Source: Parcubacteria group bacterium M6-OD1-3 (lineage in GTDB: Bacteria; Patescibacteriota; Minisyncoccia; Moranbacterales; UBA9337). Taken from it: DNA of 38,949 bases. Below the pieces are notes generated by a model. The model was not told the origin of the DNA and searched no databases. It saw only the letters and a program-made list of their open reading frames with translations. Position numbers and translations under genes: made by a program. Within the stretch, counting starts at the first letter, position 1. The number at the start of each line of letters is the position of its first letter. The DNA lies in contig LSNR01000021.1 in NCBI GenBank assembly GCA_003056165.1, forward strand, positions 1 to 38,949, written 5' to 3'. Positions 1 to 38,949 of the stretch are shown here, piece after piece.

Positions 1-1
1 G

Positions 2-301
2 GCCTATGCACCGGGATTTCAACTTGATACCGCTCAGTACGCCACCATGGGTACATGGGGCGGACAGGCAGCCGTTCAGCAAGGCGTTAATTACCTGAAC
101 GGTCCGGTGACACTGGTAGATACCCATACCGGTGCATCAGCAAACTCGCCCTGGTATGGAGTTTCTAGAGCATCCGCCGGCTCTAGTACAAATGTTTCTG
201 TGCCTGATGTTTCCGTCAACATGTCAAACTCCATCGACCTGCTGACCATCAGAAACGGATCCGCCTCCGGATCAAGCTCAATATTTTTTATTAAATATTA
301 A
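2..301 (+). CDS. 3' end of a larger CDS of unknown function (truncated by window start)
   Basis: Frame is open from base 2 (AYAPGFQLDTAQYATMGTWGG...), so the listed ATG at 47 is probably internal. Ends at TAA 299-301; visibly GC-richer than the rest. Confidence 0.6.
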   Translation, partial: AYAPGFQLDTAQYATMGTWGGQAAVQQGVNYLNGPVTLVDTHTGASANSPWYGVSRASAGSSTNVSVPDVSVNMSNSIDLLTIRNGSASGSSSIFFIKY

Positions 302-317
302 CTAACAGACCAACCCC

Positions 318-387
318 GCGGGGAACTTGTATGAATTTAATTTCTCAACGAGATATTATTTCACAACAAGTTCCCTGCTTTTTTATT
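318..387 (+). terminator. Intrinsic terminator after the 5' partial CDS
   Basis: GCGGGGAACTTGT (318-330) pairs with ACAAGTTCCCTGC (366-378), one mismatch, followed by TTTTTTATT. Confidence 0.65.
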
Positions 388-436
388 GGCAAAAAATAAA
401 GTTAAAAAATATTGATAAATTTATTTAGCCATAAAA

Positions 437-470
437 AAATATCCATTTAAATGGATATTTAAATGGATAT
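437..470. repeat. AT-rich palindrome with overlapping partial copy
   Basis: AAATATCCATTTAAATGGATATTT (437-460) is a perfect palindrome followed by another AAATGGATAT. Confidence 0.7.
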
Positions 471-496
471 TTCTTTTATATGACAACTCTATCAAC

Positions 497-572
497 TGTC
501 ATTCCGGAAAACATATTTTTTTTAACGAGCCGACAGGCGAGTTTAGAAAAATAGTTTATCCGGGATCCAGTT
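497..572 (+). repeat. MITE-like imperfect inverted repeat, copy 1 (TGTCATTCCGGAA...TTATCCGGGATCCAG)
   Basis: Near-identical to 1078-1150; terminal CATTCCGGA / TCCGGgATCCAG complementarity. Confidence 0.7.
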
Positions 573-585
573 CTTAAGGAGAAAC

Positions 586-870
586 TTACAATTCATTACT
601 CAAATCATTCCAATCTGGATTTTCTTTTTCAATTAAATCCAGTTTCCATTTTCTCTTCCATTTTTTAAGTTGTTTTTCCCTCTCTAGTGCACTAACAACA
701 TTTTCTGTTTGTTCGTAATATACTAATTTATTTAGATTGTATTTTTTACTAAAGCCCTCTGTTTGTTTTTCTTTGTGTTGATAAATTCTTTATTGTAAGT
801 TTCCTGTTACTCCGATATATAATGTACCATTTCTTTTGTTGGTTATGATATAAACACAATATTGTTTCAT
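586..870 (-). pseudogene. GIY-YIG endonuclease, disrupted by an in-frame TAA
   Basis: Translation: MKQYCVYIITNKRNGTLYIGVTGNLQ*RIYQHKEKQTEGFSKKYNLNKLVYYEQTENVVSALEREKQLKKWKRKWKLDLIEKENPDWNDLSNEL*. Stop at 790-792 with the same frame continuing on both sides. Confidence 0.85.
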
Positions 871-874
871 TTTT

Positions 875-952
875 CTGGATTCCGGATAAACTATTTTCTA
901 ATTTCTCACTATCGTTCGAAAAGAAAATTTGTCTTCCGGAATGACAACTTAA
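875..952 (-). repeat. MITE-like repeat, inverted copy (CTGGATTCCGGATAAACTATTTTCTAA...CTTCCGGAATGACAA)
   Basis: Reverse complement of the 497-572 / 1078-1150 repeat with a diverged centre. Confidence 0.65.
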
Positions 953-1077
953 AATAACTATCTCATTTGTCATTTTTCTACCTGTCATTCCAGAATTTAG
1001 AAATTCTTTGTGAGCCTGCGAACATTAGAATTTCTTAATATCCGGAATCCAGAAATTTAAAAACAAGCTCCGATAGC

Positions 1078-1150
1078 TGTCATTCCGGAAAACATATTTT
1101 TCTTAACGAGTGAAACGAGTTTAGAAAAATAGTTTATCCGGAATCCAGTT
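1078..1150 (+). repeat. MITE-like repeat, copy 3
   Basis: CTGTCATTCCGGAAAACATATTTTTCTTAACGAGTGAAACGAGTTTAGAAAAATAGTTTATCCGGAATCCAG; matches copy 1. Confidence 0.7.
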
Positions 1151-1347
1151 TTCAAAAAAATTCTAATTCTAAACTGTTGCTAAATTGTTTTTCTGCTGGT
1201 TTCTGGATTACGGGTAGACGAATTTTATTCAATCGCTACACTCTTAATTCTGTCTCCCGAGATGACAACTACTTAGTATTCGTAGATTTTTATTCGCTGG
1301 TTGGCGGAGATTTGTAAATTTATAGGAAATTTAAAAATCCTTCTTCA

Positions 1348-2301
1348 CTAACCCAATTTATCAACTAATTTATTTAGCTCTTCTGGAGAATAATAGTCAA
1401 TAATAACTTTTCCGCCATTACCTCCAGATTTTTTAACCTTAACATTCGTTCCTAGTGCTAGACTAAATTTCTCTTCCAGTTCTTTTGTTTCCGGATCAAC
1501 TTTGATTACTCTTTTATGAGCTTTAATGCTAATTGTTTTTGTCTTATCTTCCGCCTGACGAACGGTTAATCGATTTTTAATTATTAAATCAAGCAAACCT
1601 CTTTGTTTTTCCTGATTTTTTAACGCCAAAATCGCTTTAGCATGCCCTTCCGTTATTTTCCCTTCCTTTAACGCTTTAATGGCTTCAATCGGCAATGTCA
1701 ATAATCTCAATTTATTTGCCACAACACTTCGGCTCTTTCCCATTTTTTTAGATACTTCTTCTTGTTTCATTTCAAATTCATCCATCAATTGTTTATACGC
1801 TTTGGCTTCTTCGACTGGATTAAGATTATGTCGCTGAATATTTTCTACAATCGCCAATTCCAATTTTTCTTTATTTTTAATATCCTTAATTATCACCGGA
1901 ACCTTTTTTAATCCTGCCAATTTAGATGCTTGCAATCTTCTTTCTCCTGCGATAAGCTCAAAATTATCACTTTTTTTAGTAACTACCAATGGCTGAATAA
2001 TTCCGTGAACATTAATTGAATCAGCAAGCTCCTGTAATTTTTTTTCATCAAATTCCAGTCTCGGCTGATAAGGATTAGCAACAATTTTTTCAATATCCAC
2101 TTCCAAAATTCCCCCGTTTTTTTCATCCGTATTATCACGCTCTTTCATCGTTCCTTTATTGAGAATATTTTTAGCATTGGAAAAGGAAAATTGTTCTTTT
2201 GAATCATCTTCTTTTCTGTCGTCATCTTTTTTTTGAGAATTTATTTTTTTCTGTGGTATCAAGGATGACAATCCTCGACCCAGTCCATAATTTTGAGCCA
2301 T
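1348..2301 (-). CDS. parB: Chromosome-partitioning protein ParB
   Basis: N-terminal LGRGLSSLIP motif, ParB nuclease-like IVANPYQPR...LIAGERRLQASKLAG, HTH ENIQRHNLNPVEEAKAY. Confidence 0.95.
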   Translation of the reverse strand: MAQNYGLGRGLSSLIPQKKINSQKKDDDRKEDDSKEQFSFSNAKNILNKGTMKERDNTDEKNGGILEVDIEKIVANPYQPRLEFDEKKLQELADSINVHGIIQPLVVTKKSDNFELIAGERRLQASKLAGLKKVPVIIKDIKNKEKLELAIVENIQRHNLNPVEEAKAYKQLMDEFEMKQEEVSKKMGKSRSVVANKLRLLTLPIEAIKALKEGKITEGHAKAILALKNQEKQRGLLDLIIKNRLTVRQAEDKTKTISIKAHKRVIKVDPETKELEEKFSLALGTNVKVKKSGGNGGKVIIDYYSPEELNKLVDKLG

Positions 2302-2312
2302 ATTTTTATTTT

Positions 2313-3098
2313 TTATATCGTAAATTTTTTATTTTTTATATCCATTTCGATAATTTCTCTGGCTAAATTTTTATACAATCTAGCACCTTTAGAAAAAGCA
2401 TCGAAACTTAAAATAGATTTTCCAAAACTAGGAGCCTCTGCCAAGCGAACACTTCTTGGGATAACACTTTCAAAAACATGACCGGGAAAATGTTCTCGCA
2501 CTTCTTTAACAACTTGTTTTGACAAACGATTTCGTCGGTCAAACATCGTTAACAAAACTCCTTTAATTTTTAAATCCGGCTGAATATTTTCTTTAACCAA
2601 ACTGATTGTCTCTAAAAGTTGACTCAATCCCTCTAAAGCATAGTATTCAGTTTGCACCGGAATAATTATTTCATCACTAGCAACCAAACCGTTAACCGTC
2701 AACAATCCTAAACTTGGCGGACTGTCAATAATAATATAATCATATTCCGTTCGCACTTGACGCAAAGCATTGTAAAGTTTAAACTCGCGATTATCCATAT
2801 GAATCATTTCAATTTCTGCTCCCGCCAAATCTTGCGATGCCGGTAGGATATCATAGCCTGGTAAATCACTTCTAACTATTGCTTCTCGTGGGTGTTTATC
2901 TAAAATCATCGTCTGATAAATATTATTTTTCAATTCTCTAATATTTATTCCCAAACCGGAAGAAGCGTTTCCTTGCGGATCAAGATCAACTAAAAGCACC
3001 ATCTTACCAGCATTTGCCAAGTAAGTGGTTAGATTGATTGCCGAAGTAGTCTTACCTACTCCACCCTTCTGGTTGACTAATGAAATAATCTTTGCCAT
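2313..3098 (-). CDS. parA: ParA/Soj family ATPase
   Basis: MAKIISLVNQKGGVGKTTSAINL deviant Walker A. ORF extends to 3122 but MAKII at 3098 is the likelier start. Confidence 0.95.
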   Translation of the reverse strand: MAKIISLVNQKGGVGKTTSAINLTTYLANAGKMVLLVDLDPQGNASSGLGINIRELKNNIYQTMILDKHPREAIVRSDLPGYDILPASQDLAGAEIEMIHMDNREFKLYNALRQVRTEYDYIIIDSPPSLGLLTVNGLVASDEIIIPVQTEYYALEGLSQLLETISLVKENIQPDLKIKGVLLTMFDRRNRLSKQVVKEVREHFPGHVFESVIPRSVRLAEAPSFGKSILSFDAFSKGARLYKNLAREIIEMDIKNKKFTI

Positions 3099-3165
3099 AA
3101 TTGATTTATCTGTAAAGTTCATTTACAGTATATCCTTTTTGAAAAAAATTTACAACCACACAAAT

Positions 3166-3247
3166 GCCGAAGTGGTGAAATTGGTAAACACGCACGACTC
3201 AAAATCGTGTGCCCAAAAGCTTGAGGGTTCGAGTCCCTCCTTCGGCA
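3166..3247 (+). tRNA. tRNA-Leu (anticodon CAA)
   Basis: Acceptor GCCGAAG/CTTCGGC, anticodon arm CACGA-CTCAAAA-TCGTG, T arm GAGGGTTCGAGTCCCTC, long variable region; CCA not encoded. Confidence 0.93.
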
Positions 3248-3273
3248 CAAATAACACTCTTTCTTTTTATTTT

Positions 3274-3300
3274 AATGTATATTAAAATATACATTTTTGA
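3274..3300 (+). terminator. AT-rich hairpin terminator after tRNA-Leu
   Basis: AATGTATATT-AA-AATATACATT followed by TTT. Confidence 0.5.
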
Positions 3301-3317
3301 TATTTTAAATTTTATTC

Positions 3318-4175
3318 TTATTTCTCACTCACTAAATAAACATTTTCCAAAAGAGTGGCGACTGTAACAGGTCCTACTCCGCCGGGAACCGGAGAAATCT
3401 TACAATTTGTTTTAGAAAAAGAGGTGATATCTACATCGCCAAAAACTTTACCATCTTTTTTTGTTATTCCACCATCAATAATAATTGCTTTATTCTTAAC
3501 CATATTTTCTTTTAATAGCTTTGGAATTCCACAAGCAGAAACCACTATGTCAGCTCGTCCCAAAATCAGTCGGGTATAATTATCATTTTTTCTTTTTTTC
3601 TGTAAATCTTCGCAAAAAATAAACTCAGCATTTAAACCTATTTTCTCCAATGCTTTTTTCATAATTATGCCAAAGTCAGATGATTTGCAAACAATAACCG
3701 CTTTTAGTTTTTCTTCTTCTTTCTTTTTTTCAAAAGTATCTTCAATCATCCTCACTATAGCTTTTGGAAAAACTGGATAAATAAAATCTTTATTCTCCAA
3801 AAAAAGATGCTGATTTTTTTGATGAAAACCATCGACATCTTTTTCAACTGAAATGGTATTTATTATATTTTCTTTATTCAAATTATTTGGCAAAGGCAAT
3901 TGCACAATGATTCCGGATACTTTTTTATCAGTGTTTAGTTCTTTAATTTTCTTAATGACCTTATCTTCCGATACATCTTTGCTAAATAGAATTTTTCTAA
4001 AATTAATTCCGACTCTTTTAGAAGCCTTTTCTTTCAGCTCAACATATATCCGCGAAGCCTCATTATCCCCTACTAGAATAACGGCAAACTCGGGCTTTAC
4101 TGCTTTAAAGCTTATTTTTTCCTTTATTTCCATCAAGATATTCTCCGCTATTTCTTTACCTTTAATTAGTTCCAT
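3318..4175 (-). CDS. folD: FolD bifunctional methylenetetrahydrofolate dehydrogenase/cyclohydrolase
   Basis: Motifs GIIVQLPLP, KDVDGFH, PVPGGVGPVTVATLLEN. Confidence 0.93.
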   Translation of the reverse strand: MELIKGKEIAENILMEIKEKISFKAVKPEFAVILVGDNEASRIYVELKEKASKRVGINFRKILFSKDVSEDKVIKKIKELNTDKKVSGIIVQLPLPNNLNKENIINTISVEKDVDGFHQKNQHLFLENKDFIYPVFPKAIVRMIEDTFEKKKEEEKLKAVIVCKSSDFGIIMKKALEKIGLNAEFIFCEDLQKKRKNDNYTRLILGRADIVVSACGIPKLLKENMVKNKAIIIDGGITKKDGKVFGDVDITSFSKTNCKISPVPGGVGPVTVATLLENVYLVSEK

Positions 4176-4286
4176 ACAATGAAGATTCTATATTTGCTTA
4201 TATCTATTACAAATTCTAGCAAATTTATTTATATATGTCATCTTTTTTAACTTGCCACTTCTTGCCGGCTATCTTATACTAAACCT

Positions 4287-4733
4287 ATGAAAACATTAGC
4301 TGTAAACAAACGAGCAAGTTTTGATTATGAACTCATTGATAAATATGAGGCCGGCTTGGTTTTGAGTGGACAAGAAGTAAAGTCAGTTAAAACCGGGCAT
4401 ATTAGTTTAAAAGGTAGTTTCGTTACAATTAAAAATTCTGAGCTATTCTTAACCAATGCTAATATACCGTTTTATAAATTTGCTGGAAATTCACAGGGGT
4501 ATGACCCAACTCAAGCTAGGAAATTACTTCTCAAAAAATCAGAAATAAACAGATTGCTCGGAAAATCCAAAACTCAAGGCTTGACATTAGTGCCAATTCG
4601 GGTTTATACTAAGAAAAGACTTATTAAGCTTGAGTTTGCCGTTGGTCGTGGAAAAAAGAAATTTGACAAAAGAGAAAGTATTAAAAGAAAAGAGTCAGTA
4701 CGAAAATTAAGACGAGTTATGAAAAATCGCTAG
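4287..4733 (+). CDS. smpB: SsrA-binding protein SmpB
   Basis: NKRASFDYELIDKYEAGLVLSGQEVKSVKTGHISLKGSF...KKKFDKRESIKRKE. Confidence 0.96.
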   Translation: MKTLAVNKRASFDYELIDKYEAGLVLSGQEVKSVKTGHISLKGSFVTIKNSELFLTNANIPFYKFAGNSQGYDPTQARKLLLKKSEINRLLGKSKTQGLTLVPIRVYTKKRLIKLEFAVGRGKKKFDKRESIKRKESVRKLRRVMKNR

Positions 4734-4865
4734 AATATCCCATCGATAATATTTATTAAAATATTATGGGCGGGGCTGTTTAGCTTCGACAGGTTGACCT
4801 TTAAAAATTAAGCAAATCGACCAATGCGTTAACGGTCGTAAATCTTTAACGCAAGATATATAAGT

Positions 4866-4940
4866 GCAAACTTAATATCCAAAGCAAAGGCTGTATTTGC
4901 TAACGCATTTACACCATCATTTGCTACTGCTATCGCCTAA
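4866..4940 (+). other. tmRNA tag-peptide reading frame (ANLISKAKAVFANAFTPSFATAIA*)
   Basis: GCA AAC resume codons after ATAAGT, 24 codons to TAA, hydrophobic AIA C-terminus. Confidence 0.7.
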
Positions 4941-5107
4941 ACGCGATTGCCATTGAACCGCCAACTTCCGGTAAGCGGATTTCAGTGTCAAACACCGGGA
5001 TAGCCAATTATGGTGTTCTTGAATAATTGGCAAAGCTAATTAAGAACTCGGTTAATAAATTTTTGTTTATTTTAAATTTATTATCTTAAATTTTTGTTTT
5101 GCAACAA

Positions 5108-5288
5108 TTAGACATCACACTCCAGAAACAGCTTTATAATCTACAAAAATTGTCCCTTGCTTGTTTTTCGTAAGAAAAAATATTCGCTGTAGCTAAGACT
5201 ACAACTCATCTTTTTTCTTACTGCAAATTCAACCAATGACTCAATTTTTATTAAATTCTAGAATCTGTTTCTGGAGCGTGATGTCTAA
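5108..5288 (+). repeat. Long hairpin inside ssrA (possible inserted element)
   Basis: TTAGACATCACACTCCAGAAACAG (5108-5131) is the reverse complement of CTGTTTCTGGAGCGTGATGTCTAA (5265-5288) except one A/C. Inner stems: GTAAGAAAAAA/TTTTTTCTTAC and TGTAG/CTACA. Confidence 0.85.
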
Positions 5289-5389
5289 AAAAATAAACTA
5301 AATTTGTAGAAAAATTTTTAAAATCAATTCTGGACGTGGGTTCAATTCCCACCAGCTCCACGAAGATTCAATTTCAAAACTAATAAACT

Positions 5390-5932
5390 ATGAGAAGACG
5401 CTACAAAAAAAGATCATTTAAACCACAAAAACCAAGATATCGGGTTAATGAATACATTCGGATACCGGTAGTTTTTGTTATTGATGAAAACGGTAAACAG
5501 TTGGGAGAAATGAGTAATACTGAAGCACTAAAAATCGCTAGAGAGCACGAATTGGATTTGGTTGAAGTGGCACCAAATGCTAAACCTCCCGTTTGCAAAA
5601 TAACAAATTATGGAAAATTTCAATACAGCCAATCCAAACAAGATAGATTAAGTAAGGCTAAACAGAAAAAAACCGGAACCAAAGGAATTCGATTGGGAAT
5701 GCGTACCGATAGTCACGATTTAAGTTTTAAGAAAAAACAAGCGGAAAAATTTTTAAGCAAGGGACATAAGGTAAAGGTGGAATTAAGATTGCGAGGTAGA
5801 GAAAAAGCTCATCAAGATTTGGCTCGGAAAAATTTACGAGAATTTATTGAAAATATTGATATACCGTATAAAATGGAGGATAATATTAAAAGATTTCCCG
5901 GAGGTTTTAATGTAATAATTTCACCGGAGTAA
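5390..5932 (+). CDS. infC: Translation initiation factor IF-3
   Basis: VNEYIRIPVVFVIDENGKQLGEMSNTEALKIAREHELDLVEVAPNAKPPVCKI... Confidence 0.96.
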   Translation: MRRRYKKRSFKPQKPRYRVNEYIRIPVVFVIDENGKQLGEMSNTEALKIAREHELDLVEVAPNAKPPVCKITNYGKFQYSQSKQDRLSKAKQKKTGTKGIRLGMRTDSHDLSFKKKQAEKFLSKGHKVKVELRLRGREKAHQDLARKNLREFIENIDIPYKMEDNIKRFPGGFNVIISPE

Positions 5933-5933
5933 A

Positions 5934-6111
5934 TAGACTTCTTCGGAAAGTCTTTCGTTTACGAGATTTCTAATTTTCTAACGAGACAAGGAAGACCAAC
6001 AAAATATTTTATAACGTACTGTACGTACGGTATAAGATGTTTTGTTAAGTCTGACGAAGTCGTAGTAGAAAATTAGGAATCGTAGTAGAAAGTATTTTCC
6101 GAAGAAGTCTA
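5934..6111. repeat. ~178-nt near-continuous hairpin/palindrome between infC and rpmI
   Basis: TAGACTTCTTCGGAAA (5934-5949) pairs perfectly with TTTCCGAAGAAGTCTA (6096-6111). Inner TCTAATTTTCTA / TAGAAAATTAG and AACAAAATATTTTATAACGTAC / GTACGGTATAAGATGTTTTGTT. Confidence 0.85.
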
Positions 6112-6137
6112 ACATAATTTAAGTTAATAAAAATACT

Positions 6138-6332
6138 ATGCCAAAAAAGAAAAGCAACAAAGCTCTTGTTAAAAAAATTAAAGTGACTGGTGGAGGAAAG
6201 CTTCTTCGTAGATATACCAAGCAAAATCATTTTAATAGTAAGCAAACGGGGAATTTAAAAAGAAAGAAGAGAAAAGATGTGGAGATTATTGGAACAGAAA
6301 GAAAGAATATTTTAAAGAGGATTGTAAAATAA
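6138..6332 (+). CDS. rpmI: Ribosomal protein bL35
   Basis: MPKKKSNKALVKKIKVTGGGKLLRR... Confidence 0.92.
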   Translation: MPKKKSNKALVKKIKVTGGGKLLRRYTKQNHFNSKQTGNLKRKKRKDVEIIGTERKNILKRIVK

Positions 6333-6421
6333 TAATTAGTAGATAGTAACTAGCAGATTAGTAATATTTTTAATCTTATATTATTACCAATTACTAGATA
6401 CCGAATACTAAACATTAACCT

Positions 6422-6769
6422 ATGACTAGAGTAAAACGCGGAGTTACCGCTAGCAAAAGAAGAAAGAATACTTTAAAAATGACCAAAGGTTTTCGTTGGA
6501 GAAGAAAATCTAATTTTAGAGCCGCTAAAGAAGCTTTGCTTAAAGCCGGAAAATACGCTTACCGTGATCGTCGTACTAAAAAAAGAACTATGCGTAGTCT
6601 TTGGATTTTAAGATTGAATAATGCTGTTAGAAATTTTGATCTTACTTACAGTAAATTTATCAAAATTCTAAAAGATAAAAAAATTGAACTTGATAGAAAG
6701 GTTCTTTCTCAAATGGCAATGGAAAATCCAAAAACTTTCAAGAAATTTATTGAGAAAATAAAAAATTAG
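6422..6769 (+). CDS. rplT: Ribosomal protein bL20
   Basis: MTRVKRGVTASKRRKNTLKMTKGFRWRRKSNFRAAKEALLKAGKYAYRDRRTKKR. Confidence 0.96.
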   Translation: MTRVKRGVTASKRRKNTLKMTKGFRWRRKSNFRAAKEALLKAGKYAYRDRRTKKRTMRSLWILRLNNAVRNFDLTYSKFIKILKDKKIELDRKVLSQMAMENPKTFKKFIEKIKN

Positions 6770-6823
6770 GTTTTAGAGCCAGTCCGAAAACTCATACCTA
6801 ATCAAGATAAGGAAATTTCTTTT

Positions 6824-6864
6824 AAAACAGTAGGTCTTAGATGCCTGCTGTTTTGTTTTTGTTT
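6824..6864 (+). terminator. Intrinsic terminator after rplT
   Basis: AAAACAGTAGG / CCTGCTGTTTT stem followed by GTTTTTGTTT. Confidence 0.75.
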
Positions 6865-6984
6865 ACAAAAAATAAAAATATATACTTTAAAAAAGAAAAT
6901 TTTGCTATCAAAAAATCTGATAAAATTTACATGAAGTATCGCATATAGAGACATAATTATATTGCGGAGATTTGTAAATTTTTC

Positions 6985-7027
6985 AAAATAAAAAGCCGAG
7001 CGACAAGATTATATTCTTGCGCCCGGC
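6985..7027 (-). terminator. Intrinsic terminator of the minus-strand small ORF
   Basis: Minus strand GCCGGGCGCAAGAATATAATCTTGTCGCTCGGC followed by TTTTTATTTT. Confidence 0.75.
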
Positions 7028-7072
7028 GATTGCAATGGAGGCCTTGCCTCCATATTTGCTATACTGTAAAAA

Positions 7073-7234
7073 CTAGCTCGGAGTTATTCTTCTATTTGGT
7101 TGAATTATATCTTTGTCATCCACAGAGAAAACAAAAATTTCTCCATTATGATCACCTTGTTCAAAAAGTATTTCTAAGTCAACATAGCTAGGAATACTTT
7201 TATCTAGCGATTTTAAAAAATCTTTCATTTTCAT
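7073..7234 (-). CDS. 53-aa hypothetical small acidic protein (not in supplied ORF track)
   Basis: MKMKDFLKSLDKSIPSYVDLEILFEQGDHNGEIFVFSVDDKDIIQPNRRITPS*. TGGAGGA SD 6 nt upstream of ATG, own terminator. Confidence 0.65.
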   Translation of the reverse strand: MKMKDFLKSLDKSIPSYVDLEILFEQGDHNGEIFVFSVDDKDIIQPNRRITPS

Positions 7235-7349
7235 TATTTATCCTCCAAAAATTTTATATTCACTTAACACACCTCTTTAGATGTGCTAAACTTTAATTAT
7301 TAAGTTTTCAAAAAACTACGATAATTAAGCATAGATTAACTTCAAACAT

Positions 7350-8828
7350 ATGTCAACACATAATATAAAATTTCAAACTGATAAAATGAAAGTTCCAGTA
7401 ATTTTTCACGCGTCAGAAGAGCTATTGCCAGACAAAAAAACATATGGGCAACTGGAAAATCTTGCTAAAGATGAGCGACTTTTTTCACATATTTCAGCAA
7501 TGAGCGATGTTCATCCTAAAAAAGGTCGAAAAAATCCGACTGGAACAGTCGTTGCTACCGAAAAACATTTATTACCACAAATCAATGATACCGCTCCAAA
7601 CTGCGGAATGCGTTTTATTCGCACCAATTTTAACGAGGAAAATTTAACTGCTGAAAAAATTGATCGACTTTTTCAAGAATTAGTTAAAGTAATTCCCACT
7701 AAAAAATATATTGGGACAAAACTATCTTTTGAAGATGTAATGAATGTTGCCAAATTCGGCTCTAAACCTTTACAAGAAAAATTCCAAACTCGCACCAAAA
7801 ATGAAATTACCAATACATTTAATCAAGGAAATCTAGTCACTAAAGAAAATGTTTCCAATCAAGATATTTTTGACGCTATTCCAAGGTTGTTTCTGCACAT
7901 TGCCAAATATCGCTCAGGAATTTTAGGAGCAGCGGGAAATCATTTCTTGGATTTAATGAAGATAACGGAAATTAAAAATCCGGAAATTGCTGAAAAATTT
8001 AATTTGCAAAAAGGTCAGTATATTTTTTTAATGCACACCGGCTCCGGTTTACTGGGACAATATGCGTCCTATATGTACACACCTAAGGCCAAGGAGCATC
8101 TTAGTCAAAAAATAATTTTGGAATTGGGATTGAGAACTTGGAAAAGTAAATACAAAAAAGAATATTTGGAAGTCGCCAAAAAAATTAAAGAACATCAAGA
8201 TAAGCCGGAATTTTTTGGATATGATGAGAATAGTACTGTTGGACAAATGTTTTTATTAGCCCATCAAGTCTCTGCTAATTTTGGATTTGCTAATCGACTA
8301 CTACTTAATCATAATTTAGACCAAGCTATCGAAAAAGTTTTTGGTGCTCCAGCTGAATTAGATTTATTGCACGATATTCCTCATTTAATGATTCTTAAGG
8401 AAAATCATTTTAGTAAGGATATTTGGATTCATCGCAATGGCACGGTTCGCGCTAATGGTCCAATCCGAATGCAAGGCAAGCATAAGCTTTTTTCCGAAAC
8501 TGGTGAGCCATTTTTCATTCCATCCTCAATGAGCACACCAGCTTATCTTGGTGTCGGAACTGATCAAAACGAAAGTTCTTTTTTCTCTGCCTCTCACGGT
8601 ACTGGTCGTCGAGCTAAAACAGACAACGATTTGCCAACCGACAAACAAGAGCTATTTAAACGAATGAAAAAAAATAATGTTCGTCTTTATAATGCGAAAT
8701 CTAAAGGTGTGATCTTACAAGATAGTGGATATTATAAAGATGTAGAAGAAGTTATTTCTGGAATGGAAGAAAATAATATTATCAATACGGTAGTTAAAAT
8801 GCAACCAACCGCAGTACTTATGTATTAA
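7350..8828 (+). CDS. RtcB-like RNA ligase family protein (divergent)
   Basis: RtcB-type motifs: MSDVHP, NCGMRF (catalytic Cys), MHTGSGLLGQ, SANFGFANR, ASHGTGR, C-terminal YKDVEEVI. Confidence 0.75.
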   Translation: MSTHNIKFQTDKMKVPVIFHASEELLPDKKTYGQLENLAKDERLFSHISAMSDVHPKKGRKNPTGTVVATEKHLLPQINDTAPNCGMRFIRTNFNEENLTAEKIDRLFQELVKVIPTKKYIGTKLSFEDVMNVAKFGSKPLQEKFQTRTKNEITNTFNQGNLVTKENVSNQDIFDAIPRLFLHIAKYRSGILGAAGNHFLDLMKITEIKNPEIAEKFNLQKGQYIFLMHTGSGLLGQYASYMYTPKAKEHLSQKIILELGLRTWKSKYKKEYLEVAKKIKEHQDKPEFFGYDENSTVGQMFLLAHQVSANFGFANRLLLNHNLDQAIEKVFGAPAELDLLHDIPHLMILKENHFSKDIWIHRNGTVRANGPIRMQGKHKLFSETGEPFFIPSSMSTPAYLGVGTDQNESSFFSASHGTGRRAKTDNDLPTDKQELFKRMKKNNVRLYNAKSKGVILQDSGYYKDVEEVISGMEENNIINTVVKMQPTAVLMY

Positions 8829-8834
8829 AAATCT

Positions 8835-9446
8835 ATGAAAATTATAACCATATCGGGCTTAGATGGAAGCGGAAAATCCACTCAAATTGAATTATTAAAA
8901 AAAGAGTTTGAGAAAAACAGCAAACGAGTTTTTTATTTTCATGCTATTGATTTTTCAATTGGCAATAAAATAATTTTCTGGAAACATAAAAAAATTAAAA
9001 AAGCAGACAGCGGTGTTAGTAACGCCAATTGGCTAGGAATTCAATTGAGAAAAATCGCTCTACGGATTGACATTTGGCGTTTTAAAAGGTTAATAAGGAA
9101 ATTAGAAAAAGAAAACTACGATTATATTTTATCAGATAGATTTTTCTATGATACTATTGTAAACATTGAATACTTATCGGGAGATAATTTAGGAACAATC
9201 AAGTTGCGATACTCCATATTCTATACTTCATATTCTATATTATCTTTTTATCTGCAAACTAGCCCGCAAGAAATTATGCAACGCAATCGCACGCCAAAAC
9301 AAGGATTACAATATCTAGAAGCAAAGAAAAAAATCCTTGACAGCAAATCACAAATTTGGAATTGGAAAATCATAAATGGTAGTCAATCGAAAGAAATAAT
9401 TTTTGAAGAAATAAAAAATTTTATAACAAAAAATCTCAATGCATAA
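8835..9446 (+). CDS. Thymidylate kinase-like P-loop kinase
   Basis: MKIITISGLDGSGKSTQIELLKKEF Walker A and LSDRFFYDT motif. Confidence 0.75.
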   Translation: MKIITISGLDGSGKSTQIELLKKEFEKNSKRVFYFHAIDFSIGNKIIFWKHKKIKKADSGVSNANWLGIQLRKIALRIDIWRFKRLIRKLEKENYDYILSDRFFYDTIVNIEYLSGDNLGTIKLRYSIFYTSYSILSFYLQTSPQEIMQRNRTPKQGLQYLEAKKKILDSKSQIWNWKIINGSQSKEIIFEEIKNFITKNLNA

Positions 9447-10920
9447 CACTAAACCAACTCAACATATTGCCAAATCGGTTTTTTGGTTAACTGCTTCAGA
9501 GATAATTTTTAATATTTCCGGATATATTATTCATTCTGGTGTTGGTCGTATTCTTGGTCCAACCGACTATGGTCGTTATGGCTTAGTTATCACAATGACA
9601 ACGATGATAATTGTTCTCATTGGCAACGGAATACCCACTGCAATGAATAAGTTTATTAGCGAAATTTTTGAAACCAATCCGTCAATGGTTGTAATTATAA
9701 AAAGGAAGGCTTTTTTTCTGCAGACAATTTTAATTGGAATTATTACTCTTATTTTTTTCTTATCAGCTCCCTTAATTTCCAATGTTCTAGGTGATAAATC
9801 TCTAACACATTTGTTCAGAATTTCCACATTAATTATCCCCTCTTTTGCACTAGCTTCTTTTTACTTTTATTATTTCACCGGTATTCACAAATTCAATCTT
9901 CAAGCAATTCTCAAAACTGTTCGCTCTACTGCCAAAGTTATTTTCATTCTAATTCTAGCTTGGTTTTTTAAACTGGAAGGCTCTATAACTGGATACATAC
10001 TTGCCCCACTTTTTGTTTTTTTAATTGCTTGGTTAATTGATAAGTTTTGGATATCCAAAAATTTTGAAATGACAACTACACAAGCTACTACAACACCTCA
10101 AACATTTTCTACTAAGAAACTTTTTAACTACGCTTGGCCATTTACTCTATTTTTACTTTTTTACGAAATAATGATTTCCATAGACCTCTATATGGTCAAA
10201 GCAATTTTACAAAATGATTTCTTGACCGGAATTTATAATGGCGCCTTAACCGTTGGACGCATCCCCTATTATTTATTTTATGCGTTAACTATTGTTCTTC
10301 TACCAAGCATATCAAAAACAAGTTCTCAAAAAAACACAACCGAAACTGCTAAAACAGTTTCCCAAGCCTTACGGCTAATGTCGATTTTACTCCCATTGGG
10401 AGTTATTTTAATGACAGTATTCGCCTCACCCATTATTCACCTTTTTTATGGGAAAGAGTACTTACCTGCTGTTTACCCAATGCGAATCTTGGTTATTGGA
10501 GTAAGTTTTCTAACTGTTTTTTATGTTTTAAGTTTCGCCTTTTCTGGCTTAGGAAAAGTTAAACTACCAATGTGGATTGCACTATTCGGAATGACCGCAA
10601 ATATTTTTCTAAACTATTTCTTTATTCAAAAATATGAGCTTGTCGGTGCTTCAATAGCCACTTCATTTACCTCTTTCTTTGTAATGATAACTGCACTCTA
10701 CTTTGTAAAAAAAGAGTTTAAAATTTCTCTAAAAATAAAATCTATTTTAAAAATAGCTCTTGCTTCTTTGATTATTTATTCACTCGCAAAATTTGTCCCC
10801 ACTGGCGACTATTTATTCATCCTCTGGTCATTGATTTTGTCGGCAATATATTTTATTATTCTATATGCACTTAAAGAAATAACAAAAGAAGATATAAATT
10901 TAATAAAAAAAATAATTTAA
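9439..10920 (+). CDS. Polysaccharide flippase (MOP/Wzx-like)
   Basis: Multi-TM; N-terminal GRILGPTDYGRYGLVITMTTMI typical of O-antigen/teichoic flippases. Confidence 0.85.
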   Translation: MHNTKPTQHIAKSVFWLTASEIIFNISGYIIHSGVGRILGPTDYGRYGLVITMTTMIIVLIGNGIPTAMNKFISEIFETNPSMVVIIKRKAFFLQTILIGIITLIFFLSAPLISNVLGDKSLTHLFRISTLIIPSFALASFYFYYFTGIHKFNLQAILKTVRSTAKVIFILILAWFFKLEGSITGYILAPLFVFLIAWLIDKFWISKNFEMTTTQATTTPQTFSTKKLFNYAWPFTLFLLFYEIMISIDLYMVKAILQNDFLTGIYNGALTVGRIPYYLFYALTIVLLPSISKTSSQKNTTETAKTVSQALRLMSILLPLGVILMTVFASPIIHLFYGKEYLPAVYPMRILVIGVSFLTVFYVLSFAFSGLGKVKLPMWIALFGMTANIFLNYFFIQKYELVGASIATSFTSFFVMITALYFVKKEFKISLKIKSILKIALASLIIYSLAKFVPTGDYLFILWSLILSAIYFIILYALKEITKEDINLIKKII

Positions 10921-12764
10921 TGTTAAAAATATCTAATAAAAAACTAACGGCGACTTTTATTTTAATTTTAATGTTTACACAATTCTCTTTTGGATTTTAT
11001 CAAATTCAAAAAGAAGCTTATGTAGACGAGGCACTTTGGCTTTATAGTCGTATTCCAAAATTCTGGCAAAACATTGGTGAGATGGACTGGAATGGCACTA
11101 GACGAAGTGACAAGCCAGGTGTAACGGTAATGTATACCACCGGACTTGGACTTCTTAATAAAAATAATTTAATAAATTGTAAAAAAAGTTGCGCCGATAC
11201 GCAAAAGCTAGAAAAAATGCTACTTGGATTTAGATCTTCAATGTTACTCTTAACGGCTTTATTTACACCATTATTATTTATTCTCTTACGAAAACTTTTT
11301 GACAAAAAAACATCACTATTTTCAACATCTTTTATCGCCCTGTCGCCAATTTTGTTGGGAATGAGTCGCATCATAAATCCAGATTCATTGCTTTGGATTT
11401 TTTCTACCGGGACTATTTTAAGTTATTTGGTTTATTTAAAAAAAGCTGTAACCAATAATAAATACCTTTATTTTGCCGGAATTTTTATGGGCTTGGCGAT
11501 AGCTACAAAATATGTTTCGAATATTTTATTCATATTTGTTTTAATATTAATTTTTTTGAATTATATTTTTTCTAGAAATAAATGGCTCATTTCATCAACC
11601 AACAATTATTTTAAAAAGCATTTAATTGCTTACATAAAATTTATTGCGATTTCAATAGCGACTTTTTCGCTGATTTATCCGGCAGTTTGGGTAAAACATA
11701 GCCGAATATTAAAAGCTACCATTTTTTCTGAAGCTTTTGAAGGTACTTGGCCATATTTTCTTGGCATTCTTTTATTTTTGCTAACCGATACTTTTTTGCT
11801 AAAAAATTATATCCTTAATATATCCATTAAATGGTTAATAAAATATCAATTACTTTTTAAAAAAATTATTAGTATTATTTTTTTGGGATTTATTATTATT
11901 TTATTTTTTAATGTTTTGACAAAAAATCCTCTTTTTAACCTTGGAAATATTCTCGCTTCACCAAAATCATCTTATGGATATTCTAATCATTTCTTTTTCT
12001 ATCTAACTAATTTTTATCCATTATTATTTGGAATTTCACCATTAGCATTCTTAATAATTATTTGGAAATTTTTAAAAACTTTATTCAAAAAAATAAATAC
12101 GAATACTTTCTCAGATAATATTTTCTTTTATTTTTCATTTCTTATTTTACTTTACTATTTAGCTTCACTTTTTGCTGAAGTCGCTGGAACAATTCGCTAT
12201 CAAATCATTCTTTATCCCCTAGTCTTAATTATGGCAGGAATTTCTTTAGCAGAAACAATAATTGAAATTAAATTATTCAGAAATAAAATTTACAAATATT
12301 TTGCATATTTGATTTTTTTGATTTTTTTGATCTTACCATTATATCAGACTAAGCCATTCTATTTGAGCTATGCTTCAAAATTTCTTCCGCAAAAATATTT
12401 TCTTGATCACAAAGATATGGGTTCCGGCTCCTATGCAGTAGCACAATATTTAAATTCTCTCCCAAATGCTAAAAATCTAAATGTCTGGTCAGATAAAAAA
12501 GGTGTTTGCACTTTTTTTGTTGGAAAATGTTATTCACGATTCAAAGTTAAAAAATTTAAAGAAAATAAATTTGATTATTATGTCATTTCTTCCGGTAGAA
12601 AAAACTTAACTTGGAAAAAGGTTGATATTAACTTGCGTCATAGCTATCCGGAGATGCCTCGTATCGATAAATTGTATTCACGGAATGATTATATTCATAT
12701 AGTAAAACTTGGTAATCGTTATTCTAGTTTTGTAAAAATATTTACATCAGAAAAGGTAAATTAA
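10920..12764 (+). CDS. GT39/PMT-like membrane glycosyltransferase
   Basis: YVDEALW acidic motif after first TM, many TM helices, RSDKPGVTVMYTTGLGLL. Confidence 0.7.
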   Translation: MLKISNKKLTATFILILMFTQFSFGFYQIQKEAYVDEALWLYSRIPKFWQNIGEMDWNGTRRSDKPGVTVMYTTGLGLLNKNNLINCKKSCADTQKLEKMLLGFRSSMLLLTALFTPLLFILLRKLFDKKTSLFSTSFIALSPILLGMSRIINPDSLLWIFSTGTILSYLVYLKKAVTNNKYLYFAGIFMGLAIATKYVSNILFIFVLILIFLNYIFSRNKWLISSTNNYFKKHLIAYIKFIAISIATFSLIYPAVWVKHSRILKATIFSEAFEGTWPYFLGILLFLLTDTFLLKNYILNISIKWLIKYQLLFKKIISIIFLGFIIILFFNVLTKNPLFNLGNILASPKSSYGYSNHFFFYLTNFYPLLFGISPLAFLIIIWKFLKTLFKKINTNTFSDNIFFYFSFLILLYYLASLFAEVAGTIRYQIILYPLVLIMAGISLAETIIEIKLFRNKIYKYFAYLIFLIFLILPLYQTKPFYLSYASKFLPQKYFLDHKDMGSGSYAVAQYLNSLPNAKNLNVWSDKKGVCTFFVGKCYSRFKVKKFKENKFDYYVISSGRKNLTWKKVDINLRHSYPEMPRIDKLYSRNDYIHIVKLGNRYSSFVKIFTSEKVN

Positions 12765-12771
12765 ATTTCGC

Positions 12772-12800
12772 TTGACAATTCAATGCATCTATGCTAGACT
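12772..12800 (+). promoter_or_regulatory. Sigma70-like promoter of cold-shock gene
   Basis: TTGACA-17 nt-TAGACT, about 100 nt upstream of the ATG. Confidence 0.75.
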
Positions 12801-12897
12801 TTAATAGTCAAATCAGAGTTGTGAACCAAAAGTAAAATTAGATTTTATTTAGATAGCACCCTGAATTTGAGTTAATAAATCTTATCCTATAAAAACG

Positions 12898-13098
12898 ATG
12901 AACAATGGAAAAATTGCTCGTCTTACTGATAGAGGATTTGGTTTTATATCTGAAGAAGGAAAAGAGAAAGATATCTTCTTTCACGCTTCCGAACTACAGG
13001 GTGTAGAATTCAATGATCTTAAAGAAGGCGATAGCGTTACATTTGAGGCACAAGATGGTCCTAAAGGACTTTCTGCTGTAAATGTAAGCTTAGCGTAA
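12898..13098 (+). CDS. Cold shock (CspA family) protein
   Basis: MNNGKIARLTDRGFGFISEEGKEKDIFFHASEL: RNP1/RNP2. Confidence 0.95.
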   Translation: MNNGKIARLTDRGFGFISEEGKEKDIFFHASELQGVEFNDLKEGDSVTFEAQDGPKGLSAVNVSLA

Positions 13099-13108
13099 AG
13101 TAAACTAA

Positions 13109-13136
13109 AAAACCACCGGCTAGCCGGTGGTTTTTT
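13109..13136 (+). terminator. Intrinsic terminator after csp gene
   Basis: AACCACCGGCTAGCCGGTGGTT perfect palindrome followed by TTTT. Confidence 0.9.
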
Positions 13137-13150
13137 GTATACCCAAATAA

Positions 13151-13669
13151 CTATTTTGCTGTATCTTGAACGAAAAATCCTATCAATATTCCATTCAAAA
13201 TTGAAAAACAAATTATAGCAACTGAAGTTATTATAGTAAATTTTAATCCAAAATAATACATCATTACTGGAATAAACGAAATTTTTACATTTCTATTATA
13301 CAAGAATACTGCCAATAAACTATTTTTCATCCCGCTTGCTTTCAAATCTTTCAACATCGGAAAAAGAACATAAGGTGGTCCAGAGATTAGAAGCCCTACT
13401 ATCGTAGCATAAACCCAACCTTTTATCCCCGAATCTTTTCCTAAGTGTTTTTCGATTTTGCCAGAATCAATATATAAATTCATCACAGTCATTATTATCA
13501 ATACGAATAATAATAATGGTATAATCTTGATTAACATTATATATGTTTTTTCAATCCCTGTAATAGCTAGCGATTTATTGAAATAAAATACTATGCTATA
13601 AACGAAAAATACAGTAAATAAAAACTTAAATTTTCCTGGAATTTTTTTAATTTTTTTCTTAATTGACAT
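13151..13669 (-). CDS. Half-size permease (ArsP/DUF318-like, half 2)
   Basis: TM protein with LLISGPPYVLFPMLKDLKASGMKNSLLAVFLYNRNVKISFIPVMMYYFGL. Confidence 0.6.
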   Translation of the reverse strand: MSIKKKIKKIPGKFKFLFTVFFVYSIVFYFNKSLAITGIEKTYIMLIKIIPLLLFVLIIMTVMNLYIDSGKIEKHLGKDSGIKGWVYATIVGLLISGPPYVLFPMLKDLKASGMKNSLLAVFLYNRNVKISFIPVMMYYFGLKFTIITSVAIICFSILNGILIGFFVQDTAK

Positions 13670-13679
13670 ATCTCTAAAT

Positions 13680-14141
13680 TTAAATTATCTTTAAAATCCA
13701 AACAACTAATACAGCGATTACAATTGCAAAAATAAAATTAACGATATTCCTGATAATTGCAAATTTTTTTCCTAAAAATGATATCTCCAATGGCAACATT
13801 GCAATTCCAACTGTTGACCATGTTAAAATAAAAGCAGTAACTGCCAACAGACTAACGCCATCTTTTAATAGTTCTCCTCCAATAATATAACTCGTTACTG
13901 GTATTCCAAAAGAGACACTTCCCGCCAAAGCTCCAATAAAGGAATCTTTAATATAATTTCCTGTAAATAATTTTAAATAAATATCACTAGACGCAACAGT
14001 AATCAAATTCACCAATAATAAAACACCTATTAAAATTGGTATCATTATTTTAAAATTATTTAAACTTTTTTGAGTCGCTTTTTTAATATTCATTTGTTTT
14101 AACTTTTTTGTAATACTGATTAAATATGGTAGCACGAACAA
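13680..14141 (-). CDS. Half-size permease (ArsP/DUF318-like, half 1)
   Basis: GSVSFGIPVTSYIIGGELLKDGVSLLAVTAFILTWSTVGIAMLPLEISFLG. Start could be M at 14093. Confidence 0.65.
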   Translation of the reverse strand: MFVLPYLISITKKLKQMNIKKATQKSLNNFKIMIPILIGVLLLVNLITVASSDIYLKLFTGNYIKDSFIGALAGSVSFGIPVTSYIIGGELLKDGVSLLAVTAFILTWSTVGIAMLPLEISFLGKKFAIIRNIVNFIFAIVIAVLVVWILKII

Positions 14142-14189
14142 TCATCGCACTGCTATATGTAGTTGTGTAGTAGTGAACTGCTTAATTTT
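14141..14189 (+). repeat. 49-nt direct repeat, copy 1
   Basis: ATCATCGCACTGCTATATGTAGTTGTGTAGTAGTGAACTGCTTAATTTT, identical to 15265-15313. Confidence 0.95.
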
Positions 14190-14261
14190 AATTTTAAATT
14201 CCTAGTTTCGGTTATTTATTTTTTAAATATTCTTCAATTGTCTTAATAAAAAAGTTTTTAT

Positions 14262-14477
14262 TTAAAATCTGCTTTTTCTTGGCTTAATTTTATAGATCAA
14301 CGACCAGAGATTAGTTAATTCTTTATTCCATTCCGTCTAAACGGAATTTTTAATTACTTCTTTTATCTCTTTCTCGGTATAATTTTTTCGCAACCAATCC
14401 ATTACCTCTTCCATACCATAATCAAGAATATTTTTTATATTTTTTTGTTTTTTGTCTGTCTATTTTTTCCAAATCAT
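14262..14477 (-). pseudogene. Decayed small ORF (frameshift plus in-frame TAG)
   Basis: Readable as MIWKKIDRQKTKKY / KNILDYGMEEVMDWLRKNYTEKEIKEVIKNSV*TEWNKELTNLWSLIYKIKPRKSRF*. TAG at 14337-14339; frame change near 14445. Confidence 0.6.
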
Positions 14478-14584
14478 AAGACTATAAAAACGGTTTTTTC
14501 AAACCGGCAGATTATTGTTTTTAGTTTTAAATATTACTTTTATTGAACTTTTTATATTGACATTATAACATAGCGAACGAACCA

Positions 14585-14612
14585 TTGACAAATCCCCTCC
14601 CATTGCTATACT
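14585..14612 (+). promoter_or_regulatory. Sigma70-like promoter for the 14734 gene
   Basis: TTGACA-16 nt-TATACT. Confidence 0.75.
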
Positions 14613-14733
14613 GCTTTAATGTTGGAAATAGCATTTTTTCACAGAAAATAGTAGCTCATTGAAAAAAAGTTTTTTAACCAACTCCTTCGAAACATGGGAG
14701 TAAAATACAAATTTTTTTTAAGGAGGATGCACA

Positions 14734-15120
14734 ATGACAACTGACAATATTTGTTATGAAATAATGATAAATATAGAAAAAAGAGGATGCCCTCGCAAAT
14801 CATTCAAAGAAGCGTGGCTAGCTTTTATGGAAGAAACACGAAAAGAATTGCAAAAAGGCACTTCTTGGCAAGTCTTGGAAACAACTTATTTTCTAATTTT
14901 TAAATTTAATGAAAATGAGTTAGTTTTTTCATTTTATGAAGCCCGAGATTTTGCCTATACTATCGGACTGATGAAAAATGGCGAAATCCATAGCGATTAT
15001 GATGACACCATTATGGAACCGACTGTTAGGCGAATCTTAGGAGCATTTAAACATAAAAATATCTCTGACTGTATCAAAGATATTCAAGAAAGAATAGGAA
15101 TAGATCCTTTGAAAGAATAA
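14734..15120 (+). CDS. Hypothetical 128-aa protein
   Basis: AAGGAGGATGCACA SD, near-consensus promoter upstream, strong terminator downstream. Confidence 0.8.
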   Translation: MTTDNICYEIMINIEKRGCPRKSFKEAWLAFMEETRKELQKGTSWQVLETTYFLIFKFNENELVFSFYEARDFAYTIGLMKNGEIHSDYDDTIMEPTVRRILGAFKHKNISDCIKDIQERIGIDPLKE

Positions 15121-15152
15121 CGAAAAAACTCACAATTTACTACCTCATCGCT

Positions 15153-15199
15153 CCGCTCAATCGGTTTCTCAAAACCGATCGAGCGGTTTTTATTTTTTA
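15153..15199 (+). terminator. Intrinsic terminator
   Basis: CCGCTCAATCGGTTT / AAACCGATCGAGCGG followed by TTTTTATTTTTT. Confidence 0.9.
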
Positions 15200-15264
15200 T
15201 TTCTCAAGAATTTGATGAATTAACAATTCACAATTTACAAATCCACCGCAAACCACTGCCCTAA

Positions 15265-15313
15265 ATCATCGCACTGCTATATGTAGTTGTGTAGTAGTGA
15301 ACTGCTTAATTTT
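15265..15313 (+). repeat. 49-nt direct repeat, copy 2
   Basis: Identical to 14141-14189. Confidence 0.95.
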
Positions 15314-15433
15314 GATTTTGATTTTTAGCTCACAATTTATAATTTATAAATCACCATTTATTATTCATTATTTATAATCAATAATTTATAATCAATAATT
15401 TACCATCTACCATTTACCATTGATAATTTATTT

Positions 15434-15469
15434 CACTACTATATGTAGTTGTATGGTAGTGAACTACTG
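15434..15469 (+). repeat. Diverged third copy of the same repeat
   Basis: CACTACTATATGTAGTTGTATGGTAGTGAACTACTG; substitutions keep the CACTACTA...TGGTAGTG stem. Confidence 0.8.
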
Positions 15470-15935
15470 TTTTTAATTTATCATTAATAATTCATCATTT
15501 ATCATTAACAATGTATTTAGTCACTTTTCCTTCGTCTTTCTTTTTTATTTTTTTTATTCGCAAATAATTTTTTAATCGTTTCTTCTATTGCGCGATGATT
15601 TAATTTTGTAGCTTTATTAACATTTTAACTATGTAAGTATATGCAAATATATGTTAGTAAATTTGTCAAAGTTTAATTTCTTGCATTTAAACAATTATTG
15701 CAACACCTTCATGAATATTTTCTTTCTGTTTTTTGAAAATTAATTATGGCATATTCGCCATAGTCAAAGTTTGGATTATTTATTTACCTAATTTAAAATG
15801 GTCAAATTCGACACTTTTAAAATTTCAATTTTATTCGCGCTCCTTAATAATTACCCCTTTTCGTCATCATTTCGCCTCACCATTCCTTTTTAAGTCCAAA
15901 TTCTCACCTAGTCATCAATTAGATTTCCCGCGTTC

Positions 15936-17396
15936 TTATTCGGTTGATTTCAATTTCGGTTTGACCAATGGAAACAGCGTTACCTCTCGTAAAGTTTTGT
16001 TTTCCAAAAATGCAAAGAGGCGTTCTCCAACCCCAAAACCGCAAGTTGGAGGCATTCCATATTCCAACATTTCCACAAACTCCCAGTCCGGCATCATTGC
16101 CTCATCATCACCGGCCTCTAAAAGTTTTTGCTGTTGCTCAAACCGCTTTCTTTGGTCAATAGGGTCATTTAATTCAGAGTAACCGTTTCCGACTTCCGCT
16201 CCACCAAGCAAAATTTGAAACCGTTCCGCTTGCTCGGGTTTATCAGTTTTTCTTTTTGCTAACGGAGAAATGAAAGTCGGATGATTAACTAAAAACGCTG
16301 GTCCGGAAATACTGACACGACAATACTTCCACAACGAATCAATATAGCGATCGCGATTATTGCCATCGTACTTAACTTTTAATTCTTTCAATTTTTTAAT
16401 TAATTCTTCTTCCGTAGCAGTGATAACATCCACTCCGGTTTGTTTTTTTATTTCTGCTACATAATCTATCTCTATCCATTTATCAGCCAAATCAAACTTA
16501 TGCTCGCGAACTTCAAATTTTGTTTTTCCATAAACTTCTTTGGCAATATAACGGTATAATTTTTTGGCAAAATCCATTCCATCTTTATAATCAGCATATG
16601 CCCAATAAAACTCCATATTAGTAAATTCTTGTAAGTGATTTGGGCTGGTCCCTTCATTACGAAAAGCCCTACCAATTTCAAAAGTTTTTTCAAAGCCGGA
16701 TGCCATCAATCTTTTCTGCCATAATTCACCAATTGAAATTCGCATATACACAGGCATATCAAAATCATTATGATGAGTTTTGAAAGGTCGAGCTTCTGCT
16801 CCACCAGTTGTTGTTTCAATGTGAGGAGTTTCTACTTGTAAAAAATCTTTTTTTAGCATAAATTTTTGTATTGCTTGCCAAAATTTAGCGCGTCGTACAA
16901 AAATTTCTCGCTCTTCTTTATTAAAAAATAAGTCTAAATATCTTTTGCGAAATTTTTCTTCTTCATTTTTAAACCCAAAATGCTCTGTTGGAAATGGCTT
17001 CAATGTCTTACTAAGAATTTCCCAATCTACAACCTTCAAACTTTTTTCATTTGTTTTAGTTTTAAAAAGAGAACCTTTAACTTGGATAAAATCACCCAAT
17101 TCAATGTTTTTTATAAATAACTTAAATTTATCTATATCTATATTATTTTTATTTAAAAACAATTGAATTTTTCCACTTTCATCTTCAATATGACAAAAAG
17201 CTGAACCACCCATTGGACGCAAAGAAACCACCCTTCCTACCAAATAAATTTCTTTTTCTTCACCAATTTTATCAAAATTTTTCAAAGCCTCTTTATTGGT
17301 ATAATTTCTTTTTGATTTAGCAGGATAAACCTCCATTCCTGCCTTTTTTAAATTTTCTAATTTTTCCAATTTAATTTTTCCAATGTCATCACGCAT
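15936..17396 (-). CDS. lysS: Lysyl-tRNA synthetase (class II)
   Basis: FLQVETPHIETTTGGAEARPFKTHHNDFDMPVYMRISIGELWQKRLMASGFEKTFEIGRAFRNEGTSPNHLQEFTNMEFYWAYADY. MRDDIGKIKLEK start preferred over 17423. Confidence 0.95.
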   Translation of the reverse strand: MRDDIGKIKLEKLENLKKAGMEVYPAKSKRNYTNKEALKNFDKIGEEKEIYLVGRVVSLRPMGGSAFCHIEDESGKIQLFLNKNNIDIDKFKLFIKNIELGDFIQVKGSLFKTKTNEKSLKVVDWEILSKTLKPFPTEHFGFKNEEEKFRKRYLDLFFNKEEREIFVRRAKFWQAIQKFMLKKDFLQVETPHIETTTGGAEARPFKTHHNDFDMPVYMRISIGELWQKRLMASGFEKTFEIGRAFRNEGTSPNHLQEFTNMEFYWAYADYKDGMDFAKKLYRYIAKEVYGKTKFEVREHKFDLADKWIEIDYVAEIKKQTGVDVITATEEELIKKLKELKVKYDGNNRDRYIDSLWKYCRVSISGPAFLVNHPTFISPLAKRKTDKPEQAERFQILLGGAEVGNGYSELNDPIDQRKRFEQQQKLLEAGDDEAMMPDWEFVEMLEYGMPPTCGFGVGERLFAFLENKTLREVTLFPLVKPKLKSTE

Positions 17397-17639
17397 AATA
17401 TTTATCGGTTCGCCAATTAGCAAAACAGTTTTTTACTCTGACCTGCCAACTGACGGGTAAAGGACTAGTTTTTTAATTTTCTTATATCCTTAGTATAATA
17501 ACAATACTGCAATTTAGCAAATTTTTATGCTATACTTTAAGCAATCCAGCTTATACATTAGTTCAGACTTTTAATAAATTAATTCAACATTTAAAAAATA
17601 TTAAAATAAAAATAACTTTATTTTTAAACAAAAAACATT

Positions 17640-18329
17640 ATGAGCAAACTCAAACAAGAAATAAATACTTTAATTATTTCCGATATTCATCTTGGAAGTA
17701 ATGTTAGTCGTGCTGAGAAGGTTATTAGCCTTCTAACTAAATATAAATTCAAACAACTAATTTTGTTGGGTGATATTTTTGACGATCTTGATTTTAAACA
17801 CCTGCCTAATCATCATTGGGATTTAATTTCTCTTTTTCGGAAGTTATCTCAAAAAACAAAAGTTATTTGGGTGGAAGGAAATCATGACCGTGGGCTAGCT
17901 CAAGTCATGGCAGCAATGGTTGGTATTAAAGTCTACAAAAACTATTCTTGGACCTACCATAATAAACTTCTCATAGCAATCCATGGACACCAATTTGATC
18001 GTTTTTTAATAGACAATCCTATTATTAGTTATCTTGCTTCCAAACTATATATTATTATTCAACAACTTGATTTTGATGACTATCGAATAAGTAATTTTAT
18101 CAAAAGAAAAAGTAAGGGTTGGCTCAGAATATCTAAAAAAGTAGCTAATTCTGCTATACTGTATGGTCGCATCCGAGGCGCTGATTACATTTTTTGCGGG
18201 CACACTCATCGCAGTGCTCATCGTAAAAAAAAGGATATTGAATATTTCAATAGTGGTTGTTGGACACAAAATCCTGCTACTTATATTACTATTTCTCATG
18301 GCGATATTAAAATAAAAAAAACAAATTAA
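17640..18329 (+). CDS. Calcineurin-like metallophosphoesterase (LpxH-like)
   Basis: ISDIHLGS, LLGDIFDD, VEGNHDRG, HGHQFD, CGHTHR. Confidence 0.85.
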   Translation: MSKLKQEINTLIISDIHLGSNVSRAEKVISLLTKYKFKQLILLGDIFDDLDFKHLPNHHWDLISLFRKLSQKTKVIWVEGNHDRGLAQVMAAMVGIKVYKNYSWTYHNKLLIAIHGHQFDRFLIDNPIISYLASKLYIIIQQLDFDDYRISNFIKRKSKGWLRISKKVANSAILYGRIRGADYIFCGHTHRSAHRKKKDIEYFNSGCWTQNPATYITISHGDIKIKKTN

Positions 18330-18434
18330 GGTATACTGCGCTAATCATTTTCTAAACAATTATCAAATGCGCGTTTCTTTTATCTATTTACAATCATAAT
18401 GTCAAATATGCACAAAAAATTTTAAGAACAATGT

Positions 18435-18468
18435 ATTACATAATGTATTACGTAATACATTATGTAAT
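18435..18468. repeat. Perfect 34-nt palindrome
   Basis: ATTACATAATGTATTACGTAATACATTATGTAAT. Confidence 0.95.
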
Positions 18469-18506
18469 TAAAAAAAACCGCCTTCATCTTTTAGAAAAGC
18501 GGTTTT
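18466..18506 (-). terminator. Terminator of the alpha/rplM-rpsI operon
   Basis: Minus strand AAAACCGC...GCGGTTTTTTTT. Confidence 0.8.
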
Positions 18507-18523
18507 GAAAAATATAATAAATT

Positions 18524-19027
18524 TTATCGTTTTGACCATTGCGGAGCACGTCGAGCTTTTTTTAATCCTGGCTTCTTTCGTTCAACTTTTCGGGCATCTC
18601 TAGTCAAAAATCCTTTAGCTTTCAAAACTGCTCGTAAGTTAATATCAAATTTTATGAGTGCTCTAGCTATCCCAAGTCTTATAGCTTCAGCTTGTCCAGT
18701 AATTCCACCACCCTTAACCAAGACCGACACTTTAAATTTATCTTGCACACCAACTTCTTTCAATGAATCATTGAAAATAGCTTGCAAGTCATCTCTTAAA
18801 AAATATTCTTTCATTTTTCGATTATTTACAATCAAATCACTATCCTTAGATTTATCACCAGGAAATAATCTTACTTGAGCTACGGCTGTTTTTCTTCGCC
18901 CAACAGCATAAAAATATTTCTCTATTTTTTTAGCCTTTTTAACGCTAAGTTTCTTAGAATTACTTGTCTTATTTTTTTCAATATCTACCTTATCAGAATC
19001 TTTTTTTGCAATTTTTTCTTTAACCAT
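18524..19027 (-). CDS. rpsI: Ribosomal protein uS9 with Lys-rich N-terminal extension
   Basis: YFYAVGRRKTAVAQVRLFPG...RDARKVERKKPGLKKARRAPQWSKR. Confidence 0.95.
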   Translation of the reverse strand: MVKEKIAKKDSDKVDIEKNKTSNSKKLSVKKAKKIEKYFYAVGRRKTAVAQVRLFPGDKSKDSDLIVNNRKMKEYFLRDDLQAIFNDSLKEVGVQDKFKVSVLVKGGGITGQAEAIRLGIARALIKFDINLRAVLKAKGFLTRDARKVERKKPGLKKARRAPQWSKR

Positions 19028-19045
19028 ATAATATAAATATTTCTT

Positions 19046-19432
19046 TTAAATTATCTTATCAATCTTGTGCTTATGTTCATCACTTTTATAAATCAATAAT
19101 CTCTTCATCATCTTCGCTCGCAACTTATTTTTAGGTAACATACCGTATACAGCTCGTTCTATTGTTTTTCTAGAATCTTTTTTAATCTGCTCTTCGAAAC
19201 TAATTTCTTTTATTCCTCCGACATAACCGGTGTGTCTGAAATACTTTTTATTCTTTCTTTTGTTACCGGTAACTATTACTCCGTCAGAATTAGTAACTAC
19301 CACAAAATCTCCCCCATCAACATTTGGAAGATAATCAACTTTCCTTTTTCCATTTAATACATTGGCAATTTCTGTGGCCAATCTTCCTAAAACTTTCCCC
19401 TGAGCATTAAATTGATAATATTTTCTTTCCAT
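19046..19432 (-). CDS. rplM: Ribosomal protein uL13
   Basis: VLGRLATEIANVLNGKRKVDYLPNVDGGDFVVV...AVYGMLPKNKL. Confidence 0.95.
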   Translation of the reverse strand: MERKYYQFNAQGKVLGRLATEIANVLNGKRKVDYLPNVDGGDFVVVTNSDGVIVTGNKRKNKKYFRHTGYVGGIKEISFEEQIKKDSRKTIERAVYGMLPKNKLRAKMMKRLLIYKSDEHKHKIDKII

Positions 19433-19450
19433 AATATTTTTCAGATTTTA

Positions 19451-19816
19451 TTAAACAAATTCGATTACCGACATTTTAGCATCGTCACTTTTTCGATTTG
19501 GTAGCTTTATTATTCTAGTGTATCCGCTATTTCTTTTTTCAAATTTTTTAGAAAAATCACCAGAAATTTTCTTCACAGCATCCTTATTCAACTTTCTTAT
19601 TAGATCTCTAATAACTGACACCTTCTTAATAGAATCATTTTCAGTTTTCTTAATCTTAGTAATAATCTTATCTACAACCGGTTTAATCTCTTTGGCTTTG
19701 GCTTCAGTCGTTACAATTTTTTCATTTATTATTAAATTAGAAACCAACCCACCAATAAGTGCTTTTCTTTGACTTCGCACTCTACTCAATTGTCTACCTT
19801 TTTTTCTATTTCTCAT
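19451..19816 (-). CDS. rplQ: Ribosomal protein bL17
   Basis: KKGRQLSRVRSQRKALIGGLVSNLIINEKIVTTEAKAKEIKP. Confidence 0.93.
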   Translation of the reverse strand: MRNRKKGRQLSRVRSQRKALIGGLVSNLIINEKIVTTEAKAKEIKPVVDKIITKIKKTENDSIKKVSVIRDLIRKLNKDAVKKISGDFSKKFEKRNSGYTRIIKLPNRKSDDAKMSVIEFV

Positions 19817-19827
19817 ACTTTTTAAAT

Positions 19828-20829
19828 TTAATTTTTCAATATCAAACCTAACCCACCAATTGATTTCTTAACTTCTTTAACTCCTTTTTCACCCATACCA
19901 TCCAAGGCAACTAATTCATCTGATGTTAAACTAATAATTTTTTTAACTTTGGTAATTTTATTATCCTTTAACGCATTAAGAGTTCTTGTTGATAATCCTT
20001 TTAGTTCAGTTACATTAAGATTAATACTCTCTATATCATTATCAATCTTTTTAGATTCTACCTCTTTTTCTTTGTCAAAAATAGCTTCATATTCCTGCGG
20101 TTTATCTTCTGCCTCCATTTTCTTTTTTTGATTAGCAGTAGTTTCTTTAACTCCTTCAGACAAAACAGTGAATTGATTTACCAATATTTCAACTGCCTTA
20201 TTAAAAGCCTCTGTTGGCGTTATACTTCCATCAGTAGAAATTTCTAACACTATCTTATCATAATCAGTCCTTTTTCCAACTCGCATATTTTCGACGTTAT
20301 AGTTAACCCTTTTTACCGGCGTATAAATAGCGTCAATAGCAATCCAATTTATTTCATCAATTTTTTCTTGTTGTTCAACAGGAACATATCCGATACCCCT
20401 TGCCACTTCAAATTCCATTTCTACATTGCTTTTCGTTGATGTAGAAGTAGCTATGAGTTGATCGCCATTAACAACCTTAATTCCGGATGAACACTTTATA
20501 TCTTTAGCAGTAATCTCTCCTTTGCCTTTATGGCTTAATGATACCCTTACTGAATTTTCTTCAAAAAACTGAAAACGAATTTTTTTTACATTTAAAATTA
20601 TTTGCACAACATCTTCCATAATTCCTTCTATAGTTGAAAATTCATGAGAAACTCCTTTAATCTTAATTGCAGTTACAGCTGCTCCGTCTAATGAAGATAA
20701 TAACGCTCTACGAAGAGCATTACCTAAAGTTGTTCCATAACCTGGATAACATTCCTCAATAATAAACTTTCCACTGTTTTCTCCAGTTTCAATAAATTTA
20801 CTTTTTTTGGGAAGAGTTATTGTTTGCAT
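19828..20829 (-). CDS. rpoA: RNA polymerase alpha subunit
   Basis: FIIEECYPGYGTTLGNALRRALLSSLDGAAVTAIKIKGVSHEFSTIEGIMEDV; alpha-CTD like C-terminus. Confidence 0.96.
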   Translation of the reverse strand: MQTITLPKKSKFIETGENSGKFIIEECYPGYGTTLGNALRRALLSSLDGAAVTAIKIKGVSHEFSTIEGIMEDVVQIILNVKKIRFQFFEENSVRVSLSHKGKGEITAKDIKCSSGIKVVNGDQLIATSTSTKSNVEMEFEVARGIGYVPVEQQEKIDEINWIAIDAIYTPVKRVNYNVENMRVGKRTDYDKIVLEISTDGSITPTEAFNKAVEILVNQFTVLSEGVKETTANQKKKMEAEDKPQEYEAIFDKEKEVESKKIDNDIESINLNVTELKGLSTRTLNALKDNKITKVKKIISLTSDELVALDGMGEKGVKEVKKSIGGLGLILKN

Positions 20830-20899
20830 ATTTTTATTTAAATCAAAAAATTAAAAAATGAAATAGTAATCTTTTTAGGTAAGAAAACTGCCACAATTC

Positions 20900-21532
20900 T
20901 TATCTAGAATAATATTCAACAACTAACTGAGGATCAACATTTACTCCGATACTAGCAATATCAGGCTGTGCCAATACTTTGCCCTTCAAAGTGCTTGAGT
21001 TTATGTTTATCCACGAGGGAGCAGTCTCTTTGTTCTTTAAAACCTTAAGCCTATTCTTAAAATAAGTCTTTTCTTTTTTTCTGTTGCCAATTTCAATAAC
21101 ATCACCAATTTTTATTTCAGCAGACGGAATACTTAACCGCTTTCCATTGACAACAATCCAACCATGATTAACAAGTTGTCGTGCTACATTACGAGAGTCA
21201 GCTAATCCCATTCTATAAACTACATTATCTAAACGCAATTCCAATCTTACCATTAACAAATCTCCCACAACACCTTGTTTATTTCTGATTTCTTTAAAGT
21301 GTTTCCTAAATTGACGCTCCATAACTCCATAAATTCTCTTAATCCGTTGCTTCATTGCTAACTGTTTTCCGTATTCGCTCAAACCTCTAGTCATTTTTTG
21401 CCCATGCATTCCCGGAGCATAAGATTTTCTAATCATTGCACACTTGGGAGAATTACAACGTTCACCTTTAAGAAAGAGCTTTTCTTTAGCTCTCCGACAT
21501 TGTTTGCATTTTGGATTTAAATCTCTTGCCAT
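20900..21532 (-). CDS. rpsD: Ribosomal protein uS4 (zinc-binding type)
   Basis: MARDLNPKCKQCRRAKEKLFLKGERCNSPKCAM...YAPGMHGQ. Confidence 0.95.
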   Translation of the reverse strand: MARDLNPKCKQCRRAKEKLFLKGERCNSPKCAMIRKSYAPGMHGQKMTRGLSEYGKQLAMKQRIKRIYGVMERQFRKHFKEIRNKQGVVGDLLMVRLELRLDNVVYRMGLADSRNVARQLVNHGWIVVNGKRLSIPSAEIKIGDVIEIGNRKKEKTYFKNRLKVLKNKETAPSWININSSTLKGKVLAQPDIASIGVNVDPQLVVEYYSR

Positions 21533-21633
21533 AAAATTAGTATTAGTATATTGTATCTAGTTTAATTTAATATTTATAAAATTATTTGCAAATACTCGTA
21601 AATAAAAACTCTATTATTTCAGATTAAACAATA

Positions 21634-22020
21634 CTAGGTCTTCTCCACTGATCTTCGTCCACTTCCAGCAGTGCGCCTAATATTTCCTCTGATAGTTCTA
21701 GTATTTGTCTTAGTTCGTTGCCCTCTACTCGGAAGACCTTTTTGGTGCCGTATTCCTCGATAGCAACCAATTTCTTTTAATCTTCGAATATTCATCCTGA
21801 TTTCATGTTTCAATTCTCCTTCTATTTTATAATTCTTTTCAATTTCAGTTTTTAAAGAATTCACATCTTCTGTACTTAAATCTTTTGCACGAACATCTTT
21901 ATCTATTTTTAATTTATCCAAAATAACACCACTGACGGACCTACCAATACCAAAGATGTATGTTAAAGCAATTTCTATTCTTTTGTTATCTGGAATATTT
22001 ACTCCAACTATTCTAACCAT
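21634..22020 (-). CDS. rpsM: Ribosomal protein uS13
   Basis: MVRIVGVNIPDNKRIEIALTYIFGIG...RGIRHQKGLPSRGQRTKTNTRT. Confidence 0.95.
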   Translation of the reverse strand: MVRIVGVNIPDNKRIEIALTYIFGIGRSVSGVILDKLKIDKDVRAKDLSTEDVNSLKTEIEKNYKIEGELKHEIRMNIRRLKEIGCYRGIRHQKGLPSRGQRTKTNTRTIRGNIRRTAGSGRRSVEKT

Positions 22021-22085
22021 AATTTATCATATTTTCGGTAATCAATCTTGTAACTACCGATAATGTTTTTAAACAAATTTATAAG

Positions 22086-22613
22086 TTAAACCCTCCTTGG
22101 TCTTCTCCGTCTGCATCCATTATGTGGTACGGGTGTAACATCTTTAATTAACAAAATATCAAAACCGGCACCTGCCAATCCTCTAACAGTAGACTCTCTT
22201 CCGCCACCAACACCTTTAATAAATATCATCAATTCTTTTAGTCCAAATTTCTTTACCTTTTCAGACACATCAGCAGCTACTTTTGTTGCAGCGAAAGGAG
22301 TTGATTTTTTTGCTCCTTTAAAACCAAGCAACCCAGCACTTGACCACCCTAAGGTAGCACCATTCATATCGGTAATAGTGATTACAGTATTGTTATAAGT
22401 ACATTTAATATGTGCTTGTCCTTTAAATACCATTCTCTTTCCTTTTTTTTTCTTTGATTGTTTCTCTATTGGTTGCTCTTTACCATTCTTCGCATCTTTA
22501 ACATTAGCGACATTTTTTTCAGAAATATCTTTAACAGAAGTAGTTGTATCTACTTCCCGCTTCTTAATAATCTTTTCTTTAATTTTCCCTTCATTTTTCT
22601 TTTCTTCAGTCAT
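22086..22613 (-). CDS. rpsK: Ribosomal protein uS11 with ~55-aa charged N-terminal extension
   Basis: AHIKCTYNNTVITITDMNGATLGWSSAG...VPHNGCRRRRPRRV. Confidence 0.95.
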   Translation of the reverse strand: MTEEKKNEGKIKEKIIKKREVDTTTSVKDISEKNVANVKDAKNGKEQPIEKQSKKKKGKRMVFKGQAHIKCTYNNTVITITDMNGATLGWSSAGLLGFKGAKKSTPFAATKVAADVSEKVKKFGLKELMIFIKGVGGGRESTVRGLAGAGFDILLIKDVTPVPHNGCRRRRPRRV

Positions 22614-22672
22614 CTATTTGCAAATTTTAAATAAATAATACTTTAAACCTATATAATTTCGTTATCAAGTTG

Positions 22673-22786
22673 TTATCCTTGTCGTTGTTTGTGCTTTGGA
22701 TTAGTGCATATAACGAAAAGTTTTCCTCTTCGTCGCACGATTTTACAGTGTGCACACATTTTTTTAACTGATGCTCTAACTTTCAT
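22673..22786 (-). CDS. rpmJ: Ribosomal protein bL36 (not in supplied ORF track)
   Basis: [37 protein letters not shown]. Confidence 0.95.
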
Positions 22787-22795
22787 ATAATTATT

Positions 22796-23014
22796 TTATA
22801 ACCTCTTTGTTATTCTTCCTCTAGTTAAATCATATGGACTCATTTCTATCGTTACCCTATCTCCAGGCAATAGTTTAATATAATGAACCCTCATTCTTCC
22901 AGAAATATGAGCCAAAATCTCATGTCCATTCTCAAGGTCCACCTTAAAAGTGGTACTTGGTAATGCTTCTTTGATAACACCTTCAACTACTATTAATTCT
23001 TTTTTTTGAGTCAT
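22796..23014 (-). CDS. infA: Translation initiation factor IF-1
   Basis: [60 protein letters not shown]. Confidence 0.95.
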
Positions 23015-23028
23015 ATAACCAATACAAA

Positions 23029-23098
23029 AATAGAGGAGTTAAACTCAATCTATATTTCATTCCTAATGCTTGAGTAACTGAATAGATAAACCTCTATT
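23029..23098 (-). promoter_or_regulatory. Structured infA leader
   Basis: AATAGAGG (23029-23036)/CCTCTATT (23091-23098) and ACTCAA (23043-23048)/TTGAGT (23070-23075). Confidence 0.5.
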
Positions 23099-23135
23099 AC
23101 TTCATTTTTTATTTATTTGTCTAATGTCATTATCA

Positions 23136-23163
23136 ATACTAACAGATATATATTTTTTGTCAA
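23136..23163 (-). promoter_or_regulatory. Putative promoter of infA-rpmJ-alpha operon
   Basis: Minus strand TTGACA-16 nt-TAGTAT. Confidence 0.5.
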
Positions 23164-23194
23164 ATTTTTTTAATATTTTATATCAATTAGAAAA

Positions 23195-23398
23195 CTATAA
23201 TAGTCCTTGGTAAGCATTACTCATTATATGAAGGAACCACGGAATAACAAATATCAGTCCAATTAACGGCAATATGAAGACAACTATTGAAACAATCGTT
23301 GTCATCAAAAACATCTTGCGAGTTTTCTCAACACTTTCATAAATCGCATTTATTTTTTTCTCTTGCATTTCTAGCTTTTGCAGTATTTCTTTTTCCAT
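23195..23398 (-). CDS. 67-aa small membrane protein of unknown function
   Basis: Coiled N-terminus MEKEILQKLEMQEKKINAIYESVEKTRK then two TM-like stretches. Confidence 0.65.
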   Translation of the reverse strand: MEKEILQKLEMQEKKINAIYESVEKTRKMFLMTTIVSIVVFILPLIGLIFVIPWFLHIMSNAYQGLL

Positions 23399-23417
23399 TG
23401 AATTTAAAATTTATTCT

Positions 23418-23894
23418 TTATTTATTCAATTTTTTGGCCCGTCTAATTTTTTTATTAGCTACCTCAACCTTTCCGCCTGCTTTTTCAATCATTTTTATTG
23501 CAGTTTTGGAAACAAGTACATCTTTTTTAATTGTAATTTTTTTCTTTAAATCTCCTTTGCTTAAAATTTTCACGCCATTCTTAGCCTTACTTTTCCGAAG
23601 AATACCGTTTTTTATAAAATCTGCAATACCAATAGTAGCACCATCTTCAAAAGTTTTTTCAATAACATCCAAATTAAAAACTGTTTTCTTAGCTTTAACG
23701 GCATTAAAACCCCTTTTTTTCTTTAATTTTTGAATAAGAGAAGTCTTCCCACCTTCAAATAATGGATTAACATTTCCACCAGATCGAGATTTCTGCCCTT
23801 TCATCCCTCTACCAGAATAAGTCCCCCTTTTACCACCTCGACCAACTCTTTTCCGGTCCTTTTTAGATTTTACTTTTAATTCGTGTATTTGCAT
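23418..23894 (-). CDS. rplO: Ribosomal protein uL15
   Basis: MQIHELKVKSKKDRKRVGRGGKRGTYSGRGMKGQKSRSG. Confidence 0.95.
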   Translation of the reverse strand: MQIHELKVKSKKDRKRVGRGGKRGTYSGRGMKGQKSRSGGNVNPLFEGGKTSLIQKLKKKRGFNAVKAKKTVFNLDVIEKTFEDGATIGIADFIKNGILRKSKAKNGVKILSKGDLKKKITIKKDVLVSKTAIKMIEKAGGKVEVANKKIRRAKKLNK

Positions 23895-23895
23895 A

Positions 23896-24390
23896 TTATT
23901 TATTATTAGCGCCAGTTTCAATCTCCTTTAAAGCCTCTATTGTTGCTCTAGCTACATTTAATTTATTAGATGTCCCTAATGATTTTGAAACAACATCCTT
24001 AATGCCCGCTAAGTCAACCACCGCACGCACCGCTCCGCCAGCAACAATTCCTCGCCCTTTTCTAGCAGGCTTCAACATAATTCTAGCACTTCCAAATTTA
24101 ATTCTAACATCATAAAGAATGGTTCCATTTTCAATAGTAATATTTATCATATTTTTCTTAGCATTGTTAACCGCTTTAGCAATAGCAATAGATACATCAG
24201 TTCCTTTTCCTACCCCAACACCAACACGCCCTTTCTTGTCACCAATAACCATCGTTGCCCGAAAACTAAAACGACGACCTCCCTTTACAACTCTAGTTAC
24301 TCTCGCCAAATCAAGAAGTTTTTGTTCGAATTCTGGCTTTTCTCGTCTTTTACCATTAAATTTTTTAAATTTTTTCTTATTATTTTCCAT
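23896..24390 (-). CDS. rpsE: Ribosomal protein uS5
   Basis: VVKGGRRFSFRATMVIGDKKGRVGVGVGKGTDVSIAIAKA. Confidence 0.95.
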   Translation of the reverse strand: MENNKKKFKKFNGKRREKPEFEQKLLDLARVTRVVKGGRRFSFRATMVIGDKKGRVGVGVGKGTDVSIAIAKAVNNAKKNMINITIENGTILYDVRIKFGSARIMLKPARKGRGIVAGGAVRAVVDLAGIKDVVSKSLGTSNKLNVARATIEALKEIETGANNK

Positions 24391-24415
24391 TGCTTTTTAA
24401 AATATTCTATAAAAA

Positions 24416-24739
24416 TTAAAACTTAATCCCGTTTTTCCTAACTTCTTCTGCTAAAGCTTTTATTTTTCCATGATATTTATATCCGCTTCTATCAAAAACT
24501 ATTTTCTTAATATTAGCCTTAATACATTTTTCTGAAATAATTTTTCCTACTTTTTTAGCACCTTCAATAGTAGCCCCCTTAGAACTAGTTGATAATAGTG
24601 TCTTACCTTTTTCATCATCAATAATTTGAACATAAAGCCCCCTCAAGCTTCTAAATACCGAAAGTCGCGGACATTTTTCAGTTCCAGAAATTTTAGATCT
24701 TATTCTTTTTTTTCTATGCAATCTTTTTTTATTCCTCAT
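24416..24739 (-). CDS. rplR: Ribosomal protein uL18
   Basis: CPRLSVFRSLRGLYVQIIDDEKGKTLLSTSS...FDRSGYKYHGKIKALAEEVRKNGIKF. Confidence 0.94.
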   Translation of the reverse strand: MRNKKRLHRKKRIRSKISGTEKCPRLSVFRSLRGLYVQIIDDEKGKTLLSTSSKGATIEGAKKVGKIISEKCIKANIKKIVFDRSGYKYHGKIKALAEEVRKNGIKF

Positions 24740-24884
24740 GTATTTCTCTACGAATTACGAATTAGTTTAATCTTATAAAATTTCCAACTAAATCAAACTC
24801 GTGTTTATTTTAAATTCTATTATCTCTGGTAAAATTAATTTTTAAATTATTTCCTACTTTTCGTCTATTGAAAAATTTTACAAT

Positions 24885-25427
24885 TTATTCTGACGCCACA
24901 GCTTTTTTCCCTTCTTTACGCCTAACAACTTCATCTGAATATTTAAATCCCTTTCCCTTATACGGCTCCACTGGCTTTAAAGCCCTAATCTCTGCCGCAA
25001 ATTGTCCAACCGCTTGCTTGTCAATTCCAGAGACTATTAAATTATTTTTATCAATTTTAACTTCTAGCCCATCAGGAACATTAACTTTGACAGGATGCGA
25101 AAAGCCCAATGCCATATCCAATTTTTTCCCTTTTATTTCCATCCTAAATCCGACACCGTTAAGCTCCAAAGTCTTCTCAAAACCCTCAGACACACCTTTA
25201 ATCATATTCGAGATTAACCGACTAGTTGTTCCCCACATTGCAGCCGCTCTTTTGGTATTTTGTTTCCGTGAAGTATAAACTAAATTATCTTTAATTTCAA
25301 CTTTAATTTCATACACAATTATCATTTCCAAAGAACCCTTTAAACCTGTTACTGTCAACTTGTTATCTTTAATCTCAATTTTAACTCCTTCAGGAATTTC
25401 AATTGGTTTTTTACCTATTCTACTCAT
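24885..25427 (-). CDS. rplF: Ribosomal protein uL6
   Basis: MSRIGKKPIEIPEGVKIEIKDNKLTVTGLKGSL. Confidence 0.95.
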   Translation of the reverse strand: MSRIGKKPIEIPEGVKIEIKDNKLTVTGLKGSLEMIIVYEIKVEIKDNLVYTSRKQNTKRAAAMWGTTSRLISNMIKGVSEGFEKTLELNGVGFRMEIKGKKLDMALGFSHPVKVNVPDGLEVKIDKNNLIVSGIDKQAVGQFAAEIRALKPVEPYKGKGFKYSDEVVRRKEGKKAVASE

Positions 25428-25465
25428 AGTGATACTGTTCTAATTAGTTATTTATATTATAAGAG

Positions 25466-25873
25466 TTACCAGACTTCACAAATCAACTCTCCGCCAATTT
25501 TATTCTTACGAGCATCCTCTCCACTCATTACACCTTTAGATGTAGACATTATAATCATTCCGCGCCCACCTTTTACTTTTTGAATTTTTTCACTGCTAAT
25601 ATAAATTCTTTGACCCTCCTTACTGACTCTTTTAAGTTGTTTTATTGCTGGAACACTTTTATTTAAATTATTTTTTTCATAATATTTTAAAGAAATTTTA
25701 ATGAAATCATAGCTCTCTCCTTTTACTTTTTTTATTTCACCAACAAAACCACGCCTGTGTAAAGCATCCACAATGGCTTTCTTAAATTTTGAACTAGGAA
25801 AAATAACTTCACTGTGTCCAGCTCGTTGAGCATTCCTAATTCTTGTTAACATATCTGCAATTGGATCTAACAT
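25466..25873 (-). CDS. rpsH: Ribosomal protein uS8
   Basis: MLDPIADMLTRIRNAQRAGH...GRGMIIMSTSKGVMSGEDARKNKIGGELICEVW. Confidence 0.95.
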   Translation of the reverse strand: MLDPIADMLTRIRNAQRAGHSEVIFPSSKFKKAIVDALHRRGFVGEIKKVKGESYDFIKISLKYYEKNNLNKSVPAIKQLKRVSKEGQRIYISSEKIQKVKGGRGMIIMSTSKGVMSGEDARKNKIGGELICEVW

Positions 25874-25961
25874 ATATAGTTCTAGTCGTTCAAAACCGTT
25901 TTATTACTATGCTCTTTTTTAAGCAAATATTTTAACGATTTTAACGATTTTAACATTCAAA

Positions 25962-26147
25962 TTACCAGCTACTTTTTTTAACTCCAGGTATTTCTCCCCT
26001 ACTTGCTAATTCTCGAAAACAAATTCTACACATATCAAACTTGCGCATATATCCTCTTTTTCTACCACACTTCCAACAACGATTAACTTTTCTAGTAGAA
26101 AATTTTGGAGTTTTTTTAGCCTTAGCAATTACTGATTTTTTTGCCAT
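25962..26147 (-). CDS. rpsN: Ribosomal protein uS14 type Z (zinc-binding)
   Basis: [61 protein letters not shown]. Confidence 0.95.
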
Positions 26148-26215
26148 ATAATTATTAACTTTTTTAGTCCGCTCCACCTACTGGCAGATAGCGAATCATC
26201 AACTATCACAATTTA

Positions 26216-26770
26216 TTATTTATTATTTTCTTCTATGGGAAATCCTAACAATCTAAATAATTTTTCTCCTTCTTTTTTATTATTAGTGGTCGTAACAACA
26301 TTTACCTGCAAACCGAAAATATTCTTCGCCTCTTCTGCTGAAATTTCTGGAAAAACAATCTGTTCTTTAATTCCAATATTTAAATCGCCTTCCTTACTAA
26401 CACTACTGCTCTTAATACCCTGAAAATCTCTAGTCCTAGGAAAAGCAATATTATTTAATCTGTCAATAAAATCCCACATTCTCTTTCCTCGTAAAGTTAC
26501 CTTGACACCAATATTAGCTCCTTCCCTAACCTTAAAACCTGAGATAGATTTTCGAGATTTGGTCATCAATGGCTTTTGTCCAGTAATAGCGCTTATTGAT
26601 TCCACAATATCCCTTACTTTTTCCTTCTCTTTTTCAAGCTTTCCGATACCAACATTTACTATTACCTTTTTAATTTTTGGTACTGCCAAAAAATTATCAT
26701 AACCGAATCTTTTCTCCAACTCTGGAACTACTTCCTTAATATATTTAGTTTTAGCATTAACAATTTTCAT
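26216..26770 (-). CDS. rplE: Ribosomal protein uL5
   Basis: VPKIKKVIVNVGIG...GQKPLMTKSRKSISGFKVREGANIGVKVTLRG. Confidence 0.95.
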   Translation of the reverse strand: MKIVNAKTKYIKEVVPELEKRFGYDNFLAVPKIKKVIVNVGIGKLEKEKEKVRDIVESISAITGQKPLMTKSRKSISGFKVREGANIGVKVTLRGKRMWDFIDRLNNIAFPRTRDFQGIKSSSVSKEGDLNIGIKEQIVFPEISAEEAKNIFGLQVNVVTTTNNKKEGEKLFRLLGFPIEENNK

Positions 26771-26821
26771 ATCATTCTATTTAAAAATTTCACTCCTCTA
26801 TATAATTATAAAATTTTGATT

Positions 26822-27130
26822 TTATTTAATTTCTTTTCCACATTTTTTGCAAATACGCATCTTAGCCTCTCCATTTTTGGAGTAAGCCACCCTAGTCAAT
26901 TTAGAACAATTGGGACAAATTAACATCACATTAGAAACATTTATTGGGGCAGGAATTTCTACTCGCTCTCCCTTTTCACCTTCCTTTTTCGGACGAGTGT
27001 GTTTTTTTATTATATTTAAACCATCAACAACGATTCTATTTTTATCTCTAATCGTTCGCAAAACTTTTCCAGTTTTTCCATTGTCTTTTCCCGAAATTAT
27101 TTTTACATTGTCATCTTTTTTAATTCTCAT
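26822..27130 (-). CDS. rplX: Ribosomal protein uL24
   Basis: KIISGKDNGKTGKVLRTIRDKNRIVVDGLNIIKKHTRP; C-terminal CPNC/CKKC. Confidence 0.95.
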   Translation of the reverse strand: MRIKKDDNVKIISGKDNGKTGKVLRTIRDKNRIVVDGLNIIKKHTRPKKEGEKGERVEIPAPINVSNVMLICPNCSKLTRVAYSKNGEAKMRICKKCGKEIK

Positions 27131-27185
27131 AATAGTATGGTAATAATATGGTTATTGGACTAAACTTTACTCGTTAATGTGTTAT

Positions 27186-27551
27186 TTATAATACTTCTAC
27201 TGCCAAAGAGGCAATTTTACTAAACCCCTTTTCTTTAATTTCTCTTGCAATAGGACCGAATATTCTAGTTCCTTTTGGTTCTTTATTTTCAACAATAACT
27301 GCTGCATTCTCATCAAAACGAATATATGAACCATCTTTTCTTCTTAAACTTTTTTTCTGCCTAACTATTACTGCTCTAACTTTATCACCTTTTTTAACAG
27401 CACCTCTCGGCTCGGATGATTTTACGGATGCCACAATAATATCACCAACATAGGCATATCTTCTGCGTGTACCACCCAAAACCTTAAAGCACTGAATAAC
27501 TTTTGCTCCAGAATTATCTGCTACTTTTAATCTTGATTCTGCTTGTATCAT
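27186..27551 (-). CDS. rplN: Ribosomal protein uL14
   Basis: [27 protein letters not shown]. Confidence 0.96.
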
Positions 27552-27552
27552 A

Positions 27553-27837
27553 TTATTTTTCTACAACTTTAAATTTCTTATCTTTGCTTATTGGTTTAGT
27601 GTTGATAAATTCAACAATATCACCAATTTTATATTTATCACTATCTGTATGTACCTTATATTTCTTAGTGGATTTGTATTTCTTTAAATATTTGGGATGT
27701 GTTTTGAAACTTTCCACAGCAACAACTAGCGTTTTAGCCATTTTATTACTGACAACAACACCTTTTTTGGCCTTTTTAATATTTTCCTGTTTTTCATCCT
27801 TCATATCCTTGATAATATCTTTAAAATTTAATGTCAT
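27553..27837 (-). CDS. rpsQ: Ribosomal protein uS17
   Basis: [41 protein letters not shown]. Confidence 0.93.
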
Positions 27838-27854
27838 TAATAATAATTTTTAAA

Positions 27855-28046
27855 TTAAGCTTTATTTTTTTCTTGAATAACCGTCAACATTCTGGCAATA
27901 TCTTTTTTAATATTACGAAATTCACGATGATTCTTAGCTTGCTTTACTGCCACATCAAACATCAATGTTTGCGCCACACTTCGCTTTTCTGCAAGGTCTT
28001 TAATTAACTCATTAATATTTTTTTCTCTTATTTCTTTAATTTTCAT
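27855..28046 (-). CDS. rpmC: Ribosomal protein uL29
   Basis: Position and KEIREKNINELIKDLAEKRSVAQTLMFDVAVKQAKNHREFRNIKKDIARMLTVI. Confidence 0.9.
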   Translation of the reverse strand: MKIKEIREKNINELIKDLAEKRSVAQTLMFDVAVKQAKNHREFRNIKKDIARMLTVIQEKNKA

Positions 28047-28105
28047 ACTATTCTCTTCAAATTACGATTTATACAAATCTGCAGACATTCTCTTGGAGAT
28101 TGTAA

Positions 28106-28537
28106 CTATGTCCTTTTTTTCTCTACAAATTTAGTTCTAACGCTCATTTTATATGATGCTAATAGCATCGCTTTTTTTGCCAATTCTCGTTCCACACCAT
28201 CCATTTCAAACATAATTTTTCCAGGCCTTATTTTAGCAACATAATGATCAACGGCACCCTTTCCTTTACCCATAGGAACTTCATCGCCTTTTTTTGTCAT
28301 TGGCTTGTCCGGGAATATTCTTATCCAAATTTTTCCACCCCTCTGAATATGCCTAGTCATAGCTCGCCTAGCAGATTCAATTTGCCTAGATGAAATAAGT
28401 CCGCCAGTCATTGCTTTAAGTCCATAACTTCCAAAGCTAACTTTACTTCCTCGAGTAGTCTTTCCTTGGATAGCTCCACCTCGATGAGTTTTTCTATGCT
28501 TAACTTTTTTTGGCATCAACATATCTAATATCTGCAA
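28106..28537 (-). CDS. rplP: Ribosomal protein uL16
   Basis: [41 protein letters not shown]; true start likely MLMPKK. Confidence 0.95.
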
Positions 28538-28609
28538 ATCACGAATTATACCTTGAGTGAATCTACGAAATTATTTTATAGATTCGTATTATTCGTACTT
28601 CGCTAGTAA

Positions 28610-29251
28610 TTAATCAAATTTTTCTCCTTTATATATCCAAACTTTTACTCCAATTGCACCGTAGGTAGTCCTAGCTGTCGCTCTGGAAAAATCAATATCT
28701 GCTCTTAATGTTTGTAGTGGAATAGTTCCCCTAGAAAGCCATTCTTTTCTAGACATTTCTGCTCCTCCCAATCTGCCAGATACTTCTATCTTAACACCTT
28801 TAACAATTCTATTTTTTTCAGCTTGATCCAGAGTTGTTTTCATTATTCGCCTAAAAGGAACTCTTTTTTCCAGTTGCTCAGCTACCTGCTGTGCCACAAT
28901 TGAAGCATTCGATTCAAAATCTCTAACTTCTTTAATATCTACATTAATTTTTAGTCGCTCTCCTGAGAAAAAATTCTTTTTAATAAAATTACTAATATCT
29001 TCAATTCCTGAACCGCCTCTACCAATTAAAATTCCTGGGCGAGAAGTTAATATTATAATCTTAATATCATTATCAAACCGCTCTATTTCAACATCAGCGA
29101 TGGATGCTTTTTTCCATTCTTTCATAACACCCTCTCGAATACCAATATCTTCTCTGAGGTTTTTGGCATAATCTTTCCCACCAAACCACCGCGACCGCCA
29201 AGTCGTAGTAATTCCCAATCTAAATCCTTTTGGATTAACTTTTTGTCCCAT
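28610..29251 (-). CDS. rpsC: Ribosomal protein uS3
   Basis: MGQKVNPKGFRLGITTTWRSRWF...GRLGGAEMSRKEW. Confidence 0.96.
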   Translation of the reverse strand: MGQKVNPKGFRLGITTTWRSRWFGGKDYAKNLREDIGIREGVMKEWKKASIADVEIERFDNDIKIIILTSRPGILIGRGGSGIEDISNFIKKNFFSGERLKINVDIKEVRDFESNASIVAQQVAEQLEKRVPFRRIMKTTLDQAEKNRIVKGVKIEVSGRLGGAEMSRKEWLSRGTIPLQTLRADIDFSRATARTTYGAIGVKVWIYKGEKFD

Positions 29252-29364
29252 ATTTTTTTAATCTTTATATAATTGTTATATCAGTTTTACCTTAATCTAT
29301 CAGTCTTAATTATTCTCTAATCTTTATTTAAATGTCAACATTTTTTAATGTTTTCAGTATCATT

Positions 29365-30198
29365 CTACTTCTTTTTAATTCTCCTCTTAACTATAAATTT
29401 ATTACTATATTTCTTTTTCTTTCTAGTTTTCTTACCAAGTGCAATTTTTCCCCACGGAGTTTTTGGATATTTCAAACCAACACCTTGCTTTCCTTCTCCG
29501 CCACCATGCGGATGATCAACCGGATTCATAACAGATCCTCTAACTGTTGGACGAAAACCCATCCATCTCTTCCTACCAGCCTTACCGATTTTTACTGCGC
29601 TATTTTCAAAATTACTTACTTGCCCTATAGTAGCATAACAATTACCATTAACCAACCTTATTTCTCCAGAAGAAAGTTTTAATTGAACATTCTTTTCATC
29701 AATACCCATCAAAGATACCCCTGTACCAGCACTCCTTGCCAACTGTCCACCTTTACCAATTTTTAATTCTACATTAGAAATGATAGTTCCGACTGGAATA
29801 TTTTTCAATTGCATTCTATTCCCATCTTGGAAGGGAGCTTTCTTGTCGGCTACTATATCAACGCCTACTTTCATACCTTCTGACGCTAAAATATATCTCT
29901 TTTCTCCATCTGCGTAAACAACTAAAGCTATTAAAGCTGATCTAACGGGGTCTTTTTCTATAGCAACAATTTTCCCAGGAATCCCTAGTTTATCTTGTTT
30001 GAAATCAACTAAACGATACCTTCGTTTATGCCCGCCACCTCTATGTCTAACAGAAATTTTCCCCCCTGAACGACCTGATATTTTGGTAAGTTTAGTCAAT
30101 AAAGACTTCTCCGGTTTTTTATTGGAAATCTCATCAGGCTTAACAATAGACATATTTCTACGTCCAGCAGTATTTCTTTTGTAAACTTTAATTGCCAT
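29365..30198 (-). CDS. rplB: Ribosomal protein uL2
   Basis: [23 protein letters not shown]...[19 protein letters not shown]. Confidence 0.96.
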
Positions 30199-30243
30199 AT
30201 TTTCGTATCAAATTATCTTATAACTATACTTTTTTAAAAATTT

Positions 30244-30708
30244 TTAATCTTTCTTTTTCATTTCCTTAACAGTTTTCTTATTCCCAGCAGTTTTATCGTT
30301 ACTTACTTTCATTTTTTTCTTAGCAGTTTCTTTATTAGCTGTTTTATCTTCATTGGGATTATTACTATTATTATCTTTCGATTCCTCCAAAGTCAAATAA
30401 ATATGCGAACTCCTCTTTAAAATTTGGCTAGCCCTTCCATAAGCTCTTGGTCTCCATCTTTTAAGTGTAGCACCTTCTCCAACTAAAATTTCAGCTATCT
30501 TCAAAGATGTCTCGCTTAAGCTGAAATTATTTACAGCATTTGCTTTAGCACTTTCTAACAACTTCCTTAATGGTTCATTAGCTTTTTTGGTTGTATTTTC
30601 CAATCTAAAAATAGCTTCATTAACCATACATCCTCGAATCATATCAGCGGATACTCTGACTTTTCGTGGTGATATTCTTAAATTTTTTAATTTCACTTTA
30701 ACTTTCAT
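30244..30708 (-). CDS. rplV: Ribosomal protein uL22 with Lys/Asn-rich C-terminal tail
   Basis: LKNLRISPRKVRVSADMIRG...GATLKRWRPRAYGRASQILKRSSHIYLTLEE. Confidence 0.95.
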   Translation of the reverse strand: MKVKVKLKNLRISPRKVRVSADMIRGCMVNEAIFRLENTTKKANEPLRKLLESAKANAVNNFSLSETSLKIAEILVGEGATLKRWRPRAYGRASQILKRSSHIYLTLEESKDNNSNNPNEDKTANKETAKKKMKVSNDKTAGNKKTVKEMKKKD

Positions 30709-30727
30709 AATAATATAAAACTAAAAT

Positions 30728-31054
30728 TTACGCTTCTTTTGCCGCTTTCGATGCATCAATTTCTTTTTGTTTGGCAGCCTGTTCTAACTCTTTCTGAATT
30801 TTACCACCATGTTTCAAAAATGTTCGAGTTAAAGAAAATTCTCCAAATTTATGTCCAACCATTTCTTCTACAACATAAACTTCAATAAACTTTCTACCAT
30901 TATAAACCCCGAATGTAAATCCAACCATTTCCGGCGTAATAGTGCAAGATCTAGACCAGGTTTTAATCGGAGTCTTATCTCCTGGTTTTTTATCCTTCAC
31001 CTTCTTTAACAGTCTTTCATCGATATATGGACCTTTTTTTAAACTTCTTGACAT
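30728..31054 (-). CDS. rpsS: Ribosomal protein uS19
   Basis: [19 protein letters not shown]...[13 protein letters not shown]. Confidence 0.95.
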
Positions 31055-31071
31055 ATTTTTAATTATTATTA

Positions 31072-31491
31072 CTATTCAAAAACTTCGATTTTGTGGCCTT
31101 TCACTAATGTTACAATCGCCTTTCTTATAGCAGATTTTTTTCCAATTACTTTTCCGAACCTTCTTTTCTTTTGCGGAATATTTATGATATTAATTTTAGC
31201 AATTTTAACACTGTATAGTTTTTCCACAGCTACCTTAATCTGACTTTTTGTAGTTTTGGGTCTCAATTTGAAAACATATTTATTTGCAGACATCAATTCT
31301 TGTGTTTTTTCCGTTATCCATGGATGCAAAATAAAACGATAAGCCATTTCGGTATTCTCAGCAGGAATTACAGGAGCATCTTTTTTATTATTCTTCTTTA
31401 CTGCTTTTTTTATAGGCTTAACATTCTTCTTATCTTTTTTTGAAGATTTCTTTTCGACTTCATTTTCTTTCTTTTTATTAAATAAACCCAT
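31072..31491 (-). CDS. rplW: Ribosomal protein uL23 with Lys-rich N-terminal extension
   Basis: [52 protein letters not shown]. Confidence 0.93.
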
Positions 31492-31507
31492 AAATCAAAA
31501 TCACTAA

Positions 31508-32131
31508 TTATTTATACTTTTTTTCTAAATATTTTACAGCGTCTTTGCTCAAAATTAAACTCTTATGATTTAAAATATCATAAACATTCAGAATATCAAT
31601 TGGTAAACATGTTAAATTTTTAATATTTCTAGCATACAAATACAACTTCTTTTCATCACTAGATAAAGCCAATAGGATACTACCTTTTAACTTCAAATTA
31701 TTCAATCCCTTAGCTATCTCTTTTGTTTTCTTTTCTATAATAGAAAATTCATCGATAACAATAAGTTTTTTACTCCTTATTTTTTCGCTCAAGGCAATTT
31801 TAATTGCTTTCTGCTTAGACTTTCGATTAATTTTCTTTTTAAAATTTCTATCTTTAGTCGGTCCAAAAATTATACCACCCTTTCTCCAAATAGGGTTTTT
31901 CACAGAGCCAGTTCTTGCTCGCCCAGTTCCTTTTTGTTTCCATGGTTTTCTTCCAGAACCAATCACCTCACTTTTATCCTTCGTATGTGCTATTGCTACT
32001 CTTTTATTAGCACCAATAGATACATAAACTTGATGTAATAAATCATTATTTGAGGAAACATTAAAAATATTTTCAGATAACTCAATATCCTTCACTTTTG
32101 ATCCTTTTAAATTATATGCTGAAATTTTCAT
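31508..32131 (-). CDS. rplD: Ribosomal protein uL4
   Basis: GSGRKPWKQKGTGRARTGSVKNPIWRKGGIIFGP. Confidence 0.95.
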   Translation of the reverse strand: MKISAYNLKGSKVKDIELSENIFNVSSNNDLLHQVYVSIGANKRVAIAHTKDKSEVIGSGRKPWKQKGTGRARTGSVKNPIWRKGGIIFGPTKDRNFKKKINRKSKQKAIKIALSEKIRSKKLIVIDEFSIIEKKTKEIAKGLNNLKLKGSILLALSSDEKKLYLYARNIKNLTCLPIDILNVYDILNHKSLILSKDAVKYLEKKYK

Positions 32132-32151
32132 CTTATTGTTATTTCAAAAAA

Positions 32152-32721
32152 TTATTTGGCAAATATTTCAATCATTCTTCCTGACACTCCTGGTATTGAT
32201 CCTTTTAAGCCGATTAAATTATTGTCTTTATCGATATAAACAATCTTTAAATTTTTTACTGTACTTCTTGTACCACCCATTCGTCCAGCCATTTTCTTTC
32301 CTTTAATAACATGCTGGGGATAAGCACTTCCAATTGAACCAGGAGCTCGATGATCATGCCGATGTCCATGACTCGCTGGAGAACCATGAAAACCATGTCT
32401 TTTCATAACTCCCTGAAATCCTTTTGCCTTATTAATTCCCGCAACATCTACAGTATCATTTAATTTAAAAATGTCCAATTCTATTTCTTGTCCTTTCTTA
32501 AAGCTATCCTTTTCCTCTCTAGAAATTACAAATTCTCTTCTAAGAGATTTTTTCTTCGTCTTACTAACCTCAACTTGAACAGCTCTATAACCATCTTTTT
32601 TTTCAGTTCGGATTAGTGCAATTTTATTTGGCAAACATTCAATGAGTGTGATATTCAAAGCACCATTCTCTTTATTATAAATGGTTGTCATCCCTATTTT
32701 TTTTCCTAATATAAATCGCAT
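32152..32721 (-). CDS. rplC: Ribosomal protein uL3
   Basis: AKGFQGVMKRHGFHGSPASHGHRHDHRAPGSIG...GKKMAGRMGG. Confidence 0.96.
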   Translation of the reverse strand: MRFILGKKIGMTTIYNKENGALNITLIECLPNKIALIRTEKKDGYRAVQVEVSKTKKKSLRREFVISREEKDSFKKGQEIELDIFKLNDTVDVAGINKAKGFQGVMKRHGFHGSPASHGHRHDHRAPGSIGSAYPQHVIKGKKMAGRMGGTRSTVKNLKIVYIDKDNNLIGLKGSIPGVSGRMIEIFAK

Positions 32722-32780
32722 ATCCTTATAAAAAAATCAAATAAATTCTTGTTAGTAATAAATATTTTTCAATTCCAATA

Positions 32781-32807
32781 AAAAAGCTGGTCTTTTGCGA
32801 GCCAGCG
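32781..32807 (-). terminator. Weak terminator-like hairpin between rpsJ and rplC
   Basis: Minus strand GCTGG-CTCGCAAAAGA-CCAGC followed by TTTTTT. Confidence 0.45.
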
Positions 32808-32900
32808 AAAACTAAAAAATAGTTTTTCTGTAAATTTCTCGCTAGTTGAGTATCTGCAAATATTCAAGCAGACTTTAACTAGTTGTATGTTATAATTTAA

Positions 32901-33221
32901 CTACATTTTTACTTCAATATCAACCCCTGCTGGTAGATCAAGACTAGTCAAATCATCTATTGTTTTTGGTTTCGGATTTAAAATATCAATCAACCTTTTG
33001 TGAACCCTTATTTCGTATTGGTCACGAGCGGTTTTGTGAACAAAAGTTGATTTATTCACAGTTGTTTTGTGAATTTCTGTCGGCAACGGTACGGGACCGG
33101 AAACTTCAGAATTAGAACGCATAGCTGTATCAATAATTTTTTTAGCAGATTGATCAACAATCTTATTATCATACGCTTTAATCTTAATTCTGATTCTTGA
33201 TTGTCCTTCTTCTTTATTCAT
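32901..33221 (-). CDS. rpsJ: Ribosomal protein uS10
   Basis: IRIKIKAYDNKIVDQSAKKIIDTAMRSNSEVSGPVPLPTE. Confidence 0.95.
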   Translation of the reverse strand: MNKEEGQSRIRIKIKAYDNKIVDQSAKKIIDTAMRSNSEVSGPVPLPTEIHKTTVNKSTFVHKTARDQYEIRVHKRLIDILNPKPKTIDDLTSLDLPAGVDIEVKM

Positions 33222-33277
33222 TATACTAAGTTAACCACACAAAAATTAATTCTATCCTCATTATTAAGAGAACATTT

Positions 33278-33303
33278 GTCCCGTTAGTTTAAAGCAACGG
33301 GAC
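33278..33303 (-). promoter_or_regulatory. Stable hairpin between tuf and rpsJ (no U-tract)
   Basis: GTCCCGTT-10 nt-AACGGGAC perfect 8-bp stem. Confidence 0.6.
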
Positions 33304-33317
33304 TATCTTCCCTCAAA

Positions 33318-34508
33318 TTATTTTATGATTTTAGTCACAATTCCGGCACCAACAGTTCTTCCACCTTCACGAATAGCAAATCTCATTCCGTCTTCCATAG
33401 CCACAGTAGATGAAAGTTTAATCTTTAAATTAACTGTATCTCCAGGCATCACCATTTCAGTTCCTTCTGGTAATTCAACTTCTCCAGTTACATCAGTAGT
33501 TCGAATATAAAATTGCGGTTTATATCCTTTAAAAAATGGGGTATGTCTTCCACCTTCTTCTTTTGTTAGAATATAAACTTCACCCTCAAACTCAGTATGC
33601 GGAGTTATTGACCCAGGAGCAGCAATCACTTGCCCTCTCTCAATATCTTCTTTTTTAGTTCCACGAAGAAGAATTCCAGCATTATCTCCAGCCATACCTT
33701 TATCAAGTTGCTTATTAAACATTTCAATTCCAGTAACTGTAGTTTTCTGAGTATCTCTAAGACCAACAATTTCAACTTCATCATTAACATTAACAACGCC
33801 TCGCTCAATTCTTCCAGTTGCTACGGTTCCTCGACCTTCAATTGAAAATATGTCTTCAATCGGTATCAATAATGGCTTGTCAGTATCTCTCTTCGGTTCT
33901 GGAATTTTTTCATCCAAAGCAGTCAATAAATCAAAAATTGGCTTAGCAGATTCATCATCAGCACTTTTAGCTTCAAGAGCTTTAATAGCTGAACCTCTAA
34001 TTATAGACGCATTTTCTCCATCAAATTCATACTTTGTTAAAAGCTCTCTAACTTCTTCTTCAACTAAATCAACAAGCTCAGGGTCATCAACCATATCAAT
34101 CTTATTGATAAACACAACTATATTTGGAACACCAACTTGCTTTGCTAGAAGAATATGTTCTCTCGTTTGTGGCATTGGTCCATCAGTAGCACTTACCACT
34201 AGAATAGCTCCGTCCATTTGAGCTGCTCCAGTAATCATATTTTTAATGTAGTCAGCATGACCGGGACAATCTACATGAGCATAATGCCTTTTATCTGATT
34301 CATATTCACAATGAGCAGTTGCAATGGTAATCCCTCGCTCTTTTTCTTCTGGAGCGTTATCAATATCTTCTACTTTTTTTTCTTGAGCCCAACCTTTCAA
34401 ACTCAAAACATGCAACATTGCTGCTGTTAAAGTAGTTTTACCATGATCAACATGACCAATTGTTCCCACATTAACATGTGGTTTAGTTCTTTCAAATTTC
34501 TCTGCCAT
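33318..34508 (-). CDS. tuf: Elongation factor Tu
   Basis: [30 protein letters not shown]. Confidence 0.98.
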
Positions 34509-34520
34509 AAACTTTTGTGC

Positions 34521-34544
34521 TACGAAAGAAAACCCACTTTCGTA
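34521..34544 (-). promoter_or_regulatory. Hairpin immediately upstream of tuf start
   Basis: TACGAAAG-8 nt-CTTTCGTA perfect stem. Confidence 0.5.
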
Positions 34545-34777
34545 AATCTTTTATATTTTTAATTATTAAATTTCTTCTTATTTTATTTAAATTTTATTTT
34601 TAAAACTATATTAATCAAAATCCTTAATATAATTTTACAAATAAAACAAACAATCAATTATCAGTAAACTATTTCAAATTCATAATATCACAGTATAAAA
34701 AATAATGCAACACAAAAACAGAATTAATTAGTTTTTACCTGAATAATATTTTCCATTTGACATCACCTACAAAAACT

Positions 34778-34805
34778 ATAATAGCACTCTCTCAAAATAT
34801 GTCAA
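34778..34805 (-). promoter_or_regulatory. Promoter upstream of tuf
   Basis: Minus strand TTGACA-16 nt-TATTAT. Confidence 0.75.
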
Positions 34806-35078
34806 CCCCACGCATCAAATCATCTAAAATGACACGCCCCATGTGCACGATGACCACATCGTAGACAACCCCGCTGAACTCTCTACAAAGTCCAATGGAG
34901 ATCTATTTTTTAACTTAGTTAAACTTTTCAGCAATTTCTAATCGTATTTTATTTCCATTTTATAGCATCTAAATGAGGCTATGCAACATCAATCGTCTTA
35001 CTAGCATTTCATTAAATTATATTGCCCAATTTTTATTATTAAAATTTTTATTTTTTATAGCATAATAAATCGAGTCAA

Positions 35079-37217
35079 TTATTCATCTTTTTCTTCTCCC
35101 ATTAGTTCTTGAGCAATATTATTTGGAACTTCAGCATATTTTTCAAATTCCATTGCATAATTCGCTCGTCCCTGAGTCATACTTCTGAGCTGAGTGGCAT
35201 ACCCGAACATAGACGCCAATGGAACTTCTGCCTCAATTTCTTTAACTATCGTATTGCCGGTGCCTTTATCAACAATTTCTTTAATTATTCCTCGTTTGGA
35301 ATTTATATCACCAACCACATCTCCCATATATTGCTCTGGAACGGAAACAGCAACTTTCATAATCGGCTCTAATAAAACAGGCTTTGCCATTCTAGCGGCA
35401 GCTTTAAACGCCATTGAACCGGCAACTTTAAATGCAGACTCTGATGAATCAACATCGTGATAACTTCCATCATAAAGAGTTGCTTTAATGTCCACCATTG
35501 GAAATCCCGCCAACACTCCGTTACCCATCGCTTCTTTGATACCTTTTTCAACATGAGGGATAAATTCCTGAGGAATAGCTCCACCTTTAATTTCATTAGC
35601 AAATTCAAAAGTTTTTTCTTCTCGTTCCTTTTTTTCCTCATCACTTTCTTCTATATCAGAATTTTCTAAATCCTTAGCCAATGGTTCCAATTTTACCCAA
35701 CAATGTCCGTATTGTCCTCGTCCACCAGATTGTTTAATATATTTTCCTTCCGCTTCCGCCATTATCTTAATAGTTTCTCGATAAGCAACTTGCGGTTTAC
35801 CAATATTAGCCTCAACTTTAAATTCTCTTTTCATCCGATCGACTAAAACATCTAAATGCAATTCGCCCATTCCAGAAATAATAGTTTGCCCAGTTTCTTC
35901 ATCACTTCGTACCCTAAACGTAGGATCCTCTTCCGATAATTTTTTCAAAGCAATTCCCATTTTTTCTTGATCAGCTTTAGTTTTTGGTTCAATAGCAATA
36001 TCAATCACCGGCTCTGGGAAAGTCATTTTTTCCAAAATAACCTGATGATCTGCATCACACAAAGTATCTCCTGTAGTTGTATTTTTCAACCCCACCAAAG
36101 CTCCGATTTCTCCCGCACCGAGTTCCTCAATTTCTTCACGATGATTAGAGTGCATTCTTAAAATTCTACCAATTCTTTCTTTTTCTCCTTTTGTGACATT
36201 GTAAATATAAGAACCGGCCTTGAGTTTTCCAGAATAAATTCTGAAAAATGTTAGCTGTCCAACAAATGGGTCCGTAGCAACTTTAAATGCCAAAGCCGCA
36301 AATGGCTCATTATCGGAAAATTTAATCTCAACTTCCTCTCCTGTTTTTGCATCTTCTGCCTTCAAAGTCGGTAAATCTGTTGGTGCCGGAAGATAGTCAA
36401 CAACAGCATCCAAAACTAATTGCACACCTTTATTGCGCAAAGCCGTTCCCGTCAAAACTGGAATTACTTTTACATCAATGACAGCCTTTCTGAGAGCAGT
36501 TTTTAATTCTTCCTCTGAAATTTCTTCTCCACCCAAAAATTTATCAATTAAAGCATCATCCGTCTCAGCGATTTTTTCCACCATAATATCTCGTTGCTTT
36601 TTAGCCTCGTCCAATAATTCTGCTGGAATTTCTTTCTCTACAACTTTCTCTCCCATCTTTCCCTCAAATTCAAAAGCTTTCATTTTGATCAAATCTACCA
36701 CTCCGGAAAAATTATCTCTCTCACCTATTGGCATTTGAATAGCTACCGCTTTTGTACTAAGTCTGTCATGAATTGTTTTCAAAGCATTATCAAAATCCGC
36801 ACCTTCTTTGTCAATTTTATTTATAAAACACATTCTTGGCACATTATATTTATCAGCTTGTCGCCAAACTGTTTCAGATTGAGGTTCTACTCCTTCCTTT
36901 CCATCGAAGATAACAACCGCTCCATCCAAAACTCGCAAAGCTCGTTCCACTTCTACGGTAAAATCAACATGTCCAGGTGTATCAATAATATTTATTTGAT
37001 AATCTTTCCAAAAACAAGTCGTGGCTGCACTAGTAATTGTAATACCTCTTTCTCTCTCTTGTTCCATCCAATCCATCACAGCTTCACCTTCGTGAACTTC
37101 ACCGATTTTATGAGTGATTCCAGTATAATACAAAATACGCTCAGTGGTTGTAGTTTTTCCACCATCGATATGTGCAATTATTCCAATATTTCTTAAATTT
37201 TTTATATCCGTTGCCAT
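35079..37217 (-). CDS. fusA: Elongation factor G
   Basis: [58 protein letters not shown]. Confidence 0.97.
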
Positions 37218-37308
37218 TTTCTTATTCTTTAAAATCTTAATTTATTATTTTCTTTTTTTAAATTTTACTTCAACAAATGCTACTTTACAAAATTTCAAAC
37301 TATTTTAT

Positions 37309-37626
37309 TTAGGTTGAACCCAACATCATAATTATAGTCATCAATAAAGCTACTCCGAATATTGCAAACAAAATAGCACCTACAATAGTTATCCCACCCC
37401 AAATTACTGTTTCTATCATAGGCACTCCATCTTTTTTTGACTTAAAAACTCTTACAATAACTGCACTAAATAACATCAAAATGCTAACAACAAAAATAAT
37501 ACTCCCTACACCGCCATCTTTTAGTTTTGCACTCATATCTACAAATAATCCGTATACTGGAAGCGCCATAAATAAAAATAATATAATCAATAAAATATTT
37601 TTCGTGATACTCTTGGGTTGATTCAT
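37309..37626 (-). CDS. 105-aa membrane protein of unknown function
   Basis: Three hydrophobic stretches; lies between rpsG and fusA, same strand. Confidence 0.7.
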   Translation of the reverse strand: MNQPKSITKNILLIILFLFMALPVYGLFVDMSAKLKDGGVGSIIFVVSILMLFSAVIVRVFKSKKDGVPMIETVIWGGITIVGAILFAIFGVALLMTIIMMLGST

Positions 37627-37701
37627 ATCTTCTTATTTTTTCTTCTTATTTTTTATCAAATTAAACTCTACAATTCAACGCAAATTAATGACCACAACCA
37701 T

Positions 37702-38169
37702 TTACGCAAAATGAGCAAATGCCCGATTGGATTCAGCCATTTTATGAACATCATCTTTTTTCTTCATAGCTGTTCCAGTCTTTTCTGAAGCCTCAAGAAG
37801 TTCATCTGCTAATTTTTCCGGCATACTCTTGCCTTTCTTTTTTTGGCAAGCTTCTTTAATCCATTTCATTGCCATTGTTTGTCGTTTGGTTCCTGAAACT
37901 TGAATCGGAACTTGATAATTTGTTCCACCAATTCTTCTTGATTTTACAATCAATAGCGGTGAAACATTTTTTATAGCTTGTTCAAAAATATTTAGTCCAC
38001 CTTTTTGTGTCTTTTTATGAATAACATCAAAAGCATCATAAACAACTTTTTCGGCAATACTTCTTTTTCCATCGTTCATAATAGAACCAATAAAACGACC
38101 TAACAGCATATTGTCATACTTTGAGTCAGCTTTCCAGTGACTAGGATATGTTCTTTTTCTTCTTGGCAT
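37702..38169 (-). CDS. rpsG: Ribosomal protein uS7
   Basis: LLGRFIGSIMNDGKRSIAEKVVYDAFDVI...SRRIGGTNYQVPIQVS. Confidence 0.95.
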   Translation of the reverse strand: MPRRKRTYPSHWKADSKYDNMLLGRFIGSIMNDGKRSIAEKVVYDAFDVIHKKTQKGGLNIFEQAIKNVSPLLIVKSRRIGGTNYQVPIQVSGTKRQTMAMKWIKEACQKKKGKSMPEKLADELLEASEKTGTAMKKKDDVHKMAESNRAFAHFA

Positions 38170-38297
38170 ATTTTATAAATAATTTTCAATTTAAAATTTT
38201 ACCTACCTATCGGCAGACAGGAATTTTAAATGAATTTTTAAATGACTTAATTTTAAATTATAACAAAATCGCTTCAGCCATAAAACGACTTTTTTAT

Positions 38298-38714
38298 TTA
38301 TTCTTTTTTTGGTTTTTTTGCTCCATATTTGGAACGACCTCGATTTCTTCCTTCAACTCCAGCTGTATCAAGTACACCTCTGACAACATGATAACGAACA
38401 CCAGGCAAATCTTTTACTCTTCCTCCACGAATCATAACGATTGAATGCTCTTGTAAATTATGTCCAATTCCCGGTATATAAGCCGTCACTTCCATTCCGT
38501 TAGTCAAACGAACACGAGCAATTTTTCGCAAAGCCGAATTCGGTTTTTTAGGCGTAGTCGTTTTCACACTAAGGCAAACCCCTCGCTTAAACGGTCCTTG
38601 TGATTTAACAGGCTTATTTTTTAAAGAATTAAACACAAAAGACATCGCTGGGGATTTGGTTTTTTTCTTGCTGGTTTTTCTAGGTTTTCTTTTTAACTGA
38701 TTTATTGTTGGCAT
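38298..38714 (-). CDS. rpsL: Ribosomal protein uS12
   Basis: [13 protein letters not shown]...[49 protein letters not shown]. Confidence 0.97.
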
Positions 38715-38804
38715 TTTTTATAATTAAATATGACATACGGCAAACGCCCCACATAATATTTCTATCACAATATTAAAAAATCACTAATCGCTTAGCACAA
38801 ACTT

Positions 38805-38833
38805 ATAATATATTAAACCTAAATTTTTGTCAA
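38805..38833 (-). promoter_or_regulatory. Str-operon promoter
   Basis: Minus strand TTGACA-17 nt-TATTAT upstream of rpsL. Confidence 0.8.
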
Positions 38834-38870
38834 ACAAAATTTAATCCTGTGTCAATTACATTTCTAAAAA

Positions 38871-38904
38871 TGTGTATCTTTAAAGATATCTTTAAAGATA
38901 CACA
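38871..38904. repeat. Perfect 34-nt palindrome
   Basis: TGTGTATCTTTAAAGATATCTTTAAAGATACACA; minus side followed by TTTTTAG. Confidence 0.95.
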
Positions 38905-38949
38905 AAAAATACAAACTTCAAAACGACTTCATTTACAAATAATCTAGGA

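Follow-up and report, generated by a model that had tools for sequence, protein, structure and literature searches.

A dispersed palindromic repeat in the PK4 loop of a Patescibacteria tmRNA gene and the probable recurrent tolerance of such hairpins at tmRNA pseudoknots

Introduction

Stalled ribosomes are rescued by tmRNA, the product of ssrA. Genes for tmRNA are interrupted by group I introns and by permutation, and permuted genes yield a tmRNA that works in two pieces (PMC11915505). The gene forms named in the tmRNA database paper are only the standard form, the permuted form and the form with a group I intron in the T-loop, and the same paper notes that introns at other tmRNA sites may have been missed (PMC11915505). 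Palindromic repeats in tmRNA are already on record for Rickettsia. Rickettsia palindromic elements (RPE) are described as inserted both in the gene for tmRNA and in that for RNase P RNA (Ogata et al. 2002, as cited by the review PMC2229807).

The window analyzed here is a whole stretch of 38,949 nt, contig 2 of an 818-kb Patescibacteria assembly (G000; 26 contigs, 94% complete), and its ssrA carries a long hairpin. As RPE are described there, the two are alike in being short palindromic selfish repeats of similar size (RPE, 105-146 bp) that form a long hairpin, are dispersed in the genome and lie in a tmRNA gene, where they are apparently tolerated (PMC2229807). The likeness is one of description, and the G000 repeat differs from RPE in its phylum, in that it occupies the PK4 loop of a tmRNA gene of the standard one-piece form, and in that several unrelated families act in this way within one order of Patescibacteria. 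The intervening sequences (IVS) of 23S rRNA, such as that of Coxiella, also have a long near-perfect stem (28 bp, versus 23-24 bp here) in a structured RNA host, with RNase III as the expected processing enzyme (PMC4990558). Unlike an IVS, the G000 insert lies in ssrA and not in 23S rRNA, has no notable ORF, belongs to a dispersed family and is only predicted to be processed. MITEs and palindromic repeats such as Correia/NEMIS, RUP and ERIC share with it the short length, inverted termini, lack of coding capacity, multiple copies and mostly intergenic location (PMC2229807). However, the G000 element is near-palindromic over its whole length, and no partner transposon was found by its terminal pattern; a further difference from MITEs is that another family of the order, that of G071, was inserted without target duplication at the one clear empty site.

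Results

Boundaries and core of the interrupted ssrA

The window contains ssrA in the order smpB-ssrA-infC (Table 1). This neighbourhood is conserved across the order, and smpB adjoins ssrA in nearly all relatives' loci examined. The original prediction had proposed an ssrA of about 589 nt, unusually long, from the letters of the DNA. A cmscan search with the standard-form Rfam model confirmed these boundaries: the score exceeded the gathering threshold of 47 bits, model positions 1-374 were covered, and the alignment contained a single large insertion at the place that had been predicted. ARAGORN did not detect the gene when run on the window.

Table 1. Coordinates of the features of the ssrA locus within the window
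Feature	Position	Strand	Basis
smpB, partner protein of tmRNA (148 aa)	4287..4733	+	NCBIfam NF003843, 178.7 bits; TIGR00086, 170.1 bits
ssrA (tmRNA), 589 nt with insert, about 410 nt without	4772..5360	+	RF00023, 72.7 bits
P2 5' strand GCAAA	4812..4816	+	pairs with 5303-5307 TTTGT
Tag reading frame AKAVFANAFTPSFATAIA*, intact	4884..4940	+	read from sequence; aligned to relatives' tags
PK4 stem 1 (5050-5061/5074-5085), loop 5062-5073	5050..5085	+	stem 1 read from sequence
Mini-hairpin TTGTT-TTGC-AACAA, PK4 connecting loop	5094..5107	+	compensated pairs in G001, G006 and G009
Inserted palindromic repeat, 179 nt, TAGACAT...ATGTCTA	5109..5287	+	two further copies, covarying arms, fold z
PK4 stem 2 3' strand AAAATAAAC	5290..5298	+	pairs with 5065-5073; covariation in family f1
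P2 3' strand TTTGT	5303..5307	+	covariation in the alignment of 71 ssrA
infC, translation initiation factor IF-3	5390..5932	+	TIGR00168, 162.4 bits

The standard features of a tmRNA were present, namely a 7-bp acceptor stem (4772-4778/5353-5359), a T-arm, a co-varying P2 helix and the tag frame, whose resume codon was inferred by comparison. As the original prediction had anticipated, the nested core helices folded in the same way with and without the insert, and the acceptor stem had a pair probability of 0.99 in both cases. The five tested pairs of P2 formed in all 71 aligned ssrA (100%), with compensatory changes that included a change from G-C to A-T in G000 itself. Among 115 highly conserved positions, 109 were retained in G000 (rank 14 of 71 from the bottom), which is inside the range of uninterrupted relatives.

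The helix that had been proposed to enclose the hairpin was upheld in part. Its inner portion, GTTTATTTT (5065-5073) with AAAATAAAC, is PK4 stem 2, the 5' strand of which forms part of the loop of PK4 stem 1. Within family f1 this stem co-varies, the pair 5069/5294 being A-T in five sequences and G-C in five, and the pair 5071/5292 being T-A in seven and C-G in three. The proposed AAATTT/AAATTT extension was spurious, because its bases are already taken up by PK4 stem 1 and the P2 3' strand. Both PK4 stem 2 and P2 are intact in the interrupted gene.

Structure and position of the insert

The predicted hairpin block at 5108-5288 had its coordinates right. Its arms (5108-5134 and 5262-5288) are 27 nt long, match at 93% and are separated by 127 nt; the pairing thus extends outward from the 179-nt repeat to 5108/5288, and the terminal 23-24 bp of the stem contain one A.C mismatch. 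The minimum free energy of 5108-5288 was -58.5 kcal/mol, compared to -23.4 +/- 3.4 kcal/mol for shuffled sequences (z = -10.3, 0/200). No ORF of at least 90 aa was found at the insert, whose 179 nt have room for no more than 59 codons.

By alignment to the closest relatives, the insert is preceded by the 3' strand of PK4 stem 1 and followed by that of PK4 stem 2, and it adjoins the 3' foot of the mini-hairpin in the connecting loop. At the insert's place in this loop, close relatives have a mini-hairpin of 18 nt, for example TTCCATT-TTGC-AATGGAA in G001 and TTCTGTT-TTGC-AACAGAA in G006, whose SmpB proteins are 78% and 73% identical to that of G000, respectively. The PK4 loops of G001, G006 and G009 are without the insert. 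The aligned relatives are too divergent to mark the junctions in G000 exactly. In contrast to tmRNA genes with a group I intron or a permutation, the insert is not in the T-loop, cmscan returned no intron family, and the gene order is the unpermuted standard 1-374.

The insert as a dispersed repeat

Two further full-length copies of the element were found in G000, at C5:55022-55201 (88% identical) and C12:3991-4166 (73% identical). Both are intergenic. One follows a phosphoesterase-like gene and precedes a secY-like gene, and the other lies between NIF3-like and aminotransferase-like genes, all named from reading the ORFs. All three copies start with TAGACAT and end with ATGTCTA, and thus have identical 7-nt ends. 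Among them, 9 of 65 pairs were changed on both sides and 94.3% of cells paired; neither value was reached by shuffles (0/500). By these double-sided changes, each copy either was a near-perfect palindrome or has been maintained as one. Selection, hairpin-templated repair or separate source copies could account for this, and three sequences cannot tell among them.

Searches of 141 related genomes by blastn and a covariance model gave no convincing copy, only weak chance-like or unrelated hairpin matches. The phage and plasmid collections gave no blastn match to the element, and no viral contig contained its internal motif or the terminus of the G071 family described below. When the 94%-complete G000 assembly was searched for the terminal pattern with up to 3 mismatches as a sign of an autonomous partner, paired ends were found only at the element copies. 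The element shares with MITEs its dispersed copies with matching termini, its terminal inverted repeats and its lack of a substantial ORF. A short non-autonomous, MITE-like palindromic repeat is the best reading of these sequences.

Interrupted ssrA genes in related genomes

About 131 genomes of the order (Moraniibacteriota-like) were searched, and roughly 119 had a full ssrA. Full-length spans of the relatives in this search were 382-473 nt, except in G029 (598 nt) and G071 (561 nt). The ssrA genes of G000, G029 and G071 were resolved by cmscan; 67 relatives with spans in this range and G053 were aligned end to end. The genome search had understated the span of G071 as 373 instead of 561 nt, and therefore about 45 genes that were not individually aligned could hide a medium insertion.

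Three ssrA genes were clearly interrupted, those of G000, G029 and G071. The ssrA of G029 (L139:334-931, G029:C6) contains an unrelated palindrome of ~165 nt (GGGATTGGCTTTAA...) just 3' of PK1. The family of this palindrome is abundant in genus g28: G029 has about 10 strong matches to it, and further matches occur in G045 and G057. The ssrA of G045, of the same genus as G029, is without it. The ssrA of G071 (L170:1313-1873, G071:C6) contains a third palindrome family, TTATCCCCCACCACTTTT...AAAAGTGGTGGGGGATGA, in the PK1 connecting loop. In G066, of the same genus as G071, ssrA matches closely across the site and provides an exact empty site, GCTCGT^AAAACC, relative to which no target duplication was found at the G071 element.

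A 473-nt ssrA in G053 (L131, G053:C42:9104-9576), a genome from a different family of the order, has a palindrome of ~75 nt with G071-type termini at the same PK1 site and is probably a fourth interrupted gene. The PK1 helices of G029, G071 and G053 were assigned by eye from the sequences. Judging from these genes, PK1 was the point of entry into ssrA for no fewer than two other palindrome families of this order, and several independent insertions in the order all lie clear of the tag frame, P2 and the tRNA-like domain. Because hairpin repeats unrelated to that of G000 occur in the ssrA of related bacteria, the gene appears to tolerate such insertions repeatedly.

Several other hairpins were observed. 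In G071, a 119-nt palindrome (TCTCTACGAACTACGAATT arms, 19/19 paired) lies at L170:1879-1997, ~7 nt past the 3' end of the tmRNA gene. The palindromes of G071 (L207, L210, L212, L214 and L216) have unequal ends, TTATCCCC...GGGGATGA, and thus a direction; most have T on one flank and A on the other, and these traits may hint at a strand-specific transposition mechanism. The 451-nt ssrA of G078 (L235, G078:C8:9929-10379) has an extra hairpin of ~45-60 nt in the PK4 connecting loop, which is absent from G043, G055 and G022 of the same genus. G082 and G070 (genus g21) have a common palindromic repeat (..TTTTTGTCACGGAGAAA..; L142:1501-1593 and L143:1501-1621) of another family of the order.

No full ssrA was found, even with laxer filters, in G015, G020, G057, G060, G062, G082, G086, G113, G118, G122 and G128. 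Six of these assemblies (G015, G020, G113, G118, G082 and G060) are 90-99% complete and may hide larger insertions or unusual ssrA forms. G025 was considered as a split tmRNA and rejected, as its break is a contig edge.

Discussion

The original prediction had offered a mobile hairpin element tolerated in the tmRNA gene as one reading, and this is the one that agrees best with the results: the element is multicopy in the genome and absent from relatives, and the core of the host gene is intact. We assign a probability of about 0.85 to a mobile repeat inserted into a still-intact ssrA. Across the order, the sequences are best read as selfish, MITE-like palindromes that the pseudoknot loops of tmRNA have repeatedly tolerated.

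Under this reading, a MITE-like palindrome would have entered the single ssrA found in G000, presumably by transposition, at the connecting loop of PK4. On the simplest account, such selfish palindromes would insert at random, and those in ssrA would survive only if the hairpin can project from or beside a pseudoknot loop. The two halves of the tmRNA would still pair through P1, P2 and PK4 stem 2 while the hairpin projects from the loop, so that the tRNA-like domain, tag frame and core helices would survive and the gene would probably be used. In the transcript, the long duplex would most likely act as an rRNA intervening sequence does. RNase III would cut it to leave a two-piece tmRNA, with a 5' part (about 336 nt) and a 3' part (about 72 nt) joined by base pairs, similar in principle to the product of permuted genes (PMC11915505). 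A spacer removed by processing, also raised in the original prediction, is thus a possible fate of the insert that is compatible with its being a mobile element. A duplex of 23-24 bp could plausibly serve RNase III as a substrate, and we lean slightly towards cleavage of the ssrA transcript at the insert.

The explanation that comes closest differs in processing only: the element would be kept uncut as a harmless additional arm of a one-piece 589-nt tmRNA. This has a substantial but lesser chance of being correct. In its favour, the insert occupies a loop that is not part of the functional core, and the fold of the nested core helices is the same whether or not the insert is present. Against it, RNase III (rnc) is encoded in G000 (249.9 bits in a profile search, above the cut-off), and comparable long IVS stems of 23S rRNA are excised by this enzyme (PMC4990558).

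A second alternative is that the insertion inactivated ssrA, leaving a young pseudogene, with ribosome rescue proceeding by another route. tmRNA is dispensable in some bacteria and not essential in all, and therefore a freshly inactivated ssrA would still appear intact. The insert also contributes a very stable duplex to what is the single ssrA found in the assembly. However, the core helices, the tag frame and the conserved positions are retained, smpB matches its profiles as an intact gene, and several independent insertions in the order all spare the tag frame, P2 and the tRNA-like domain. We consider inactivation unlikely. With its tRNA-like ends and tag frame preserved, 109 of 115 conserved positions retained and smpB intact, the interrupted ssrA is probably functional. 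These features favour a functional tmRNA without proving it, as a pseudogene of recent origin would have the same appearance.

The hairpin could also be a lineage-specific structural domain, that is, an enlarged PK4 arm. The small hairpin at the same place in the PK4 connecting loop of relatives and the maintenance of the insert pairs through compensatory change would agree with this. The explanation is very improbable, being largely refuted by the occurrence of the 179-nt sequence at two intergenic sites in G000. Moreover, the alignment contradicts an equivalent arm in all related ssrA genes, as relatives are without the insert, and the compensatory changes occur among the dispersed copies and not among ssrA orthologues. 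The expanded PK4-region arm of the original prediction was thus right as to position only, since the insert belongs to a dispersed repeat family and is no enlarged form of the mini-hairpin. An assembly artefact or chimaera in this fragmented metagenome-assembled genome is hardly credible, as the ends of the insert are clean, ssrA insertions of this kind also occur in independent assemblies, and the copies differ by 12-27% and are therefore not collapsed copies of one another.

Relative to the Rickettsia elements (PMC2229807), the novelty lies in the phylum, in the families of elements and in the fact that unrelated families recur at pseudoknot loops. A broader proposal, still tentative, is that the connecting loops of tmRNA pseudoknots are recurrent landing sites for hairpins in this Patescibacteria order, where RNase III would produce an unprecedented kind of two-piece tmRNA, with the break in a loop and without permutation.

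These insertions indicate that natural tmRNAs can accommodate large inserts in the PK4 loop and, at PK1, both in the loop and at the foot. They reveal lineage-specific families of palindromic repeats in ultra-small bacteria with reduced genomes, and hairpin inserts would be one cause of ssrA being overlooked there by ARAGORN and similar tmRNA finders. The interrupted ssrA would also provide a natural experiment on whether tmRNA can function when split.
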